From contig JAVUPY010000007.1 of NCBI GenBank assembly GCA_032252755.1, positions 1 through 64,000 on the forward strand: a DNA stretch of 64,000 nucleotides, read 5' to 3'. How positions within the stretch are numbered: position 1 is the stretch's first letter; every line of letters starts with the position of its first letter. Shown one piece after another: positions 1-64,000 of this stretch. Source of the DNA: Terriglobia bacterium (GTDB lineage: Bacteria; Acidobacteriota; Terriglobia; Terriglobales; Acidobacteriaceae). The notes below the pieces were generated by a model. It ran no database searches. It was not told where the DNA came from and saw only the letters and a list, made by a program, of their open reading frames with translations. Position numbers and translations under genes: made by a program.

Positions 1-252
1 CGCCCGCAGTTCCGCACGGAAGAGAACGCCTTCCTGTCGCAGAACGCGATCTTCACCAGGTGCTTCGCGGTGGCAAGTAAGAATCCTCGCGCGCGGGAGA
101 GGGTCGGGTCGGCCGGCGGCCTCTCCACTGGAAACCGGGCCTGTTGGTGGAAAGTGGTGTCGCATAAAACCGCAGTCTCGGGGGGCCGTTACGCATGCGT
201 AACGATCATTAGAGTGAGAACTTATGCGACACCCGGAGGAAAAAAAGAGGGC
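1..252. other. Left window edge, no recognised gene
   Basis: I recognise no protein family here. One plus-strand frame (3..80) is open from the window edge and ends in VLRGGK-stop, so it could be the last codons of a gene cut by the edge. Another frame is open to position 264, but its translation is rich in R, G, W and C and resembles no family I know. The only clear structure is the 18-bp palindrome listed separately. Confidence 0.3.
187..204. promoter_or_regulatory. Perfect 18-bp palindrome, possible protein-binding site
   Basis: CGTTACGCATGCGTAACG is a perfect dyad with no spacer. It lies about 50 bp beyond the 3' end of the minus-strand gene for a small ParB/KorB-like HTH protein. Perfect palindromes of this size are typical of dimeric HTH operators and of parS-like sites. 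That this HTH protein binds here is inference from proximity only. Confidence 0.4.
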
Positions 253-528
253 CTAATCCTGTGAGCGTTGTTGCGCCCGCCATGCCGCGACGATCCTGCG
301 GGTCGAGTATCCGGCATACAGATACTGTTTCCAGTGGTGGGGGAGAATGCCGACGATCTCGATGTGGCGGATCAGGCCCTCGCTACATCCGGCGATCCTG
401 GCCAGCCTTCGGTGGCTCACGCCGTAGTCACGCAAACGAACGACGGCTTCGCCGCGTTCAAGATCGGTCCATGTCTTCCAGTTCTGGTTGATCTGGAAGG
501 CGAGTTCTTGAGCAGTTTCGTAGTCCAT
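253..528 (-). CDS. Small ParB/KorB-like helix-turn-helix protein
   Basis: This 91-residue protein is all-helical in appearance. Its middle third (about residues 25-60) has the pattern of a ParB/KorB-type helix-turn-helix: a run ending VVRLRDYGVSHRRLARIAG is followed by CSEGLIRHIEIV, with the turn at GCSEGLI. There is no ParB N-terminal nuclease/CTP domain and no dimerisation tail, so it is a stand-alone DNA-binding domain. The ATG at 528 has an AAAGG-type ribosome binding site a few bases upstream. A 10-bp palindrome lies just upstream of the start and an 18-bp palindrome beyond the stop, which suggests an autoregulator or a remnant of a mobile or plasmid maintenance module. The target is unknown. 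Confidence 0.55.
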   Translation of the reverse strand: MDYETAQELAFQINQNWKTWTDLERGEAVVRLRDYGVSHRRLARIAGCSEGLIRHIEIVGILPHHWKQYLYAGYSTRRIVAAWRAQQRSQD

Positions 529-872
529 ACATACCTTTCGGCAATGAGGTGGTCATGACCCCGAATGCAAATAGAGTCTCTGCTCGTAAGGTAGTATCGT
601 TCCGCTTCGTAAAAGTGAATGGAGCGCCTTCCTGATCCCCCGCCCGCCCCCTCGGCAAACAGGCGATGTGGAGGCAGCGCCTAGAACTGTGATCTTTTGC
701 AGTTCTTGATTGCAGACCGAACTGCGACATAGTAGTTACGAAACCTTTACTTGTCACCGGAATCAAACACGATCGTTCCGAAATCCACTATGGGTGAGGA
801 GTAGAGCGTGTTCGGACTCTGCCGCTTCCATCTCGCGCTGACTACTTCATATTTTCAGCGTTCAGGTCGAAT
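529..872. other. Gene-free divergent spacer
   Basis: The 344 bases lie between the minus-strand HTH gene and the plus-strand beta-propeller gene. Apart from the GGTCATGACC palindrome I see no structure. Short open frames here have no family-like translation. The promoters of both flanking genes should lie here, but I cannot point to a convincing -35/-10 pair. Confidence 0.4.
551..560. promoter_or_regulatory. 10-bp palindrome upstream of the HTH gene
   Basis: GGTCATGACC is a perfect palindrome ending about 22 bp before the ATG (528) of the minus-strand HTH gene. Its position fits an autoregulatory operator, but a 10-bp palindrome can also occur by chance. Confidence 0.25.
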
Positions 873-1952
873 ATGTCGGATAAAACGATTTTCACGTCAA
901 TCCTGGCTCTGGTGTTCGCGGTCTCAGCTTCGAACTGTGGTGGCATGCACGAAGCCTCCAATCAGATGCCCAGGGAGACTCGCTTTGCGTTTGTGGCGAA
1001 CTATTTTTCAAACAGCATTTCCAGTTATGAAGTGGACCCGCAAACCGGCAGGTTGACGCTGAGGAACACGCTTCCAGCCGGTGGTGTGAACTCCAGAGTT
1101 GTCGTTGTAGAGCCTTCCGGTCGATTCGCTTATGTTGGAAATCAAGGGTCTGACAATATCTCCGTTTTTGCTATCGACACGAGCTCCGGTGAGTTGTCCA
1201 TGGTTGGTCAACCTGTTCCAACCGGCCACGGACCCCGATTCATGCTTTTCGGACCGACGGGGAATTTGCTTTACGTTGTGAATCAAGACTCCAACGAGAT
1301 CTCGGTATTTTCGATCAACAAGAGCACGGGAATCTTAACGCTCGTTGACAACCCAGCCCAATCAGACGACCTGCCAGTGGCGTTGGCACTGTATCCGTCG
1401 GGACAATTTGCGTATGTAGCAAATGCCAATTCCAGTGACATAACCGTGTACAGGATTGACAGCGCAGGAAGGTTGGGGCTTACCGGTGCAGTTCCGGCCC
1501 CCACAAATCCCGTCTGGCTTACGATTCACCCAAATGGGAAGTTCGCCTACACTGCCAACTTTGGGTCCAATGACATTTCCACCTTCTCAGTCGACGCAAC
1601 GGATGGAAGTTTACGACCGCAGGTCGGGCGCACCACAACGGATGCCCCTACCTCGATCAATATCGATTCGCATGGCCGGTTTGCGTACGTGACTAACACG
1701 AGGGCAAATACGATATCCGTGTTCGCAATAGATGCGGACACAGGCGCTTTGACCCCAGTTTCAATCACGCAAACCGGGAACAATCCAGTCGCCTTCATCC
1801 TCGATCCCTCGGGGCGATTTGCGTATGCCGTCAACCAAGGTTCAGATGACGTAACCCAATATAGCGTCGACCCTGCCACCGGCTTATTGACCCAGGTTGG
1901 ATCGTCTGTCGACACTGGTGAGGGCCCGGTATGGCTAACGCTAAGGAAATGA
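873..1952 (+). CDS. YncE/lactonase-family beta-propeller protein
   Basis: The 359-residue secreted beta-propeller is built from roughly 45-residue repeats. Each repeat carries a variant of RFAYVxNxxSxxIxVFxID followed by TGxLT, about seven in all, as in the 6-phosphogluconolactonase (Pgl)/YncE superfamily. The N-terminus has a hydrophobic stretch typical of a signal peptide; a cysteine near residue 22 does not make a good lipobox because Asn precedes it. Such proteins are numerous in Acidobacteriota, and most have no tested substrate, so lactonase activity should not be assumed. The last codon and stop overlap the ATG of the acetyltransferase gene (ATGA), so the two are probably co-translated. 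A second member of the family lies at 9882. Confidence 0.75.
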   Translation: MSDKTIFTSILALVFAVSASNCGGMHEASNQMPRETRFAFVANYFSNSISSYEVDPQTGRLTLRNTLPAGGVNSRVVVVEPSGRFAYVGNQGSDNISVFAIDTSSGELSMVGQPVPTGHGPRFMLFGPTGNLLYVVNQDSNEISVFSINKSTGILTLVDNPAQSDDLPVALALYPSGQFAYVANANSSDITVYRIDSAGRLGLTGAVPAPTNPVWLTIHPNGKFAYTANFGSNDISTFSVDATDGSLRPQVGRTTTDAPTSINIDSHGRFAYVTNTRANTISVFAIDADTGALTPVSITQTGNNPVAFILDPSGRFAYAVNQGSDDVTQYSVDPATGLLTQVGSSVDTGEGPVWLTLRK

Positions 1953-2491
1953 AGAAGCGGAACACCGGCGTTCTCTCAAACCGTGACGGATTCTTGTCGC
2001 TGAATCAAGTCACGATTAGAAGCGCTCAGTTGCGCGATCTCGAGCGATTAGCAAGCCTTTGCTGTGCGCTCTGGCCGAAGCGTTCGCTCGAAGACAACTT
2101 CGGAGAGCTTCGACTGATTCTCGAGGGTAAAACTGAACTAGTCCTTACCATGCCGCTCGCCATCTTCATCGCAGAAACCAACTCGAAAGAGTTGGTCGGG
2201 TTTGTGGAAGTCGACCTGCGTTCGCATGCGGACGGATGCAGTCCCGCAAAGCCAGCAGCATATATTGAAGGATGGTATGTTGCGGAGAGCTTCAGTCGGC
2301 GTGGAGTAGGGAAGATGCTGATTGAAAAGGCTGAGGAGTGGGCACGCACTCAGCACTGTCTTGAAATTGCATCAGACGCAACTATCGATAACTGGAAATC
2401 CCATCGTGCACACGAGGCCTTGGGCTATGAAGTCGTGGATGCTTGTGTTCATTTCCGCAAGGACTTGGGCGGGCGTCGTCAGCAAAAGTGA
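1949..2491 (+). CDS. AAC(6')-type aminoglycoside N-acetyltransferase (GNAT)
   Basis: The GNAT-fold protein is about 180 residues and matches the aminoglycoside 6'-N-acetyltransferase pattern closely. It has an N-terminal LASLCCALWP stretch, GFVEVDLRSHADGC, then AAYIEGWYV, the acetyl-CoA loop RRGVGKMLI (Q/RxxGxG/A), WARTQHCLEIASD, and AHEALGYE...VHFRKDL near the C-terminus. In the family the enzyme transfers acetyl from acetyl-CoA to the 6'-amino group of aminoglycosides. I chose the ATG at 1949 because it overlaps the upstream stop as ATGA; an in-frame ATG at 1931 is possible, and homologues usually start near the VTIRSAQ segment. It is chromosomal, with no integron or transposon signs next to it, so it may be a cryptic resistance gene or act on another amine. 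Confidence 0.75.
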   Translation: MKKRNTGVLSNRDGFLSLNQVTIRSAQLRDLERLASLCCALWPKRSLEDNFGELRLILEGKTELVLTMPLAIFIAETNSKELVGFVEVDLRSHADGCSPAKPAAYIEGWYVAESFSRRGVGKMLIEKAEEWARTQHCLEIASDATIDNWKSHRAHEALGYEVVDACVHFRKDLGGRRQQK

Positions 2492-2520
2492 GTTCCCGTC
2501 TCAGAATATTTGCCGAGCCG

Positions 2521-3252
2521 TCAATTCTGCTTGGAGTTGAGCTTAACGTAAAGACGCTTGTTAATGCTCCCCTTATTCTCAACGCGCTCCACTGACATCC
2601 TGCCGATGAGGGTCGTATTTTCGATGTGAGTTCCACCGCATGCCTGCGCGTCAAACCCTGCGATTTCAACTATCCGAACGCGGCCATCGAAAACGGGTGG
2701 GCGCACCTTCAGAGTCCGAAGCAGTTCGGGGCGGGCATTAAATTCCGCTTCGGTAATGGAATAGGCCCGAATGGACCGACTTGAACCGATTTCCCGATTA
2801 ACTTTAGCCTCGACGTCGTTGCACAACGAAGGCGAGAATCCATCCCACTTGAAGTCAATGCGAGCGTACTCAACATCGATTTGCGCGCCCGTGATCCACG
2901 CGCCATAATCGCGAAGTGCAATCGTGTTCACGAGGTGAAGCACGGTGTGATATCTGGACAGCGCAGACCTGCGTGGTAGGTCCAACGAAAGTTGTGCTGT
3001 CTTTTGTTCCCAACCCGGATCTGCCCATTCGCAGCAATGCCACAGGATTCCATCAGGATCGGCTTTAACATCATTCACAGTTACCGATGTTTCTTCGGTC
3101 GACAGAATCCCTCGATCTGCCGGTTGGCCTCCGCCACCTGGATAAAAGCACGTCTGATCGAGAGCCACATCTGTGCCGCGAACACACAAAATCACGCCAG
3201 TCGCATGTGAAGCGTGATCGTCTTCCCAATAAAGTCGTTTCGTTGGGTTCAT
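2521..3252 (-). CDS. AlaX-type alanyl-tRNA editing protein
   Basis: This 243-residue stand-alone homologue of the AlaRS editing domain hydrolyses Ser (or Gly) mischarged on tRNA-Ala in trans. FYPGGGGQPAD (residues about 36-46) is the hallmark of the family. The zinc site is complete: HTVLH (H102, H106) and CGGTH (C205, H209). The length fits AlaX-M, with an N-terminal OB-like domain and the editing core. It converges on the acetyltransferase gene, with 29 bp between stops. Confidence 0.85.
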   Translation of the reverse strand: MNPTKRLYWEDDHASHATGVILCVRGTDVALDQTCFYPGGGGQPADRGILSTEETSVTVNDVKADPDGILWHCCEWADPGWEQKTAQLSLDLPRRSALSRYHTVLHLVNTIALRDYGAWITGAQIDVEYARIDFKWDGFSPSLCNDVEAKVNREIGSSRSIRAYSITEAEFNARPELLRTLKVRPPVFDGRVRIVEIAGFDAQACGGTHIENTTLIGRMSVERVENKGSINKRLYVKLNSKQN

Positions 3253-3311
3253 AAACTTCGCACTCCCTTACCGAGCCAGCGCAATCCCCTAATCAGCCCT
3301 AACCGTTCGTT

Positions 3312-3806
3312 TCAATCTATCTCGGACCTGCAGCAATTGCTACTTGAGCAATAGAACTTCCTGCGGTGGAACCATCCGTCTATCGAAAATGCACTAGGTC
3401 CGCCGATTGCCAGGACCAGCAGTCCGGCAATGTAAAGCAGATTCAGCTCATACCCAACTGGCCCAAACTCAGCTCCTGACGCTGTAACTGCTTTCAGGGT
3501 TATAGATGAAAATCCGTATCGAAGGTGAACGGTAAACAATGCCGTCAACATAATGACTGTAAATGGCACAGTCAGGAGTGCGACGAACGCACCGGCCATC
3601 ATGGCAATGCCGCCGAAGAACTCAACAAGAGAGGTAACCCATGCCGTCAGGTGTGGCTGAGGAACGCCGATGGCGGCAAGGATATTAGCAAATCTCTCGG
3701 GGCCGCGGTGGAGTTTGGCAAATCCGTGCGCGGCAAATCCGAATCCGATCACCAAACGCAATGGCAACAACGCCAACCTGGTTCGTGTGACATGCGAGTG
3801 AAACAC
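3312..3806 (-). CDS. DoxX family membrane protein
   Basis: The 164-residue protein has four predicted membrane helices and the DoxX signature near the N-terminus: RLVIGFGFAAHGFAKL, followed by FANILAAIGVPQP and a second helix with VEFFGGIAMMAGAFVALL. DoxX proteins are small quinone-associated membrane subunits whose biochemical role is mostly undefined. The start at 3806 leaves a short cytoplasmic N-terminus (MFHSHVTRTRLALLPLRL) rich in Arg. It stands alone, upstream of the AlaX gene on the same strand with about 60 bp between, so co-transcription is possible. A second DoxX protein is at 15601. Confidence 0.8.
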   Translation of the reverse strand: MFHSHVTRTRLALLPLRLVIGFGFAAHGFAKLHRGPERFANILAAIGVPQPHLTAWVTSLVEFFGGIAMMAGAFVALLTVPFTVIMLTALFTVHLRYGFSSITLKAVTASGAEFGPVGYELNLLYIAGLLVLAIGGPSAFSIDGWFHRRKFYCSSSNCCRSEID

Positions 3807-4270
3807 TGAAAGACCTCCTTGTGGTTTTCCAATCGTTTGTCGGAGTGTGATTCGACCAGTCCGGAAACTGAGTGGCCGCGCGGATGGACGGACTGCTTAC
3901 TACGACAATGAGCGGCTAAAACACTCGTCAAAGTTCTCCATGCCCGTTGGATTCGTGGGCGACGCGGATGTTACGTCACTATTGCGTAAATTGATTGTTA
4001 CTGAGTCTGCGCAATCGAATATCGGTACCTCATTCCAGCGCGAGCCGAGATGAGTTCATGGCTTGGCCGATCTGAGTTCAGCTCGGTGACATTAAAATTA
4101 CAGAGACCTACCGCCTGTTTACAGACCTATCTCACCTGTACTGAATCTATTCTGTGCGGAGAGTCGTAGTGGAAGGAAGGAGTCGGCAGTACAATTCTCT
4201 TTTGTATTGCTGTTCTCAGCGGAATCGTATCACCGCACCGGCTCGTAAATTCAAACAGGAGGGACTGGCA
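3807..4270. other. Gene-free stretch
   Basis: The 464 bases lie between divergent genes (DoxX on minus, small lipoprotein on plus). Several short frames are open but none looks like a protein family. No tRNA-like cloverleaf, repeat or riboswitch was seen. The DoxX promoter and the promoter of the small gene at 4271 should be here. Confidence 0.35.
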
Positions 4271-4447
4271 GTGTCTGTCAAGAAATGTGCATGGCTCATG
4301 ATTGCTGTGATCATTCTCATATTCTTCATCGGCTGTAATGTGTTTAACAGTTCCTGCTGTACGCCCGCTCCGGTTTCCGGGCGGTACTTTGCGGGTGTGT
4401 GGCCAATCTGTTTTGCAATAGCTTCAGTGGTACTGCTGCCAGGGTGA
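4271..4447 (+). CDS. Small predicted lipoprotein or membrane peptide (58 aa)
   Basis: A GTG start is preceded, at 8-bp spacing, by a perfect AGGAGG (4257-4262). The product has a basic start (VSVKKC), a strongly hydrophobic stretch AWLMIAVIILIFFIGC that ends in a fair lipobox, then a Cys-rich turn NSSCC and a second hydrophobic segment WPICFAIASVVLLPG. It could be a lipoprotein anchored at the IGC cysteine or a two-helix membrane peptide. I recognise no family. An 8-bp hairpin begins at its stop codon. It is short enough to be missed by gene callers; the ribosome binding site is the main support. Confidence 0.5.
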   Translation: MSVKKCAWLMIAVIILIFFIGCNVFNSSCCTPAPVSGRYFAGVWPICFAIASVVLLPG

Positions 4448-4469
4448 GCGCCCCCTCCGAAGGGCGCTC
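4446..4469 (+). terminator. GC-rich hairpin at the stop of the small gene
   Basis: GAGCGCCC and GGGCGCTC form a perfect 8-bp stem around an 8-nt loop, starting inside the TGA of the 58-aa gene. No U-run follows, so it is a weak intrinsic terminator or an mRNA-stabilising hairpin. Confidence 0.4.
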
Positions 4470-4473
4470 GCAC

Positions 4474-4830
4474 ATGGAAGCCATGCCAGGGTTCCGCGGT
4501 ATCCACTACGGATCATCAGACCATTCCAACTCATCCGGAACTGTGCTCTGCAGTACGCGCAGATCTCCAAGGGGAAAGAGCTACATCAGCGGTTTCTTCC
4601 CCGCTGGAAACCAGGACCACAAAGTATTTGAGGTCGCGTTTGATAACTACATTTACACGAAGCTGGACCCGAAGGGGCGCGGTGCAATCTGTATCATCTA
4701 TCCGTCGTTTGCCAAGGCACAGTTTGCACTGGAGCGCTGGAAAGAGGAAGAGAAGGCCGGCGCAGGGAGTCACCAACTAGTCGAGACCGGGTGGGTATAC
4801 CAGGGTCCGAACGCTACTCCGGACTATTGA
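4474..4830 (+). CDS. Hypothetical protein
   Basis: I do not recognise a named family. From the ATG at 4474 the product is about 118 residues. The convincing part is residues 20-110: an SGTVLCST strand, YISGFFPAGN, VFEVAFDNYIYTKLDP, CIIYPSFAKAQFALERWKEEEKA, then a final VETGWVY strand, which reads as an alternating alpha/beta domain. I have an unverified impression of similar one-domain proteins in Acidobacteriota, where the motif pattern is a start Cys strand, YvS..F and a closing V.W. strand. The start is uncertain: the frame is open back to 4399, and there is no good ribosome binding site at 4474, which sits directly after a hairpin. Confidence 0.45.
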   Translation: MEAMPGFRGIHYGSSDHSNSSGTVLCSTRRSPRGKSYISGFFPAGNQDHKVFEVAFDNYIYTKLDPKGRGAICIIYPSFAKAQFALERWKEEEKAGAGSHQLVETGWVYQGPNATPDY

Positions 4831-5153
4831 CAGCGGGATCAGAACTCTAATCCTGGTCAGCACGCACCTTGAGTTGACCGACGAGAACCTTTCGGAGGTG
4901 AACTCTAAACAACACCATAGCCCAGGGGGCTCGACTTACACTTGCGAGGATCCTCATCGCAAATTAGATCGAGGGCGGTTTGGGAACCGGAGTCGACCTA
5001 AATCGCGCCATGATATGGAGGTTACCCCGCCGCCTCGATGTAAGCAGTTAGGATCCAGCGCACACAATTGTCGCGAACGTCGACGACTATGCCGGTTGAG
5101 GACGGCAGTTGGAAATGTTCCCAACACAAACGCCGTGTTGGCTTCATATCGAT
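4831..5153. other. Gene-free stretch between convergent genes
   Basis: The 323 bases lie between the hypothetical gene on plus and the winged-helix gene on minus. Open frames here translate to low-complexity Arg/Ser/Cys-rich sequence and look like antisense noise. I see no repeat or strong hairpin. Confidence 0.35.
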
Positions 5154-5753
5154 TTACGGTACGAATTTATAGCCAATACCGTGAACAGTCAGGAAGTGGG
5201 CAGGCTTTGTTGGATCGGCCTCAAGCTTTTTTCGCAGCTTCATAATGCGGTTATCGACGGTACGAGTAGTGGGATAGTTCTGATATCCCCAGACTTCGTC
5301 CAGAAGTTGTGCTCGACTTATAACCACTTCTGGATGCGAGACGAAGTATTTCAATGTTTTGAATTCATGAGCTGTCAGGACGATGGACTGCCCGCTACGC
5401 AAAACTGTCATCCTTTGGAAATCAATCTCCACTTCGTCGAAGCGCGCCCACGTATCAGTAATGTGCAATCTGGTTGTGACCGAGGGGGGTACAACGTGCA
5501 GTTGCTTGTGCTCCAAGTCGCCGATGAAGTGCCTCTTTAACGATTGATTGGCCTCTGCGGCACTGGTGAGCACTATTTCTGCCCGACGATCCTCCTTCTG
5601 AAACCTGAACACGATTTCGAAGTAGGATTCAGTTTCGCTGGACAGGAGTGAAACCAGGCTTTCCAGAGAAAGTTCATCCCGTGTTGCGACTTGCAGCATC
5701 GAGGTTTTCTCAAACTCTGTCGGTCCCAATGATTTAACCTCCCACATACCCAT
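5154..5753 (-). CDS. OmpR/PhoB-type winged-helix regulator without receiver domain
   Basis: The C-terminal half (about residues 105-199) of this 199-residue protein is a clear Trans_reg_C winged helix: VEIDFQRMTVLRSGQSIVLTAHEFKTL, then SRAQLLDEVWG, TRTVDNRIMKLRKKL, and FLTVHGIGYKF at the wing. The first 100 residues do not contain the Asp, Thr and Lys pattern of a receiver; they look like a separate alpha/beta domain of unknown type. It is therefore an orphan one-component regulator, not a standard response regulator. It is the last gene of a four-gene minus-strand set (metallophosphoesterase, cupredoxin, DUF2231 protein, this gene) with gaps of 15, 10 and 36 bp, and probably controls that set or its copper/redox target genes. 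Confidence 0.7.
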   Translation of the reverse strand: MGMWEVKSLGPTEFEKTSMLQVATRDELSLESLVSLLSSETESYFEIVFRFQKEDRRAEIVLTSAAEANQSLKRHFIGDLEHKQLHVVPPSVTTRLHITDTWARFDEVEIDFQRMTVLRSGQSIVLTAHEFKTLKYFVSHPEVVISRAQLLDEVWGYQNYPTTRTVDNRIMKLRKKLEADPTKPAHFLTVHGIGYKFVP

Positions 5754-5789
5754 AACTTTCTCCCCAATGGAAGACGTTCCATGATTTCC

Positions 5790-6239
5790 TCAATAGGGTC
5801 CGTTAACGCCAGTTAATATGCCGCCTAGGTGCGCTGTTGCCGCAATTAACATGACGGCCGTAAATTCAATCGCTAATCGATAGCCCGGCAGTGCTGTCCG
5901 TGGTGCACGTCTTGCGATCGTATGGATCCATGCAACGAAAAGGACGACCGCTGTCGCCGAGGTGCCGAGCAGCAGGTGAACCAACAAGACACCCTTTAGT
6001 TGTTGCCCTTCTAATGCCCAGCGCCAAGCCAACAAGCCGGAAACCACGGTGGGCAGAGTGGTTGCCGCCGCAAGTAGAAGATTGAGATAGGTGACTATCG
6101 CGAATTCTTCCCGTTGTGTCCATTGCCACAGGAAGTCAAAGGCCACGGCGGTGGTGAAAAGCGCAATTGGGAAATGAATTAGCACGACATGTTGTGCATG
6201 CCGTGCCAACACCACACTTTTGAGGTCAAAAGGACTCAC
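5790..6239 (-). CDS. DUF2231-type four-helix membrane protein
   Basis: The 149-residue membrane protein has four hydrophobic helices. It starts with an AQHVVLIHFPIALF motif, the family signature in which conserved His residues face the membrane; similar His-bearing helices occur in heme-binding membrane proteins. A second conserved feature is GLLAWRWALEGQQLKGVLLVHLLLG. It ends with LGGILTGVNGPY. DUF2231 proteins are commonly next to cytochromes, cupredoxins and other redox proteins, as here. Function is not established; a heme-b membrane electron carrier is a reasonable guess. Confidence 0.7.
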   Translation of the reverse strand: MSPFDLKSVVLARHAQHVVLIHFPIALFTTAVAFDFLWQWTQREEFAIVTYLNLLLAAATTLPTVVSGLLAWRWALEGQQLKGVLLVHLLLGTSATAVVLFVAWIHTIARRAPRTALPGYRLAIEFTAVMLIAATAHLGGILTGVNGPY

Positions 6240-6249
6240 AAAGGTTCCT

Positions 6250-6603
6250 TTACTTGACGACTACTTTGCCTGTCATCTTCGGATGGATTGAGCAGAAGTA
6301 TGGAAAAACCCCTGCTTTGGTAAATGTGAATGAATAGCTTTCATTCGTGTCCAGAACCTTGGATTTGAAAACTTTCTCCGTGCTTACAATGTTGTGAGGA
6401 ATGTCGTCATGATTCGTCCATGTGACAGTTGTGCCCACCGCAACGGTGAGTGTTTCCGGCCCGAAGCTGAAATTGTCGATCGTTATCTGGGCGCTGGTCG
6501 GAGCGTTAGTCGATTCGTCATCGGCTGTCTTGCTCGACACGACCGCCAGTGCGGTAAATTGGAGTATTAGCAAGGCAGCTAAAATCAATAGAGTTCTTCT
6601 CAT
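6250..6603 (-). CDS. Secreted cupredoxin (plastocyanin/amicyanin-like)
   Basis: The 117-residue type I copper protein has a signal peptide (residues 1 to about 24). The copper ligands are all visible: H70 (DIPHNIV), and C104, H107 and M110 in the loop YFCSIHPKMTG. The short C-x2-H-x2-M spacing is the amicyanin/pseudoazurin-like loop. It should act in the periplasm as a single-electron carrier. It sits 15 bp after the metallophosphoesterase gene and 10 bp before the DUF2231 gene, so all are likely one operon and may form one small redox module. Confidence 0.85.
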   Translation of the reverse strand: MRRTLLILAALLILQFTALAVVSSKTADDESTNAPTSAQITIDNFSFGPETLTVAVGTTVTWTNHDDIPHNIVSTEKVFKSKVLDTNESYSFTFTKAGVFPYFCSIHPKMTGKVVVK

Positions 6604-6618
6604 TTCATTTCTCCTTTC

Positions 6619-7587
6619 TTAGCCCTCAAGCGTTGAATCAACGACAGCGATGGAGTGCTTTCCGTGTATCTGGGTTACGGCGGTTATTCCCAATAGAGAT
6701 TTCAACTTGTCGGCCGGTACTGTCATCGGTCCAGGGGACTTAGCCATACCGGGTTGCGGTTGGGGAAAGGCAGTGGAGGCGGCCGAATGAAAGGTCACGT
6801 TCCCTTCGACTTTTTGCATCACCTGGTGGATATGGCCATTCAGGACTGTCACAGACCCGAATTTCTTCAGATACGAAAGGGCTTCGGCACTATCTTCTGT
6901 TCCCCAGCCCCATTCCGGATAGACCGTCCACAAAGGAATATGGGCAAAGACGACAACGGGGGTGCTGTGCTTTAGATGTCGCACGTCGTCCCGCATCCAT
7001 TTCAGCTGTTCCGGACCGAGGGTTCCAAGACCTCCCGCCTTCAGGTTTAGTACGTTGACGAGCCCAATGAAATGAACACCCTTGTGGTCGAAACTGTACC
7101 AGCCATCTCCCTTGGTCCCCCGCCCGCATCTTTCCAGGAAGCCCTTCCCATCGTCAGTAAGGACGTCATGTTCTCCAGGAACGTAGAAGACGTTCTTCGG
7201 ATTGGCACTCTTGATGATCTGGTCCATCAAGTCGAACTCTTCAGGTTTGGAGAGGTGCGTTATGTCGCCCGTATGCAGGATGAATTCGGGAGAAGAGGGG
7301 AGTGCGTTGATTTTGTTTACGGCCGCTATGAGGGTTCCTGTGACATCTGGATTTGCCGGCTTGTTGAACCCCATATGGCTGTCGCTGATTTGGACGAAGC
7401 TCAGGTCGCCCATGAATTTGTCGGGCCCTTGGGATATCTCGCTGAGGGCATACGACTGGAGCACACCAGCTTTCATCACACAAATTGCTCCCGTTCCAGC
7501 CCATGCCATGCATTTCAGGAATCCTCTACGATCTATCCCATCGGTATGTTGATCGTTATTTAGAAGATATTCATTCGATTCAGCCAT
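6619..7587 (-). CDS. Tat-exported metallophosphoesterase
   Basis: The 322-residue calcineurin-like phosphoesterase is preceded by a twin-arginine signal (RRGFLKCMAWAGTGA, residues about 20-34). The dinuclear metal motifs are present in order: SDSH (D-x-H), HTGDITH (GD), PGEHD (a GNHD variant with Glu for Asn), FAHIP and NGHIHQ. The GNHD to GEHD change touches a metal ligand position. The substrate is unknown; extracellular phosphomono- or diesters are likely. It is the first gene of the cupredoxin operon. The promoter should lie in the 235-bp region divergent from the winged-helix/TPR gene. Confidence 0.8.
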   Translation of the reverse strand: MAESNEYLLNNDQHTDGIDRRGFLKCMAWAGTGAICVMKAGVLQSYALSEISQGPDKFMGDLSFVQISDSHMGFNKPANPDVTGTLIAAVNKINALPSSPEFILHTGDITHLSKPEEFDLMDQIIKSANPKNVFYVPGEHDVLTDDGKGFLERCGRGTKGDGWYSFDHKGVHFIGLVNVLNLKAGGLGTLGPEQLKWMRDDVRHLKHSTPVVVFAHIPLWTVYPEWGWGTEDSAEALSYLKKFGSVTVLNGHIHQVMQKVEGNVTFHSAASTAFPQPQPGMAKSPGPMTVPADKLKSLLGITAVTQIHGKHSIAVVDSTLEG

Positions 7588-7822
7588 CCTCGTCCTCCTG
7601 CCACTGTCTAGAAATTTGCGGACGTCTCACCCCGTTCGCGAAGTGTCATCACTTTCATTCAAGTCAACGAGGATCACAATGGATGGGAAATCCTCAGTTA
7701 AAGGACTTTGGGTTCCCGGGCATCCTGCTGAAAACGCTGTGGAAAAATTGAAAAGTTCCTTTCGAAATCGCCGTGCATCTAGTAGGTGTTGGCTTTGCAA
7801 TTCCCAGTGAGAGCCGGTTTAC

Positions 7823-9736
7823 GTGACGCAAGTGAGTCGAGAAAACGAGCGGCTCCGTTTTGGAGTGTTTGAAGTTGACCTCCGTGCGTCAGAACTGCGG
7901 AAGCAGGGCCTCAAGATCCGGCTACAGCGACAACCGTTTCAAATCTTGACTATGCTGCTCGAGCGCCCTGGAGAAGTGGTTACGCGCGACGAGTTGCGAA
8001 GTGCACTGTGGCCCGCGGATACATTCGTAGATTTCGATCACGGTCTAAATAAGGCCGTTCGGAAATTGCGCGATGCGTTAGGTGATTCGGCAGATAGCCC
8101 CAGGTTTGTGGAGACGGTTGCGCGGAAGGGATACCGATTCCTGGCGGAGGTCAGGCCTGTCGAGTCAAATTTTTCGGTTCCGCCGTTAAACTCCGCTGCG
8201 GACGAGAATAGTATCGGCTCCGAGACACACGTCTCAACTGAGACTACTGCTGCGACGGATCGGATCAATGTCTCCGTGAAGGCCCTGGCAGTAGGTTTGG
8301 TCGTAGTTGTCTGTTTGGCGGCGACACTCTGGCTACGTTCACGGATGGCCTCTACCCCTACCATTCGTTCGCTGGCTGTCCTTCCATTTGAAAGCCTTTC
8401 GACTGATGCGAACCAGGATTACTTCGCCGACGGCGTGACAGATCAACTGATCTCTGATCTTGGACAGTTGCACGACCTGCGGGTGATATCCCGAACTTCT
8501 GTGATGGGATACAAGCGCGCACATAAGCCATTGCCTGAAATCGGCAGAGAGTTAAACGTCGATGCGATCGTTGAAGGCACAGTAATTCGTTCGGGTACTC
8601 AGGTTCGGATCACGGCACAGCTGATTGAAGCGTCTTCAGACAAACATCTTTGGGCACAAAGTTATGACGGCAATCTGAGCGAGACACTTGAACTCCAGAG
8701 CAAGGTTGCCGTTGCAATCGCTGACCAGGTGAGAATCAAGCTCAGTCACCAGGATCAAGTCGCACTGGAACACGCGAAACCGGTTAACCCCGATGCGTAT
8801 GTCTCGTATCTGAAGGGGAGATACTTCTGGAACAAGCGGACCCCCGACACCTTGAAAGTGGCGCTGAGCTACTTCAATCAAGCGATAGAAGAAGACCCCG
8901 CTTATGCACAAGCATATACAGGGCTGGCGGATACTTATGCACTCTTGGGAGATTGGCAATATGGTGTGATGTCCCCAAAAGAGGCACTGCCCAAAGCGAA
9001 GGAAGCTGCGCTCAAGGCATTAGAGCTGGACAATTCACTTGCGGAAGCACACACATCTCTGGCGTTTTGCTTGCGGAGCTTCGAATGGAACTTCCGCGTT
9101 GCTGAAGACGAATTTAAGCGTGCCATTGAACTGAATCCAGGGTATGCCACTGCCCACCATTGGTATGCTTGGCATCTTGCAATCCTCGGGCGCTACACGG
9201 AAGCGATTGCGGAAATGAGAAAAGCTCAAAGCCTGGATCCCCTTTCGCTTGTCATCAACGCCGATCTTGCTGAGCTGCTGGAGATCGCTCATTCCTACGA
9301 CGAGTCAATCGCGCAAAGCAAGAAGACTATTGAACTGGATCCGAACTTTGGTCTCGCTCACAATCACCTAGGACAAGCTTACTTTGACAAGCATATGTAC
9401 AACGAAGCGATTGCAGAGTTGAAGACGGCTGTACGGTTATCCGGCGGTAGCCCGACTTGCGTCGCAAACCTTGCACGCAGTTACGCGGCCGCCGGAGACA
9501 AAAAGGATGCTTTCCGCTTACTTGAAGACCTAAAGACCCGGTCGAGTGAGATGCATTCTTATGGTTCTGAGATTGCAATCGTTTACGCATCTCTTGGAGA
9601 CAACGACCAGGCAATGGCATGGTTGGAAAAGAGCTACAGCGAGAAATTCAATCCCGGTGTTCTTATGCGGCCAGGTTTTGATCCACTGCGCAGTGACCCT
9701 CGATTTCAAGATTTAGTTCACCGCATCGGTCTCTGA
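7823..9736 (+). CDS. Winged-helix, transmembrane, TolB-like, TPR regulator
   Basis: The 637-residue protein has a layout typical of Acidobacteriota. Residues about 10-105 form a CadC-type winged helix (RFGVFEVDLRASELRKQG through VETVARKGYRFLAEV). One transmembrane helix follows at about residues 155-173 (LAVGLVVVVCLAATLWL). Next comes a TolB-N/adenylate-cyclase-associated domain starting SLAVLPFESLS...FADGVTDQLISDL and ending around VRIKLS. Six or more TPR repeats complete it (AYAQAYTGLADTYALLGDW, LAEAHTSLAFCLRSF, PNFGLAHNHLGQAYFDKHMYNEAI). The expected role is a membrane-anchored transcription regulator that senses through its periplasmic TPR part. The start is a GTG at 7823. It is divergent from the cupredoxin operon. 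Confidence 0.8.
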   Translation: MTQVSRENERLRFGVFEVDLRASELRKQGLKIRLQRQPFQILTMLLERPGEVVTRDELRSALWPADTFVDFDHGLNKAVRKLRDALGDSADSPRFVETVARKGYRFLAEVRPVESNFSVPPLNSAADENSIGSETHVSTETTAATDRINVSVKALAVGLVVVVCLAATLWLRSRMASTPTIRSLAVLPFESLSTDANQDYFADGVTDQLISDLGQLHDLRVISRTSVMGYKRAHKPLPEIGRELNVDAIVEGTVIRSGTQVRITAQLIEASSDKHLWAQSYDGNLSETLELQSKVAVAIADQVRIKLSHQDQVALEHAKPVNPDAYVSYLKGRYFWNKRTPDTLKVALSYFNQAIEEDPAYAQAYTGLADTYALLGDWQYGVMSPKEALPKAKEAALKALELDNSLAEAHTSLAFCLRSFEWNFRVAEDEFKRAIELNPGYATAHHWYAWHLAILGRYTEAIAEMRKAQSLDPLSLVINADLAELLEIAHSYDESIAQSKKTIELDPNFGLAHNHLGQAYFDKHMYNEAIAELKTAVRLSGGSPTCVANLARSYAAAGDKKDAFRLLEDLKTRSSEMHSYGSEIAIVYASLGDNDQAMAWLEKSYSEKFNPGVLMRPGFDPLRSDPRFQDLVHRIGL

Positions 9737-9881
9737 CAACTGATCTTCGGAATATCCATTCAGATTAAGACCCGGTGACAATCTGTTTACATCCCTACCC
9801 GAAACATCTATAGCTCCTGCCAATCGAACCATGTAACCGACAGGTCAAATCGTCGGACTTCTGTGGTATGAAAGGCAAGAA

Positions 9882-11021
9882 ATGATCAGGACAGCCCGGG
9901 TTGTGTTCGGTGTCACATTGATGCTGAGCATGGCTTTTTCAAGTTTTGGTGAAGCTCAATCTTCAGCGAGCAGGAACGACCGCTTCGCCCTATTCGTGAT
10001 GACAAATTCTGCTGTAAAAAATGAAGTCATCTCGTTCACCCCTGGCACCGATGGCCAGTTGCACAAATTCCGTGCTTTTGCGACCGGCGGAAGAGGCAGC
10101 GGGGGAGTAACGGATCCATTGGAGTCGCAGGGGTCATTGACTCTCAGCGAAGATCGTGAACTGTTGTTCGCGGTCAATGCGGGGTCTGGAGAACTTACAG
10201 TTTTTCGTGTGCAAGGACCTGAACTGGCACGCCTCGACGTAGTTCCCTCTGGCGGTAGCAATCCCACTGCGGTTGCGCAACGTGGAAATCTTGTTTTCGT
10301 ACTGAATGCCGGAGGAGGCAGCAACGTGACTGTCTTCGCTCTCCAGCCTAATGGGAAGCTTCGTCAAATTGACGGTGCCAAATCGTTCCTGAGTTCAAAT
10401 AATCCCCGTGCAGGGTCGCTCGCAATCTCCCCGGACAGACGCTTCCTTCTTGTAACAGAGAAAGCTACAAACCAATTGGATGCATTCCCAATCAATCCAA
10501 ATGGAACGCTTGGTCCTGCAGTAAGGACTCCAAGCGCCGGCCCAGGGCTGTTTGCAGTTGTATTTGCGCCGAACGGCTTGGCAATAACTTCTGAGACCGG
10601 GCCGGGAACGCCGGGCAACACTTCCGCAGTTTCGTCATACGCCCTGGCTCCAAACGGGACACTTGTGCCCATCAGCGTAAGCATCCCGACGGCAGGTGCT
10701 GCCACTTGCTGGCAAGTCGTGACTCCAAATGGAAAGTTCCTGTATACGGCAAACTCAGCGACATCAACCATCTCGGGATTCCGCATCGGATTGAATGGGA
10801 CACTCGATCCGCTGCCCGGAACAGTTCTCGCTAATCTGTCGCAGGGCGCTGTAGATCTGGATGTTGCTGTGAGCTCAGACGGGCGCTTTCTCTACTCCCT
10901 GAATTCCGGATCGGGGACTGTCGGTGTATTCCAGATTAACCAAGACGGGACACTAAACGAGTTGGGAGAACTGGAGGGGCTGACTGCCACTGCTGGATTT
11001 AACGGAATTGCTGCTCGATAG
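9882..11021 (+). CDS. Lactonase-family beta-propeller protein
   Basis: The 379-residue protein has a signal peptide (MIRTARVVFGVTLMLSMAFSSFGEAQS) followed by seven-bladed propeller repeats of the form LFAVNAGSGELTVFRV and FLYTANSATSTISGFRIG. Many blades end in an NGTL or DGTL turn. It is related to the protein at 873 but not a recent duplicate: the repeat consensus and lengths differ. Substrate unknown. It lies 145 bp after the winged-helix/TPR gene and ends in a strong hairpin. Confidence 0.75.
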   Translation: MIRTARVVFGVTLMLSMAFSSFGEAQSSASRNDRFALFVMTNSAVKNEVISFTPGTDGQLHKFRAFATGGRGSGGVTDPLESQGSLTLSEDRELLFAVNAGSGELTVFRVQGPELARLDVVPSGGSNPTAVAQRGNLVFVLNAGGGSNVTVFALQPNGKLRQIDGAKSFLSSNNPRAGSLAISPDRRFLLVTEKATNQLDAFPINPNGTLGPAVRTPSAGPGLFAVVFAPNGLAITSETGPGTPGNTSAVSSYALAPNGTLVPISVSIPTAGAATCWQVVTPNGKFLYTANSATSTISGFRIGLNGTLDPLPGTVLANLSQGAVDLDVAVSSDGRFLYSLNSGSGTVGVFQINQDGTLNELGELEGLTATAGFNGIAAR

Positions 11022-11026
11022 CCGGA

Positions 11027-11057
11027 AAGGGAGCTGCTGCATCATTGCAGCTCCCTT
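11027..11057 (+). terminator. Hairpin after the beta-propeller gene
   Basis: AAGGGAGCTGC and GCAGCTCCCTT form a perfect 11-bp stem with a 9-nt loop, six bases after the stop. The stem ends in TT and is followed by AGTTAATC, so the U-tract is short. It likely terminates the plus-strand gene, and it faces the end of the minus-strand GNAT operon at 11087. Confidence 0.6.
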
Positions 11058-11086
11058 AGTTAATCTATGTCGCGGTTCTGACGTCT

Positions 11087-11593
11087 TCAGAGTTGTAGAT
11101 CCATCCAAATCCTGTCACGAACCGGGATACCATCGCAGATCAGGGATTTGGGGTATCCCTTCTCGACTGTAAAGACGTCCCGTTCCACTCGCAGTAAGCG
11201 AAATCCATTCCTCTGGTAGAACCTGATTACATCGTGATCTGCAGTGCTTGTGGATACATGAATTTGCCTCGCCCCATTTCGTTTAAGAAGTGCTATCACT
11301 CTTTCAACGAAATAAGTTCCCATCCCGATGCGTTGGATTGCCGGCGAAATCGAGAGACTCTTGATTTCGACCACACCTTCTCCATGTTCCCACAGCAGAA
11401 GCTGACCGATCGGGAGTTGGTCAGAATCTCCAAAGTAAAGTAAGAACAGTCGTCCCGTCGGCAGGTATCCTAGTATTTCGCTTTCAGAGTCGTCGGCCAG
11501 TCGCATCAAGTCGATGACCAGTGTTCGGTCAAACGACGGGGGTGCCTCGACAAGTCTGATTTCTCGAATCGGTTTAGAAGTACTCACGTTCAT
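11087..11593 (-). CDS. GNAT family N-acetyltransferase
   Basis: The GNAT protein has about 168 residues. The acetyl-CoA loop is in the stretch EIKSLSISPAIQRIGMGTYFVERVIALL (Q/RxxGxG seen as QRIGMG), and the C-terminal part has VIRFYQRNGFRLLRVERD, the usual closing strand. The acceptor is unknown. I place the start at the ATG at 11593, whose A is the last base of the DinB gene's TGA (TGATG); a GTG three bases earlier is possible. It is the last of four overlapping minus-strand genes. Confidence 0.7.
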   Translation of the reverse strand: MNVSTSKPIREIRLVEAPPSFDRTLVIDLMRLADDSESEILGYLPTGRLFLLYFGDSDQLPIGQLLLWEHGEGVVEIKSLSISPAIQRIGMGTYFVERVIALLKRNGARQIHVSTSTADHDVIRFYQRNGFRLLRVERDVFTVEKGYPKSLICDGIPVRDRIWMDLQL

Positions 11594-12198
11594 CACTTAT
11601 TAGGAAAACCAGGGCTACTTAACAACTGGTCGACCTGCCAGAGATGACGTCTTGTATGAGCATTGATGATAAGAAGTCCGGTCGCCACCGTGAAATTGAA
11701 GCCGGGAACTAGTGGGTTTTTAAACCTAACCCCACAGAGGTCGAGGTCAGCTGTCCGCCGAATGAAACTTCTGAGTGTCCTGTTAGAGCTCTGATAGTGT
11801 TCTAGGACTTCCTGTTTATCTAATTGGCTTTTGGGTCGGATACTCGCTGGCGCCTTGATTCGCAATGAAACAGGCGGCTCTGTTTTTTTGAGGAAATACC
11901 TGGAGATGAATCCTCCGGGCTCCAATGGTGTATGTCCGAATTGCGCTTTCTTCGACGCCAACTCCAAAGCCTCAAGATATTTCTCATTGGTTAGCGCAAT
12001 GTGATTGACGCATTCGCAAACGCTCCACCCATTTCTCCCCAATGGCCGCCAGTGTGATTGGTGACTATTCAGCTCACTAAGGACTTTTGTAACATGGCAC
12101 TCCGCTTCATCGACCGAGGACAAATACGATAGGAGGTCACCAGGGAATTCCTCGATCGGAGCTGAGGATGAAAGTCGAAAACTATTGTTCTCTGCCAT
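11593..12198 (-). CDS. DinB/YfiT-like putative metalloenzyme
   Basis: The 201-residue protein has the DinB four-helix bundle pattern: VLSELNSHQSHWRPLGRNGWSVCECVNHIALTNEKY in the middle and HTRRHLWQVDQLL near the end. The three histidines (VNHI, and H-x3-H in the last helix) are the family metal site. Members include mycothiol- or bacillithiol-dependent S-transferases and many proteins of unknown role. It overlaps the VOC gene start by 17 bp and the GNAT gene by one base. Confidence 0.7.
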   Translation of the reverse strand: MAENNSFRLSSSAPIEEFPGDLLSYLSSVDEAECHVTKVLSELNSHQSHWRPLGRNGWSVCECVNHIALTNEKYLEALELASKKAQFGHTPLEPGGFISRYFLKKTEPPVSLRIKAPASIRPKSQLDKQEVLEHYQSSNRTLRSFIRRTADLDLCGVRFKNPLVPGFNFTVATGLLIINAHTRRHLWQVDQLLSSPGFPNK

Positions 12199-12727
12199 AT
12201 AGCATCTTCTGAAGTAACGACCCGTTCGCAGGGATTGGAAGAATGGGCTGATTTACCAATTCACTCTCAGGGGAGCGATGAATCCAATCCCGCCACGATA
12301 CAACTCCAAGAGTAGGCCGGGGCGGATCGGGAAGCATTGCTATCAATTCCAAGAGATTGTCATCTGGATCTCGGAAGTATATTGCGGCTGCCGGCATCCA
12401 AGCCAGTACGACAGGTGCATCTGCCGGTTTGCCTTCGAAATCCAGGGCCTGGACGCCGGCTTCATGTAACTCGACGAGAGCCTTCGGCAAGTCGCTGCGT
12501 GAGATTCTGAGTGCAACGTGAGAGAGCGATTTCTGGGGCGAAGTTCCAACTTCCCACAGCCCGAGCATCGACTGGCCCGGATCACCGACCCACACGAAGC
12601 TTACCCGCCTTTCGGGAAAACTTGCCGCTAAAGGCAGCCCCAGAACGCCATTGTAAAAGGCCAATGCCCGGTGAAGCTTTGATACGTTCAGATGAGCTTC
12701 AAAGACGCCATGTAGTGGAATCAGCAA
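12182..12727 (-). CDS. VOC (glyoxalase/bleomycin resistance) family protein
   Basis: The 181-residue protein has one full VOC domain: HLNVSKLHRALAFYNGVLGL at the start, SHVALRISRSDLPKALVELHEAGV in the centre, and AAIYFRDPDDNLLELIAML at the metal-binding Glu. About 40 extra residues follow the domain. Possible roles include glyoxalase, dioxygenase or drug-binding protein; the sequence does not decide. The start is a TTG at 12727, preceded by a purine-rich GGGGAGGGTG. It lies within the last codons of the upstream DinB gene (7-bp overlap), indicating translational coupling. Confidence 0.65.
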   Translation of the reverse strand: MLIPLHGVFEAHLNVSKLHRALAFYNGVLGLPLAASFPERRVSFVWVGDPGQSMLGLWEVGTSPQKSLSHVALRISRSDLPKALVELHEAGVQALDFEGKPADAPVVLAWMPAAAIYFRDPDDNLLELIAMLPDPPRPTLGVVSWRDWIHRSPESELVNQPILPIPANGSLLQKMLYGREQ

Positions 12728-13344
12728 GTGTCACCCTCCCCAAGAGAACTATTCGTTGCGTGTGGTCCGGATTCGGTGCCATCCGAGGACGACTGAGAAG
12801 CGCTGTCTTTTAGTTGTCTCAAAAGCTCGCGACTTCCGTTGACAGAGCCCATTACAGGGCTCAGCAGGAAATCATGGAACTCACTCCCGAGCCCGTTCAA
12901 CCGGATATGAGTGGAGACCTGTGCCCAGTGTCTTATCTCGTGAAGCAAGACATGGACGGCGAGCTTCCGCGAAGTAATCTGAACGGTGGCATTCATGATT
13001 GACAGTGGGCGAGGAACGTCCCATTCACGGCTGGGCAAAGTGAACACGAATTCTTCGAAAGTTGATCGACTCAGCTGCCCAAACTGAAAGAGTGCTTCAA
13101 CATCGAGTGACGAGAAAGATGAAGTGTCGCGCGGCGAACGCCCTAGGAGTCTGTCTGAATATCTCAGCTCGGATGAAAATATGTGGTGAATTAAGTCTCC
13201 GATGCAGTGAAATCTCCCACCTCTGTGCAATCCAAGGTCGAAGCGCAGTGCATGTTCTCCGTTATTCGTAAGCCATGCGTGCCATTCCAGACGCTCCCAT
13301 TGCGTGTAGTCCATCAGCGTGGTAATTCCAATCAATACCGACAT
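12721..13344 (-). CDS. DinB-like protein
   Basis: The DinB-superfamily protein has about 207 residues: MDYTQWERLEWHAWL in helix 1, GDLIHHIFSSELRYSDRL (His ligand), and VLLHEIRHWAQVSTHIRLNG carrying the closing H-x3-H pair. I prefer the ATG at 13344 because GGAGA stands five bases before it; an in-frame start exists at 13428, but its extra N-terminal residues are unlike the family. A 40-residue Ser-rich C-terminal tail is unusual. It is the first gene of the DinB-VOC-DinB-GNAT operon, in which every junction overlaps. Confidence 0.65.
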   Translation of the reverse strand: MSVLIGITTLMDYTQWERLEWHAWLTNNGEHALRFDLGLHRGGRFHCIGDLIHHIFSSELRYSDRLLGRSPRDTSSFSSLDVEALFQFGQLSRSTFEEFVFTLPSREWDVPRPLSIMNATVQITSRKLAVHVLLHEIRHWAQVSTHIRLNGLGSEFHDFLLSPVMGSVNGSRELLRQLKDSASQSSSDGTESGPHATNSSLGEGDTC

Positions 13345-13566
13345 CTGATCTCCATTGATTGCTCGCTGCACTTGCGCAGCGTATCTGACACTTTGACGTG
13401 CAAAACAGGGATCGGAAGTTAAAGTCATGTCAACAAGTTGTCATAGATTCACCTTCATAAAATCCTTGGGCACTAGACAAATTGTTGGCAGGAACAAGAC
13501 AAGTTTGTGACAGCGAACTGTGTTGGTATCTGTAGTCTCCTTATCGAGCTACATGAAGGAGGAAAC

Positions 13567-13926
13567 TTGCATTATCACGACTCGGAAGACCTGAAGCATT
13601 TGGGAAGCCTGAAAAAACTGGCGCCTGTTGAATTTGCAGCGTTTGTTTCGTTCGATCAGACGGTTGGGCAAGATGATGGGAAGATTCCTAGAAAATATCG
13701 TGAGCTGATCGCGATTGCGGTCGCGTGCACTACTCAATGCCCCTACTGCCTCGAGGTACATACGCGAGCTGCAAAAGTTGCAGGAGCGTCGCGCGAAGAA
13801 GTGGCTGAGGCTAGTTTCTTGGCGGCCGCTTTGAGAGCAGGCGCAGCAGTCACTCATGGCTCCTTGGCTGTGAGGTTGTTTGATCAGGCCGATGTTCCGC
13901 AAGCGAATGTTAATGCTGCCGACTAG
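13567..13926 (+). CDS. AhpD-like carboxymuconolactone decarboxylase family protein
   Basis: The 119-residue product starts at a TTG at 13567 with AAGGAGG four bases upstream (13556-13562). An in-frame GTG at 13507 gives an N-terminal extension that does not look like the family. The peroxidatic motif is CPYCLEVHTRAA (C58, C61, H65), and the frame PRKYRELIAIAVACTTQ is the standard helix before it. AhpD-type CMD proteins reduce peroxides or act with a thiol partner. It is plus-strand, divergent from the DinB operon and upstream of the HAD gene. The TTG start makes it prone to mis-annotation. Confidence 0.75.
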   Translation: MHYHDSEDLKHLGSLKKLAPVEFAAFVSFDQTVGQDDGKIPRKYRELIAIAVACTTQCPYCLEVHTRAAKVAGASREEVAEASFLAAALRAGAAVTHGSLAVRLFDQADVPQANVNAAD

Positions 13927-13935
13927 CAGGAGGTA

Positions 13936-13983
13936 ATGCGCGAAGAGATCTGCCCGATTCCGGAGTCGGATCTCCTCGCGTAG
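13936..13983 (+). other. Possible 15-codon leader ORF overlapping a hairpin
   Basis: Immediately after the CMD gene, AGGAGG (13928-13933) is followed two bases later by an ATG and 15 codons (MREEICPIPESDLLA-stop). Nearly the whole reading frame is one imperfect hairpin: CGCGAAGAGATC (13939-13950) pairs with GATCTCCTCGCG (13969-13980) with a single mismatch, and CCGA/TCGG extends it inside. It lies 40 bp before the HAD gene start. It may be just a terminator of the CMD gene with a chance ATG, or a leader peptide/attenuator; spacing between Shine-Dalgarno and ATG is short. Confidence 0.3.
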
Positions 13984-14022
13984 TGATTGCGATTACTGGT
14001 CGCCTCAAAACAGAAAAGTACT

Positions 14023-14790
14023 ATGGACAGACGCAGATTCATAGCGATGGTTGGCGCAACGTCAGTTGGTTCAGCAATGGGAGCCAGCAATTTTAGACCC
14101 CCATACTCGCCTTCTTCTCGAAAGGTGCGGGCAATTGCATTCGATGCATTTGTGATCTTCGATCCGCGCCCCATTGCAAAGCGGGTTGAAGAAGTATTCC
14201 CTGGCCGGGGACCTCAACTGACAGTGCAGTGGCGCTCCCGTCAATTTGAATACACTTGGCTTCGAACGTCTGGAGCACAGTACAAGGATTTCTGGCATGT
14301 AACTGATGACGCCTTGACCCAGGTAACAGAGTCAATGGGAGTTGAACTTGATTCGAACGAGAGAGAGTACTTGATGAGTGCCTATCTCGAGCTTCCGATA
14401 TGGCCTGAAGTACCGGCAGTATTGGAAAAGGTTCGGCACCGGAGAATCAGAATGGCGTTTCTATCTAATTTCACAGCCGAAATGATGCGCACGAATCTCC
14501 GCAGGGCAGGTCTTTCCGAATACTTCGAAGATCTCCTAACAACAGATAGGGTGAAATCGTTCAAACCAAGTCCACGGGCATATCAGATGGGGCTCGACCA
14601 TTTCGGCCTGGCGAGGAATGAGGTACTGTTCGCAGCATTTGCTGGTTGGGACGCGGTCGGGGCTAAGTGGTTCGGATATCCGACCGCCTGGGTCAATCGG
14701 GCGAAAATGCCTCCCGAGCGACTCGACCTCACCCCCGACTTTACGTTGGCTGATATGGATGAGCTATCAGAAGTAATTCCGTTTAAGTGA
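14023..14790 (+). CDS. Exported haloacid dehalogenase type II-like HAD hydrolase
   Basis: The 255-residue HAD protein has a Tat-like signal (MDRRRFIAMVGATSVGSAMG). The nucleophile is D41 in AIAFDAFVIFDPRP. Other motifs: WRSRQFEYTWLR (substrate-binding Arg of 2-haloacid dehalogenases), FLSNFT (motif II), VKSFKPSP with the motif III Lys, and FAAFAGWDAVGAKWFGYPTAWVNR. The FDAYGTLFD loop of classical dehalogenases is replaced by FDAFVIFDPRP, as in exported members, so dehalogenation of 2-haloacids is plausible but not certain. It converges on DUF1223 with three bases between them. Confidence 0.75.
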   Translation: MDRRRFIAMVGATSVGSAMGASNFRPPYSPSSRKVRAIAFDAFVIFDPRPIAKRVEEVFPGRGPQLTVQWRSRQFEYTWLRTSGAQYKDFWHVTDDALTQVTESMGVELDSNEREYLMSAYLELPIWPEVPAVLEKVRHRRIRMAFLSNFTAEMMRTNLRRAGLSEYFEDLLTTDRVKSFKPSPRAYQMGLDHFGLARNEVLFAAFAGWDAVGAKWFGYPTAWVNRAKMPPERLDLTPDFTLADMDELSEVIPFK

Positions 14791-14793
14791 GCG

Positions 14794-15534
14794 CTAATGG
14801 GCAGTGTCGATCGAAGCTGCACCTGTGATTCCACTACGATCTTCCACCCAAACCACAACCATAATGTTGTTCTTCTTCCAGGAAGCATCAAGCTCGGTCG
14901 GAACAGCGGAATGATAGGAGCCGGCAGAAATAGTTCCCAATTTCTCTAATTTCCTCACGACTGCGGTGTGGCGCAATATCCGCCCACCATTCTCCCCGGC
15001 ACGGACATTCGTTGTCACGTTGTCCTCCGTGATCGCCAACATTAATGTAGATTCAGCACGAGTCACACCCCGAATAGTGACATCAAGTAAAGTCGGCGTG
15101 GACCATACAAGTTGTAGTTCAATCGGTTTTGCGCGTGTACTCTCTGTGTGAATCGCCTTGCTGATGGCAGGCGCATCGTTTCCTACTATCTCAAGTCGCC
15201 CATCAACTACCATCTGGGGTGTATATGCACTTCCAAGCTTGAACCGATGCGAGTAAGCGGATTGGCGATCGGTGAATACACGGGACGAGAAACGGTCCTT
15301 CCATCCAAGGCCGTCCCAGTAGTCCACGTGTTCCCCCAGGAGAATCAATTGGAACTCTTCTTGCTTTGCGCGTCGGAATTGCTCAAGGAGGTGGTCCGCA
15401 GGCGGGCAACTCGAGCATCCTTCTGAGGTGAAAAGCTCCACAACGACTGGAGTGGGTCTCTTTTGTTGGGAAAAGCCAGCTACGCTAAGCAAGAGCATCG
15501 ACAGCGGGACAAGAACAGAAATGGCAACACGCAT
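14794..15534 (-). CDS. DUF1223 secreted thioredoxin-like protein
   Basis: The 246-residue exported protein has a signal peptide (MRVAISVLVPLSMLLLSVAG) and the DUF1223 start VVVELFTSEGCSSCPPADHLLEQ, whose C40-x2-C43 mimics a thioredoxin active site. The central QMVVDGRLEIVGNDA matches the family. The second half is a beta domain. Function is not known; a periplasmic thiol/disulfide role is a fair inference. It lies 66 bp after DoxX on the same strand, so it may be the fifth gene of the MNIO/RiPP operon. Confidence 0.75.
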   Translation of the reverse strand: MRVAISVLVPLSMLLLSVAGFSQQKRPTPVVVELFTSEGCSSCPPADHLLEQFRRAKQEEFQLILLGEHVDYWDGLGWKDRFSSRVFTDRQSAYSHRFKLGSAYTPQMVVDGRLEIVGNDAPAISKAIHTESTRAKPIELQLVWSTPTLLDVTIRGVTRAESTLMLAITEDNVTTNVRAGENGGRILRHTAVVRKLEKLGTISAGSYHSAVPTELDASWKKNNIMVVVWVEDRSGITGAASIDTAH

Positions 15535-15600
15535 GCCCAGTAGATGGAGCGCACTGTAAGAAGTTACATCGCCGGCCAGACAGTGTCTGAGGACCGGAAC

Positions 15601-16116
15601 CTACACTCGGGCAGCCCTGGCAAACGTTTTCTCTTGTCGATTCTCTTTGGTGCCTTTCCGTCGGAATAACACGTCTAGAGCAAATTTGCCTGGACCAAAA
15701 AACAACACAAGCAGGGAAGCGAATAGGAACGTGTAGGGAGCTGCGCCATAGAACTTTTCGGGGTCAGAGATGATTGACATCAAGGCTTCACGATCGGCAG
15801 CGTAGAATGCGACAGACATGTTTGCGGTCAAAAGGAATGCGGTCGGGCGCGAGGCGAGACCTACAAAGATAAGCACACCGCCGACGAGTTCGAGGACAGC
15901 GACAAACCACGCGTTTGCCGCGGGCGAAGGAATACCCAGAGAAGCAAAGAATTCTGCGACTTGGTGAATGTTTTCGAACTTGCCCCACCCAGTTTGGGCG
16001 AACTGCCACCCCCAATAAACTCGCACCGCCAATAACAATAAATCCTGTCCACGATCGGCAGTTTGTAGGAATCTCGCGTACAAGTTTCTAGCGTGTTTTG
16101 ATAACTGGTGACTCAC
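15601..16116 (-). CDS. DoxX family protein of the RiPP (buf/hvf-like) operon
   Basis: The four-helix membrane protein has about 171 residues, with LAVRVYWGWQFAQTGWGKFENI and VAEFFASLGIPSPAANAWFVAVLELVGG at the family positions. I chose the GTG at 16116 because AAAGGAG stands five bases before it; an upstream ATG at 16149 lies inside the DUF2063 gene. DoxX subunits are regular fourth members of bufferin (bufD) and Hvf operons. In those systems the protein is thought to work with the exported peptide in the membrane. The C-terminal tail is basic (RRKGTKENRQEK). Confidence 0.75.
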   Translation of the reverse strand: MSHQLSKHARNLYARFLQTADRGQDLLLLAVRVYWGWQFAQTGWGKFENIHQVAEFFASLGIPSPAANAWFVAVLELVGGVLIFVGLASRPTAFLLTANMSVAFYAADREALMSIISDPEKFYGAAPYTFLFASLLVLFFGPGKFALDVLFRRKGTKENRQEKTFARAARV

Positions 16117-16127
16117 TGTCTGCTCCT

Positions 16128-16961
16128 TTAATTCGTTCGTCCGATCCAACCCAGGGCCGCAAAGAGTTCGAAGTTGTTGCGGAGGTGTTCTTCCCAGCAG
16201 CTTTCGCTGACGGTCGAATCTCGAAATGCGGCTTCAAGCACGTTTCCAAGAGGAAGCCCTTTGGAAATGTGATCGAGCAACGCGAAAGTGTTCAAATCGA
16301 TACGCTTGTAATGGACCTGAAAATCTAGTCTATGGACCACTAGTCCAACTGGAAACTGCAGGTTGCGTGGCGCTTTGCGCAGTTTCCTTATGGACCCCTT
16401 AGCACTAAGCTGGTCACGTACGTTCAGCAGGGTTTCGTCGACCGAATAGCAAAGTTTCAGAAGTCTGATATGAGGCTGCAGAGCCAATCTGGAATTCGCT
16501 GTGAGTTCCGAAAATTGTTCTGTGGCCAAAGGTCGGAATTCCGCGCCATCGAACGCTTCGATGTGAGCCCATTCAAGTCGTGCCATTTCCAGTGCGAGTG
16601 GAAGGCGAGGACCGACCAGCCATCCGTGCCTCTCGATCCAGTGCGGAAGTTGCTCCCCAAGGTTGCGGAGGGTGAACGTTCGAGATGGACAATCCTCCAA
16701 GTACTGTTTTCTGATCAAATCGAACCGTTTAGCGCCGAGTACTGCTCGTAGTCCGGGGAAGTCCTCGCCAAGAGAATCAAGAACTCGACTCCAGTACGAG
16801 CGGGTGTAGATACCAAGGCGTTCCTGGGCGCCGAGCCGGGGAGTGGCGCGGAGCAGCTTCATTGCTCTTGCCTGGCCTGTCCGGCGCACATCTCCCAACG
16901 CGGTCACCGGTCGCATTATCGACGTGGCGAAGAGCCGTTGCATTTCTGCAAGTCTGCTCAC
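16128..16961 (-). CDS. DUF2063/HvfC-BufC-like partner protein
   Basis: In this 277-residue protein the first about 95 residues match the DUF2063 N-terminal domain: LAEMQRLFATSIMRPVT, then RLGIYTRSYWSRVLDSLGEDFPGLRAVLG, and FDLIRKQYLEDCPSRTFTLRNLGEQLPHWI. The C-terminal part (about 180 residues) is typical of BufC/HvfC and probably carries the peptide-recognition domain. In known systems (HvfBC, TglHI, MbnBC) this protein binds the precursor leader and delivers it to the MNIO enzyme. Its ATG overlaps the stop of the DUF692 gene by 4 bp (ATGA), showing tight coupling. It ends about a dozen bases before the DoxX GTG. Confidence 0.85.
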   Translation of the reverse strand: MSRLAEMQRLFATSIMRPVTALGDVRRTGQARAMKLLRATPRLGAQERLGIYTRSYWSRVLDSLGEDFPGLRAVLGAKRFDLIRKQYLEDCPSRTFTLRNLGEQLPHWIERHGWLVGPRLPLALEMARLEWAHIEAFDGAEFRPLATEQFSELTANSRLALQPHIRLLKLCYSVDETLLNVRDQLSAKGSIRKLRKAPRNLQFPVGLVVHRLDFQVHYKRIDLNTFALLDHISKGLPLGNVLEAAFRDSTVSESCWEEHLRNNFELFAALGWIGRTN

Positions 16962-17812
16962 GAGGCCGCCTCACAACACGTTGCCTGTTCAAGAAACGAG
17001 CGAGACTTCAATGCCTCGGTCATCACTTCATCAAAACTCGGAATGCGATCGTCCCACTCCAGAAGTGTGGCGGTAGGGCCGACTCGATCGATGACTCGGC
17101 TGTAAAGCCTCCAGACATCATTCACTACGGGATGATCGTGAGTGTCCAGAATGTAATTGTCATAGTTTGAATGACCCGCAATATGAATCTGCGCAACTCG
17201 TTCTGTTGGGACCGAGTCGACATAGAGGGAGGGATCGAACTCGTGATTCCTGGAACTCACGTAGACATTATTTACGTCGATAAGTATTCCGCAGTCGGCG
17301 CGTTCAACGATCTCGGAAAGAAATTCCCACTCTGTCATCACGGAGTCCGAAAATTCGGCGTAGCTGCTGACGTTTTCTACGATCAGCGGTACCTCGAGAA
17401 AGTCCTGTGCACACTTAATATTCGCGACGCATATTTCGACTGCTTCCCAGGTGTAGGGGAGTGGAAGCAGGTCGTGCGAATAGCGACCGTCGACGCTACC
17501 CCAGCAGAGGTGATCCGAGACCCAAGGTGTCCCTGTTCGTTTGATCAGCGCTTTCAATCGGCGGAGATGATCTTGGTTCAATCCGTCCGTGGATCCGAGA
17601 TACAGGGAGACTCCGTGCTGGACAACCTTGTAGTGCTCGAGGATCGAATCGAGTATTGCAAGCGGCCGTCCACCGTCGATCATGTAGTTTTCAGAAATAA
17701 TCTCGAACCAATCAGCAGCGGGCCGGGTCTCAAGGATGTGACGATAATGCGGGACTCGGAGGCCGATTCCGACTCCGTAGTTAGTGAATCCGTTGAATCG
17801 ATTTGCAGGCAT
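16958..17812 (-). CDS. DUF692 multinuclear non-heme iron oxidase (MNIO)
   Basis: The 284-residue TIM-barrel iron oxidase belongs to the MbnB/TglH/BufB family, which modifies RiPP precursors. The usual metal ligands and signature residues are all present: GVGIGLR and PHYRHIL at the start, E37 and E41 (WFEIISENYM), H66 (QHGVSL), D100-H101 (VSDHLCW), E146-N147 (IVENVSS), D179 (LIDVNN), H210 and H214 (QIHIAGH), D223/H225 (ILDTHDH) and E252 (LEWDD). In characterised relatives the enzyme oxidises cysteines, or in one case a C-terminal Asp. The adjacent precursor has no Cys, so a different target residue is expected. A perfect hairpin stands between precursor and enzyme genes. Confidence 0.9.
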   Translation of the reverse strand: MPANRFNGFTNYGVGIGLRVPHYRHILETRPAADWFEIISENYMIDGGRPLAILDSILEHYKVVQHGVSLYLGSTDGLNQDHLRRLKALIKRTGTPWVSDHLCWGSVDGRYSHDLLPLPYTWEAVEICVANIKCAQDFLEVPLIVENVSSYAEFSDSVMTEWEFLSEIVERADCGILIDVNNVYVSSRNHEFDPSLYVDSVPTERVAQIHIAGHSNYDNYILDTHDHPVVNDVWRLYSRVIDRVGPTATLLEWDDRIPSFDEVMTEALKSRSFLEQATCCEAAS

Positions 17813-17831
17813 GATAGTCCTGTTTGCGAAT

Positions 17832-17854
17832 GGGACCGGTGGAACACCGGTCCC
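17832..17854 (-). terminator. Intra-operon hairpin between precursor and MNIO genes
   Basis: GGGACCGGT and ACCGGTCCC form a perfect 9-bp, very GC-rich stem closed by a 5-nt loop. It begins six bases after the precursor stop codon and ends about 20 bases before the MNIO start. No U-run follows, so it likely acts as a partial terminator or a 3' stabiliser that gives many precursor mRNAs per enzyme mRNA, a common arrangement in peptide operons. Confidence 0.65.
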
Positions 17855-17859
17855 GGTGA

Positions 17860-18042
17860 TTAGAAGACGTGCTTTTCTTGGTCTTTGTCCTTGTCATTCT
17901 TGTCGCCAAAGAGTGCGGCGGTGTTGACTCCATTGCCATTTGTGTTGGTAGTGAGTGTTTTGGCGAATGCGGAGCCAGAACCAGCCAGCAGTCCTGCCAT
18001 GGCAGCAGCTAATGCGAGAGACCTGAGATCGTTGTTGCTCAT
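17860..18042 (-). CDS. Cysteine-free secreted precursor peptide of the MNIO locus
   Basis: The 60-residue product begins with a Sec signal (MSNNDLRSLALAAAMAGLL... ending AFA, cleavage after about residue 27). This leaves a mature peptide of about 33 residues that starts KTLTTNTNGNG and ends KHVF. The mature part is polar: five Asn, four Asp and five Lys, with a DKNDKDKD tract, and one His next to the last two residues. It has no Cys at all, checked codon by codon; the neighbouring frames do not give a Cys-rich alternative. Its size, signal peptide and place as first gene before DUF692 and DUF2063 mark it as the BufA/HvfA-equivalent substrate. The start ATG has GAAAGG about 10 bases upstream. 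Whether it is modified is unknown. Confidence 0.75.
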   Translation of the reverse strand: MSNNDLRSLALAAAMAGLLAGSGSAFAKTLTTNTNGNGVNTAALFGDKNDKDKDQEKHVF

Positions 18043-18120
18043 TTCCGGTGTACCTTTCGAAGTTTAATTGCGACCGTCCTCGTGGTCGGCTGCCAGTTCG
18101 TATCTGCGGCAACAGCGATG

Positions 18121-18146
18121 AGAGTGTCTTTATGCGGAAAAGTTAC
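18121..18146 (-). promoter_or_regulatory. Candidate ECF-type promoter for the precursor operon
   Basis: On the minus strand GTAACTTTTC (GTAAC at 18146 to 18142) is followed, 17 bases later, by CTCTC at 18124 to 18120. The same ten-base element occurs on the plus strand in front of the sigma gene. The distance to the precursor ATG (18042) is about 80 bp. The -35 match is good; the -10 is only approximate. Confidence 0.45.
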
Positions 18147-18191
18147 GGGGCAGCTGTGAGTTAATCCACGACCAGCAGATCAAGAAGATGT

Positions 18192-18217
18192 GTAACTTTT
18201 CGGCCCTTTGCAGCGTC
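18192..18217 (+). promoter_or_regulatory. Candidate ECF promoter of the sigma factor gene
   Basis: GTAAC (18192-18196) and CGTC (18214-18217) are separated by exactly 17 bases, the typical layout of an ECF-sigma promoter (AAC-motif -35 and CGTC -10). It lies about 22 bp before the GTG of the sigma gene, so autoregulation is likely. The GTAACTTTTC core is repeated in the opposite direction before the precursor operon. Confidence 0.55.
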
Positions 18218-18239
18218 GATAAAAGACCGAAGAGAATAC

Positions 18240-18905
18240 GTGCAGGATTCCAGCGCAAAGTCGACGAATTCCGAGGAAGCCACTACTCGAGAGTCGGGTA
18301 TGATCGCCCGTATCCTCTCGGGCGAGCGCGACCTCTTTCACGATTTGATAAAGCCTTACGAACGGGGCGTATATGTCGCCGCATATTCAATCCTGCAAAA
18401 CGAGGCAGACGCCGAGGACGTCGCGCAGGAAGCAGTTCTCAAAGCGTTCGTCGGACTAAGGAATTTTCGTGGCGAATCCCGGTTCAATACATGGTTGCTT
18501 GCGATCACGCTGAACGAAGCTCGCGCCCGATTGCGACGAGTGCGGAGTTCGAGGTTCGAGTCCTTGAGCGAAAGCATGGAGGAGGACGATGGAGATTACA
18601 CTCCTGCGGTGCTGGCGGACTGGCGTTTTGTGCCTTCTGAAGCACTGGAGCAACAGGAACTGCGGAACCTGATTCAGGAGGCGATCGCACAACTATCGCT
18701 GCGAGATCGCGAAATACTATTGTTGCGCGACATCCGGGAGCTTAGTATCGCGGAAACCGCAAAGGCCCTGGGAAAAACTGAAGGAGTTGTGAAAATACGA
18801 CTCTTCCGGGCCCGGCTAAGGCTGCAGAAAATGCTTGCACCTCGGCTCGGAACGAATCGTCGCGGGTTGCTGGCTTGGTTCGCGCGGAAGGGGGGTGTTC
18901 GATGA
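18240..18905 (+). CDS. ECF RNA polymerase sigma factor
   Basis: The sigma-70 family ECF protein has about 221 residues from the GTG at 18240. Region 2: GERDLFHDLIKPYERGVYVAAYSIL, then EADAEDVAQEAVLKAFVGLRNF and FNTWLLAITLNEARARLRR. Region 4: LSLRDREILLLRDIRELSIAETAKALGKTEGVVKIRLFRARLRLQKML. An in-frame ATG at 18300 (MIARILSG) is an alternative start nearer to the family N-terminus. Its TGA overlaps the ATG of the zinc-finger anti-sigma gene. It is divergent from the MNIO/RiPP operon and shares a promoter element with it; bufferin operons in Caulobacter are known to be under ECF sigma control, which supports the link. Confidence 0.9.
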   Translation: MQDSSAKSTNSEEATTRESGMIARILSGERDLFHDLIKPYERGVYVAAYSILQNEADAEDVAQEAVLKAFVGLRNFRGESRFNTWLLAITLNEARARLRRVRSSRFESLSESMEEDDGDYTPAVLADWRFVPSEALEQQELRNLIQEAIAQLSLRDREILLLRDIRELSIAETAKALGKTEGVVKIRLFRARLRLQKMLAPRLGTNRRGLLAWFARKGGVR

Positions 18906-19153
18906 CAATCAAGTGCAGGGAAGTCTGGGACCAGATTAGCAATTACATCGATGGAACTGTACCGCCTGAGTTGAAGAGCGCGATCGAAAAACACCTCGCC
19001 CAGTGCAACTATTGCTCTGCCGTTCTCGACTCGACGAAGAACATCCTGATATTGGTAGCCGATGATCGAACTTTTAAGATTCCCATCGGGTATACAGAAA
19101 GGTTGCACGAAAGATTACAGCAGCTAATGGATGAAGAAGGCCACGAGCACTAA
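18902..19153 (+). CDS. Zinc-finger (ZAS) anti-sigma factor
   Basis: This small soluble anti-sigma factor (83 residues) has the zinc motif H31-x3-C35-x2-C38 (KHLAQCNYC) and an upstream C5, the pattern of the RsrA/ChrR-type ZAS domain. The domain would hold the ECF sigma inactive until an oxidant or metal releases it. There is no membrane segment. The ATG overlaps the sigma stop (ATGA), so the pair is translationally coupled. Thiol and zinc chemistry fits sensing of oxidative or metal stress. Confidence 0.8.
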   Translation: MTIKCREVWDQISNYIDGTVPPELKSAIEKHLAQCNYCSAVLDSTKNILILVADDRTFKIPIGYTERLHERLQQLMDEEGHEH

Positions 19154-19165
19154 TTCGGATCACAA

Positions 19166-19612
19166 TCACAACTCGCGATGGAACCACGGATGAGTGATCA
19201 TTTCCGCCACTATGAGCGTCAAGGTAGTTATAGAAAGCCACAACTGGATTCTTCGCGAATTCTTTTGACGAGATGTGAGGGGTTGTAATCTCCAATGTGC
19301 CGCTGGATTTTTTCGGATCCTGTCTTCGTTCCAGAGCAAAAACAGATTCAGGGCGGACAGTATCCCAGCCAGCGTCAACACAGGTATGCGAACCGCGTTG
19401 CGATGGAGTCCATGTGCCGGCCCGACCGCACCTGTCGCCAGCAGTGAGCCAAGACCAAGTACTACTCGAACTCCACTGATTGCCACGGCGAAAACACACA
19501 GTGCCTCCATTGCTGCAAGAAACAAAGACGACCAGGCTAGTGCCGCTGCCGTAAGTCTGGACTGCTGAAATTCATTTTGAGCGGTGGCGAGTTCTTCTGT
19601 TTCAGATCGCAT
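19166..19612 (-). CDS. Hypothetical membrane protein
   Basis: The 148-residue protein has about four hydrophobic segments: ALAWSSLFLAAMEALCVFAVA, a Gly/Ala-rich LGLGSLLATGAVG, ILTLAGILSALNLFLLW, and LWLSITTLTLIVAEMI. A polar stretch follows the third. I do not recognise the family. It converges on the anti-sigma gene with a 12-bp gap, so it could be read by the same regulon only from its own promoter. Confidence 0.5.
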   Translation of the reverse strand: MRSETEELATAQNEFQQSRLTAAALAWSSLFLAAMEALCVFAVAISGVRVVLGLGSLLATGAVGPAHGLHRNAVRIPVLTLAGILSALNLFLLWNEDRIRKNPAAHWRLQPLTSRQKNSRRIQLWLSITTLTLIVAEMITHPWFHREL

Positions 19613-19789
19613 GCACGATTAGACGCGTTGGCGTGTCGGCTGGAGGCAAGATTGTTTGTCTGGTGAGCGACCGACCTAACTTTTACCTCCATAAGACAGC
19701 GTCGTGACACCAAGTCCTTCTGGTCCTCCTATGTTTCAGGAAGGCGATCACGTTTGGATCGTACTTGTGCTTTGAACTGGAGGACTCGG

Positions 19790-20743
19790 ATGTTCCGAAG
19801 TCGCAAATTGCTTTTTCTTCTTGTTCTGGCGATGCTGGCATTCGAGAGTGTCGCTCAAACGAACAATTCTTACAACCAGACGAATTTAGTGTCTGATGTG
19901 AATGGGGTCGCGCAACACACAGACCCGGCGCTGGTGAATCCGTGGGGAATCTCCTTCGTTCCAGGCGGACCATTCTGGATCGCAAACAACGGGACCGGTA
20001 CTTCCACAATCTATGACGGATCTGGCGCGACCGAACGGCATAAGGTAACCATTCTAGCCGGGCCGAACACCAATGGGCCAGCGGTCGTCACAGGCACCGT
20101 TGCAAACACGACGACCGGTTGGATGATCGACGGGATTCCAAGTCAATTTCTATTCGTTTCCGAAGACGGCACGATCACTGGTTGGACCGGCGGAGTGAAC
20201 GCAAAGATCGTTGTGAACAATTCAGCGACCGGGGCAGTTTACAAAGGCCTCGCCACGGGTACGACTGCAACCGGCAACTTTCTCTATGCTACGAACTTTA
20301 GTCAGAATCGAGTTGACGTCTTCGACCGGAATTTCAATCTGGTCCATTTGACCGGAAACTTTAGTGATCCTGACCTCCCGGCAGGCTACGCTCCGTTTGG
20401 GATCGCAAACGTTGGGAACAATCGTCTGGTAATCACGTTTGCGATGCAGGATGCCTCAAAGAAAGGTGATGTTGCAGGTGACGGTCATGGATTTGTCGAT
20501 GTATTTGATACTGACGGAACCTTGGTTGTTCGCTTCGCAAGCCAGGGGACACCGAATTCGCCGTGGGGCATCGCTGTATCGCCTGACAACTTCGGACCGT
20601 TCAGCAATGCTATGTTGATCGGGAATTTCGGCGACGGAACCATCAATGCTTTCGATCTCGGGACGCACAATTTTCTTGGCCAGCTGAACAATGGTGCCGG
20701 TCGCCCGATGGTGATCGATGGCCTGTGGGGACTGACTTTGTGA
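19790..20743 (+). CDS. TIGR03118 family protein, C-terminally truncated
   Basis: The ATG at 19790 has GGAGGAC just upstream; a signal peptide (FRSRKLLFLLVLAMLAFESVAQ) follows. The body is a beta-propeller-like secreted protein with the TIGR03118 opening NLVSDVNGVAQHTDPALVNPWGISF. The family normally continues after GLWGLT with an FGNGG segment and 30 or more further residues; here the frame reads GLWGLTL-stop (317 residues) exactly where a truncated TonB-receptor fragment on the other strand begins. The family's function is unknown. The gene is therefore probably broken. Confidence 0.7.
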   Translation: MFRSRKLLFLLVLAMLAFESVAQTNNSYNQTNLVSDVNGVAQHTDPALVNPWGISFVPGGPFWIANNGTGTSTIYDGSGATERHKVTILAGPNTNGPAVVTGTVANTTTGWMIDGIPSQFLFVSEDGTITGWTGGVNAKIVVNNSATGAVYKGLATGTTATGNFLYATNFSQNRVDVFDRNFNLVHLTGNFSDPDLPAGYAPFGIANVGNNRLVITFAMQDASKKGDVAGDGHGFVDVFDTDGTLVVRFASQGTPNSPWGIAVSPDNFGPFSNAMLIGNFGDGTINAFDLGTHNFLGQLNNGAGRPMVIDGLWGLTL

Positions 20744-21452
20744 CAGAGCCGCCGCCGCGGCCGAACTCGGCCGGATAGGAGTTGGTCAGAACCACCACTT
20801 GCTTGACCGCCTCGGGATTCTGGTTCTGAATTGCCTGTCCGGAGATTCCGTTGTCGTTGTTGTCGAACCCATCGATCAGGAAGTTGTTCGCTCTTGGCCG
20901 AAGACCATCGACGGAATATCCGAAACCGTTGGTGAAGGCATCTCGCTGGCTTATGCTCACAATGCCTGGCTTTGTCAGCGACAGCTCCACTGGATTTTGC
21001 GAAAAGATCGGCAGCTCTGTAACAGCCGCTTCCGGCACGATCTGACTGATTTCCGCAGTTTCGGTCTGCAGGAGGCCCTGGCTGGCCTCGACCTCGATCG
21101 TGTCAACAGCAGTTCCCGGTTTGAGCTGTGCGTTCAGCGATGTGACAACCGAGGCGCGTACATCAAGCGATGGGATCTTCGCCGGGGAGAATCCCTGTTG
21201 CGTAACTGTGACTTCGTAAACACTCGGAATAACGGCTTCTATCCTGAATTCACCGTTGCTTCCGGTAGTTGTGGTGCGTACATCACCACCATTTGTATTC
21301 TTCGCCGTGACTGTCGCACCAATGACAACAGCCCCGCTTGAGTCTGTGATGGTTCCGGCGATCGTGCCCTTACTGGTCTGTGCAGGTGAAACTGTTGCAA
21401 GTGCCACCAGTATCAGGCAGGAGACAAGAACCATTGCTGAAATGCGTCTCAT
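20643..21452 (-). CDS. TonB-dependent receptor-like protein with carboxypeptidase regulatory domain, truncated
   Basis: After a signal peptide (MRRISAMVLVSCLILVALA), residues about 28-110 form a carboxypeptidase-regulatory-like (Big/CNA) domain: GTIAGTITDSSGAVVIGATVTAKN and EVTVTQQGFSPAKIPSLDV. Residues about 130-238 form the start of a TonB plug, with FLIDGFDNNDNGISGQAIQN and AEFGRGGGSVT. Such OmpA-like receptors of Acidobacteriota usually exceed 1,000 residues. Here the homology stops after GGGSVT (residue 238), and the remaining 31 residues are antisense of the TIGR03118 gene. It cannot form a barrel and is a pseudogene unless the assembly is wrong. Confidence 0.7.
   Translation of the reverse strand: MRRISAMVLVSCLILVALATVSPAQTSKGTIAGTITDSSGAVVIGATVTAKNTNGGDVRTTTTGSNGEFRIEAVIPSVYEVTVTQQGFSPAKIPSLDVRASVVTSLNAQLKPGTAVDTIEVEASQGLLQTETAEISQIVPEAAVTELPIFSQNPVELSLTKPGIVSISQRDAFTNGFGYSVDGLRPRANNFLIDGFDNNDNGISGQAIQNQNPEAVKQVVVLTNSYPAEFGRGGGSVTKSVPTGHRSPSGDRHHCSAGQENCASRDRKH
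20736..20740. other. Junction of two truncated genes
   Basis: The TIGR03118 gene (plus) is family-like up to WGLT, and the TonB-receptor gene (minus) is family-like up to GGGSVT. Both run out of homologous sequence within the same few bases. The simplest reading is one breakpoint: a deletion, inversion or assembly join. Confidence 0.65.
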
Positions 21453-21738
21453 CCATTCCTCCCGTTGACACTTCCAGCGCGTTTCCGTGGAAGTGTTACT
21501 GAGGCCATTGCAAGCAGGCAGCCGAAATCCAACTGCCCCTAAGTAGTTGACTGTGTTCAGAGTCGACTTTGAGAGTCTGCCACTCGTCTGCCCACTCGAA
21601 ATTCAATTACATCAATGCTAATGATGACTGGAGTGGTGAGTGGATCTCCTGTTCGGAGACAGCGAACCGAATCATCGATTTTCGCCCTATTCATCGGTAG
21701 CGATCACAGGTAGGTTTTCGCCAGTGTACTATCTCATC

Positions 21739-22068
21739 ATGAAAATGCCTTCAACAGAGATGTTCGTGACCAACTGGTCCGAACTCGAACCGACGCGGCA
21801 CGCGGGGGAAAGCGGTTTCGCTCTCTGGCGCACGCAAAATCTTGGAGATATTCGAATCCGCATCCTGGAATACTCTCCCGGTTACCGCGCAGATCATTGG
21901 TGCTCCAAGGGGCACGTACTGTTCTGTCTCTCCGGTTCACTTGAAGTGGAATTGAAGGACGGAAGGAAGTTCAGCTTGAGCCCGAACCAGAGCTACCAGG
22001 TCGGGGACGGAGATCCACCGCACCGTTCTCATACCAGCGAGGGCGCAACGTTGTTCGTAGTAGATTGA
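21739..22068 (+). CDS. DHCW-motif cupin protein
   Basis: The small single-domain cupin has about 109 residues from the ATG at 21739. RADHWCSKGHVLFCLSGSLEVELKDGRKFSLSPNQSYQVGDGDPPHRSHT contains the family's D-H-W-C variant at the first cupin motif and the PHRSHT second motif, so two His and one Glu-like position can bind metal. The frame is open upstream to 21640, but the extension is not family-like. Function unknown. It is divergent from the truncated TonB gene. Confidence 0.7.
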   Translation: MKMPSTEMFVTNWSELEPTRHAGESGFALWRTQNLGDIRIRILEYSPGYRADHWCSKGHVLFCLSGSLEVELKDGRKFSLSPNQSYQVGDGDPPHRSHTSEGATLFVVD

Positions 22069-22373
22069 AGAGTCGTGAGTGTCGCGGGCAGCCTGAGCGA
22101 GGGGTGCTCAGTACTCCTCTGTGCCGTACGCGTCCTGCTAGTCATCGCAAATACTGGTTGAGATTTAACTGGTCACGGCAGAGGCCGCGACTTTGTCTCA
22201 GCGTCGCAGCGCGGTTCGAAAGGGAATTCTTAGCGACGTGTTGTTTGGTTCGATTCCGTCCCTGGCCACCATCAGAATTACAGACTTCTTTCCCGGCAGC
22301 AGTTCCTACTCGCCAGTCACTTCATACCTGATCTATTCCATGGTTCTAGCCCGAGAATCGCGCTGATTGTGGC
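22069..22373. other. Gene-free stretch between convergent genes
   Basis: The 305 bases lie between the cupin gene (plus) and the J-domain gene (minus). No family-like frame, repeat or strong hairpin is visible. Confidence 0.35.
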
Positions 22374-22997
22374 TTATTCCGCCGCCGTTGCGTCTCCCGA
22401 TAGTTTTCGGAGTCGCCGGATGGCGGCGTAAGCTCTGTTGATGTCTTTAGTTTTTCTTTCTGCGAGTTCTCGTAACTCGATCCCCAGGGTGGCGACTCGG
22501 TCAGGATGGTAGTCCGCAACCAGTCTCTTGTATTTGCGTTTGATTTCGTTGTCACTGTCCTGCGGTGATGCGCTGAGCACGGAGTACGGATCATCTACTT
22601 CGGGTGAATCGTCGGCAGGAAATGGTCTCGATACTGCTTGACGTGTACTCACGGCAAAAGCTTTCCGCACCATCTGGGCGAGTCGGAATCGTTTCTCCTG
22701 CGTGGTGTCGGACTGGCTTAGATGTACTGCTTTGACGAAGCGCCCCTTGTGAATCATGACCAGTGTCCGTTCGGTCACCGGCGTGCCGAAAGTATTGCGC
22801 ATGACAGAAACAATCGATAACGGTAGACCACGGGATGGGTACTGCCACTGGATGTCGCGACAATCAACGCAGAGAGCACAAAACCATGGCCGTCGCGGCG
22901 CACGAGGATCGAGAAGCAGGGCCGTGGGCGCCATCGCCGATCTTATGTATGTCTCAACATCGAAGAGCCGGTTGATTTCGACAGGCTCGGCTGACAT
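22374..22997 (-). CDS. Protein with C-terminal J domain
   Basis: The product has about 207 residues from the ATG at 22997, which has GGGAGGAG four bases before it; a longer frame to 23063 lacks support. The last 75 residues are a J domain: DDPYSVLSASPQDSDNEIKRKYKRLVADYHPDRV, with the HPD tripeptide that stimulates DnaK, then RKTKDINRAYAAIRRL. The first 130 residues are an unassigned alpha/beta domain with a CALCVDCRD motif that could hold a metal. It may target DnaK to a specific substrate. Divergent from the hydroxyproline operon. Confidence 0.7.
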   Translation of the reverse strand: MSAEPVEINRLFDVETYIRSAMAPTALLLDPRAPRRPWFCALCVDCRDIQWQYPSRGLPLSIVSVMRNTFGTPVTERTLVMIHKGRFVKAVHLSQSDTTQEKRFRLAQMVRKAFAVSTRQAVSRPFPADDSPEVDDPYSVLSASPQDSDNEIKRKYKRLVADYHPDRVATLGIELRELAERKTKDINRAYAAIRRLRKLSGDATAAE

Positions 22998-23263
22998 CGA
23001 CTCCTCCCGAACAATGCAGGTAGCTGCTTTACCCATGGTGCCATCACTTACGGTTTTTAGCATCTGTTCTCAACCCTTAAGTATGAAACTCCACGGAGCA
23101 ACTCCTGCCAACCAGCTAGTGCAGACCGCAGCGGTGTTCACCATGGCTGGGGCGCGGCTCTCGTTCGATCCCGCCTGTCGAAATATCCATGAATTATTCG
23201 CGAAACTTGTATACCGTATTCTTATTTGACAAGAGAGAGGTTGGGCAAGACTTGGAAAACCGC

Positions 23264-24211
23264 ATGCATCGTATTCACGTGATCGACTCGCACACCGCTG
23301 GGGAGCCAACCCGCGTGGTGGTCTCGGGTATGCCGGGTCTTGGCCCTGGGACCATGGAGGAGAGGCTGCGAGTTTTTCGCGAGAAGTATGACCACTTCCG
23401 ATCCGCGATAGTGAATGAGCCGCGGGGATCGGATGCAGTGGTTGGCGCCCTTTTGTGCGAGCCGGTTAATCCTGCAGCCGCCGCTGCAGTCATCTTCTTT
23501 AACAATGTTGGTTACCTTGGGATGTGTGGGCATGGGACCATTGGCCTGATTACGACGCTGTCGTACAAGGGGCGAATCCGTCCCGGTGTCCATCGAATTG
23601 AAACTCCCGTCGGAGAGGTTACGGCGGAGCTGCACAGCGATGGAGAGGTTACGGTTCACAATGTTCCCAGCTATCGCCACGCGCAGGGAGTCGAGGTCCA
23701 GGTGCCGGGACATGGGTGCGTGGTGGGCGACATTGCCTGGGGTGGAAATTGGTTCTTCCTGATTGAAGGACATCCGCTTGAGATTTCGATATCCAATCTT
23801 GATGCTCTGACCGAGTATTCATGGGCGGTCCGAAAGGCTCTTCAGCAGCAGGGCATTACCGGACGAGACAACCAGGAGATCGATCACATCGAGCTGATCG
23901 GTCCCGCGCTGAATCCCGAAAATGACAAGCGGAACTTTGTGCTCTGTCCTGGAAGGGCGTATGACCGCTCTCCATGCGGGACAGGAACCAGCGCCAAACT
24001 GGCTTGCCTATATGCCGACGGAAAACTGAAGCCGGGGCAGGTCTGGAGACAGGAGAGCGTGGTGAGCACCGTCTTTGAAGGCAGCGTTCGAGTGCGGGAT
24101 GGTGTGGTGTATCCAAGCATCAAGGGTTCCGCTTGGATCAACGCTGAAGCGGACCTGATTCTCGATCCCACTGACCCACTGGGTTGGGGAATTCGCAGCG
24201 CGGTACGCTGA
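23264..24211 (+). CDS. 4-hydroxyproline 2-epimerase
   Basis: The proline racemase-family enzyme has 315 residues from the ATG at 23264. The two catalytic cysteines are C88 (MCGHGT) and C238 ([12 protein letters not shown]), which act as base pair for C-alpha inversion. They are Cys/Cys rather than Cys/Thr, so it is an epimerase and not a trans-3-hydroxyproline dehydratase. It converts trans-4-hydroxy-L-proline to cis-4-hydroxy-D-proline, the first step of the pathway. The next five genes supply every following step. An in-frame start at 23189 is possible but adds a non-homologous segment. Confidence 0.9.
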
Positions 24212-24226
24212 GTAGAAACGCACGAG

Positions 24227-25348
24227 ATGACCGCGAAATCGACATTCGATATTGCGATAGCGGGCGCCGGGATCGTGGGTGCGGCCTGTGCGGCGGAGTT
24301 CGCATCTGCGGGTATGAAGGTCGTCGTAATTGAGCGCGATATGGTTGGATCGGGCGCAACGGCCGCCGGGATGGGGCACATCGTGGTGATGGATGACTCC
24401 GAAGCGCAATTTGCGCTGACCCGGTATTCACAACAGCTATGGCACGAGTTGATCCCGCAGCTTCCAGCAGAAGTCGAGTACCAGAAGACGGGGACAATCT
24501 GGGTCGCCGCCGACGAAGAGGAGATGGGAGAGGTCTACCGGAAGCGCGAATACTACGCGGCCCGGGGCGTCGCTACCGAGGTCCTGGACGCGAAGAGTCT
24601 TGCTGCAGCAGAACCGAACCTTCGGGCGGGTCTTGCGGGCGGACTGCTTGTTCCGGGAGATGCCGTGCTGTACCCTCCCACGGCTGCGGCTTTTCTTCTT
24701 CGAAATGCCGGATGCGATTTGTGGGTTGGAAAAGCGGTAGCGCGGCTGGAGAGAGGCCGTGTGATCCTTCAGGACGGCTCTGAAATCCTGGCCGGAACGG
24801 TTGTGAACGCGACCGGCTCCGTCGCCCCCGAACTTACTCCCGGCCTCGCTGTGGCACCTCGCAAGGGACACCTGGTAATAACAGACCGGTACCCTGGATT
24901 TTTGCATCACCAACTCGTCGAACTCGGATACCTGAAGAGTGCTCATTCGGTGGGTTCCGATTCCGTGGCATTTAACGTTCAGCCTCGTCGAACGGACCAG
25001 CTGCTGATCGGTTCCTCGCGCCAGGATGGAACGCAGGACGCCGACGTGGATCGGCAGATTGTTCGGGCCATGCTGTCGCGAGCGGTAGAGTACATGCCTG
25101 GCTTGGGAAAGCTGAAGGCGATTCGTACGTGGACGGGGTTCCGGGCGGCTACACCAGATAAGCTGCCGCTCATTGGTTCATCCGAGATTCCAGGCGTCTA
25201 CCTGGCGACAGGGCATGAGGGGCTCGGAATTACTACGTCGCTCGCCACAGGCAAGCTTCTCGCAGACCAGGTCTTGCGACGGGAGTCAGCGATACCCTTT
25301 ACACCCTACCTTCCATCACGAGCAACCTTGGTGCAGTCCCATGCCTGA
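24227..25348 (+). CDS. D-hydroxyproline dehydrogenase, DadA-like FAD subunit
   Basis: The 373-residue FAD oxidoreductase is of the DAO/DadA type: FDIAIAGAGIVGAACAAEFASAGMKVVVIE is the Rossmann start (GxGxxG), and WTGFRAATPDKLPLIGSSEIPGVYLATGHEGLGIT is the C-terminal FAD closing motif. It should be the catalytic subunit that oxidises cis-4-hydroxy-D-proline to 1-pyrroline-4-hydroxy-2-carboxylate. It is followed by a [2Fe-2S] subunit and a second flavoprotein, the heterotrimer layout of hydroxyproline and HcnABC-type dehydrogenases. The stop overlaps the next gene by 8 bp. Confidence 0.85.
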   Translation: MTAKSTFDIAIAGAGIVGAACAAEFASAGMKVVVIERDMVGSGATAAGMGHIVVMDDSEAQFALTRYSQQLWHELIPQLPAEVEYQKTGTIWVAADEEEMGEVYRKREYYAARGVATEVLDAKSLAAAEPNLRAGLAGGLLVPGDAVLYPPTAAAFLLRNAGCDLWVGKAVARLERGRVILQDGSEILAGTVVNATGSVAPELTPGLAVAPRKGHLVITDRYPGFLHHQLVELGYLKSAHSVGSDSVAFNVQPRRTDQLLIGSSRQDGTQDADVDRQIVRAMLSRAVEYMPGLGKLKAIRTWTGFRAATPDKLPLIGSSEIPGVYLATGHEGLGITTSLATGKLLADQVLRRESAIPFTPYLPSRATLVQSHA

Positions 25349-25586
25349 ACTAATCGAGATTAAAGTTGACGGAACGCCGGTGCGCGTCCCTGCCGGAGCC
25401 AGTGTCGCCTCCGCGATACTCGATTCCGGAACGGTGACGTTGCGACACTCGGTTTCGGGCGAGCCACGAGGTGCGGTTTGCGGCATGGGAGTTTGCTTCG
25501 AATGCAGGGTCACGGTCAACGGCGTTCCGCATGTTCGAAGCTGCATGACCCTCTGCGAACCCGGAATGGATATCAGGACGAAGTGA
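25341..25586 (+). CDS. [2Fe-2S] subunit of D-hydroxyproline dehydrogenase
   Basis: The 81-residue ferredoxin-like protein has the cysteine pattern CGMGVCFEC (C-x4-C-x2-C) with a fourth Cys in HVRSCMT. It matches the small subunit of HcnA/SoxD-like amino-acid dehydrogenases, which passes electrons between two flavoproteins. The ATG at 25341 lies within the last codons of the upstream gene and its TGA overlaps the next ATG by one base (TGATG), so the three dehydrogenase genes are coupled in translation. Confidence 0.85.
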   Translation: MPELIEIKVDGTPVRVPAGASVASAILDSGTVTLRHSVSGEPRGAVCGMGVCFECRVTVNGVPHVRSCMTLCEPGMDIRTK

Positions 25587-26851
25587 TGAGCGAGACTCGT
25601 TGGGATGTGGTGGTTATCGGCGGGGGGCCGGCGGGGCTCGCGGCCGCTGCTCGCGCGGCTGAGAGCGGCGCCAAGACCATGCTGATCGACGACAACCCAA
25701 GACTCGGCGGGCAGATCTGGCGCGCGGGAATTACGACTGCCAATGGCGATTTCAAGACTTGGGAAGAAAGAGTTCTGCAATCGGGAGTAAATGTTCTTGC
25801 AGGAGTTCAGATCGTAGAGTGTCCGGAACGCGGCGTGTTAATGGGCGAGGACTATAAGGGTCTTCACGCAATTCGTTACTCACGCCTGGTGCTTGCCACG
25901 GGAGCGCGAGAACTGCTACTGCCGTTTCCGGGCTGGACTCTGCCGAACGTTTGCGGATGCGGCGGTTTGCAGTCGCTCGTCAAATCCGGGCTGAACGTCC
26001 GTGGGAAACGACTCGCCGTCGCGGGAACCGGACCGTTGTTGCTGGCTGCCGCAGCTTATCTTCGAAAGTGCGGCGGCGAGATCGCTCTCATAGCCGAACA
26101 GGCAAGTCTGGCAAGGCTCGCCGGATTTGCGACTCGACTTTTCTCGAGCCCGGCAAAATTGCGGCAGGCATTTTCGTTCAAAGGGGAACTGGAGGGCGTT
26201 GCGCTCCGAACCAGTTGCTGGCCAGTTGAAGCGCGGGGAGATGGCCAACTTAGCGAAGTGAAATTTCGTTCTCGACGCGACCAGTTCACCGTCTCCTGCG
26301 ACTACCTTGCCTATGGTTTCGGACTCGTTCCGAATCTCGAATTGCCGCGACTCCTGGGGTGTGAGGTCCGAGAGGGTTTTGTGGTGACCGATGAGCGCCA
26401 GCAGACTTCAGTTGAAAGTGTTTATTGCGCCGGTGAACCGACGGGAATCGGGGGAGTGGACGCCGCAATCTGTGAAGGCCAGATTGCGGGACTCGCCGCC
26501 GCCGGGCGTGAAACAGAGGCTAAGGGGTTCCTGCGTGAACGGTTGCGCGGGAAGAAATTCGAAAAACTTCTTCGCACCACTTTCGTTTTGCGACCGGAGT
26601 TGCGCGGGTTGTGCCGCGAGGACACGTTTGTGTGCCGATGCGAGGATGTTACGTTCGGGCGTGTTCGCGAAATGAAAAGCTGGCGTGAGGCCAAACTTCA
26701 GACGCGTTGCGGCATGGGCGCGTGCCAGGGAAGGACATGCGGTGCGAGCGCGGAATTTCTTTTCGGCTGGAACGCAGTGCATACTCGCCCCCCCGTTTTC
26801 CCCGCGAGAGTTGAGACCCTGAGCGCAGATTCAATGTCACCGGAAGGATAA
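25586..26851 (+). CDS. D-hydroxyproline dehydrogenase, NAD(P)/FAD-type subunit with BFD-like cluster
   Basis: The flavoprotein has 421 residues from the ATG at 25586. VVVIGGGPAGLAAAARAAESGAK is the FAD Rossmann motif, and a second GTGPLLLAAAAYLRKCG starts the nucleotide domain. The C-terminus has a BFD-like [2Fe-2S] site: FVCRCEDVTFGRVREM (C-x-C) and RCGMGACQGRTCG (C-x4-C). It probably accepts electrons from the catalytic subunit and delivers them to the respiratory chain. It is the third dehydrogenase gene, 13 bp before the deaminase gene. Confidence 0.85.
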   Translation: MSETRWDVVVIGGGPAGLAAAARAAESGAKTMLIDDNPRLGGQIWRAGITTANGDFKTWEERVLQSGVNVLAGVQIVECPERGVLMGEDYKGLHAIRYSRLVLATGARELLLPFPGWTLPNVCGCGGLQSLVKSGLNVRGKRLAVAGTGPLLLAAAAYLRKCGGEIALIAEQASLARLAGFATRLFSSPAKLRQAFSFKGELEGVALRTSCWPVEARGDGQLSEVKFRSRRDQFTVSCDYLAYGFGLVPNLELPRLLGCEVREGFVVTDERQQTSVESVYCAGEPTGIGGVDAAICEGQIAGLAAAGRETEAKGFLRERLRGKKFEKLLRTTFVLRPELRGLCREDTFVCRCEDVTFGRVREMKSWREAKLQTRCGMGACQGRTCGASAEFLFGWNAVHTRPPVFPARVETLSADSMSPEG

Positions 26852-26864
26852 GAGGAGAACAAGG

Positions 26865-27758
26865 ATGAACTGGAAGGGAGTTTTGCCGGCAATCACAACG
26901 CCCTTGCGCGAAGACTTGAGCGTGGATCACGATTCGCTCGCTCAACACTGCCAGTGGATGTTGGAGAGCGGATGCACCGCAATCGTAGCGCCAGGATCGC
27001 TGGGTGAGGGCGCAACACTTTCCACAGAAGAAAAGATAGGCGTGCTGCGGAGTTGTGTGAAGGCTGTTGGGGGAAGGGCGCCAGTCATCGCCGCCATTTC
27101 ATCGCTGCGCACCGATCGCGCTGCTGGATTTGCCGGTGAGGCGGAAAAGGTTGGGTGCAACGGATTGATGGTGTTGCCACCGTATGTGTACCGAGGTGAC
27201 TGGCGCGAAATGAAAGTACACGTCTCCACCGTGATGAAAGCGACGGCGCTCCCGGTTATGCTCTACAACAATCCCATCGCGTACGGGACGGACTTTCTTC
27301 CCGAGCACATCGCCGAGCTTGCGGCGGAGCACAAGAATCTGGAAGCCGTGAAGGAGTCGAGCGCGGATGCGCGACGGGTCAGTGGAATTCGGGCCATGCT
27401 GGGCGACCGCCTGTCGGTCTGCGTGGGCGTGGACGACGAAATCCTGGAAGGAATCGGGGTTGGCGCAACTGGATGGGTGGCGGGTTTGGTAAATGCTTTT
27501 CCGGTTGAATCGGTAGCGCTGTTCGAAGCCGGCATCAGGAACGACAGAAAACGAGCCGACGAACTGTACCGATGGTTTCTGCCGTTGCTACGTATGGATA
27601 CAGTTCCGAAGTTCGTGCAACTCATCAAACTTGTTCAGCAGGAAGTGGGGAGAGGAAGCGAACGGGTTAGACCGCCGCGGCTTCCAATCACCGGTCAAGA
27701 AAGAGTTAAGGCACTGGGGATTCTGCGAGAAGCGTTGGCGAATCGGCCGAAACTGTGA
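26865..27758 (+). CDS. DapA-family 1-pyrroline-4-hydroxy-2-carboxylate deaminase
   Basis: The 297-residue dihydrodipicolinate synthase-family enzyme has GSLGEG (44-49), catalytic Tyr134 in MLYNNP and Schiff-base Lys163 in LEAVKESS. In this context it should hydrolyse and deaminate 1-pyrroline-4-hydroxy-2-carboxylate to alpha-ketoglutarate semialdehyde and ammonia, the step between the dehydrogenase and the aldehyde dehydrogenase. AGGAGAAC precedes the ATG. Housekeeping DapA is less likely because of the neighbours on both sides. Confidence 0.85.
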   Translation: MNWKGVLPAITTPLREDLSVDHDSLAQHCQWMLESGCTAIVAPGSLGEGATLSTEEKIGVLRSCVKAVGGRAPVIAAISSLRTDRAAGFAGEAEKVGCNGLMVLPPYVYRGDWREMKVHVSTVMKATALPVMLYNNPIAYGTDFLPEHIAELAAEHKNLEAVKESSADARRVSGIRAMLGDRLSVCVGVDDEILEGIGVGATGWVAGLVNAFPVESVALFEAGIRNDRKRADELYRWFLPLLRMDTVPKFVQLIKLVQQEVGRGSERVRPPRLPITGQERVKALGILREALANRPKL

Positions 27759-27765
27759 GGAGCGC

Positions 27766-29352
27766 ATGGACCTGGGCGGAAAGTCATTAATCGGTTTTGC
27801 AGAGGCTACTGGTGACGGACCAAAATTCACGGCATTGGATCCCGCGACCGGCACAGCGCTTTCCGGCGAATTCGTAAAGGCGACCAAGGACGACGTTGAC
27901 CGCGCTGCGCATCTGGCGGTGCAGGCGTCGCCAGTTCTGGCGAAGTTAAGCGGCAAAGATCGTGCAGCCATGCTGGGTGCGATTGCTGAGTCCATCGAGC
28001 GGTCAGGCGAGGAAATAGTTCAGCGAGCGCACCGGGAAACAGCACTCACGCTGGACCGCCTGCGCGGAGAAGTAGGACGCACAACGAATCAGCTTCGACT
28101 GTTCGCCTCTGTTTGCGAGGACGGTTCGTGGGTGGATGCGCGGATCGATACGGCGCAACCCGAGCGCAAGCCCCTTCCACGGCCAGATCTGCGATCGATG
28201 CTGCGACACGTGGGGCCGGTTGTTGTTTTCGGAGCCAGCAATTTTCCCCTTGCGTTCTCTGTGGCCGGGGGAGACACGGCGTCTGCGTGGGCCGCGGGAA
28301 ACCCCGTCCTGGTGAAAGCGCATCCGGCTCACCCGGGAACCTCAGAACTGGTAGGGCGCACGATCGTCGACGCGCTAAAAGGCTTCGGAGCGCCGGACGG
28401 GGCGTTCTCGCTTTTATTCGATGATGGGGTCGAGGTTGGACGCGCACTTGTGACTCATCCCGCGGTACGAGCGGTGGGATTCACGGGCTCGCGGCGCGGC
28501 GGTCGGGCATTGATGGATCTTGCGGCGCAGCGGCCTGAACCAATCCCGGTCTTCGCGGAAATGAGCAGCACGAACCCACTATTTATACTTCCGGGCGCGC
28601 TGCGTGAGCGCGGAGAAGCAATTGCGTCAGGACTGGTTGCGTCCTTCACGCTGGGCGTCGGCCAGTTCTGCACCAAGCCAGGGCTCGTATTCGTCGACGA
28701 GGGGCCGCAAGGCGATACATTTGTGGCCAGGATTGTCGAGGCTGCGGGGAAAGTGAATCGAGGCACGCTTTTAACGGCGGCAATCGCCGAGACGTATCGC
28801 TCGGGTGTCGAGCGCAGAAGTGGTAAGGTTCGATTACTGGCCGGTGGCGTGGCTGCCCCCGCATGTGGCGCTGATATCGCAGTATTCGAAACCGAATCTT
28901 CCAACCTCACCGAAGAACTTATAGACGAGCTATTCGGTCCCACCGTGTTGATTGTGCGGTCGCGCGGGATGAATGACATGCTCAGGTTCGCCGTCAGAAT
29001 GCCGGGCCAGCTTACGGCCACGCTGCACGGAACCGCGGCCGATCTTCGCGATGCTGCCGAGTTGATCGACGTATTGCAAACGCGCGTTGGGCGCGTGCTC
29101 TTCAATGGGTTCCCGACCGGGGTGGAGGTTTCGCATGCGATGGTCCACGGCGGTTCTTATCCGGCGACTTCCGATTGTCGCTTCACCTCGGTTGGAACTT
29201 TGTCGATTCGCCGGTTTGCAAAACCCGTATGCTTCCAGAATTTTCCCGACGAAGGTTTGCCGGACGAGTTGCAGGATCGGAATCCACTCAACATCTTGCG
29301 GTTGGTAAACGGATCGCCCACTCGCGACGCAATTACAAGACCCACTTCTTAA
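27766..29352 (+). CDS. Alpha-ketoglutarate semialdehyde (2,5-dioxovalerate) dehydrogenase
   Basis: The NADP-type aldehyde dehydrogenase has 528 residues from the ATG at 27766, seven bases after the deaminase stop. It has VVVFGASNFPLAFSVAGGDTASAWAAGNPVLVKAHPAHP in the cofactor domain, the general base in VFAEMSSTNPLF, and nucleophile Cys in VGQFCTKPG. It should oxidise alpha-ketoglutarate semialdehyde to alpha-ketoglutarate, feeding the TCA cycle. The length and the HPAHPGTS stretch match the 2,5-dioxovalerate branch. It ends the operon; only 19 bp separate it from the converging oxyR. Confidence 0.9.
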   Translation: MDLGGKSLIGFAEATGDGPKFTALDPATGTALSGEFVKATKDDVDRAAHLAVQASPVLAKLSGKDRAAMLGAIAESIERSGEEIVQRAHRETALTLDRLRGEVGRTTNQLRLFASVCEDGSWVDARIDTAQPERKPLPRPDLRSMLRHVGPVVVFGASNFPLAFSVAGGDTASAWAAGNPVLVKAHPAHPGTSELVGRTIVDALKGFGAPDGAFSLLFDDGVEVGRALVTHPAVRAVGFTGSRRGGRALMDLAAQRPEPIPVFAEMSSTNPLFILPGALRERGEAIASGLVASFTLGVGQFCTKPGLVFVDEGPQGDTFVARIVEAAGKVNRGTLLTAAIAETYRSGVERRSGKVRLLAGGVAAPACGADIAVFETESSNLTEELIDELFGPTVLIVRSRGMNDMLRFAVRMPGQLTATLHGTAADLRDAAELIDVLQTRVGRVLFNGFPTGVEVSHAMVHGGSYPATSDCRFTSVGTLSIRRFAKPVCFQNFPDEGLPDELQDRNPLNILRLVNGSPTRDAITRPTS

Positions 29353-29371
29353 TCGAGGCGGCGCTTCTCGT

Positions 29372-30265
29372 TCACGAAGCGCGCGCCGCTTCTCCGCAGG
29401 CGTCGCGCATTTGCTTCATCAACAGGCGTTGGGCGCGACTCTGATAATGATTGCGCGAGGTTACGATGCCAACTATTCGGGTGCTATGTTTGCCTGAGAT
29501 AGGAATGAACTTGCATCCCGGTTGCGGCCGCGCCGCCATGGCCGGTACTGCCGATACGCCCATGTTCGCAGAGACCATTGCCAATATAGAGGCAAACTGG
29601 CCGCTCTCGAATACCACGCGCGGCGAGATTCTTGACTTGTGGCAGGCCGCGATCAGGCTGTCGCGAAAGCAATGGCCCTCCTTCAGCAGAAGAAACGATT
29701 CGCGATTCAACTCTGCCAGACTGACCGAAGAGCGTGAAGCAAGCTGGTGTTTCTCGGGAAGCACCGCGTAGAACTTCTCCTCGAATAGCTCCAGGCTGTC
29801 GAGTTCGTTTCCGGCAATCGGCAAGGCCGCTACGGCGAGGTCAATCGTCCCATCATGCAGGCGCTGCACCAGGGTCGGCGTGATGTCTTCGATGATTTTG
29901 ATAGTTACGAGCGGATGCCGCGCCGTGAACCCATTCAGTAGCCTGGGAAGCAGGTAGGCGGCGATCGTCGGGATAATCCCGACGACAACTTCACCTTTCT
30001 CATTGCTGGACATATCGCGAAGCTCGGTCTTGGCCGCGTCCAACTCGCGAAGGATTTTTTCCGCCTTCGGCAGGAAGGCCTTCCCGAACACCGTGAGCTT
30101 GGCGGAGCGAGGCAGGCGATCGAAGAGCCGAGCACCCAACTCCGCTTCGAGTTTCAGGATCTGTTGCGACAGAGAAGGTTGCGCGACGTGTTCTACCTCA
30201 GAAGCGCGGGTGAAGGTGCCATGACGAGCGACGGCGCAGAAATACCGGAGCTGGTGAACTTCCAT
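29372..30265 (-). CDS. OxyR hydrogen peroxide sensor (LysR family)
   Basis: The LysR regulator has 297 residues from the ATG at 30265. The HTH is MEVHQLRYFCAVARHGTFTRASEVEHVAQPSLSQQILKLE. The decisive feature is the redox switch in LLLKEGHCFRDSLIAACHKS: the cysteines fall exactly at residues 199 and 208, as in E. coli OxyR, with the same nine-residue spacing and the GHC-x-RD context. H2O2 would form the C199-C208 disulfide and activate transcription. It is divergent from katG, and an OxyR-like CTAT-N7-ATAG site lies between them. An upstream in-frame start at 30382 would run through that site and is rejected. Confidence 0.9.
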   Translation of the reverse strand: MEVHQLRYFCAVARHGTFTRASEVEHVAQPSLSQQILKLEAELGARLFDRLPRSAKLTVFGKAFLPKAEKILRELDAAKTELRDMSSNEKGEVVVGIIPTIAAYLLPRLLNGFTARHPLVTIKIIEDITPTLVQRLHDGTIDLAVAALPIAGNELDSLELFEEKFYAVLPEKHQLASRSSVSLAELNRESFLLLKEGHCFRDSLIAACHKSRISPRVVFESGQFASILAMVSANMGVSAVPAMAARPQPGCKFIPISGKHSTRIVGIVTSRNHYQSRAQRLLMKQMRDACGEAARAS

Positions 30266-30269
30266 ATAG

Positions 30270-32630
<2,361 letters not shown>

Positions 32631-32644
32631 TCGTCTATCGGGAG

Positions 32645-32678
32645 GTGCGGGCCTTATGGATTGGCCCGCACTTTCTCT
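32645..32678 (+). terminator. Intrinsic terminator of katG
   Basis: GTGCGGGCC (32645-32653) and GGCCCGCAC (32663-32671) form a perfect 9-bp stem with a 9-nt loop, followed by TTTCTCTT. Confidence 0.75.
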
Positions 32679-32858
32679 TAGTCTTACCTGTGCGGGATAA
32701 GCGACGTTGTGTTCCGGGCCAATCCGGGAATATCGTGAGACTCTCCCATTTCGGGACGCCAACGGGATTCTCCCGCTCCCAGAATTCAAGGAAATATTGC
32801 CAAGAGTCGATTACGTACTTAGAGTATTCAAAGCTGAAGTCCGGGAACCCGCCTCCCT

Positions 32859-33773
32859 ATGAAGATACTGGTTGCCGACGACTCTAGGATTTATCAATCG
32901 ATGCTCAAGACCCTGCTTGAGAGCTGGGGCTACGAGGTCGTTCTAACCACTGACGGCAATCAGGCTCGCGATGTTTTGTTACAGCAGAATGCTCCACGTT
33001 TGGCTCTCCTGGATTGCATTATGCCAGGCCTGAGCGGTTTGGAATTATGCGAACTGATCCGGCAAAAGAACCAGGCGTACATTTACACCATCTTGCTGAG
33101 CGCGAACGAAGAGCAGGAGCAGATAGTCAAGGGCTTTGAACTAGGTGCTGACGACTATCTACTCAAGCCGTTTCAGGACTTCGAACTCAGGGCGCGTCTG
33201 AAAGTCGGGGAGCGGATCGTCCGAACGCAGGAAGAACTGATCGAGGCGCGGGAGTCGCTCAAGTTCGAAGCGACGCATGACTCGATGCTCCGGGTTTGGA
33301 ACCGCCGGGCGATCGTCGATCTGCTTCTGAACGAACTCAGTCGATCGCGGCGATTCCACACGCCGCTCAGCATCTTTCTCGCGGACATCGACTTCTTTAA
33401 GAATGTGAATGACACGTATGGCCACCTTGCGGGAGACGAGGTGCTGCGCGACGTCGTCAAGAGAATGGCCGAGACAATTCGCCGGTACGACAATATTGGC
33501 AGGTACGGCGGCGAGGAGTTCCTGGTGGTGCTGCCTGATTGCAATGAGACGCAAGCTTTCGAGGTTGCCGAGCGAGTCCGGGTTCGGGTGTCAGACACCC
33601 CCGTATTGGCTGGTGCCCAGGAAATCAGGGTTACGGCGAGTTTCGGGGTCAGCCAATGGCGAGAAGGTGACGGACCGGAAGTGCTTCTCCACAATGCTGA
33701 CGTGGCGCTTTATCGGGCGAAGGCGGCCGGACGCAACAGGATCGAAACAGAAACTGCCGCGGCGGGTGTTTGA
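32859..33773 (+). CDS. Receiver-GGDEF diguanylate cyclase
   Basis: In this 304-residue response regulator the receiver (residues 1-120) has the acidic pair DD at 7-8, phospho-acceptor D52 (LALLDCIMP) and the Lys in DDYLLKPF. The GGDEF domain (about 135-295) has RYGGEEF, an active-site variant that is catalytically competent in the family, and an RRYD I-site five residues upstream, so feedback inhibition by c-di-GMP is expected. LADIDFFKNVNDTYGHLAGDEVL is the metal loop. No partner kinase is next to it. It starts 229 bp after katG. Confidence 0.9.
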   Translation: MKILVADDSRIYQSMLKTLLESWGYEVVLTTDGNQARDVLLQQNAPRLALLDCIMPGLSGLELCELIRQKNQAYIYTILLSANEEQEQIVKGFELGADDYLLKPFQDFELRARLKVGERIVRTQEELIEARESLKFEATHDSMLRVWNRRAIVDLLLNELSRSRRFHTPLSIFLADIDFFKNVNDTYGHLAGDEVLRDVVKRMAETIRRYDNIGRYGGEEFLVVLPDCNETQAFEVAERVRVRVSDTPVLAGAQEIRVTASFGVSQWREGDGPEVLLHNADVALYRAKAAGRNRIETETAAAGV

Positions 33774-33874
33774 GTGTAACTAATTGATCCCAGTCGTCCC
33801 TGCCAAAAAGAGTCCGACCAAAGCGCAAAGAAAGCGCATCGTGAGATCATTATCATCGCATCGGAGGAGGCGTA

Positions 33875-34360
33875 ATGCTTGAGCTGCTCTCAGTGCGAAT
33901 GCAATTTCCAGCGGATGCCAACATCGTTATTGGCCAATCGCATTTCATAAAGACCGTTGAAGATCTCTACGAGGTGATCGCTACGACGGTGCCGCAGGCC
34001 AAGTTCGGCCTGGCATTCAATGAAAGTTCGGGAGCGTGTCTCACGCGTTCAGAAGGGAACGATGCCAGCCTGAAGGAGATCGCCGTGCGTAACGCGCAAG
34101 CCTTGGCGGCCGGCCATGTCTTCGTGCTGGTGATCCAGAACGCTTACCCGATTAACGTACTCAATGCGATTAAGGACGTGCCGGAGGTGTGCACAATCTT
34201 CTGCGCGACGGCGAACCCGTTGGAGGTCGTATTGGCCCAGAGCGAGCAGGGCCGGGGCGTTCTCGGAGTCATCGACGGAAGCTCCCCGAAAGGCGTCGAA
34301 GGAGAGAATGATGTCGCGTGGCGGCACGACCTTCTGCGGAAGATTGGGTACAAGAGATAA
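33875..34360 (+). CDS. DUF355 adenosine-specific kinase-like protein
   Basis: The 161-residue protein of the DUF355 family opens with LLSVRMQFPADANIVIGQSHFIKTVEDLYE and has AKFGLAFNESSGACLTRSEGND and TIFCATANPLEVVLAQSEQGRGVLGVIDG, the highly conserved core. A thermophile homologue was shown to bind or phosphorylate adenosine; function in bacteria is not established. GGAGGAGG stands just before the ATG. Freestanding between the cyclase and malQ. Confidence 0.8.
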   Translation: MLELLSVRMQFPADANIVIGQSHFIKTVEDLYEVIATTVPQAKFGLAFNESSGACLTRSEGNDASLKEIAVRNAQALAAGHVFVLVIQNAYPINVLNAIKDVPEVCTIFCATANPLEVVLAQSEQGRGVLGVIDGSSPKGVEGENDVAWRHDLLRKIGYKR

Positions 34361-34493
34361 TCAGGCTCAGGAGATATTCTCAGATGTTTGGTGTGCGTGC
34401 GATGCGAACCGGTCCAACAAAGGTGTCACTCCGGCGTTCGCGGCCAGTCCCTCCGTGTTAACCTCAAAAAGACGTTCGTCTGTTGCTTAACTC

Positions 34494-36029
34494 ATGTTTG
34501 AACAACGTGCCTCTGGAATTCTCCTTCATCCGACTTCGGTGCCCGCCCACGGCGGAATCGGCGATCTTGGGCCTGCCGCCTATGAGTTTGTAGATTTCCT
34601 GGCGGCTGCCCGGCAGACGCTGTGGCAGGTGCTGCCACTTGGACCGCCGGGATACGGGAACTCTCCTTATTCTTCAACTTCGGCGTTTGCCGGAAGCGTG
34701 CTGATGGTCAGTCTCGACCGGCTCGCCGAGCATGGGTGGATCGACCGGGGGCGCGTGAATAGTCTGCCTGACTCGGTCGACAGAGTGGATTATGAGCGCG
34801 TAGCCGCCACGAAGGTTCCGGTGCTGGAAGAGGCCGCGCGAAACTTCCTGAAGGGCGCGAATGGTGAGGATCGCCGGCGATTCGAGAAGTTCTGCTGGGA
34901 GAACGGCTGGTGGCTGGAAGATTTCGTCCTCTTCGATGCGTTGCGGCGCCATCGCAATCGTGAGAGCTGGAATCACTGGCCTCGTGAACTGGCGCTGCGC
35001 GAACCGGCAGCGCTGGATCGCGCGCGCAAAGAACTTGCGGAAGAGTTGAGCATCGGGCGCTTCCTGCAGTTCGCGTTTCTCGAGCAGTGGCGCTCGCTGC
35101 GCGCGTATTGCGGCTTGCGCGGCATTCGCATCATTGGCGACATCGCGATCTTTGTCAGTTACGACTCGGCCGACGTGTGGACGCACCCGGATGTCTTCCG
35201 GTTGGACCGCGAGGGGAACCCGGAGGTCGTCGCAGGAGTGCCGCCCGACGCGTTTTCCGAAACCGGGCAGCGCTGGGGTAACCCGCTCTACCGTTGGGAT
35301 GCTTTGCGCGATCGCGGGTACGACTGGTGGGTGCAGCGCGTCCGCTGGGCGCTGATGCTGTGCGACTACATCCGCCTCGACCACTTCCGGGGATTCCAGG
35401 CTTACTGGGAGATTCCGGCGAGCGAACCGACAGCGGTCAATGGGAAATGGGTTCCCGGGCCAGGCGAAGATTTGTTCCAGGTATTTCAGAGGCAGCTGGG
35501 AGACCTGCCATTCATCGCCGAAGACCTCGGCATGATCACTCAGGATGTATATGAACTGCGCGAGCGGCTGAAGATTCCCGGCATGCGCGTAATGCAGTTC
35601 GGTTTCGACAACCCGGGCGCGCATATCTATTTGCCGCACAAATTCGTGCCCAACACCGTTGTGTACACGGGCACGCACGATAACGATACAACGCCGGGAT
35701 GGTGGCAGCATGGCATTTCCGGCGAAGGGCGTCGATTCGCCAGTGCCTACCTTGGACAAGCTGAAGACGGGATGCACTGGGCGATGATTCGCGCTGCGGA
35801 GTCCTCGGTCGCGCGCCTTTGTATCGTTCCCATGCAGGATGTGCTTGGGCTGGGGTCGGATGCTCGCATGAATGTACCAAGTTCGTCCAACGGGAACTGG
35901 AGCTGGCGGTACAAGCCGGGATCACTTCGACCGGAATTAGCGCAAAAGCTCGCGACGCTGGTGGAAGCTGCCGACCGAGGCGGCCCGCCGCAACAAGTTC
36001 CAGAGTTGCGGGAATATTTCGTCGTGTGA
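34494..36029 (+). CDS. 4-alpha-glucanotransferase (amylomaltase)
   Basis: The 511-residue GH77 enzyme moves alpha-1,4-glucan segments between maltodextrins. Motifs: SGILLHPTSVPAHGGIGDLG at the start, GDIAIFVSYDSADVWTHPDVF, nucleophile region DYIRLDHFRGFQAYW, acid/base in PFIAEDLGMIT, and YTGTHDNDTTPGWW. The length is that of short bacterial MalQ. It converges on treY with 52 bp between, and a hairpin lies there; both act on maltodextrins, so they may belong to one glycogen/trehalose section even though transcribed oppositely. Confidence 0.9.
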   Translation: MFEQRASGILLHPTSVPAHGGIGDLGPAAYEFVDFLAAARQTLWQVLPLGPPGYGNSPYSSTSAFAGSVLMVSLDRLAEHGWIDRGRVNSLPDSVDRVDYERVAATKVPVLEEAARNFLKGANGEDRRRFEKFCWENGWWLEDFVLFDALRRHRNRESWNHWPRELALREPAALDRARKELAEELSIGRFLQFAFLEQWRSLRAYCGLRGIRIIGDIAIFVSYDSADVWTHPDVFRLDREGNPEVVAGVPPDAFSETGQRWGNPLYRWDALRDRGYDWWVQRVRWALMLCDYIRLDHFRGFQAYWEIPASEPTAVNGKWVPGPGEDLFQVFQRQLGDLPFIAEDLGMITQDVYELRERLKIPGMRVMQFGFDNPGAHIYLPHKFVPNTVVYTGTHDNDTTPGWWQHGISGEGRRFASAYLGQAEDGMHWAMIRAAESSVARLCIVPMQDVLGLGSDARMNVPSSSNGNWSWRYKPGSLRPELAQKLATLVEAADRGGPPQQVPELREYFVV

Positions 36030-36030
36030 G

Positions 36031-36064
36031 GCCGAAAGTCTGCGGACTTCGCCAAGCTTTCGGC
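36031..36064. terminator. Hairpin between convergent malQ and treY
   Basis: GCCGAAAG (36031-36038) and CTTTCGGC (36057-36064) form a perfect 8-bp stem around an 18-nt loop two bases after the malQ stop. No long U-run follows, so termination is weak or bidirectional by collision. Confidence 0.4.
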
Positions 36065-36081
36065 TTGCGACTCTTTAGCTT

Positions 36082-39000
36082 TCAGCTTCCCAGCAGTGCC
36101 ACAGGGAATCGCCGAAAAACGTCAGCGACGAGAAGTGTATGCTCACGCGTGACGTGAATAGTCTCTCCGGTCAGCACGTTGCGCAACTCCCGGTTGGCAG
36201 CTTCGGGCGGCAAAACGATTTCAGCATTTCCCCAAATATCGCCGGAGATGGCACGCAGCTCTCCCCCGGCTAGAGTCAATGGGAATCGCGGAACAACTGT
36301 GATCGCGACGTTCCCATCGCCCATTCTCGCGAAGCCGAGGATGTGCCGTTCATTCTGAACCGTACCGTGGATCGGCACGTAGCGTCCGTTCTGGAAGAGG
36401 CGGATGTTGGCCTGGCGGTATTGCAACGCGCGAGACGTGACCCACAACTTAATTCTCCCGTCCGGCCAATCGCGCAAAATCTCGTCCAGCAGGACAGGAT
36501 CGCCCGAGCGTCGCGATAATTCCTCCAGCATCGTTTCACGCAGGCGAAAATCCACAGGCCGCCGATTATCCGGATCGACGAGCGAGAAGTCGAACAGTTC
36601 CTGGCCCTGGTAGATGTCTGGGACTCCCGGCGCGGTGATCTTGATCAACGTCTGCGAGAGCGAATTGATTGCGCCGAAATAGGCAATGCGTTCCACGAAG
36701 GACTCGATTAATTTCAGAAATGCGTTGGGCCGCGATTCCGATAGCGGCATCAGGATCCGCTCAAGGAATTTCCCCAGCAATTCAACGTAGTCCGAATCGG
36801 GGTTTACCCAACTTAAGTTCACCTTGGCTTCGTGCACAGCCTTGTCCATGTAGTCGCGGATGCGACTGGTGTATGCGGTGCGCTCTTCAGCGCTGAATTT
36901 CGCGGACGGCGCTCCGTTCACCTTCCGAACCGGCCACGTGCCGATCAATGTCTGGTAGAGCAGGTACTCCTCGTTGTAATCCGGTACTACTCTGCCGTCC
37001 GAAAGCGTCCGTTTTCTAGTCCGATTGATCCTTCTCCAGCGCATCACCTGCGCTGCCCACGGTCTCGGGATTTCGCTCAGTACGTCCAGGCGCATGCGAA
37101 CATCTTCACTGCGCTTGGTGTCGTGCGTCGAGGTGGTCAGCATCGAGTACGGCCAGTTCTCGAGCCGCTTCAGATTGCCGCGATGAAATTCCTCCACTTC
37201 GATTCCGAATTCGCGGGGTGAGCCGCCGACATCGTTCACGGATACGAACCGGTTGTAGACGTAACACGAGGTGTCTTCCAGGCCCTTGGCCATTACCGGC
37301 CCGGTGAGTTGCTGGAATTTCAGGGCGAAATAGAGCTGCTTACGGTATCCGTAAACAGGCGCCCCACCGTCGGCCCCGCGCAACAGCAAAATTTCCTGCA
37401 GAAAATCGAACACCGGTGCCGGAGTCGATCCGTTGCGACGCTTGGCGCGCGCGATAGCCTGCTGAATGTATTCGCGATCGCGATCGCTGATGAATCCACG
37501 TTCGTCGATGTAGGTCCGGTAGATGGGGAAGCAGGCGATGGTCTCGATGATCGCGTCGCGCAGGGTTTTGCGCGTGAAGTCGCGGGCGCGTCGGTCGGTA
37601 AGGCTGATCTCGTCGAGCATGTGACCGAGCACGTTGACTTCGCTGCTCAGCGCCGAGTTCATGATCAGCTTCTTCGAGTCGTAAATCAGTGTATCGACGT
37701 CGATGCTTCCGCCAATGAACCGGTGATAGAAAGCGGTAAATGCCTTACGATTGCGACTGTCTATAAAGATGCCGTTGACCAAGTTCATGAAGTCGTAGCC
37801 GACGGTGCCATCAACCTGCCACTTCTCGGGAAGGTCCTCGCCGGGTTCCAGAATCTTCTCTATAACGACGTAAAGCGGGGCACGACTGCGAACCCAATCG
37901 TGCTGGCCGAAGATGGTCTGAACGTCGAGTTCGATCCCATTTTCGGCCTGGGGTACCTTCGGCTCGGGACCGCAGCACTGACTCGCGGCGTAGAGCATCT
38001 GCAGGCGCGTGAGGTATTGCGGCGGATTGAAGAGACCATCAGGGTGGTCTACTCGCAGGCCTTGCATACATCCATCGGCGAGAAGGCGGCGGATCAATTT
38101 CTGCGTTGCGGCGAACACCGCAGGGTCTTCCATTCGGAGTCCGACCAGATCGTTGATATCGAAGAAGCGGCGGTAGTTGATTTCCTCGCCGGAGACACGC
38201 CAATGCGCGAGCCGGTAGCTCTGGGCTTCGAGCAGTTTGTGCATGGCGTCGTAGCTTCGGGCGTCACCCGGGATCCCGTTCACCCGTTCAATTGCGCGGC
38301 TTATCAGGCGACGCACTTCCGGGGAGTCATCCACCAGTTCCTTCAGGCGCTCTTTGAGGAAAGGGATTTCGCGTTGTCGCTTTATGGCGCGATCGCCTTC
38401 GGCGGTATCGTGACAGGGGAGTTCGGAAAGCGACACGAGGAGGCTCTGGAATTCGCGTATGACATCGCTGGTGCCCAAGTCTCCCAGGGGCTCGAAGATC
38501 AGCGGGATCGTTTGCGGATCGAGTGGGAGCACCTTTTCGTAGTAGCGAACGATAAACCTACCGTCGTCGTACTGCAGTGCCAGTTTGCCGGTTTCGAGTT
38601 CCTCCCCGTACTGGTCGCCCAGAATGGGCAAAAGGACCTTGTTCCGGAGCTCCGGTTTGAGCGGGTCCCAATCGATGTCGAAAAAAGCCGCGAACCGGGA
38701 AGCGCGCCCATTCTCGAGCACATCCTGCCACCACGGGTTGGTTCCGTAACCAACGCCCATGTGGTTGGGCACAACGTCGAGGAGCAGGCCCATGTTGTGG
38801 GTGCGCAGTTCCTCCGCCAATTCGTGGAACTCTTCTTCGGTCCCGATCTCGGCGTTGAGCTTGTTGTGATTGGTAATGTCGTAGCCATGAGCGCTGCCAG
38901 TGCGAGCTTCCAAGAGCGGAGAGGCGTAGCAGGTGCTGATCCCGAGCGCGCGCAGGTAAGGAACGAGCGCTTTGGCATCACGAAATCCGAATTCCTGGTT

Positions 39001-39117
39001 GAACTGGAGGCGGTAGGTTGCGCCGGGAACGAGTTGGATCTTGTGCGCTGTGAGCCGATCGAGGCATTCGGAAATACCGGAAGTTTCGTAGAGGATCGGT
39101 TCTGTTTGCGAGCGCAT
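36082..39117 (-). CDS. Malto-oligosyltrehalose synthase
   Basis: The 1,011-residue GH13 enzyme converts the reducing-end alpha-1,4 link of a maltodextrin to the alpha,alpha-1,1 link of trehalose. It starts VPGATYRLQFNQEFGFRDA and has ASPLLEARTGSAHGYDI, LLLDVVPNHMG (catalytic-domain region I), GLRVDHPDGLFNP with the nucleophile Asp, and PGVPDIYQGQELFDFSLVDPDNRRPVD, all diagnostic of TreY. The C-terminus ends with a beta domain. The partner TreZ, which releases trehalose, is not in the window. A long open frame on the opposite strand (37309..39129) is antisense noise. Confidence 0.92.
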   Translation of the reverse strand: MRSQTEPILYETSGISECLDRLTAHKIQLVPGATYRLQFNQEFGFRDAKALVPYLRALGISTCYASPLLEARTGSAHGYDITNHNKLNAEIGTEEEFHELAEELRTHNMGLLLDVVPNHMGVGYGTNPWWQDVLENGRASRFAAFFDIDWDPLKPELRNKVLLPILGDQYGEELETGKLALQYDDGRFIVRYYEKVLPLDPQTIPLIFEPLGDLGTSDVIREFQSLLVSLSELPCHDTAEGDRAIKRQREIPFLKERLKELVDDSPEVRRLISRAIERVNGIPGDARSYDAMHKLLEAQSYRLAHWRVSGEEINYRRFFDINDLVGLRMEDPAVFAATQKLIRRLLADGCMQGLRVDHPDGLFNPPQYLTRLQMLYAASQCCGPEPKVPQAENGIELDVQTIFGQHDWVRSRAPLYVVIEKILEPGEDLPEKWQVDGTVGYDFMNLVNGIFIDSRNRKAFTAFYHRFIGGSIDVDTLIYDSKKLIMNSALSSEVNVLGHMLDEISLTDRRARDFTRKTLRDAIIETIACFPIYRTYIDERGFISDRDREYIQQAIARAKRRNGSTPAPVFDFLQEILLLRGADGGAPVYGYRKQLYFALKFQQLTGPVMAKGLEDTSCYVYNRFVSVNDVGGSPREFGIEVEEFHRGNLKRLENWPYSMLTTSTHDTKRSEDVRMRLDVLSEIPRPWAAQVMRWRRINRTRKRTLSDGRVVPDYNEEYLLYQTLIGTWPVRKVNGAPSAKFSAEERTAYTSRIRDYMDKAVHEAKVNLSWVNPDSDYVELLGKFLERILMPLSESRPNAFLKLIESFVERIAYFGAINSLSQTLIKITAPGVPDIYQGQELFDFSLVDPDNRRPVDFRLRETMLEELSRRSGDPVLLDEILRDWPDGRIKLWVTSRALQYRQANIRLFQNGRYVPIHGTVQNERHILGFARMGDGNVAITVVPRFPLTLAGGELRAISGDIWGNAEIVLPPEAANRELRNVLTGETIHVTREHTLLVADVFRRFPVALLGS

Positions 39118-39270
39118 CCTAGACCTTAGATGTAAATTCGTATGTGAACGGCTGTAGCGGAGTAGCTGACTTTACGATACAGCCGAGGTCTGTTAACAAT
39201 ACAATGGAATTGTTTGCGGCAGCTGCGCTATTCCGCATCCCATATTTTCCAGTGCGCACCAGGAGGATTC

Positions 39271-39456
39271 ATGCCCGTAGCCAGCGGTGAACTTATCCGT
39301 ATGATGAACTATGTCGACGATATCGCGGCAACCCTGCGCCGCATCCAGGCCAGTCTGGCGTTTGTGACGCCGGAAGAGAAAAAGAGGCTTGCCGAATACA
39401 TGCAGAATTGTAATCCGAACTGGGTTAAGGTAGTGGACTCGCTGGAGCGCGGCTGA
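39271..39456 (+). CDS. Small hypothetical protein (61 aa)
   Basis: The ATG at 39271 has a perfect AGGAGG (39261-39266). The product is helical and charged: ELIRMMNYVDDIAATLRRIQASLAFVTPEEKKRLAEYMQ, then NPNWVKVVDSLERG. I recognise no family. Its TGA ends one base before the GTG of the next gene, so the two are one operon. It may form a complex with the short dehydrogenase-like protein. Confidence 0.6.
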   Translation: MPVASGELIRMMNYVDDIAATLRRIQASLAFVTPEEKKRLAEYMQNCNPNWVKVVDSLERG

Positions 39457-39457
39457 G

Positions 39458-40033
39458 GTGCGCGAAATCCGCACTATCGCCGTGATCAGCGCCGGACCTG
39501 CAGGGCGAAGCATCGCCCAGTTGGCTGCTCTCGGTGGCTTCCGAACCATTCTCGAAGACATTCTGCCTACCAGCCTGCGTCGCGCCGAAGGCGAGATCCG
39601 CGGCAGCCTCGAGAGCGCCGTGAACTCGGGACTGGTCGCGCACGCGGAGTCAGAGGCGGCGATGGCCAGGCTCGAATTTGCGACGTCGCTGGAAGAAGCC
39701 GCGAGGGAGGCCGACATGGTTATCGAGGCCGTCCCGGACGAGTTCGAATCCAAGGAGGAAATTTTTCGGCTGCTCGATCGGATCTGCCGGCCGGGTACGC
39801 TCCTGGTTTCCAGCAGCCTCTCCTTGCGCGTGAGCGATATCGCGGCAATTACGGAACGGCCTACGGATATTGTCGGTATGCGCTTTGTGCGCGCAGATTC
39901 AGGCAACGGCAGCGAAATCGAAGTGATTGCCGGAGCGTGTACCGCGGAAGAGAGCTCAAACTCGGCGATAGCAGTAGCGCGTCACATGGCCACTGGCGCT
40001 GTGCTGATTTCAGAAGCCGCCGCAGCTCAGTAG
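39458..40033 (+). CDS. Stand-alone NAD-binding domain of 3-hydroxyacyl-CoA dehydrogenase type
   Basis: The 191-residue product starts with a GTG at 39458. It corresponds to the N-terminal Rossmann domain (3HCDH_N): TIAVISAGPAGRSIAQLAALGGFRTILED in place of the usual GAGxMGxGIA, EAAREADMVIEAVPDEFESKEEIF, and the LVSSSLSLRVSDIAAITERPTDIVGMRF stretch that in enzymes carries catalytic Ser and His; here the His of the HFFNP segment is replaced (MRFVRAD). The C-terminal dehydrogenase domain is absent. The loss of the catalytic His points to a non-catalytic NAD sensor or a degenerate enzyme. Confidence 0.7.
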   Translation: MREIRTIAVISAGPAGRSIAQLAALGGFRTILEDILPTSLRRAEGEIRGSLESAVNSGLVAHAESEAAMARLEFATSLEEAAREADMVIEAVPDEFESKEEIFRLLDRICRPGTLLVSSSLSLRVSDIAAITERPTDIVGMRFVRADSGNGSEIEVIAGACTAEESSNSAIAVARHMATGAVLISEAAAAQ

Positions 40034-40064
40034 ACCGCCAACTTCCGTAAACCGAACCTGCTTG

Positions 40065-40871
40065 TCAACTTGTGAGTTTTTGCAGGTGCTGGAAGCCGTG
40101 CGTGGCGTAAATTACCATGCCGAATGTCGTCGCGTTATATGCCATGTGCACAAGAACCGAAGCGGCCAATGATTCCGCCCTCGCCCTCACAAGCGTGAGC
40201 ACCACGCCGACGATAAAGATCCCGAGCAGCGGTGACCAACTGAATGCCAGCTGTCCGCCATGAAGAAGAGCGAAGGGCAGAGCGGTCAGGAACACGCTCC
40301 AGAAGAGATTCATCGTTCGGTCAAGTGCAGGGAACAGCAGCCCACGGAAGAACAATTCTTCCGCCGGCGGTGCAATAAAGGTACCGAAAATTGTGAGCAG
40401 CCACGCCGCCAGTGGGGTGCGGAATAAATCCTCGAGAGGAACATGTTTCGGCTGAGGAAGCATATGTCCCAGGGCCTGAATCGCGACGCACAGCAAGATG
40501 CCGCCGCTTATGTAAACAGGCCACGAAATCCGGGGCCAGCGCCAGCGAATTCCTTCGGCAAATGGAATTCCGTAGTGGCGCACGATCAGGCGGTAAACAA
40601 ACCACAAGGTGATCAGGTATGCCAGCAGTTGTGATACGGTCGCCAGCCGTGCATCGGTTACCACGTCCGTCATCGGCATGCCGCGGAACCACGGCAAGCC
40701 GGTGGCGATCATGATAACGAGAACGATCGAGAAGATGATCGCGACGAATGCGATGATGGCGATTTTGGCGACATCCGCAAGCGTCCAGACGGGGAAGCGC
40801 TCCATTTCAGCAATGAACGCGGAGAGCGCGGGCGAACTGGGTTGAGTAATCTGAGAGTCGTCCTGGGGCAC
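40065..40871 (-). CDS. CPBP family intramembrane glutamic protease
   Basis: The 268-residue protein has about seven hydrophobic helices. Family motifs: APPAEELFFRGLLFPALDR (EExxxR), FALLHGGQ and VLVHMAYNATTFG with the two His. CPBP proteases are involved in prenyl-protein processing and, in bacteria, often in bacteriocin immunity or self-protection. No bacteriocin gene is next to it. The N-terminus is a short Ser/Pro tail. Convergent with the dehydrogenase-like gene. Confidence 0.85.
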   Translation of the reverse strand: MPQDDSQITQPSSPALSAFIAEMERFPVWTLADVAKIAIIAFVAIIFSIVLVIMIATGLPWFRGMPMTDVVTDARLATVSQLLAYLITLWFVYRLIVRHYGIPFAEGIRWRWPRISWPVYISGGILLCVAIQALGHMLPQPKHVPLEDLFRTPLAAWLLTIFGTFIAPPAEELFFRGLLFPALDRTMNLFWSVFLTALPFALLHGGQLAFSWSPLLGIFIVGVVLTLVRARAESLAASVLVHMAYNATTFGMVIYATHGFQHLQKLTS

Positions 40872-40938
40872 GGGGAAATTTTATAGAAACATCAGGAAAA
40901 CGGGTAATCGGGCGTTCCCGCATCTCGCGATTAGCCGA

Positions 40939-41961
40939 TCATTTCGTAGCCGACTGGGGCGAATTTGGCGTCTGCTTGGTCGGCTGGACCGTCCCGTAAT
41001 CCTGCCCGCCGGGTGCGACGGCCCGCGCAACGATAGCTTGGAAAGCGTTTCGGAATGCGGGGTACTTGGCCATCAGCGCATTAATCAAGTCCATATTCTC
41101 CTGCCAGGTTTTGGCAGTGTCGCTGATATCAGGGGAAGCGTACTTGACGACGAGGTCGAGTTCATTGCCCACCGGGAGGGGAAACATCGTCATAAGCGGA
41201 TATGTCTTCCCGTTCGCGTTGAAGTTTACGGTTTGGTTTTGCCCGACGGGAAGATCCTTTGGTGCGACCTGTTGCATCTCGTCGTAGAGTTTGTCCAGTT
41301 GCAGTGTGCTCATGAACGGAACTGGCGCAAGCAGATCGCGCGCCTGCCAGTAGTAGAAATAGGCAGTGGCGTTATCACCCTTCTGCTTGTAATCCCGAGC
41401 CTGCTGAACATACCAATCGCCGTTGTGGGTGGCTGCTGTTCCCGCTTTGGCGTAGTAGCCTGCCAGCTTCCACTGTTGTCCCATTTGCTGCAGGACGAAG
41501 GACAGCGTGAAGGGTTCCTTAGATCCTTGGGCGTCCACGATTGCCAGGGCGTACATGCCAGCCGGAAGGTTAGGTATGAAAAATGCGCTGCTTGTGGCTG
41601 TATGTCCGTAAGCGCCGAATACGCCGCAATAGAACTCGGCACGCTGGACGGTGCCGGTTGCGTTGGAGGCGTCAAGCAGGAACACGCTCCGAACGTTCGG
41701 CTGCGAGCCCTGCAGGCCGGCGAGATTGTCGCGGACCGCATTTGAGATTCCGCCGAAATTCTGGGCAACCGAGAGAATGGAGTTCTGCTGTAGCCCGGCG
41801 GAATCAGCATTGGCAGCCATCTGGAAGTACTGGCGCGCCGCCGAATCAATGGCGCTGCGGGTCGTCGGGTCCATGTCCTTGCCTTCGGTGCAGCGCTGGC
41901 TCCACGCAGCAACGGTACACAGCAGGACCAACAGCAAAGGCCATAGTCTCGGACGGATCAT
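40939..41961 (-). CDS. Hypothetical secreted protein
   Basis: The product has about 340 residues from the ATG at 41961, where a clean signal peptide begins (MIRPRLWPLLLVLLCTVAAWSQ); the longer frame to 42105 is not preceded by such a signal. The body has MDPTTRSAIDSAARQYFQMAANADSAGLQQNSI, VAQNFGGISNAVRDNLAG, and a helical NGDWYVQQARDYKQKGDNATAYFYYWQARDLL that resembles a TPR helix pair. I do not recognise the family. A Lys/Pro/Thr-rich tail ends it. Divergent from the Pro/Gln-rich protein gene. Confidence 0.6.
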   Translation of the reverse strand: MIRPRLWPLLLVLLCTVAAWSQRCTEGKDMDPTTRSAIDSAARQYFQMAANADSAGLQQNSILSVAQNFGGISNAVRDNLAGLQGSQPNVRSVFLLDASNATGTVQRAEFYCGVFGAYGHTATSSAFFIPNLPAGMYALAIVDAQGSKEPFTLSFVLQQMGQQWKLAGYYAKAGTAATHNGDWYVQQARDYKQKGDNATAYFYYWQARDLLAPVPFMSTLQLDKLYDEMQQVAPKDLPVGQNQTVNFNANGKTYPLMTMFPLPVGNELDLVVKYASPDISDTAKTWQENMDLINALMAKYPAFRNAFQAIVARAVAPGGQDYGTVQPTKQTPNSPQSATK

Positions 41962-42089
41962 CGGGTTCTCCTCAAGCGTTAGGGTACTCCGCCAGTCAAG
42001 CAGATTCGACTCTAATGAGAATAGATGCGGGAGATAAAAATTCAGATGTTCAGAGCCGCGTACCATTCCGGTGGTAGAATCTGTGCATT

Positions 42090-42989
42090 GTGGCTCGTAA
42101 AGCACCTGCTTTGTTGAAGATGCTCAACCGGAATTGGTGTGGCACGGGAATGCTCGTACTGCTGATCGCGGGGCTTGGTTCCGCGTTGCAGACGCAGACC
42201 GCGCCAACGCCGAGGAACGTTCAGCAAAGCCCGACCCGGGAACACGGCAAGACCAGTGCGAAAGCGAAGCCCACGGGCAAGAAGTGGAAGACCAAAAAGC
42301 CTGCGGTTGAAGTGCCGCCGCCACCACCAGCGCCGCCGCCCACTCCGGAACAGATGCCGGCGCAGCCGCCAGAGGTCGGCTATAGCCGCGGACAACTCAC
42401 GATTAACGCGGATAATTCGACGATGAATGATGTTCTTGCCGCGGTGAGGCGCGTGACAGGCGCGACCATTGAGAAGCCACCAATAGGCGGGAATGACCGC
42501 GTCGCTGTCCACCTCGGGCCCGGAGATCCGAAAGATGTTCTTACGGCGCTCTTCAACGGATCGCGGTATGACTACATCATCCTGGGTCCGATGGGGCAGC
42601 CTGGCGGGGTGCAGCGCATCATCCTGACCGCGAGATCGAACGCTCCCTCGCAGCCGGTAACCTCCAATGCCGCCATGCAGGCGCGTCCCAACGTTGCGCC
42701 GCCCACGCCAGCAGCCGAGCAGGAGGAGCCAGATAACGCTGAAACCGAGGATATGACGGTTCCTGAGCAGAACGCGCCGGAAGCGGAAGAACCGCAACAG
42801 GAGCAGCAGCCGCCGCCCCAGGGCTACCCTCAGCCCGGTGCTCCAGGGCAGCCGCAGATGCAGAATCCACAAGGCCAGGAAGAACAGGGACAGGAACCGC
42901 AACAGCCGCGGGTGAAGTCCCCCGAAGAGTTGCTGCGCGAGTTGCAGCAGATGCAGAAGCAGCAGCAAAACCAGCAACCGCCGCAGTAG
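42090..42989 (+). CDS. Pro/Gln-rich protein with STN-like domain
   Basis: In this 299-residue protein a GTG start is followed by a signal-anchor (GTGMLVLLIAGLGSALQTQ) and a Pro-rich linker (VPPPPPAPPPTPEQMPAQPP). Residues about 95-175 look like a secretin/TonB short N-terminal (STN) domain: LTINADNSTMNDVLAAVRRVTG, then VAVHLGPGDPKDVLTALFNGSRYDYIIL. The last 110 residues are a Pro/Gln/Glu-rich disordered region, with runs of QQ, PQ and EE. It could be a periplasmic partner of a secretin or TonB machine. Not a named family. Confidence 0.55.
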   Translation: MARKAPALLKMLNRNWCGTGMLVLLIAGLGSALQTQTAPTPRNVQQSPTREHGKTSAKAKPTGKKWKTKKPAVEVPPPPPAPPPTPEQMPAQPPEVGYSRGQLTINADNSTMNDVLAAVRRVTGATIEKPPIGGNDRVAVHLGPGDPKDVLTALFNGSRYDYIILGPMGQPGGVQRIILTARSNAPSQPVTSNAAMQARPNVAPPTPAAEQEEPDNAETEDMTVPEQNAPEAEEPQQEQQPPPQGYPQPGAPGQPQMQNPQGQEEQGQEPQQPRVKSPEELLRELQQMQKQQQNQQPPQ

Positions 42990-43095
42990 CGAATCAATCA
43001 TCTTTCGGCTGCCATTTGTCCATCCGTCACATCCTCCCTGTGATAGGTCTCACTGCAGCCATGTATATCCCTGAATAACGTGGGCATTGGGATTT

Positions 43096-43111
43096 GTGCG
43101 CCTGAGCGCAC
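43096..43111 (+). promoter_or_regulatory. Short hairpin in the transketolase leader
   Basis: GTGCGC and GCGCAC form a perfect 6-bp stem with loop CTGA, about 17 bp upstream of the transketolase ATG. It could influence ribosome access; function unproven. Confidence 0.3.
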
Positions 43112-43128
43112 CCCTGCGAGGGAATGTC

Positions 43129-45180
43129 ATGGCACTGCTCGACTCCAAAACCGGAAAAACTATTCGTGACTACTCGACCGAGGAACTCGTCGAGCAGGCG
43201 AAAATCATGCGCGGCTACGACCTTGCAACGCTTTGCTGCGCCGGATCGGGCCACTCCGGCGGCACGCTCTCGATGATGGATATCGTCGCGGCGCTTTATC
43301 TCAAGGTCGCGAACCACGACCCAAAGAATCCAACCTGGGAAGACCGCGACCGCATCATCTGGTCGGGCGGACACAAGGCTCCGGCGCTGTACATTGGTCT
43401 GGCATTCGCGGGCTTCTGCGAAAAGAAAGATACCGCACTGCTGCGGCGACTCTCATCTCCATTCCAGGGACACCCGCATTGGCTCAAACTGCCGGGTGTC
43501 GAGGTATCGTCCGGGTCGCTCGGGCAAGGGCTGTCGATCGCAGTAGGTAACGCTATCGCGGCGAAGCTCGATAAGAAGGACTACCACGTCTTCTGCATCA
43601 TGGGCGACGGTGAGCAGCAGGAAGGCAACGTTTGGGAAGCCGCCATGGAAGCGGCCCATTACAAACTCGATAACCTCGTAGCCATCATCGACAACAACCA
43701 CCTGCAGATCGACGGCAACGTGGCCGACGTAATGAACATCGAGCCGATCGATACGAAATACGAAGCTTTCGGCTGGGAACTCATTCGCATCAATGGCCAC
43801 GACATCAAGCAGGTCCTCTTTGGTCTCGGAGAGGCCAAGCGTCGTAAGAACGGCAAGCCGATCTGCCTGCTCTGCGATACCGTCAAAGGCAAGGGCGTCA
43901 GCTTCATGGAGAACGTCGCCGGGTGGCACGGCAAGGCTCCTAATAAAGAAGAGATGGCGAAGGGCTTGGCGGAACTCGGTGTCGCCGACAAGGTCCCGGT
44001 AGACGAATTATTCGCGCACGCGGCGGCATTCCAGAAAGAAGTCGACAAGAAGCTCGACACCAAGATGCCAAAGTTTAAGAAGAACTACTGGTGGAACGCG
44101 CAGCCCGAGACGATGCAGGTAAAGATGAAGCCGACGCGCATGGGCTTCGGCGAGTCGCTCTCGGAGAACGGCAGCGATCCGCGCGTGGTCTGCCTCGGCC
44201 TCGACATCTCCGGTTCGATTACCATCAGCGAGTTCTACGCGAAACATCCGGAGCGGAAGAACCGCTGGCTGTCGATGGGCATCGCGGAGCAGAGCGCAAC
44301 GGCGGCTTCGGTAGGACTGGCGAAGGAAGGGAAGCTGCCCGTATTCGGCACCTACGGGACGTTTGCCGCGGCACGCAACCTGGACCAGATCCGCGTCTCG
44401 ATCTGCTATGGCAACTTCAACGTGATGATTGCGGGGGCGCACGGCGGCGTCAGCGTTGGCCCCGACGGCGCAACGCACCAGGCGCTCGAAGACCTGTTCG
44501 CCATGTGCGGTCTACCGAACATGAATGTCGTCGTTCCCTGCGACTCTGTGGAGACGAAGAAGGCCACGACGAACCTTCTCTTCGACATCAAGGGACCGAA
44601 GTACATCCGCTTCGCGCGGGAAGCGACTCCGATCGTGACGGACGAAAACACGCCATTCGTTTTCGGCAAAGCCAACGTAACCCGTTTCCGCAGCGAGAAC
44701 GCCGAATTTGCCAAAGCCTTCGAGACGAAGCTCGCGAGCGAGTATCGCAACGAACACGAAGACCTGACGATCGTCGCCTGTGGGCCTATGGTTCCGGAGG
44801 CGATGCGCGCAGCGTGGATACTGAAGAAGGATTTTGGTTATGAGACGCGCATAGTGAACATCCACACTATGAAGCCGATCGACTCGGCGGCAATCGTTCG
44901 CGCAGCGAAAGAAACGGGCGTGGTCGTCACCGCCGAGGAACACCAGATCGGAGCACTGGGCTGGCGCGTCGCGAGCGTAATCACCGAGAGCCCCGAAGTC
45001 TACGGGACGCCCGTGATCACGGGCTACATTGGCGTGAAGGATCGCTTCGGTGACTCCGGCGCGCCGTGGGAACTCGTGAAAGAATTCGAAGTCTCCGCCG
45101 AACACATCGCGCAAAAGGCCGTAGAACTCATGAAGGCGAAAAAGATGGCCACGGAAAAGGAACTGGTGGCTGCGAAGTAA
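43129..45180 (+). CDS. Transketolase
   Basis: The TPP enzyme has 683 residues from the ATG at 43129. GSGHSGGTLSMMDIVAALY is the N-terminal His/TPP loop, IMGDGEQQEGNVWEAAMEAAHYKLDNLVAIIDNN the TPP/Mg motif (GDG...N), and VFGTYGTFAAARNLDQIRVSICYGNFNVMIAGAHGGVSVGPDGATHQALED the pyrimidine-binding domain. It interconverts pentose and triose/hexose phosphates. Both halves are in one chain. A 14-codon upstream extension to 43087 is less likely. A strong terminator follows. Confidence 0.93.
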   Translation: MALLDSKTGKTIRDYSTEELVEQAKIMRGYDLATLCCAGSGHSGGTLSMMDIVAALYLKVANHDPKNPTWEDRDRIIWSGGHKAPALYIGLAFAGFCEKKDTALLRRLSSPFQGHPHWLKLPGVEVSSGSLGQGLSIAVGNAIAAKLDKKDYHVFCIMGDGEQQEGNVWEAAMEAAHYKLDNLVAIIDNNHLQIDGNVADVMNIEPIDTKYEAFGWELIRINGHDIKQVLFGLGEAKRRKNGKPICLLCDTVKGKGVSFMENVAGWHGKAPNKEEMAKGLAELGVADKVPVDELFAHAAAFQKEVDKKLDTKMPKFKKNYWWNAQPETMQVKMKPTRMGFGESLSENGSDPRVVCLGLDISGSITISEFYAKHPERKNRWLSMGIAEQSATAASVGLAKEGKLPVFGTYGTFAAARNLDQIRVSICYGNFNVMIAGAHGGVSVGPDGATHQALEDLFAMCGLPNMNVVVPCDSVETKKATTNLLFDIKGPKYIRFAREATPIVTDENTPFVFGKANVTRFRSENAEFAKAFETKLASEYRNEHEDLTIVACGPMVPEAMRAAWILKKDFGYETRIVNIHTMKPIDSAAIVRAAKETGVVVTAEEHQIGALGWRVASVITESPEVYGTPVITGYIGVKDRFGDSGAPWELVKEFEVSAEHIAQKAVELMKAKKMATEKELVAAK

Positions 45181-45230
45181 TCGGCCGACCGGAGGATCGG
45201 AATTTCCGAAGAGCAAATCCGCAGACTGCA

Positions 45231-45262
45231 GAAGGCTTGTCCCAATGACAGGCCTTCTTTTT
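45231..45262 (+). terminator. Intrinsic terminator of transketolase
   Basis: GAAGGCTTGTC (45231-45241) pairs with GACAGGCCTTC (45247-45257), 11 bp with one G-U pair and a 5-nt loop, followed by TTTTT. Confidence 0.85.
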
Positions 45263-45275
45263 GTATGCTGTTGAA

Positions 45276-45638
45276 ATGGAAAACCTACCGCGGAAGCCGG
45301 TTTCGCGCGACACGGCCGAGCACTACACGTGGGGAGACGGTTGCGACGGGTACTTTCTGCTGAAGCGGCCGGAAGTGCACGTCATCGAGGAGCGGATGCC
45401 GCCCGGGACCAGCGAACAGTCGCACTGGCACGACCGCGCGCGCCAGTTGTTCTATGTGCTCGAAGGCGAATTAACGATGCGATTCGATCATGGCGACGTT
45501 CGTATTTTTCGCGGGGCCTCGCTCGAAATCGAGCCCGGTACCATCCACCAGGCGAGAAACGAAACCGTCGACGACGTGCGTTTTCTCGTCATTTCCGTGC
45601 CGCCGAGCCACGGAGACAGAAAACACGCCGGTAGCTGA
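45276..45638 (+). CDS. Cupin domain protein
   Basis: The small cupin has about 120 residues from the ATG at 45276. The first metal motif is SEQSHWHDRARQLFYVLEGELTMRF (H-x-H...E) and the second is LEIEPGTIHQARN (H). It binds one divalent metal; the substrate is unknown. It begins 13 bp after the transketolase terminator. No clear ribosome binding site was found. Confidence 0.75.
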   Translation: MENLPRKPVSRDTAEHYTWGDGCDGYFLLKRPEVHVIEERMPPGTSEQSHWHDRARQLFYVLEGELTMRFDHGDVRIFRGASLEIEPGTIHQARNETVDDVRFLVISVPPSHGDRKHAGS

Positions 45639-45782
45639 ACTGCCGAAGAAGGTGTGAATGGTGGGATGCGCTGCGAAATTCAACAGCTTTTCAGCACTAA
45701 ATCTCGCCGCTAGATGCGCCCAATTGCCATTCGCTGAAAAGCCGCTTCACCCAAAGTCGTGACTGCGTTCACAGCTTCGAAT

Positions 45783-45863
45783 CCCAATTTGGGAAACAAT
45801 AAGTACCTGATTTGGAGAGATACGTGTGCCTGCTCCGTGCTCGGAGCCTTGGGAAATTCCCAA
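45783..45863. promoter_or_regulatory. Two related dyads upstream of the radical SAM gene
   Basis: CCCAATTTGGG (45783-45793) and TTGGGAAATTCCCAA (45849-45863) are each perfect dyads around one central base, and both are built from the half-site TTGGG/CCCAA. They lie 66 bp apart, upstream of the preferred start at 45888. They could be paired operators for one regulator. Codons of a longer reading frame of the gene also run through them. Confidence 0.35.
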
Positions 45864-45887
45864 AATTCATTACTTGGAGCGTACATC

Positions 45888-47540
45888 TTGAGCACTGCGA
45901 CTTTATCCCCCACGGCCAAGCGGTCGGATCTGAAAGTGATCCAGCCTGAAACGACTTACACGGGCGCGCCGATAAAGAAACTTCAAAAGGGGCTGCCGAA
46001 GAACATCGAGTCGCTGTGCCCCGAATGCGCCAAGGTGATCCCCGCGCGCGAGTTCGAAGAGAACGGGAAGGTCATGATCGAGAAAACCTGCCCCGAGCAC
46101 GGCTACTTCAAAGACTGCGTCATGTCGGACGTCGACATCTACCTCAAGATTGAGGAATGGGAGTTTGGCGACAACCGTGGCCTGCAGAATCCTGCCATCA
46201 ACAAGGGCGCCGAGTCAGTCTGCCCAGACGATTGCGGCATGTGCTCGCTGCACACCTCGCACACCGCGCTGGCGAACGTCGACCTGACGAACCGCTGCAA
46301 CCTGACCTGCCCGGTGTGTTTCGCCAACGCGAACGCCGCAGGGTATCTCTACGAGCCCGATATGGACCAGATTCGGGTGATGCTCCAGGCATTACGCGAC
46401 GAGAAGCCGGTCGATGGGCGCGTCGTTCAGTTCTCGGGCGGTGAGCCGACCATCCATCCAAAATTTGTTGAGATTCTCGCGATGGCGAAGCAGATGGGCT
46501 TCACACATCTTCAGGCGGCGACCAACGGAATCCTCTTCGCCGCGAGCCAGGAATTCACCACGCGCTGCAAAGAAGCCGGCCTCTCCACCTTATATCTGCA
46601 ATTCGATGGCGTGACCGACGACGTCTATCGCAGGACGCGTGGCGAGCCGCTTTTCGAAAAGAAGATGCAGTGCATCGCGCACTGCCGCAAAGCCGGAATC
46701 AAGATCGTCTTCGTGCCGACGATCGTGAAGGGGCTCAACGATCACGAACTCGGCGACATTCTCCAGGTCGCCATCAACAACGTCGACACTGTGAGCGGCA
46801 TCAGTTTCCAGCCGGTGGCGTTCACTGGCCGCATCTCGCGTCGCGAGCTCGAAGAGAAGCGCTTCACCCTGACCGACCTGGCGCACGCCCTGGCCGACCA
46901 GACCGGCATGTTCAATCACTACGACGACTGGTTCCCTCTCTCCAGCGTGACGCCTTTCAGCAAGCTGAAGGCGAAGCTGGAAGCCCGCGAGGTGCCGACC
47001 ATCAGCTGCCATCCGCACTGCTCGCTCGGCACCTACATGTTCGTGGACGAGAAGTCGCGCAAGGCGGTCCCGGTCACCCAGTTCGTCGATATTCCGGCAA
47101 TGCTGCAGGATATCGAGGAATTATCCAAGAAAGCGGGCAGTGGGCTCATGAAGTACTACCACGGTTCCAAGGCTTGGTTGGCGCTGCATCGGCATTTCAA
47201 GCCGGAGTTCGCGCCACCCGGATTGACCTTTCAGAAGTTCCTCGACACGCTCCAGGGCCTTACCGACAAAAAGCTCGGCCGCGACGGCATGGACGGCACA
47301 TTCACATACCGCACGCTGCTGGTCGCCGGCATGCACTTCATGGATCTCTACAACTACGACGTCGAGCGCGTGAAGCGATGTGTCATTCACTACGCCGCGC
47401 CCGACGGCAAGCTGTACCCGTTCTGCACCTACAACTCGGGTCCGACCTACCGCGAGAAGATCGAGAAGCAGTTCTCGGTTCCCTTCGAAGCGCAGTTGAA
47501 GCGGTTCGGCGGAAACGGAAATGGCTGCGGAGGCTGCTGA
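45888..47540 (+). CDS. Tes/MJ0619-type radical SAM protein, putative membrane-spanning lipid synthase
   Basis: This radical SAM enzyme joins lipid alkyl chains tail to tail in the archaeal family (tetraether lipid synthase). Visible: an N-terminal Cys site (CPEC and CPEHG), VCPDDCGMCSLHTSH, the SAM cluster NRCNLTCPVCFANAN (C-x3-C-x2-C), FSGGEPT, a further CHPHCSLG and C-terminal CTYNSGPTYREKIEKQF and a final CGGC. The multiple Cys sites match the three-cluster arrangement of Tes. I prefer the TTG at 45888 (about 550 residues) with GGAG eight bases upstream; the frame is open to 45759. Acidobacteriota make iso-diabolic acid and branched tetraethers, so a role there is likely. Confidence 0.75.
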   Translation: MSTATLSPTAKRSDLKVIQPETTYTGAPIKKLQKGLPKNIESLCPECAKVIPAREFEENGKVMIEKTCPEHGYFKDCVMSDVDIYLKIEEWEFGDNRGLQNPAINKGAESVCPDDCGMCSLHTSHTALANVDLTNRCNLTCPVCFANANAAGYLYEPDMDQIRVMLQALRDEKPVDGRVVQFSGGEPTIHPKFVEILAMAKQMGFTHLQAATNGILFAASQEFTTRCKEAGLSTLYLQFDGVTDDVYRRTRGEPLFEKKMQCIAHCRKAGIKIVFVPTIVKGLNDHELGDILQVAINNVDTVSGISFQPVAFTGRISRRELEEKRFTLTDLAHALADQTGMFNHYDDWFPLSSVTPFSKLKAKLEAREVPTISCHPHCSLGTYMFVDEKSRKAVPVTQFVDIPAMLQDIEELSKKAGSGLMKYYHGSKAWLALHRHFKPEFAPPGLTFQKFLDTLQGLTDKKLGRDGMDGTFTYRTLLVAGMHFMDLYNYDVERVKRCVIHYAAPDGKLYPFCTYNSGPTYREKIEKQFSVPFEAQLKRFGGNGNGCGGC

Positions 47541-47577
47541 AACGGCCAGGTAAGAAACTGAACAGTTAAGCGAAAAG

Positions 47578-47602
47578 CGCCCTCCGACCGGGGGGCGTTC
47601 TT
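47578..47602 (+). terminator. Terminator of the radical SAM gene
   Basis: CGCCCTCC (47578-47585) and GGGGGGCG (47590-47597) form an 8-bp stem with one G-U pair and a 4-nt loop, followed by TTCTTATT. Confidence 0.65.
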
Positions 47603-47631
47603 ATTGTATCTGCTAAGTTACAATGCCCATC

Positions 47632-48093
47632 ATGACCAAGAGTCCGCGCTACGTCGCAACCTTTGTAATCCTGTGTTGCGTCATCACCTCTACCGCTTGT
47701 ACCAAGTGGGGCGAGAAGAAGAACGCCAATTGGCACCAGGCGACATCGGGCGAACGGCTCGTCAATCTATTCTGGAACGATGTACAGCATAAGAAATGGC
47801 AGGAACTGGACAGGCATGTGGGGCCGGAGTTCCTGGGCACCAACCAGTTGCTCACCTTGGACAAACCGGCGCTGCTCGATCACCTGTCACATCTCAACGT
47901 CGATCACTTCCAGATCGGCGAGGTTCAGACCCGTCCGGCCGGCAATGACCTTCTCGTCAGCTACGTCATCACGCTACGAATGAAATCGGCCAGCGGCCCG
48001 GGTCCCGAAATGCGGCTGCGAATGCTTTCCGTGTGGCAGGAACTGAAGCATGGCTGGGTCGTAGTCGCCATGTCATCCTCGCCGATACAGTAG
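47632..48093 (+). CDS. Predicted lipoprotein, NTF2/DUF4440-like
   Basis: The lipoprotein has about 153 residues. The signal ends in a lipobox STAC (VILCCVITSTAC). The rest is one small domain: WHQATSGERLVNLFWNDVQHKKWQELDRHVGPEF, VDHFQIGEVQTRPAGNDLLVSYVITLR and MLSVWQELKHGWVVVAMS, an alpha-plus-beta cone like the DUF4440/NTF2 fold. Ligand unknown. An in-frame ATG nine bases upstream also exists. Confidence 0.6.
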   Translation: MTKSPRYVATFVILCCVITSTACTKWGEKKNANWHQATSGERLVNLFWNDVQHKKWQELDRHVGPEFLGTNQLLTLDKPALLDHLSHLNVDHFQIGEVQTRPAGNDLLVSYVITLRMKSASGPGPEMRLRMLSVWQELKHGWVVVAMSSSPIQ

Positions 48094-48121
48094 AAACTCA
48101 CCGATCATCTTATTTCCTAAA

Positions 48122-48140
48122 ATGTAACAAAAAGTTACAT
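48122..48140. promoter_or_regulatory. Inverted repeat upstream of the pilin operon
   Basis: ATGTAAC and GTTACAT are a perfect 7-bp inverted repeat with spacer AAAAA. It lies 29 bp after the lipoprotein stop and about 85 bp before the sigma-54 element, a distance at which an activator (NtrC/PilR-type) binding site could sit. Confidence 0.35.
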
Positions 48141-48225
48141 GCTGGTTGGCGTCATCCTTTCCGAAATCTTTCAAATGCTCCCCTAAGCCATTGTTAATAC
48201 AGGTACCTATCCTTAGGTAATCTGG

Positions 48226-48241
48226 TGGAACTCTGCTTGCA
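48226..48241 (+). promoter_or_regulatory. Sigma-54 promoter of the minor pilin operon
   Basis: TGGAACTCTGCTTGCA matches the -24/-12 consensus TGGCACG-N4-TTGCW at 10 of 12 defined positions, with the exact GG-N10-GC spacing. It lies 61 bp before the first pilin ATG. Pilin genes under RpoN with a PilR-type activator are well known. Confidence 0.75.
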
Positions 48242-48302
48242 CAGGTACAACTAGTCTGGGCCGAAGTCCGGTCTGAGATCGCTGTTGGAAGAGAGCTTCA
48301 CG

Positions 48303-48854
48303 ATGCAGAAATTCGAAGTGGAAGGTCGGCGTGGATTCACCCTGCTGGAACTGGTCGTGGTAGTTGCGATCATGCTCGCCATTGCAGCTTATGCCATTCC
48401 GAACGTGCTCAGGGCGATGGCTGACTACAAGCTGAAGAACACGATGATGCAGGTAGCGGCAATCTGTCAGCAACAGCGAATGCAGGCCGTGCGAACCAAC
48501 AGCACATTGCAGGTAAACAGTGCGGCACTCGCCAGTGCGCTTCCGAGGGGCGTCACCGCATTCGCCACCGGCGCGCCTACGTTGGACCCAAGTACTTTTT
48601 CGGGTTCAAGTGCTTATGAACCCGAAGTCGCGACTGTACCTGTTCAGTTCAATTCCCGTGGCCTGCCCTGCGTGGGCACTGCCAGCGCCTGTTCGAACTG
48701 GGATACGTCCGGCAAGGGCCAGCAAGTTGGCTTCCTGATCTATTTCAAGATGGACAAAACCATGGGCGGAACCGGCTGGGGAGCTATCACGATTATGCCC
48801 GCTGGACGAATCAATACCTGGTTTTATGACGGCGCCAGTTACGAAAAGATGTGA
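48303..48854 (+). CDS. Type IV minor pilin, GspH/FimT-like
   Basis: This 183-residue prepilin has a short charged leader, MQKFEVEGRRG, a type IV signal FTLLELVVVVAIMLAIAAYAIPNVL (cleavage after Gly, +5 Glu) and a C-terminal head domain, with a disulfide possible in CVGTASAC. It is the first gene of a five-gene operon that starts from the sigma-54 element and continues with PilV, PilW and PilX-like genes. Minor pilins prime pilus assembly. Confidence 0.8.
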   Translation: MQKFEVEGRRGFTLLELVVVVAIMLAIAAYAIPNVLRAMADYKLKNTMMQVAAICQQQRMQAVRTNSTLQVNSAALASALPRGVTAFATGAPTLDPSTFSGSSAYEPEVATVPVQFNSRGLPCVGTASACSNWDTSGKGQQVGFLIYFKMDKTMGGTGWGAITIMPAGRINTWFYDGASYEKM

Positions 48855-48861
48855 GGCTGCA

Positions 48862-49452
48862 ATGCGAATGAACCTGCGGAGAAAAGCACACACGATGCGC
48901 AGTCAGCGGGGCATGACGCTGATCGAGTTGATGATTGCCCTGACGGTACTCACGGTTGGCCTCGCAGCGCTCCTGGGGTTGTTAATGACCGCGATCGCCA
49001 GCAATAACCGCAACCAACTCGACACAGGAGCGACTCTTGCGGCACAGGCGGTACTGGAATCCATCGCGGCACAACCTGGTGGAAACGATATAACCATGAC
49101 CGACTGTGCGGGAAATGTGTACACCGTAAAGACTGCTCCGGATAACACCGTCACGGTTGCTCCGAACAGCAGTACCACGGTGCCGCCCGGCAACGTGGAC
49201 TTTACTCAGTCTCGCTCGGGCATAACGACTGGATATTCGATGTACTACGTGAGTTGCGGCACCGGCGGACAGCAATCTACGTACGATATTCGTTGGAACA
49301 TCCAGACAATCGCGAGTGGGACCGGCTATTCGGAAAAGCTGATTACCGTGGGCGCCGCGCAAACAGCAGCTGCGAATGCCCAGGGGACGTCGGCACAGGC
49401 GCAATTTCTGATTCCAGTAACACTGCGGACCATCTCGGCGACGGGCAATTGA
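48862..49452 (+). CDS. PilV-like minor pilin
   Basis: The prepilin has about 196 residues from the ATG at 48862. A basic leader (RRKAHTMRSQRG) precedes MTLIELMIALTVLTVGLAALLGLL (Glu+5 present), followed by QLDTGATLAAQAVLESIAAQP and a beta-rich C-terminal head with two Cys. The position between FimT- and PilW-like genes is that of PilV. It begins seven bases after the previous stop. Confidence 0.75.
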   Translation: MRMNLRRKAHTMRSQRGMTLIELMIALTVLTVGLAALLGLLMTAIASNNRNQLDTGATLAAQAVLESIAAQPGGNDITMTDCAGNVYTVKTAPDNTVTVAPNSSTTVPPGNVDFTQSRSGITTGYSMYYVSCGTGGQQSTYDIRWNIQTIASGTGYSEKLITVGAAQTAAANAQGTSAQAQFLIPVTLRTISATGN

Positions 49453-49459
49453 GGTATTT

Positions 49460-50254
49460 ATGACGAAACGAATCCGAAACATGAATGCCGGCTTTTCCCT
49501 CCTGGAAATGGTCTTTGTTGTTGCCATTCTGATGCTGGTGATGGCAGTAGTTTTCCGGCAAATCGTGCTCGTACAGAAACGTTCCCGCACAGAAGAAACC
49601 AAAGTGGATGTGACGCAGGAATCGCGGGAATTCGTGGACCAGCTCGTACGAGATGTGCACAGTATCGGCTACCCGACAACGAAGATGTACAGCTCAGTCC
49701 CGACTAATAGTTCAACAATTGCGGCAGGTATGGTGAAGGCCGCCTATGACGAGCTCTGGTTCGAAGGCGACGTCGACGGCGACGGCTATGTTGATGTTAT
49801 CGACTACAAACTGCAGGCCGACGCGGATGGGAACTGCCCCTGCACGATTTCGCGAAGCCAAACCAGTAAGACTAACGTTACCTCGATGAATCAGAGTCAC
49901 GAGAATTACTACACGGCTGTGAGCGGGGTGATCAATAGCGGTGGCGCCGATGGCGGAGCTTCGAATACGCCGGCGTACACGATTTCTGGAACCACCGCTG
50001 CCGGCGGTTCCACCGTGTCGAATGACACGGTCTATTCGACATACAAGAATGCGAACCTGTTCACGTATTACGACGCGCTGGGAAACGAGATTTCGCCGGC
50101 GGATTTGAGCACAACACAGGGACAGCAGAATCTTCCCCAAATACGTTCAATCCGGATCAACTTAAACGTACTGGCGAGCCGGTCAGACTTACAGACCGGC
50201 AAAAAACCAGTGATGTCGTATTCGGCGGCTGTGCGCCTGCCGAACCAACAGTAG
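49460..50254 (+). CDS. PilW-like minor pilin with calcium-binding-type loop
   Basis: In this 264-residue prepilin the leader MTKRIRNMNAG precedes FSLLEMVFVVAILMLVMAVVFRQIV. The head contains DVDGDGYVDVID, which reads as an EF-hand/dockerin-type Ca loop, and a CPC pair. The order fits PilW. It starts seven bases after the PilV-like gene. A Ca-binding loop in a minor pilin could tie adhesion or assembly to calcium. Confidence 0.75.
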   Translation: MTKRIRNMNAGFSLLEMVFVVAILMLVMAVVFRQIVLVQKRSRTEETKVDVTQESREFVDQLVRDVHSIGYPTTKMYSSVPTNSSTIAAGMVKAAYDELWFEGDVDGDGYVDVIDYKLQADADGNCPCTISRSQTSKTNVTSMNQSHENYYTAVSGVINSGGADGGASNTPAYTISGTTAAGGSTVSNDTVYSTYKNANLFTYYDALGNEISPADLSTTQGQQNLPQIRSIRINLNVLASRSDLQTGKKPVMSYSAAVRLPNQQ

Positions 50255-50264
50255 AGGAGGCGGC

Positions 50265-51938
50265 ATGACGAACTCGACAGGAACTCCCAAGAAGAAACGC
50301 AAAGAGAAAGGCATTGCGCTGCTGATTGTGATTTTCGCGCTGCTGCTGGTGACGGGCATTGCCCTGGCGATGATGTCGACCTCGGATACGGAATCGCAGA
50401 TCAACCGGAACTATCGCGATTCGCAGAAGGCTTATTTCGCGGCACTGGCCGGTATCCAGGAAGCGCGTGTCCGCCTCCTGACTGACTCATCGGTGGCGCC
50501 GTCGGGAGCTCCTTCGGCGTCGAACAACATGAGCGCGATTTATATCTTGAACCCCAATGCCATTGACGCCACAAGTGATATTCGGCCCTGGGATACCTCG
50601 AACAAGTTCTTTGACGACGAACTCTGCCACGAATTCTTGCCTGGACTTTATGTCATCGGCGACAACTCGGCTACTCCGAATCTCGGGTGCCAGCAGTCGC
50701 CGGGCACAACCGGTTGGTATACACCCCGAGACAGTAGCGATCCGAACCGAGGAACCTCGGCTGCACTGGATCTCAAATGGGTACGCATTACACCGAAGGA
50801 AAATCGGTCGGCTGGATTTACTTCCGACACTCTGAATTACCGGGTGGCAAGTTCCCTTTATGACAGTCTCAGCTCAGCGACGTGGGACCCGATCTGCTGG
50901 GATGGCAAGGAGCAGGTTCCTTTGAACACGGTGCCGGGGATGACCAGTTGTAAGGACGAAAGTCAGGGCAAGTATTGGGAACCGGTTTACCGAATCGTTT
51001 CGCTCGCTCAGACGAGTTCGGCAGGCTTTGGAACTGGCTCGCGACGAATGGTCATCGCCGAAGTGGCAAAGACTCCGCCACTGGTCACGAACGCTGCCGT
51101 CGATTCGCAGGACCACGTGACGCTCAACGGTCAACTGAATGTCAACGGGTTTGATAGCTGTACCTGCGACATGAATTACAGTAAGAACAACGGCTATGTC
51201 ACCACGAACTGTACGACTACCACGGTTGGAGGCGTGCAGACGACGACATGTCCGAACCGGACACCGTACACTTGCGACAACTCAAAATACGCAATCTATG
51301 CCTCGGGAACGATTGACAAGGCGACGAGTTCTGAAAATCTGGTTGCGGGTACGAACCCTGCTGTGGTTCAGAACCAGCCGTGGATCTATGACATCAATGA
51401 CTATATCAACACCTACAAGCAGGGAGCGGTCTCTGTAACTGGTTCTCCTTACAACTACACCTGCACTGCTCCGACGTATGACAGTAATGGAAACCTGATC
51501 AGCAATGGCACGTGCGGTACAGAGTCAAGCCAGACCTTCGGTATCCCGCCAAATTTCCCATTGAGCTATAACTCGGACGGAACTCTGAATACATCAGGAC
51601 AGACGCCCTCCCCCTACAACCAAGTTACCTATGTTCCCGGCGATCTCCAATTGACGAGCAGTTCCCAGGGGAACGGAATCCTTATCGTGGACGGCGATCT
51701 CGACATCCACGGTGGCTTGAATTTCTACGGCCTCATCCTGGTGAAGGGCGTGGTTAAGTTTACGGGTGGTGGCTCCGATCACACCAACATTATCGGCGCA
51801 GTGCTCGCCGGGCAAGAATCATACGTCGACAACACCCTCGGCGGCAGTGCCGTGATCAACTTCAATTCTTGCGCCCTCAAACAGAACCAGATTCCGCAGC
51901 CGCCGCGACTGCTGAGTATTCGAGAGGCGACCTACTAG
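50265..51938 (+). CDS. PilX-like pilus assembly protein
   Basis: In this 557-residue protein a cytoplasmic KKKRKEKG leader is followed by the hydrophobic IALLIVIFALLLVTGIALAMMSTSDTESQINRNYRDSQKAYFAALAGIQEARVRLL, the PilX N-terminal signature. The large C-terminal region is Thr/Ser/Asn-rich, has Cys pairs (DSCTCDMNY, TYTCDNSKY), and a right-handed repeat-like LQLTSSSQGNGILIVDGDLDIHGGLNFYGLILVKGVVKF near the end, like adhesin beta-helix. GAGGAGGCGGC precedes the ATG. No PilY1 is found downstream. Confidence 0.7.
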   Translation: MTNSTGTPKKKRKEKGIALLIVIFALLLVTGIALAMMSTSDTESQINRNYRDSQKAYFAALAGIQEARVRLLTDSSVAPSGAPSASNNMSAIYILNPNAIDATSDIRPWDTSNKFFDDELCHEFLPGLYVIGDNSATPNLGCQQSPGTTGWYTPRDSSDPNRGTSAALDLKWVRITPKENRSAGFTSDTLNYRVASSLYDSLSSATWDPICWDGKEQVPLNTVPGMTSCKDESQGKYWEPVYRIVSLAQTSSAGFGTGSRRMVIAEVAKTPPLVTNAAVDSQDHVTLNGQLNVNGFDSCTCDMNYSKNNGYVTTNCTTTTVGGVQTTTCPNRTPYTCDNSKYAIYASGTIDKATSSENLVAGTNPAVVQNQPWIYDINDYINTYKQGAVSVTGSPYNYTCTAPTYDSNGNLISNGTCGTESSQTFGIPPNFPLSYNSDGTLNTSGQTPSPYNQVTYVPGDLQLTSSSQGNGILIVDGDLDIHGGLNFYGLILVKGVVKFTGGGSDHTNIIGAVLAGQESYVDNTLGGSAVINFNSCALKQNQIPQPPRLLSIREATY

Positions 51939-51946
51939 AGGTGATT

Positions 51947-52552
51947 ATGAAAACAAGACATTGGATTTTGGCCAGTACCTTGGCGCTCCTTGCTGTCGCG
52001 CTGGCGCAACCGGCGGCGGCCCAGAATGATAGTGCGATCGTGCAGGCTGCGAAGCAGAAGTCGAGCGAGAAGAAATCCGGACACGTCTACACCAATGACG
52101 ACTTCCCGGATTCCCAGGCACCGCCGGATAACAACACAGCGAGCCAGGGCGATGCATCTGCAATGACGGACCAGGGTGACGGAGCCAAGGCCGATGTTTC
52201 AGGCGATAAGACCGACGCAAAGGCCGGAGACAAGAAGGCAGACCCAAAATCAGCCGATGCTGCCAAGGCTGCCGACGACCAGAAACTCAAGGATCTGGAA
52301 GGTAAGCTCTCCGACGCCAAAAAGGGTGAGCAGGATCTCCAAAGAAAACTGGATACGTTGCAGCAGAAGGCCGACAGCACTCAGGACCAGTTCCGGAAGA
52401 ATATGTACCTCGACATGATCTCCAACCAGCAGATTACGTTGTCGGAATTCCGCCGCGAACAGGAATCCTTGACCGCGCAGATCGAACAGGAAAAGAATAA
52501 GAGCAAGGACAAGACAGCAGATCAGGAAGACAAGGCCTCGGATCAGAAATAG
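51947..52552 (+). CDS. Hypothetical secreted coiled-coil protein
   Basis: The 201-residue product of the ATG at 51947 has a signal peptide (MKTRHWILASTLALLAVALAQPAAAQ). A disordered Asp/Lys/Ala-rich middle (DKTDAKAGDKKADPKSADAAKA) is followed by a long coiled coil from LKDLEGKLSDAKKGEQDLQRKLDTLQQKADSTQDQF through QESLTAQIEQEKNK. It is co-transcribed as the last gene of the pilin operon (eight bases after PilX) and ends in a terminator. Role unknown. Confidence 0.6.
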   Translation: MKTRHWILASTLALLAVALAQPAAAQNDSAIVQAAKQKSSEKKSGHVYTNDDFPDSQAPPDNNTASQGDASAMTDQGDGAKADVSGDKTDAKAGDKKADPKSADAAKAADDQKLKDLEGKLSDAKKGEQDLQRKLDTLQQKADSTQDQFRKNMYLDMISNQQITLSEFRREQESLTAQIEQEKNKSKDKTADQEDKASDQK

Positions 52553-52569
52553 GAATCGGCTCTGTGATC

Positions 52570-52595
52570 AAGGCTGGCCTTTCGGCCAGCCTTTT
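52570..52595 (+). terminator. Terminator of the pilin operon
   Basis: AAGGCTGGCC and GGCCAGCCTT form a perfect 10-bp stem with loop TTTC and the stem runs into TTTTCC. Confidence 0.85.
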
Positions 52596-52656
52596 CCACT
52601 GATCTCAAGAGAGTGGTTGCCGGCACGAGTGGCGGCTTCGTAAAATTATTCTCCAG

Positions 52657-53643
52657 ATGTCGCGTTCCGGTGGGATCCTCGACAACCAAGACTTAGCTCG
52701 AGTTCAAAACACGCTCCTCGCCTGGTACCGCCGCGAGCGGCGCGACCTGCCTTGGCGCGAAACCCGCGATCCCTACCGCATCTGGATTTCCGAAATCATG
52801 TTGCAGCAGACGCGTGTGACTGCCGTGCTGAAGTACTATCGGCGCTTCCTGGCGCGATTTCCTGACGTGCACACGCTCGCCGTGGCCAAAGAAGCCGATG
52901 TGCTCGCCGTGTGGAGCGGTCTGGGTTACTACCGGCGCGCCCGTGCGATGCACGCGGCCGCGCGCAAGATTGTCGCGGAGTTCGGTGGCAACTTCCCCGG
53001 CACCGCGGGTGAGCTTTTAAATTTGCCGGGCATCGGCCGATACACTGCGGCTGCCGTCGCGAGCATTGCCTTTGGAGAACCGGTTGCCGTCGTGGACGGT
53101 AATGTCGAGCGCGTCCTGGCGCGCTTCCTCGGGCAGGATCTCCGTCAGAGAAACGAAGCGTGGCAGCACGCGTCGGTCCTGCTCCCGGCGAAGTACCCGG
53201 GAGACTGGAACCAGGCGATGATGGAACTCGGTGCGACCGTGTGTCTGCCGGAGCAACCGAGGTGCCTGCTCTGCCCGGTAAAGAACTGGTGCGCGGATCC
53301 CGGCCGGCAAACGAAGAAGCCGCGAGGCGACCGTCATAAGCGGGAGTTGATCTTCGGTCTGGCGCAACGGCGAGGCTCCGTTTACCTTATCCAGCGGAAT
53401 TCCAAGGACAGGTTGATGGCTGGGATGTGGGAAATCCCACCCACCGAAAAAGCAGATGATTCTCCGCTGTTCCTCTTGCGCCACTCGATCACGAACAGCG
53501 ACTACACCGTACTGGTGTTCCCGCTCGCGGCCGCCGAAGTTCGTGGCGGGAGATGGATCGCGCTGAAGAAATCACACGAGTTGCCTCTGACCGGGTTGAC
53601 GCGAAAGATTTTGCGGGCGGCGAATCTGTGGAAGAGTCCATGA
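52657..53643 (+). CDS. A/G-specific adenine DNA glycosylase
   Basis: The 328-residue HhH-GPD glycosylase removes adenine opposite 8-oxoguanine. Motifs: WISEIMLQQTRVTAV (catalytic Glu), LPGIGRYTAAAVASIAFGEPVAVVDGNVERVLAR (HhH-GPD, catalytic Asp) and the [4Fe-4S] site C-x6-C-x2-C-x5-C in VCLPEQPRCLLCPVKNWC. A Nudix-like C-terminal domain recognises 8-oxoG (RNSKDRLMAGMWEIPP). Start at the ATG at 52657. Confidence 0.92.
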   Translation: MSRSGGILDNQDLARVQNTLLAWYRRERRDLPWRETRDPYRIWISEIMLQQTRVTAVLKYYRRFLARFPDVHTLAVAKEADVLAVWSGLGYYRRARAMHAAARKIVAEFGGNFPGTAGELLNLPGIGRYTAAAVASIAFGEPVAVVDGNVERVLARFLGQDLRQRNEAWQHASVLLPAKYPGDWNQAMMELGATVCLPEQPRCLLCPVKNWCADPGRQTKKPRGDRHKRELIFGLAQRRGSVYLIQRNSKDRLMAGMWEIPPTEKADDSPLFLLRHSITNSDYTVLVFPLAAAEVRGGRWIALKKSHELPLTGLTRKILRAANLWKSP

Positions 53644-53671
53644 ATCTAAGGTTTTAGGGCAAGGAGAAAAA

Positions 53672-54166
53672 ATGGCTGCACTAAAACCAGGCACAAAGGC
53701 ACCCGCAGTCGAGCTTCCTCTGTTGGGCGGACGCACGTTCTCACTGGGAGATTCGTTGTCCAAGGGACCCGTCGGATTGGCCTTCTTCAAGGTTTCCTGC
53801 CCGGTGTGCCAGTATGCATTTCCATACTTTAATCGAATGGCAGATCTCATCCAGGGAAAACGCCTCACCTTTGTGGGGATCTCGCAGGACGACGGCCCCA
53901 GCACGGCAGAATTCGCAAAGAGCTTCGGCGTGCATTTTCCACTCGCGCTCGACGATGTGCTCCGTTACCCGGTGTCCAACGCTTACGGCCTCACCAACGT
54001 TCCGACGCTGTTCATCATCGACGAGGACGGGAAAATTTCGCACACCATCATCAGTTGGTCGCGGCAAGACATGGAATCCCTCTACGCGGAGTTCCGCGAC
54101 AGCCAGAACGCCACCCGCAAGCTGTTCCAGCATGGGGAGAACGTCGCCGAATTTAAGGCCGGTTGA
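53672..54166 (+). CDS. Redoxin/TlpA-like peroxiredoxin
   Basis: The 164-residue thioredoxin-fold protein has no signal peptide. APAVELPLLGGRTFSLGDSLSKGPVGLAFFKVSCPVCQYAFPYFNRM contains a C-P-V-C active site, and VSNAYGLTNVPTLFIIDEDGKI is the cis-Pro segment. It is of the AhpC/TSA-Redoxin type and may act as a thiol peroxidase or disulfide reductase. AAGGAGAAAA precedes the ATG. It starts 28 bp after mutY, with which it could form an oxidative-damage operon. Confidence 0.75.
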   Translation: MAALKPGTKAPAVELPLLGGRTFSLGDSLSKGPVGLAFFKVSCPVCQYAFPYFNRMADLIQGKRLTFVGISQDDGPSTAEFAKSFGVHFPLALDDVLRYPVSNAYGLTNVPTLFIIDEDGKISHTIISWSRQDMESLYAEFRDSQNATRKLFQHGENVAEFKAG

Positions 54167-54310
54167 GAGTCCAAAAACTGATCCGCGGTCGCGGATCACG
54201 AACCCGGAAGGTAGTTCGATTGATTCACGAAAAGTGCTATCCAGTCGCGAGTTCTTGATTCCTCCCGTACAATCAGTCGTTAGAAAACTCAATCCATTTG
54301 TGGGTCAGGA

Positions 54311-55990
54311 ATGCGAAGAGGAATCTTTTTTCTCGTATCGTGCGCCTTGCTGCTGAGCATGGCGTTGGCTCAATCAAGAACTCATCGAGCGAAGAAGTAC
54401 ACCACGATGCCGCCAGGCGCGATGCAGGCCATGCACGACGTCAGCGATGGCCGCATCAAAGCCGACATTCGATTTTTGTCGAGCGATGTTCTTGAGGGGC
54501 GCGGCACCGGCGCTCGTGGCGGTGATATCGCAGCGCACTACATCGCGAACCAGTTCGAGGAAGCCGGTCTGAAGCCTCTCGGAGCAAATGGCACTTATCT
54601 CCAGGACGTGCCAATGCTCGGCGTCACTACGCTCCCCGAGAGCACGATGACTATCACCACCCCCAAGGAAACGATGAACCTGAAGCAGTGGGACGATTGC
54701 GTCATCATGGATGACTCGGGGAATTCGTTGAGTGACACCGCTTCGGATCTCCTGTTCGTCGGCTACGGGATCCGCGCCCCGGATTACAACTGGGACGACT
54801 ACGCGGGCGTGGACGTCAAGGGCAAGGTCTTGCTGATGCTCGTCAACGAGCCGCCGTCGAACGACGAGAACTTTTTCAAAGGCAAGGCGCTGACCTACTA
54901 CGGCCGGTGGACTTACAAGTACGAAGAAGCGGCGCGGATGGGCGCGGCCGGCGTCATCCTCATCCACAAAACCGACATGGCAAGCTACGGCTGGGATGTC
55001 GTGCGTAACTCATGGTCGGGCGAGCGCTCTTATCTTCGCGATGATAAGAATCCGAAGCTGCGGCTTGCCGCATGGGTGCAACATGATGTCGCCACAAAGA
55101 TGCTGGCGGATGCAGGGCAGAACCTGGATCAACTGATTCAAGCGGCGCAGCAGCGTGGATTCAAGCCTGTTCCGCTTCCCCTCAAAGTTCAGGCCCACGT
55201 AGTCAGCAAGGTCAGGCCCTTCGATGCTTATAACGTGATCGGCGAAGTGCCGGGGTCGAATGCCACGTTGAACGACCAGGCCGTTATCATCTCCGCCCAT
55301 TATGATCATTTGGGTATTCGGCCTGATATGAAGGGCGACAACATATACAACGGGGCTCTCGATAATGCTTCGGGAACCGCAATGCTGATGGAGATGGCGC
55401 GAGCCGCTAGCGGGGCTCCGCAGAAGCCAAAGCGCTCGATTATATTCGCCGCAGTCACCGGGGAGGAGCAGGGGCTCTTGGGATCGGAGTATCTCGGCCA
55501 GCATCCTCCAATTCCGGACAGAAACATCTCCCTAAACATCAACTTTGACTCCATTCCGCCGCTGGGCATTCCCAAGGAAGTTAGCGCTGGCGGATATGAT
55601 CGGACGACTTTTGCCCCGATCTTCCAAAAGACGGCTGCCGATTTCGGCATGACGATTGTGCCGCCCGGGCATCCAGAATCCGGTGGTTACTATCGTTCCG
55701 ACCATTTCAGCTTTGCGCGCGTCGGAATCCCGGCTTTCTCGGTAAATACCGGTGGACGCTTCGAAGGACATCCCGAGGAGTGGGTGAAGGAGCAGCAGAA
55801 AAAGAACTCGGCCAACTACCATGAGCCCTCCGATGAGTTCCAGGAAAACGGTGACTACCGCACGGATGGCGTAATGGCGCGGTTCGGCCTCGCGCTGGCA
55901 TGGCAGGCGGCGGACCTGCCGAACTTGGTCGAATGGCACCAGGGCGATGAGTTCGAGGCCGCCCGGAAGGCGGAAGCGGGCCGAAAGTAG
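54311..55990 (+). CDS. Secreted M28 family zinc peptidase
   Basis: The 559-residue exported aminopeptidase-like enzyme has a signal peptide (FFLVSCALLLSMALAQ) and a PA domain inserted at about 150-260 (FVGYGIRAPDYNWDDYAGVDVKGKVLLML). The di-zinc site is ISAHYDHLG, LDNASGTAMLMEMA, ITGEEQ-type AVTGEEQGLLGSEYL (general base Glu), NFDSIPPLG and YRSDHFSFARVGIPAFSVNTG. It probably cleaves N-terminal residues from peptides in the periplasm. A terminator follows. Confidence 0.85.
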   Translation: MRRGIFFLVSCALLLSMALAQSRTHRAKKYTTMPPGAMQAMHDVSDGRIKADIRFLSSDVLEGRGTGARGGDIAAHYIANQFEEAGLKPLGANGTYLQDVPMLGVTTLPESTMTITTPKETMNLKQWDDCVIMDDSGNSLSDTASDLLFVGYGIRAPDYNWDDYAGVDVKGKVLLMLVNEPPSNDENFFKGKALTYYGRWTYKYEEAARMGAAGVILIHKTDMASYGWDVVRNSWSGERSYLRDDKNPKLRLAAWVQHDVATKMLADAGQNLDQLIQAAQQRGFKPVPLPLKVQAHVVSKVRPFDAYNVIGEVPGSNATLNDQAVIISAHYDHLGIRPDMKGDNIYNGALDNASGTAMLMEMARAASGAPQKPKRSIIFAAVTGEEQGLLGSEYLGQHPPIPDRNISLNINFDSIPPLGIPKEVSAGGYDRTTFAPIFQKTAADFGMTIVPPGHPESGGYYRSDHFSFARVGIPAFSVNTGGRFEGHPEEWVKEQQKKNSANYHEPSDEFQENGDYRTDGVMARFGLALAWQAADLPNLVEWHQGDEFEAARKAEAGRK

Positions 55991-56010
55991 CCTCCGGACA
56001 GCTGGAAATG

Positions 56011-56045
56011 GGCGCATCGCCTCGGCGGTGCGCCTTGGTTTTTTG
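56011..56045 (+). terminator. Terminator of the M28 peptidase gene
   Basis: GGCGCA (56011-56016) and TGCGCC (56029-56034) enclose a GC-rich inner arm, followed by TTGGTTTTTTGG. Confidence 0.7.
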
Positions 56046-56202
56046 GTTCCGAAGGTAACCTAGCGCAGGTGTTGCCGAGGTGGTAACTTCGGAACGCTAG
56101 TTGTAGCTCGAATCGATAACCGCGATGGTGAAGGCTCTGCGAGAGTCTCGCCGCGCTTAGCAGAACGGACCACCGGGGCCTGGTGCCCCGCCATGAGGTG
56201 AA

Positions 56203-58473
56203 ATGCCTCGCTTTCCTTTTTTTGAGCGGGTGAATGTTGCCGACCACGTCAAACAATTGGCGCTGGCGACGTACACTCCCGAAATCAAGTTGGAAGGCCT
56301 GCTGACCGGTGTCGACAACGTGCGGCATGATGTCCACCTCAGCCCAAAATTCGCCGAGACCGCCCGCGCGCACCTCGTAAAGCTGATCGCGAAATACGGC
56401 AATGTCGAGGATTTGACTCAGTCCGAGCCACTTGCCTCCGCAAATCAAAATAATGTCCCGGTGTGGTCGCGTCCCAAGATCGATCCTGTAAAACCCAAAC
56501 CTGCCGACCCGAGTGCCGAGTTCAAGCGGATGCTCGCCGATCTTCAACTGGCGTCGCTACACCAGGCGAAGGCGGACGGAAATATCTGCCGCGATGTCCT
56601 TTGCCGCCTGGCAGTCATTAAGTTTTTGCGCAACGAGCTTTCGACCCAATTCGTGCAGGTGCTTGAACGTTGCCGCGCCAAGCTTCGCGAATACGAAGGG
56701 CCACGGAGTAATCCCAAGGGCATTGCGCTGCGCGACCGTTTCCTGAAACTTCAAGTCTCGAAGAAAATCGTACAGCGCAAAGCCGGCCAAGAACTCTTTG
56801 CCACGCTGCGTGAGGTTGAAAAGGAATCGCTGGCACGCATGCGCCGGGTGCTCTTTGGCGATGCCGAACTCGGCGTCTATGAACTCTTCATGGACCGCCT
56901 GCTGTTCAGCGAAAACGGCCGCGACGATTATTTGAACGCCGAACACTACGTCATGCTCGGCAACTACGACAAGGACGTGGACCGGTTCGAGTTCGTTGTA
57001 GAAGCCGCGGAAGAGTTTTTCGAGAAAATCGGTCTTCTGGATGCACTGGATCTAGAGCAGGATCGCGCGCGACTTGATGGTTGGCTGAATGCGCCGGAGA
57101 ATGCACAGGAGTTGGTTGCGGGCGGCTCCCCTGACGAGGATTCCGTAAAGGGGAAGGGCCAACGCGCTGTCCTGACGGCATGGACGCAGACTCTGGAAGA
57201 CGCCGGAATCCTTCCCTACGTGATCGCCTCTTACGAGGTGGTTCCGTTATTGGCAGAATATTCGCCGGTCATCAATCCGCAGCAACTCAAAAACGCGCTG
57301 ATCTCGCGGGCGGAGCGCAAGCGCGTGGAGCAATTGCTCGAGGAGCACGGAAGGATGTCCGCGGAGAAACTGCAGACTGCCGTGCGCCGCATGGAAAACT
57401 ATTCATTTCCCGAGCGAACCAAGACGGCGGGCCGTTTCCTCGTCGATTTCATGCGCTACCATCGCGACCTGCGGCGGTTGGAGGCAGTAAATTCCGCGGT
57501 TGACGCTATTAATGTCGTAGCGAACGACAAACTTCGCGAACTCTCGTCCATCAATAACACGCTCTACGAATTTCTCCTCACCGAGGAACAAAAGCCGGCA
57601 GAAGAAAGAATTGCCAGCCATGTGATCCTGAAAGCCGATATTCGCGATTCGACTTATCTCACGCGAACGCTGTTTGAACGCGGCCTGAATCCGGCATCGT
57701 ACTTCAGTCTGAATTTCTACGAACCGGTGAACAAGTTGCTGCCAAAGTACGGCGCGACCAAAGTCTTCATCGAAGGCGACGCGGTCATTCTGGCGATGTT
57801 CGAGCGCGAAAACGAGCAGAGCTTCGTGGCGGCACGTACTTGCATGCTGGCCCGCGAGATGATTGCTATCGTGCGCGGCTATAACGAGCAATCGCAGAAA
57901 TCCGGCCTGCCAACGCTGGAACTCGGGATCGGAATCTGCTTCCAGGATTCCGCGCCGATGTACCTGATGGATGGCGCGAACCGCATCATGATTTCCAAGG
58001 CGCTCAACGAAAGCGACCGGCTCTCGTCCTGCAGCAAAGCTGCGCGCAAATACGCCGGACTCAATGAAAATCTCTTCAACGTCTTCGCCTTCAAAACCGT
58101 TGATGACGCCTTCACCGGTGGTACCCCTGAAGAATTCCTGATCCGCTACAACATCGGCGGCGTGCACATCAATGAAGCCGCCTTCCAGAAACTGCAGCAG
58201 GAGATCAAGCTGCAACTGACCGCGGTGGAGTTGCCTGGTCTCTGGGGCAAAGAAACCGTCCGCCTGTATAGCGGCCTGGTTCCCGTGGCGACTGCGAGCG
58301 GCACGGCTTCGTTCCACAACATTGTCGTGCGCGAAGCTCACATCCCACACGTAAACGCCATGGATATGTCACTTCGCGAGTGGACCGACGGGCGATACTA
58401 CGAGGTCTGCACCAACTCGCGCGTTTACGATTTGCTGGAATCCAGGAGCGCGCGGGTGGCGGCAACGACGTAA
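56203..58473 (+). CDS. Large protein with C-terminal class III cyclase-like domain
   Basis: In this 756-residue protein the first about 450 residues are helical and match no family I can name (RRMENYSFPERTKTAGRFLVDFMRYHRDLRRLEAV ends this part). Residues about 470-620 look like a class III nucleotide cyclase catalytic domain: HVILKADIRDSTYLTRTL (first metal Asp pair), YGATKVFIEGDAVILAMFE (second metal Asp) and LPTLELGIGICFQDSAPMYL. I do not see a clear transition-state Asn/Arg pair, so activity is uncertain. The last 100 residues form another small domain. The protein is probably cytoplasmic. It may be a degenerate cyclase acting as a nucleotide sensor. Confidence 0.6.
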   Translation: MPRFPFFERVNVADHVKQLALATYTPEIKLEGLLTGVDNVRHDVHLSPKFAETARAHLVKLIAKYGNVEDLTQSEPLASANQNNVPVWSRPKIDPVKPKPADPSAEFKRMLADLQLASLHQAKADGNICRDVLCRLAVIKFLRNELSTQFVQVLERCRAKLREYEGPRSNPKGIALRDRFLKLQVSKKIVQRKAGQELFATLREVEKESLARMRRVLFGDAELGVYELFMDRLLFSENGRDDYLNAEHYVMLGNYDKDVDRFEFVVEAAEEFFEKIGLLDALDLEQDRARLDGWLNAPENAQELVAGGSPDEDSVKGKGQRAVLTAWTQTLEDAGILPYVIASYEVVPLLAEYSPVINPQQLKNALISRAERKRVEQLLEEHGRMSAEKLQTAVRRMENYSFPERTKTAGRFLVDFMRYHRDLRRLEAVNSAVDAINVVANDKLRELSSINNTLYEFLLTEEQKPAEERIASHVILKADIRDSTYLTRTLFERGLNPASYFSLNFYEPVNKLLPKYGATKVFIEGDAVILAMFERENEQSFVAARTCMLAREMIAIVRGYNEQSQKSGLPTLELGIGICFQDSAPMYLMDGANRIMISKALNESDRLSSCSKAARKYAGLNENLFNVFAFKTVDDAFTGGTPEEFLIRYNIGGVHINEAAFQKLQQEIKLQLTAVELPGLWGKETVRLYSGLVPVATASGTASFHNIVVREAHIPHVNAMDMSLREWTDGRYYEVCTNSRVYDLLESRSARVAATT

Positions 58474-58475
58474 AG

Positions 58476-60188
58476 CTATTGTTTCCACTTCTCCGCGCGA
58501 AACGGAACCTGCACCACAGCTTCGACATCTACAGGAACGCCTTCCTTCGTGCCCGGACGGAACCGCCAGCGGGAGAGTGCAGCCATTGCGCTCTGGTCGA
58601 GCCGTCGATCCGCACTGTCGAGAACGCGCACCGAGTCGACGGTTCCATTGGCGCGAATGACCGCATACAGCACCACGGTCCCTTCCACACGGTCGCGAAT
58701 CAGTTCTGGCGGATAAGCCGGGTCCACCTTGTTGAGCGCGACGGGCGCGCTGATGTCGCTCTTGTCCTGCGTCGGCTTGAGTTCGGCATAGCGGACGATC
58801 CAACTCCCGACCGCTGAGGAAAGGTTCGGCATGTTGAGCACCATCGAGTAGAACTTCCGGTTGCCGAAAACCTGGTTCTCGATCTTCGAAGCGGGAGGGT
58901 TCGGTGGGTTCGAAGAGGGCCGCGGAAAATCCGCCGGGGCGTGCATCGCAGCGTAGAAAGCCTTTCGCAGATCGCCATTCGGCGCTCCGCTAACCGGAGC
59001 CTTTGGGTCCGGCGCTGGGCCGATGTAGATTCCTTCCAGGGGATCGTGGCCATTCCCTTTGCCGGGTGTACCCTGTTCGTTCACGCCGCCTCCCGCAATC
59101 GTCGGAGTCCCCGGCGCTCCCGCCTTTCCTTCAGGACCCGCAGCGAAAATGCCTTTGCGGGAGCCCGCTGGAGGTTCGATCGGCGCTTTGACTTCTGCCG
59201 GCTGAACACTTAACGCCAGCATTCGCCCCTGTGGTTTTCCTGCACCCAATCCGTGCAGCGATGGCGGCGGTGCGGGTGCCACGGTTGCCGTCTTACCACG
59301 AGTATCCGATCCACCCGATGGACCTGCCGAGCGTTGTGGCGCAACCGGGAGTTTCGGTGCGCTTACGTGTGGCTCCAACTTCGCGATGTTCATCGTGCCA
59401 GGATCGCGCAGTTGATCGAGAGTTGGGGCCGGCTCGATCACTGAAGGAGCCATGGAACGCACACGAAACATTGCATTCGTCGGCAAATCTGCCGATGGTC
59501 TGATCACATCCGGCTGCACTTGCGGAATAGCGCGATCCGACGACGGAAGAATATCCGGTGGCGGCGCGATCACATCCGGCGGGAGCAAAAGCTTGGGTTG
59601 CGAGAGATTTGCGGAAGCAGCCATCGGCTGGATCGGCGCCGCTTTGTCCGCCCACACGACCACGTTCGGCAACGGAACCTCTCTGTGCAGAATTCGGATA
59701 TCCGGCGTGACGATCGTCTGCCGCGAATTGTCCGGCTCCGGCGGAACCGAGATGATCTCCTGCTTCGCTAGCGCCGGCTCCCCCTTTAACGCATGCTTCG
59801 CCGGTTTCGGCGGAGTGGATACCGGCGGCAGATACGGGCTCACCGGGTAATATTCGATCTTCGTGTTCTCAAACGGGTTGAGGATGCGTTGCGGCCGCCG
59901 TTGAAACAACGGCGATGTCGAGAGCCCGTAAACGATGAGAACGAACAGCACATGCCCAGCGTAGGAGTCGAAAACGAAGCGTAGCCGCGACGGATATTGA
60001 ACAAACAAATCCTGCCAGAAATCAGGCGCAGGTTCCGAGGTTATTTCCAACGGCTCTTCGTGCCGCGGAAGCAGCGTATCGCGCAAATTGCGGAAGAACA
60101 CCCCGGCCCGGGAACTCCATTCCACAAGCAATTGTGGTTCGAATCCGACGGGGATGGTGTTGGCTTCGGTGCTGCGCTCGGGGGCCAT
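58476..60188 (-). CDS. Energy transducer TonB, proline-rich
   Basis: In this 570-residue protein a cytoplasmic N-terminus (about 95 residues, with RNLRDTLLPRHEEPLEITSEP) precedes one membrane helix (YAGHVLFVLIVYGLS). Then a long Pro/Ala-rich periplasmic linker (PYLPPVSTPPKPAKHALKGEP and later PAPPPSLHGLG) leads to the C-terminal TonB domain: DPAYPPELIRDRVEGTVVLYAVIRANGTVDSVRVLDSADRRLDQSAMAALSRWRFRPG. It passes proton-motive energy to outer-membrane receptors. Its stop is two bases from the stop of the converging cyclase-like gene. Confidence 0.85.
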   Translation of the reverse strand: MAPERSTEANTIPVGFEPQLLVEWSSRAGVFFRNLRDTLLPRHEEPLEITSEPAPDFWQDLFVQYPSRLRFVFDSYAGHVLFVLIVYGLSTSPLFQRRPQRILNPFENTKIEYYPVSPYLPPVSTPPKPAKHALKGEPALAKQEIISVPPEPDNSRQTIVTPDIRILHREVPLPNVVVWADKAAPIQPMAASANLSQPKLLLPPDVIAPPPDILPSSDRAIPQVQPDVIRPSADLPTNAMFRVRSMAPSVIEPAPTLDQLRDPGTMNIAKLEPHVSAPKLPVAPQRSAGPSGGSDTRGKTATVAPAPPPSLHGLGAGKPQGRMLALSVQPAEVKAPIEPPAGSRKGIFAAGPEGKAGAPGTPTIAGGGVNEQGTPGKGNGHDPLEGIYIGPAPDPKAPVSGAPNGDLRKAFYAAMHAPADFPRPSSNPPNPPASKIENQVFGNRKFYSMVLNMPNLSSAVGSWIVRYAELKPTQDKSDISAPVALNKVDPAYPPELIRDRVEGTVVLYAVIRANGTVDSVRVLDSADRRLDQSAMAALSRWRFRPGTKEGVPVDVEAVVQVPFRAEKWKQ

Positions 60189-60333
60189 GCTTCAACCAGG
60201 GATGGGTTGAATGATTTTAGCACTCCGGGGAGGCTGAACCGCGGACCCAAGCAGGGGGATTTTCGATTAGTACTACGCCCAAAGTACGGAAACCGCGAGC
60301 AAAATCCGGCTATACTCCTCAGTAGGTACTCTG

Positions 60334-60840
60334 ATGAAAGCTCTCAATCTTCTTCTCATCTTCGTCGTAGTGTCGCTCGCCGCGCTCGCTCAGGAGCCGT
60401 CGAATCCACCGGCCTCGCCGACGCAACCACCCACTGCCGCTGCCGACGATATTTCCGGCATGTACACGTTCCTCAAGGAAGGCGAATTCGTGCAGATCAC
60501 CGTGCAGGATGGCATCGTTTCCGGATTCGTTTCGCGCTACGGTGATTCCGATTCCGATAGAGATGCATTTCTCGATCAGTTCTTCACCAAGGCGTCCCTC
60601 AAAGGCAACCACCTTACCTTCACGACGAAGCAAGTTCACGGCGAATCGTTCGATTTTGACGGTACCGTGGAGCGTGGTCCCGGCAAGACTCCGCACGATG
60701 ACGCTTATCGCGTGATCCGCGGCACCCTGACGCACTCCGCCGAGGACGCCAATGGCAAGCCTGTCGCGAAGTCCCGCCAGATCGAGATGAAATCTTTTCC
60801 GCAGGATCTGGACGAAGATGAAACGCCGAGAAAACCCTGA
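60334..60840 (+). CDS. Hypothetical secreted protein
   Basis: The 168-residue product has a signal peptide (MKALNLLLIFVVVSLAALAQ) and then a Pro-rich spacer (PSNPPASPTQPPTA). The domain has DDISGMYTFLKEGEFVQITVQDGIVSGFVSRYGDSDSD, FLDQFFTKASLKGNHLTFTTKQVHGESFDFDGTVERG and IEMKSFPQDLDEDE: an all-beta lipocalin-like pattern. I know no named family. Its last base is adjacent to the stop of the SRPBCC gene. Confidence 0.55.
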   Translation: MKALNLLLIFVVVSLAALAQEPSNPPASPTQPPTAAADDISGMYTFLKEGEFVQITVQDGIVSGFVSRYGDSDSDRDAFLDQFFTKASLKGNHLTFTTKQVHGESFDFDGTVERGPGKTPHDDAYRVIRGTLTHSAEDANGKPVAKSRQIEMKSFPQDLDEDETPRKP

Positions 60841-61494
60841 TCAGCGCTTCGACTCCGGCGGTGCGGTGAACTCGACCGGTATCGTTGGCGTCCCGAACCG
60901 CGGATTCTGTGCCGTCGGCCCGTACGTCCCAGTTGCCTGCGTGGGTTCGGTCGGCTCCTTCGGTGCCGCAGATCTCCCGCGGCCGCTCTCGAGTGCCGTC
61001 TTGAAGTCGCGCAGCGCCTGCTCGATGTAACCCTCCATTATGCCGACTGCCGGAGAAAGTACCGGACGAAGGAACCAGAGCCGCGGCGCATAATTCATCT
61101 GAATGTGAACGAGTGTCTGGTCGCCGATCCGCGAGAACGTCACGCGCCCGCTGTGACGCACGCCCTCGACCGATCTCCACCCAAGTGACTCGTTGGGGAT
61201 TACCTGGACAATCTCGGCGTCCCACTCAATTGGGAGGCCACTCACTTCGGCAACCCAGGAGGAACGATCGCCCGAACGGCGCACGTTTCGCAGCAGAGAA
61301 GTGAAGCGGGGCAGAGATTCCAGGTCGCACCAAGTCTCAAAAACGTCTTCCAATCGTCGTCCAATCTGAATGCTCTTCTCCATGCGGATAATTCGGCTGT
61401 GTCCACCACGTCCAACCAACCCCAGCGCCCAGGCGCCGCCCAGTGTGGCAGCCGTTCCCACCGCAACCCCCGTCCAGAAGTGCTTCCGCTTCAT
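60841..61494 (-). CDS. SRPBCC family protein with signal anchor
   Basis: The product has about 217 residues from the ATG at 61494 (another start at 61509). A hydrophobic anchor (HFWTGVAVGTAATLGGAWALGLVG) precedes a START/polyketide-cyclase-like domain: SIQIGRRLEDVFETWCDLESLPRFTSLLRNVRR, WVAEVSGLPIEWDAEIVQVIPNESLGWRSVEG and RVTFSRIGDQTLVHIQMNYAPR. A C-terminal Ser/Pro/Thr-rich tail follows. It likely binds a hydrophobic ligand at the membrane. AAGGAAA precedes the start. Divergent from the DUF4142 gene. Confidence 0.7.
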   Translation of the reverse strand: MKRKHFWTGVAVGTAATLGGAWALGLVGRGGHSRIIRMEKSIQIGRRLEDVFETWCDLESLPRFTSLLRNVRRSGDRSSWVAEVSGLPIEWDAEIVQVIPNESLGWRSVEGVRHSGRVTFSRIGDQTLVHIQMNYAPRLWFLRPVLSPAVGIMEGYIEQALRDFKTALESGRGRSAAPKEPTEPTQATGTYGPTAQNPRFGTPTIPVEFTAPPESKR

Positions 61495-61644
61495 AAGATT
61501 TCCTTTCAAAGCCCCGCAGCTTTATTCAGGAGGTTGGAACGAGTACGAAGGCCGGTGAGTTGCCAGCTTTTGGCAGGACAACAAACGACACTCGAAGCAA
61601 ATCAAATCATATTGTGTCGCTTTTATAGCCAGAGGAGAGCATTC

Positions 61645-62313
61645 ATGCAAAAGAGAGTTCTAGCATTGGCCACGATTTTGGCTGTTGTTCTGACATCGGC
61701 AGGTTGTGCCCTTGCACGAGACACTGCTTCGCCAAATACGAATGCTGCACAGGCGCAGAGGGATCACCGGGAAAGCGAAGCGACAGCCGCTATGAGCGGC
61801 TATAACGGAACCAAATCAACCGAGACCAATCCCCACGCTCAGCTTACGCAGCAGGAGAAAAAATTCCTGCTGATAGCCGCGCAGGACGGAAAAGACCAGG
61901 TTGCGATTGGCAAGGTGATTGAACGGAAGAGCCACGACAACGCCGTTAAGCGTTTTGCCCAGCGTATGGTGCAGGACCATGGTGAGATTAACAAAGAGCT
62001 ACGTTCCCTTGTGCGAAAGAAGAATTACGAGATTCCGAATCAGATGAATGCACAGGGTATTGCATTGCAGACGGAGTTGGAAGCGCTTTCCGGCCGCGAA
62101 CTCAACAAGACCTATCTCAGGACTATCATCGAACAGCGCGCCGACGCGCTGAAGGAGTTCGAGATCGCCAGTCAGAATGCAATTCATCCTGCGGTCAAGC
62201 AGTTCGCCTCAAAAACCCTGCGAACGCTAAAAAGTCAGCTCCAGGAGGCAAGGTGGCTTGCATCGAAAGAAGGAGTCAATATGAACCAGGACGTTGAATC
62301 GGCGGAGAAGTGA
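61645..62313 (+). CDS. DUF4142 secreted protein
   Basis: The product has 222 residues from the ATG at 61645 (GAGGAGAGC before it). A signal peptide with lipobox-like LTSAGCALA precedes the DUF4142 four-helix, ferritin-like domain: TQQEKKFLLIAAQDGKDQVAIGKVIERKSHDNAVKRFAQRMVQDHGEINKELRSLVRKK and LNKTYLRTIIEQRADALKEFEIASQNAIHPAVKQFASKTLRTLKSQLQEAR. Two such helix pairs contain the conserved H and D/E residues. Function unknown; stress-related in several bacteria. A terminator follows. Confidence 0.75.
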   Translation: MQKRVLALATILAVVLTSAGCALARDTASPNTNAAQAQRDHRESEATAAMSGYNGTKSTETNPHAQLTQQEKKFLLIAAQDGKDQVAIGKVIERKSHDNAVKRFAQRMVQDHGEINKELRSLVRKKNYEIPNQMNAQGIALQTELEALSGRELNKTYLRTIIEQRADALKEFEIASQNAIHPAVKQFASKTLRTLKSQLQEARWLASKEGVNMNQDVESAEK

Positions 62314-62334
62314 GTCGACGAGCTGGCTAGATCG

Positions 62335-62361
62335 GCCGCAGTATCTCTGCGGCTTTTGCTT
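62335..62361 (+). terminator. Intrinsic terminator after the DUF4142 gene
   Basis: GCCGCAG (62335-62341) and CTGCGGC (62347-62353) form a perfect 7-bp stem with a 5-nt loop and are followed by TTTTGCTTT. The next gene must start after this point. Confidence 0.85.
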
Positions 62362-62374
62362 TATCGGGGGACGT

Positions 62375-63184
62375 ACGGAGATTCGGATCGGCACCTCGGG
62401 CTTCCATTACAAGCACTGGGTAGGGAACTTCTATCCTCAGAAGACACCGACTTCGAAGATGTTCGAGTATTATCAGCGCTTCTTCGATACGGTCGAAGTG
62501 AATAACAGCTTCTATCGGCTTCCGCGGCCCGGGATGCTCTCAGCGTGGCGCGCCGCAGCCCCGCGAAATTTTATCTTCGCGGTAAAGGCCAGCCGCTTCC
62601 TCACTCATAACAAGAAGCTGAAGGATCCTGAAAACGCCCTCGAAAACTTCTTGCCGCGCGCAGAAGAGCTTCGCGAAAAACTCGGCCCTATTCTCTTTCA
62701 GCTTCCGCCGAAGTGGCGCTGTAATGCCAGGCGACTGGAAGAATTTCTGCAAGCCCTGCCAAAGACTCACCGCTACGCATTCGAATTCCGCGAAGCGAGC
62801 TGGCATTGCACAGAGGTCCTTGATGTTTTGCGCAGGCACAATGCCGCTTACTGCATCTACGAACTCGCTGGGTTCGCAACAGAAAACGAGATCACTGCCG
62901 ACTGGACCTACATCCGACTGCACGGCCCCGGCGGAAAGTATCAGGGCAGCTATTCAGATGATGCGCTTCAATCCTGGGCAAAGCAGATACATTGCTGGGA
63001 ACGAACCCTTGATTCAGTGTACGTTTACTTCGATAACGACCAGGCTGGATACGCCGCCGGGAACGCAATCCGGCTAAAACGATTTGTGAAAGGCGAGAGC
63101 CGCAGCACGGCACATTTCATTGCCGGTGCTCTTGCATCACCATCGCCCGCATCGGGCATCCCATTGTCAAACCGAGGAGACACG
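62375..63184 (+). CDS. DUF72 family protein without canonical start, open into the next gene
   Basis: DUF72 (YecE-like) TIM-barrel protein: EIRIGTSGFHYKHWVGNFYPQ at the start, FFDTVEVNNSFYRLP, FAVKASRFLTHNKKL, LGPILFQLPPKWRCN, YAFEFREASW and YIRLHGPGGKYQGSYSDD, ending YVYFDNDQAGYAAGNAIRLKRF. All key segments are present, about 230 residues. After the upstream terminator the frame has no ATG, GTG or TTG before residue M at 62459, which would remove the first conserved strand. The likely start is ACG at 62375 (position of the usual M before EIRIG) or ATT at 62381, with GGGGGA nearby. No stop codon follows the domain: the frame continues without interruption into the SDR gene. Confidence 0.75.
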
Positions 63185-64000
63185 ATGCCCAGCAAAACGC
63201 AGCGCACAAGAACTGCACGATCAGAGAAGAATGGCGAACAGCCGAAGCATGGGAAAATTCGCGAGTTTCCGAGGCGACACGCGCAAGAAGAGCAGCCGAA
63301 GCCACCCTTTCCAAAGCAGAAACAGCAGCGGCCCGGGATTGAAGCGGAGATCGAGCCGCGACCGAGGTACAAGGGCCCGGAGTACCGCCCGGCAGGCAAA
63401 CTGAATGGCAAGGTTGCGCTGATCACCGGCGGAGACTCAGGAATCGGCCGCGCGGTAGCAGTTCTATACGCAAAGGAAGGCGCCGATGTCGCGATCGTCT
63501 ACCTTCCCGAGGAGCAGCGGGATGCCGACGAAACCCGCGCGGCCATCGAGCGAGAAGGTCGCGCCTGTTTGCTTACTCCCGGCGATGTCACGGATCCAAA
63601 ATTCTGCCGCAATGCCGTCGAGCGTACCATCAAGGAGTTCGGCAAGCTCGATATCCTCGTTAACAACGCGGCCTACCAGGAGCACCAGCAGAAGCCGGAA
63701 GACGTCAGCGACGAGCAGTGGGACCGCACGTTCAAGACCAATATCTACGGCTACTTCCGCATGGCGAAGGCCGCCCTGAAGCACCTCAAACGCGGCGGCG
63801 TGATCATCAATACGGGATCGGAAACAGGACTGGAAGGGAACAAGCGCCTGTTGGATTACTCAGCCACAAAGGGGGCTATCCACGCTTTCACGAAATCACT
63901 GGCGCAGATGCTTGTCGAGCGTGGAATTCGCGTCAATTGCGTCGCCCCCGGTCCCGTCTGGACCCCGCTCAACGTTGCCGACAAGGAGCCGGAACAGGTT
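63185..64000 (+). CDS. SDR family oxidoreductase (partial at window edge)
   Basis: ATG at 63185, with GAGGAG five bases before it. The first about 70 residues are basic and Pro/Gln-rich (KNGEQPKHGKIREFPRRHA), then the SDR fold begins: GKVALITGGDSGIGRAVAVLYAKEGADV (GxxxGxG), GDVTD, LDILVNNAAYQEH, INTGSE, YSATKGAIHAFTKSLA (YxxxK) and INCVAPGPV-type VNCVAPGPVWTP. It is the YghA/general-stress SDR type. The gene runs off the window. It is in frame with DUF72 upstream with no stop, so it may be translated on its own or as a fusion. Confidence 0.8.
   Translation, partial: MPSKTQRTRTARSEKNGEQPKHGKIREFPRRHAQEEQPKPPFPKQKQQRPGIEAEIEPRPRYKGPEYRPAGKLNGKVALITGGDSGIGRAVAVLYAKEGADVAIVYLPEEQRDADETRAAIEREGRACLLTPGDVTDPKFCRNAVERTIKEFGKLDILVNNAAYQEHQQKPEDVSDEQWDRTFKTNIYGYFRMAKAALKHLKRGGVIINTGSETGLEGNKRLLDYSATKGAIHAFTKSLAQMLVERGIRVNCVAPGPVWTPLNVADKEPEQV

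Follow-up and report, generated by a model that had tools for sequence, protein, structure and literature searches.

Why should an operon of the kind that makes metal-binding peptides open with a precursor devoid of Cys? The question is raised by positions 14794-19153 of the window, the 64,000-nucleotide stretch of an Acidobacteriaceae genome (G000) analyzed here. Judged from its sequence, the locus is a known operon type for a metal-binding peptide, with a precursor that is without its Cys-rich part. An earlier sequence-only reading had taken the Cys-free precursor for a functional kind of its own and had proposed that the enzyme acts on another residue. Comparison with related loci suggests a different answer, namely that the odd peptide is most likely a defunct remnant rather than new chemistry. 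The locus is probably a Buf2/captophorin "Cys-Lys" operon in which the precursor has lost its Cys core and the metallophore is no longer made.

Organization of the Locus

All ORFs of the sequence-only reading were recovered at its coordinates (Table 1), with the exported 60-aa precursor, indeed free of Cys, upstream of the MNIO (DUF692), DUF2063, DoxX and DUF1223 genes. The pair divergent from this operon was correctly recognized as ECF sigma/anti-sigma; both genes lie on the plus strand and carry the expected domains, including an HxxxCxxC motif in the protein adjacent to the sigma factor. The DUF2063 partner gene adjoins the MNIO gene and overlaps it by 4 bases. Its product scored 37 bits against the HvfC model (cut-off 142), and a search by sequence against solved structures, with a query short of its first codon, gave no convincing match (best E 0.2, an aminotransferase). 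Within flanks of 1.5-3.5 kb at the 109 loci, a DUF1223 gene follows the MNIO gene at the window locus alone, while at 12 other loci it lies upstream.

Table 1. Features of the locus and their positions in the window.
Feature	Coordinates	Strand	Properties
DUF1223 secreted protein	14794..15534	-	CSSCPP motif
DoxX, HvfX-like membrane protein	15601..16149	-	HvfX model 53.3 bits, below cut-off 80
DUF2063 partner, BufC/PME1 type	16128..16961	-	PF09836 59.4 bits, cut-off 27.2
MNIO, BufB type	16958..17812	-	284 aa; PF05114 3e-107; NF050167
Perfect inverted repeat	17832..17854	-	10-bp stem, folds with a 3-nt loop; lies in the spacer from precursor stop to MNIO start
bufA2-type precursor remnant	17860..18042	-	60 aa, 0 Cys; leader and linker
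Candidate ECF-like promoter towards precursor	18120..18147	-	CGTAACTTTT; one mismatch to TGTAAC
ECF-like promoter towards sigma	18191..18217	+	TGTAACTTTTC-N-CGTC
ECF sigma factor	18240..18905	+	Regions 2 and 4 domains; divergent
zf-HC2 anti-sigma factor	18875..19153	+	Zinc-finger HxxxCxxC

The inverted repeat folds with -20.6 kcal/mol (z -4.3), and a stable fold between precursor and MNIO genes is found in most relatives (z < -2 at 78 of the 100 loci examined). Operon control by the adjoining ECF sigma factor may be proposed; the candidate promoter towards the precursor has no GTC at the expected position. The promoter count covered 104 of the 109 family loci.

The Precursor and Its Orthologues

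The window ORF begins with a signal peptide at about residues 1-27 (assigned by eye), followed by a linker and the C-terminal end EKHVF; the tail contains one His. A Sec signal peptide precursor ahead of the MNIO gene, judged by eye and from a leader that matches those of relatives, is as in Buf2 operons, while the six conserved Cys of Buf2 precursors are absent and the NF050166 BufA2 model found no match at the window precursor. A search of 61 genomes, its own included, linked the ORF to the G032 precursor at the orthologous locus (E 8.6e-5, 47% identical across residues 1-58); the next hit in another genome had E 0.0998. The small ORF is thus more than a chance reading frame. On a profile of precursors it occupies positions 3-54 of 96 with 24.9 bits and stops at the "KH" with which the core begins, compared with 113-131 bits for five relatives, two of which (G032 and G155) had also contributed to the profile. 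Leader residues A13, A14, G17 and G21, invariant in a 7-row alignment, are retained, and the leader, start, stop and downstream hairpin are all intact.

Loci related to that of the window were surveyed at two levels. The family set comprises 109 loci, the window included, after removal of the partial G127 and G190 from 111 matches. A precursor with a core of four to seven Cys lies directly upstream of the MNIO gene at 105 of them, and 102 of these 105 precursors share a common leader motif. In G120 and G152 the Cys-core precursor is found 0.9-1.0 kb upstream, and the second MNIO of G164, 39% identical, is accompanied by a 4-Cys Buf1 precursor; the window has the sole Cys-free precursor of the set. 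At the class level, 62 loci were examined from matches in 112 of 399 genomes, six being shared with the family set; the remaining matches listed either belonged to the family and had been covered there or were not retrieved. A Cys precursor was recognized by script at 58 and by reading at a 59th (L300), two loci had too little sequence and one had no precursor. No second Cys-free precursor appeared in the overlapping sets of 109, 62 and 77 MNIO loci (221 distinct MNIO sequences, among which L150, L270, L289 and L294 were not judgeable or without precursor). The Cys-free precursor as a wider trait was thus rejected, there being no other case at the loci examined.

The relatives' core follows the pattern ..KH[SA]CKGKNxCKGxGGC.., and the window reads EKHVF where they have KH[SA]CKG. 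The idea of a Cys-free functional kind therefore did not hold, as precursors of the same operon carry Cys in relatives. This Cys-rich core, missing in the window, is not visible from the raw sequence alone. All seven relatives' precursors scanned matched NF050166 (best E 4.6e-10), although the one with a full result reached 34.9 bits, below the cut-off of 60. A frameshift masking the core was ruled out, as the 47-base gap holds no CKG motif in any frame. The core may have been deleted through microhomology at the AAGCAC (KH) codons. We infer a deletion as the event that removed it and, with the same reserve, the loss of operon function and any date put on the core loss.

The MNIO and Its Likeness to Known Systems

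The description of the operon as bufferin-type proved sound: the window MNIO scores 352.9 bits against NF050167 (MNIO_BufB, cut-off 310), a model that does not separate Buf1 from Buf2, and 243 bits against the HvfB model, under its cut-off of 360. It keeps 129 of the 134 columns that are at least 97% conserved among 158 others, and its five changes are all conservative. The active-site residues are kept, as the sequence-only reading had it. D254, the proposed catalytic base, and D255 are identical in all 107 aligned family MNIOs, an alignment that omits L045 (in-frame stop) and L129. An Asp following the catalytic Asp is typical of MNIOs of the Cys-Lys type (PMC13097082), and its presence speaks against action on another residue. 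D254-D255 align with Asp-Phe of 3BWW, in an alignment for which the query was without its first codon and in which this stretch alone scores just 7.3 bits. Given the BufB type, the catalytic base and the Cys-Lys-type Asp, the enzyme still looks built for Cys substrates. On the other hand, every ORF of the operon is open and the enzymes retain most of their conserved positions, so that they show no clear sign of decay, which counts against the core-loss reading.

Among characterized systems, the Buf2 (BufA2B2C2) bufferins of Antoine et al. (2025; PMC12452194) share with the window the precursor-MNIO-DUF2063-DoxX order, the Sec signal peptide and the BufB-type MNIO. Relatives' precursors match BufA2, whereas that of the window has no 6-Cys domain. 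The window locus is flanked by sigma/anti-sigma genes, while the survey in that article places such genes with Buf1 and not with Buf2. Six-Cys DUF692/DUF2063 clusters were noted earlier in gammaproteobacteria (PMC8692599). With the Cys-Lys group of captophorins (PMC13097082) the window shares the D254-D255 pair; relatives' cores carry Cys-Lys (SCKG, DCKG), but the window precursor has no such motif and hence no 5-thiooxazole is possible on it. The oxazolin HvfABC/EGKCG type likewise has MNIO, DUF2063 and DoxX (HvfX) genes, but the window MNIO falls under the HvfB and over the BufB cut-off and the precursor is without an EGKCG repeat.

The rate of change of the window MNIO was also considered. 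Its terminal branch is the longest among 27 genomes (0.31 vs. a median of 0.065), while the RecA branch of the same genome is ordinary (0.066 vs. 0.071); this comparison used the 27 of 30 genomes with full RecA and dropped G119, G155 and G175, of which G155 and G175 are the nearest relatives of the window locus in some trees. Its root-to-tip length is the greatest of 47 (2.37; mean 1.99, sd 0.12), and with seven departures at columns at least 97% conserved it ranks first among 107 family MNIOs. Relative-rate tests, which share sequences and are not independent, were flat when the outgroup was distant (p < 0.05 in 3 of 184); near outgroups gave an approximately two-fold excess (p < 0.05 in 18 of 26, against 1 of 21 control tests). 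Placement varies from basal in one tree to a position with L023/L028 in another, where UFboot 66 is printed for the enclosing nine tips. Faster evolution owing to loss of the substrate is favored by the long branches and the near-outgroup tests but not by the distant-outgroup ones, and the placement is unstable; this reading was not adopted, nor is it taken as proof of decay. The divergence may reflect an old split or transfer.

Alternative Explanations

A contig misjoined across the core of a gene that is in reality intact is unlikely. The assembly has 96 contigs and 3.03% contamination, and homology is cleanly lost near 20738 in two convergent genes (a TIGR03118 protein and a TonB/Oar-like one), a possible misjoin that lies about 2.7 kb beyond the precursor. 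However, if the core repeats had collapsed, one CKGKNxC unit or more should remain, and the gap has none in any frame, nor was one found elsewhere in G000; in addition, the precursor ORF has its own stop and the hairpin downstream is intact. It is very unlikely that the enzyme pair acts in trans on a Cys peptide encoded elsewhere, an arrangement with precedents in PMC12452194, where precursor genes that stand alone are described and several precursors may adjoin a single enzyme pair, and with which the persisting constraint on the enzyme agrees. The prospect of another, Cys-containing precursor used by this enzyme was borne out among orthologues but not within G000. Profile and pattern searches, with stray matches inspected, found there no Buf1, Buf2-like, Cys-Lys or EGKCG-type precursor, no second MNIO and no DUF2282. 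The BufA2 model scored no higher than 13.6 and 13.0 bits in G000, whereas two relatives reached 38.2 and 31.6, and paired CxG[K/Q]xxCxG sites 57 bases apart, present in six of six control relatives, were absent.

Modification of the Cys-free tail itself, for example by Asp/Asn hydroxylation in DKNDKDKD, seems to us equally improbable. Some MNIOs do act on Asp, Asn or Phe (PMC12452194) and one β-hydroxylates Asp (PMC13060819), most conserved enzyme positions are kept, and the excess change at variable MNIO positions could also be adaptation. Nevertheless, the BufB-type enzyme retains D255, and the Cys-bearing G032 precursor also has an Asp/Lys linker before its core (AKADKDKKDKHSC), so that the linker of the window is no new substrate motif. 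Still less credence is given to the fuller version, in which a Buf2-type MNIO pair, its core substrate lost, would bind the leader and oxidize the Asp/Asn-rich linker (e.g., to β-hydroxy-Asp) to yield a Cys-free exported metal-binding peptide. The unmodified peptide is as poor a candidate for a job of its own, be it regulatory, in the envelope or as a weak metal buffer: the intact leader, start, stop and hairpin would suit such a role, but the short form occurs in one genome only, has no orthologue among the loci examined, and offers a single His and no Cys in its tail.

Implications for the Family

In intact relatives, the zinc-finger anti-sigma factor would free the ECF sigma factor and the operon would be transcribed. 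Bound to the leader, the MNIO-DUF2063 pair would oxidize the Cys of the CKG motifs, probably to 5-thiooxazoles, and the product would reach the periplasm and bind copper. This scheme is extrapolated from the literature on Buf1 and further captophorins; for Buf2, PMC12452194 describes the modification as not yet identified. In the window there is no Cys to oxidize, so the exported tail should stay unmodified and the operon would be expected to yield no metallophore. The operon type is common in the family, but its distribution is patchy (108 of 300 genomes), and it is evidently dispensable.

Core loss as the preferred explanation removes a candidate class of Cys-free MNIO RiPPs and teaches that a precursor should be read against its orthologues. 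In the window, moreover, a naturally occurring precursor with no more than its leader part stands next to an MNIO pair that looks intact, a combination useful for tests of leader recognition. Finally, the comparison shows that this family within the Acidobacteriota harbors a Buf2-like family, the loci of which frequently have an ECF sigma/anti-sigma pair at their side.

The window operon and its precursor
Every gene listed in the sequence-only reading was found where it had been placed, and the cysteine-free precursor proposed there is indeed encoded, as an ORF of 60 aa with 0 Cys. NCBIfam classes the MNIO (DUF692 enzyme) of the operon as a bufferin maturase (NF050167, 352.9 bits, cut-off 310), and the HvfB model gave 243 bits, under its cut-off of 360. 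When five relatives were searched with a 96-position precursor profile (A1), built from seven relatives and including two of the five, scores were 113-131 bits; the window ORF scored 24.9 bits. Because this match is confined to profile positions 3-54, the ORF corresponds to leader and linker, and it ends in KH, where the core begins in relatives. As a description, the absence of the Cys core from a precursor of the Buf2/captophorin kind has good support. The precursor stop and the MNIO start are 47 bases apart; a stable fold in this gap is usual in the family (z < -2 in 78 of the 100 loci examined) and the window retains a hairpin there, so the core loss appears to have spared it.

Features of the window discussed in the text
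Feature	Position	Strand	Remark
Cys-free precursor ORF	17860-18042	-	60 aa
Hairpin	17832-17854	-	10 bp, between precursor stop and MNIO start, z -4.3
ECF-like sigma promoter	18191-18217	+	TGTAACTTTTC-N-CGTC
TIGR03118 protein	19754-20743	+	profile positions 1-304 of 336
TonB/Oar-like gene	20643-21452	-	regulatory and plug domains only

Homology of the TIGR03118 and TonB/Oar-like genes ends at about the same base (window 20735-20743), which may be either a deletion junction or a misjoin.

Precursors in relatives
The 60-aa protein was searched against 61 genomes (its own, G000, and 60 relatives), 22 of which matched at E <= 1, and the sole clear match outside its own genome was in G032 (E 8.6e-5; next 0.0998). 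This locus (L002) is laid out as in the window, with the membrane protein, anti-sigma and sigma genes to one side and the precursor and MNIO genes to the other. Its precursor continues past ..DKH with SCAGKNDCKGKGGCKSSDNGCKGKNSCKGKGGC.., which the window precursor does not.

An MNIO is present in 108 of 300 family genomes, at 111 matched places; with two partial ones left out, the family set comprises 109. A Cys core lies directly upstream of the MNIO in 105 of these loci (6 Cys in 64, 4 in 34, 5 in 6 and 7 in 1). The four others are the window, L129, which is a second MNIO of G164 (39% identical) with a 4-Cys Buf1 precursor, and L039 (G120) and L061 (G152), also counted in the named-genome set as L187 and L140. 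In the latter two a Cys-rich precursor lies 0.9-1.0 kb upstream of the MNIO (1.2-1.3 kb as measured in the named-genome set) with another gene between, by eye a membrane-protein-like ORF. Among the 62 class loci, 6 of them also in the family set, a Cys-bearing precursor was found in 58 by script and in L300 on reading; L270 and L289 have < 200 bases of upstream sequence, and L294 (G583) has no precursor in the 2.5 kb upstream of its MNIO. By eye, the MNIO and a DUF2063-like ORF of L294 stand directly downstream of a homoserine-dehydrogenase-like ORF. The script found Cys-bearing precursors in 66 of the 77 named-genome loci; the L158 peptide contains 4 Cys, of which three lie in its core, and L150 has 202 bases of upstream sequence. 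In seven Erythrobacter loci (L184-L186, L188-L191) the Buf1 precursor and the MNIO are encoded on opposite strands, no more than about 0.75 kb apart, an arrangement that departs from the bufABC order which the bufferin survey describes as strictly conserved (PMC12452194). Across the three sets, with 221 different MNIO sequences in all as judged from a 440-base stretch, no further Cys-free precursor was seen.

Some variants were also noticed. Among L282, L283, L291 and L298-L306 there is a precursor variant that contains the dipeptide CC (KHCCAGKN) and has 8 Cys; repeated cores, giving counts of 10-13 Cys per ORF, occur in most of L298-L306. In L045 (G165, a genome 77% complete) the MNIO gene contains an in-frame TAA despite a 6-Cys precursor upstream.

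Regulation
Of 104 loci examined, 46 have the motif TG[TC]AAC[CT]TT upstream of their precursor (13 on the opposite strand) versus 0.5 in shuffles, and 15 have it together with a GTC box versus 0. In the window, the copy that faces the precursor deviates at one base (CGTAAC) and lacks a clear GTC. Motif and layout suggest that the window sigma factor drives the operon. Among the family loci whose flanks are complete, 31 of 69 have an adjacent sigma/anti-sigma pair; over all 109 loci the number is 42, and HxxxCxxC is present in all 42 anti-sigma factors. ECF sigma/HxxxCxxC anti-sigma pairs with a TGTAACYTT motif occur near Buf2-type operons, e.g., L022, L023, L026 and L028. The survey places sigma genes with Buf1 and not with Buf2 clusters (PMC12452194), whereas Buf2-type family loci here often have the pair.

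State and evolution of the enzyme
Across the 107 aligned family MNIOs, 32 His/Asp/Glu/Asn positions do not vary, D254 and D255 included, and the window MNIO shares all of them. The window MNIO departs at seven columns at least 97% conserved, the highest count of any sequence, none at His/Asp/Glu/Asn; in a wider set (158 other sequences) it differs at 5 of 134 such columns, all conservatively. At columns conserved at 95%, the DUF2063 protein departs at 6 of 39, a joint maximum for the set, and sigma and DoxX at 0 of 37 and 0 of 20.

Within their respective sets, the window MNIO and the window DUF2063 protein (rank 1 of 105) each have the longest terminal branch; the ranks are 2 of 42 for anti-sigma, 3 of 92 for DoxX and 9 of 41 for sigma, and RecA of G000 has an ordinary branch (27 of 30 genomes usable). 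The MNIO root-to-tip distance is 2.37 versus a mean of 1.99 (sd 0.12). Relative-rate tests were flat with distant outgroups (p < 0.05 in 3 of 184), and with near ones p < 0.05 was obtained in 18 of 26 (controls 1 of 21), the excess in these tests being about two-fold. The placement of the window MNIO differs between trees. Some relaxation, adaptation or an old divergence may each account for this.

Interpretation
Taken as a whole, the explanation that the Cys core was lost, and with it the metallophore function of the operon, is likely; the remaining probability is shared by an assembly error, a substrate in trans, a function of the unmodified peptide and real non-Cys chemistry. Searches of G000 brought up no second MNIO, no DUF2282 and no further precursor of Buf2-like, Cys-Lys or EGKCG type, and the stray precursor matches, on reading, were short or unrelated frames. 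The paired CxG[K/Q]xxCxG motif, 57 bases apart, was present in 6 of 6 control relatives and absent from G000, where three scattered single matches are no excess over the six obtained with the reversed pattern as control. The survey suggests that precursors in MNIO-less genomes may go without modification or have lost their function, considers the smallest Buf1 precursors likely truncated, and offers preliminary evidence for the signal peptide belonging to the recognition sequence (PMC12452194).

Non-Cys chemistry, or else an unmodified peptide, had been the expectation of the sequence-only reading. D254-D255 align with Asp-Phe of 3BWW, in a weak second stretch of the alignment. The captophorin paper proposes Asp249 of FonB as the base and reports that the residue after it is Phe in MNIOs of the Lys-Cys group and Asp in those of the Cys-Lys group (PMC13097082). 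Via 3BWW, D254-D255 would correspond to these positions, and with Asp after the proposed base the window MNIO still resembles an enzyme of the Cys-Lys group, and this speaks against a switch to a non-Cys residue. The survey gathered precursors by the presence of Cys, and unannotated ORFs inspected in its remaining clusters formed no conserved families (PMC12452194). In the open-licence literature searched, no description of this case turned up for Cys-lacking precursors or for MNIO or DUF692 in acidobacteria. Returning to core loss, the slow sites of the window MNIO are conserved, which means either a recent loss or an enzyme that still has a task.
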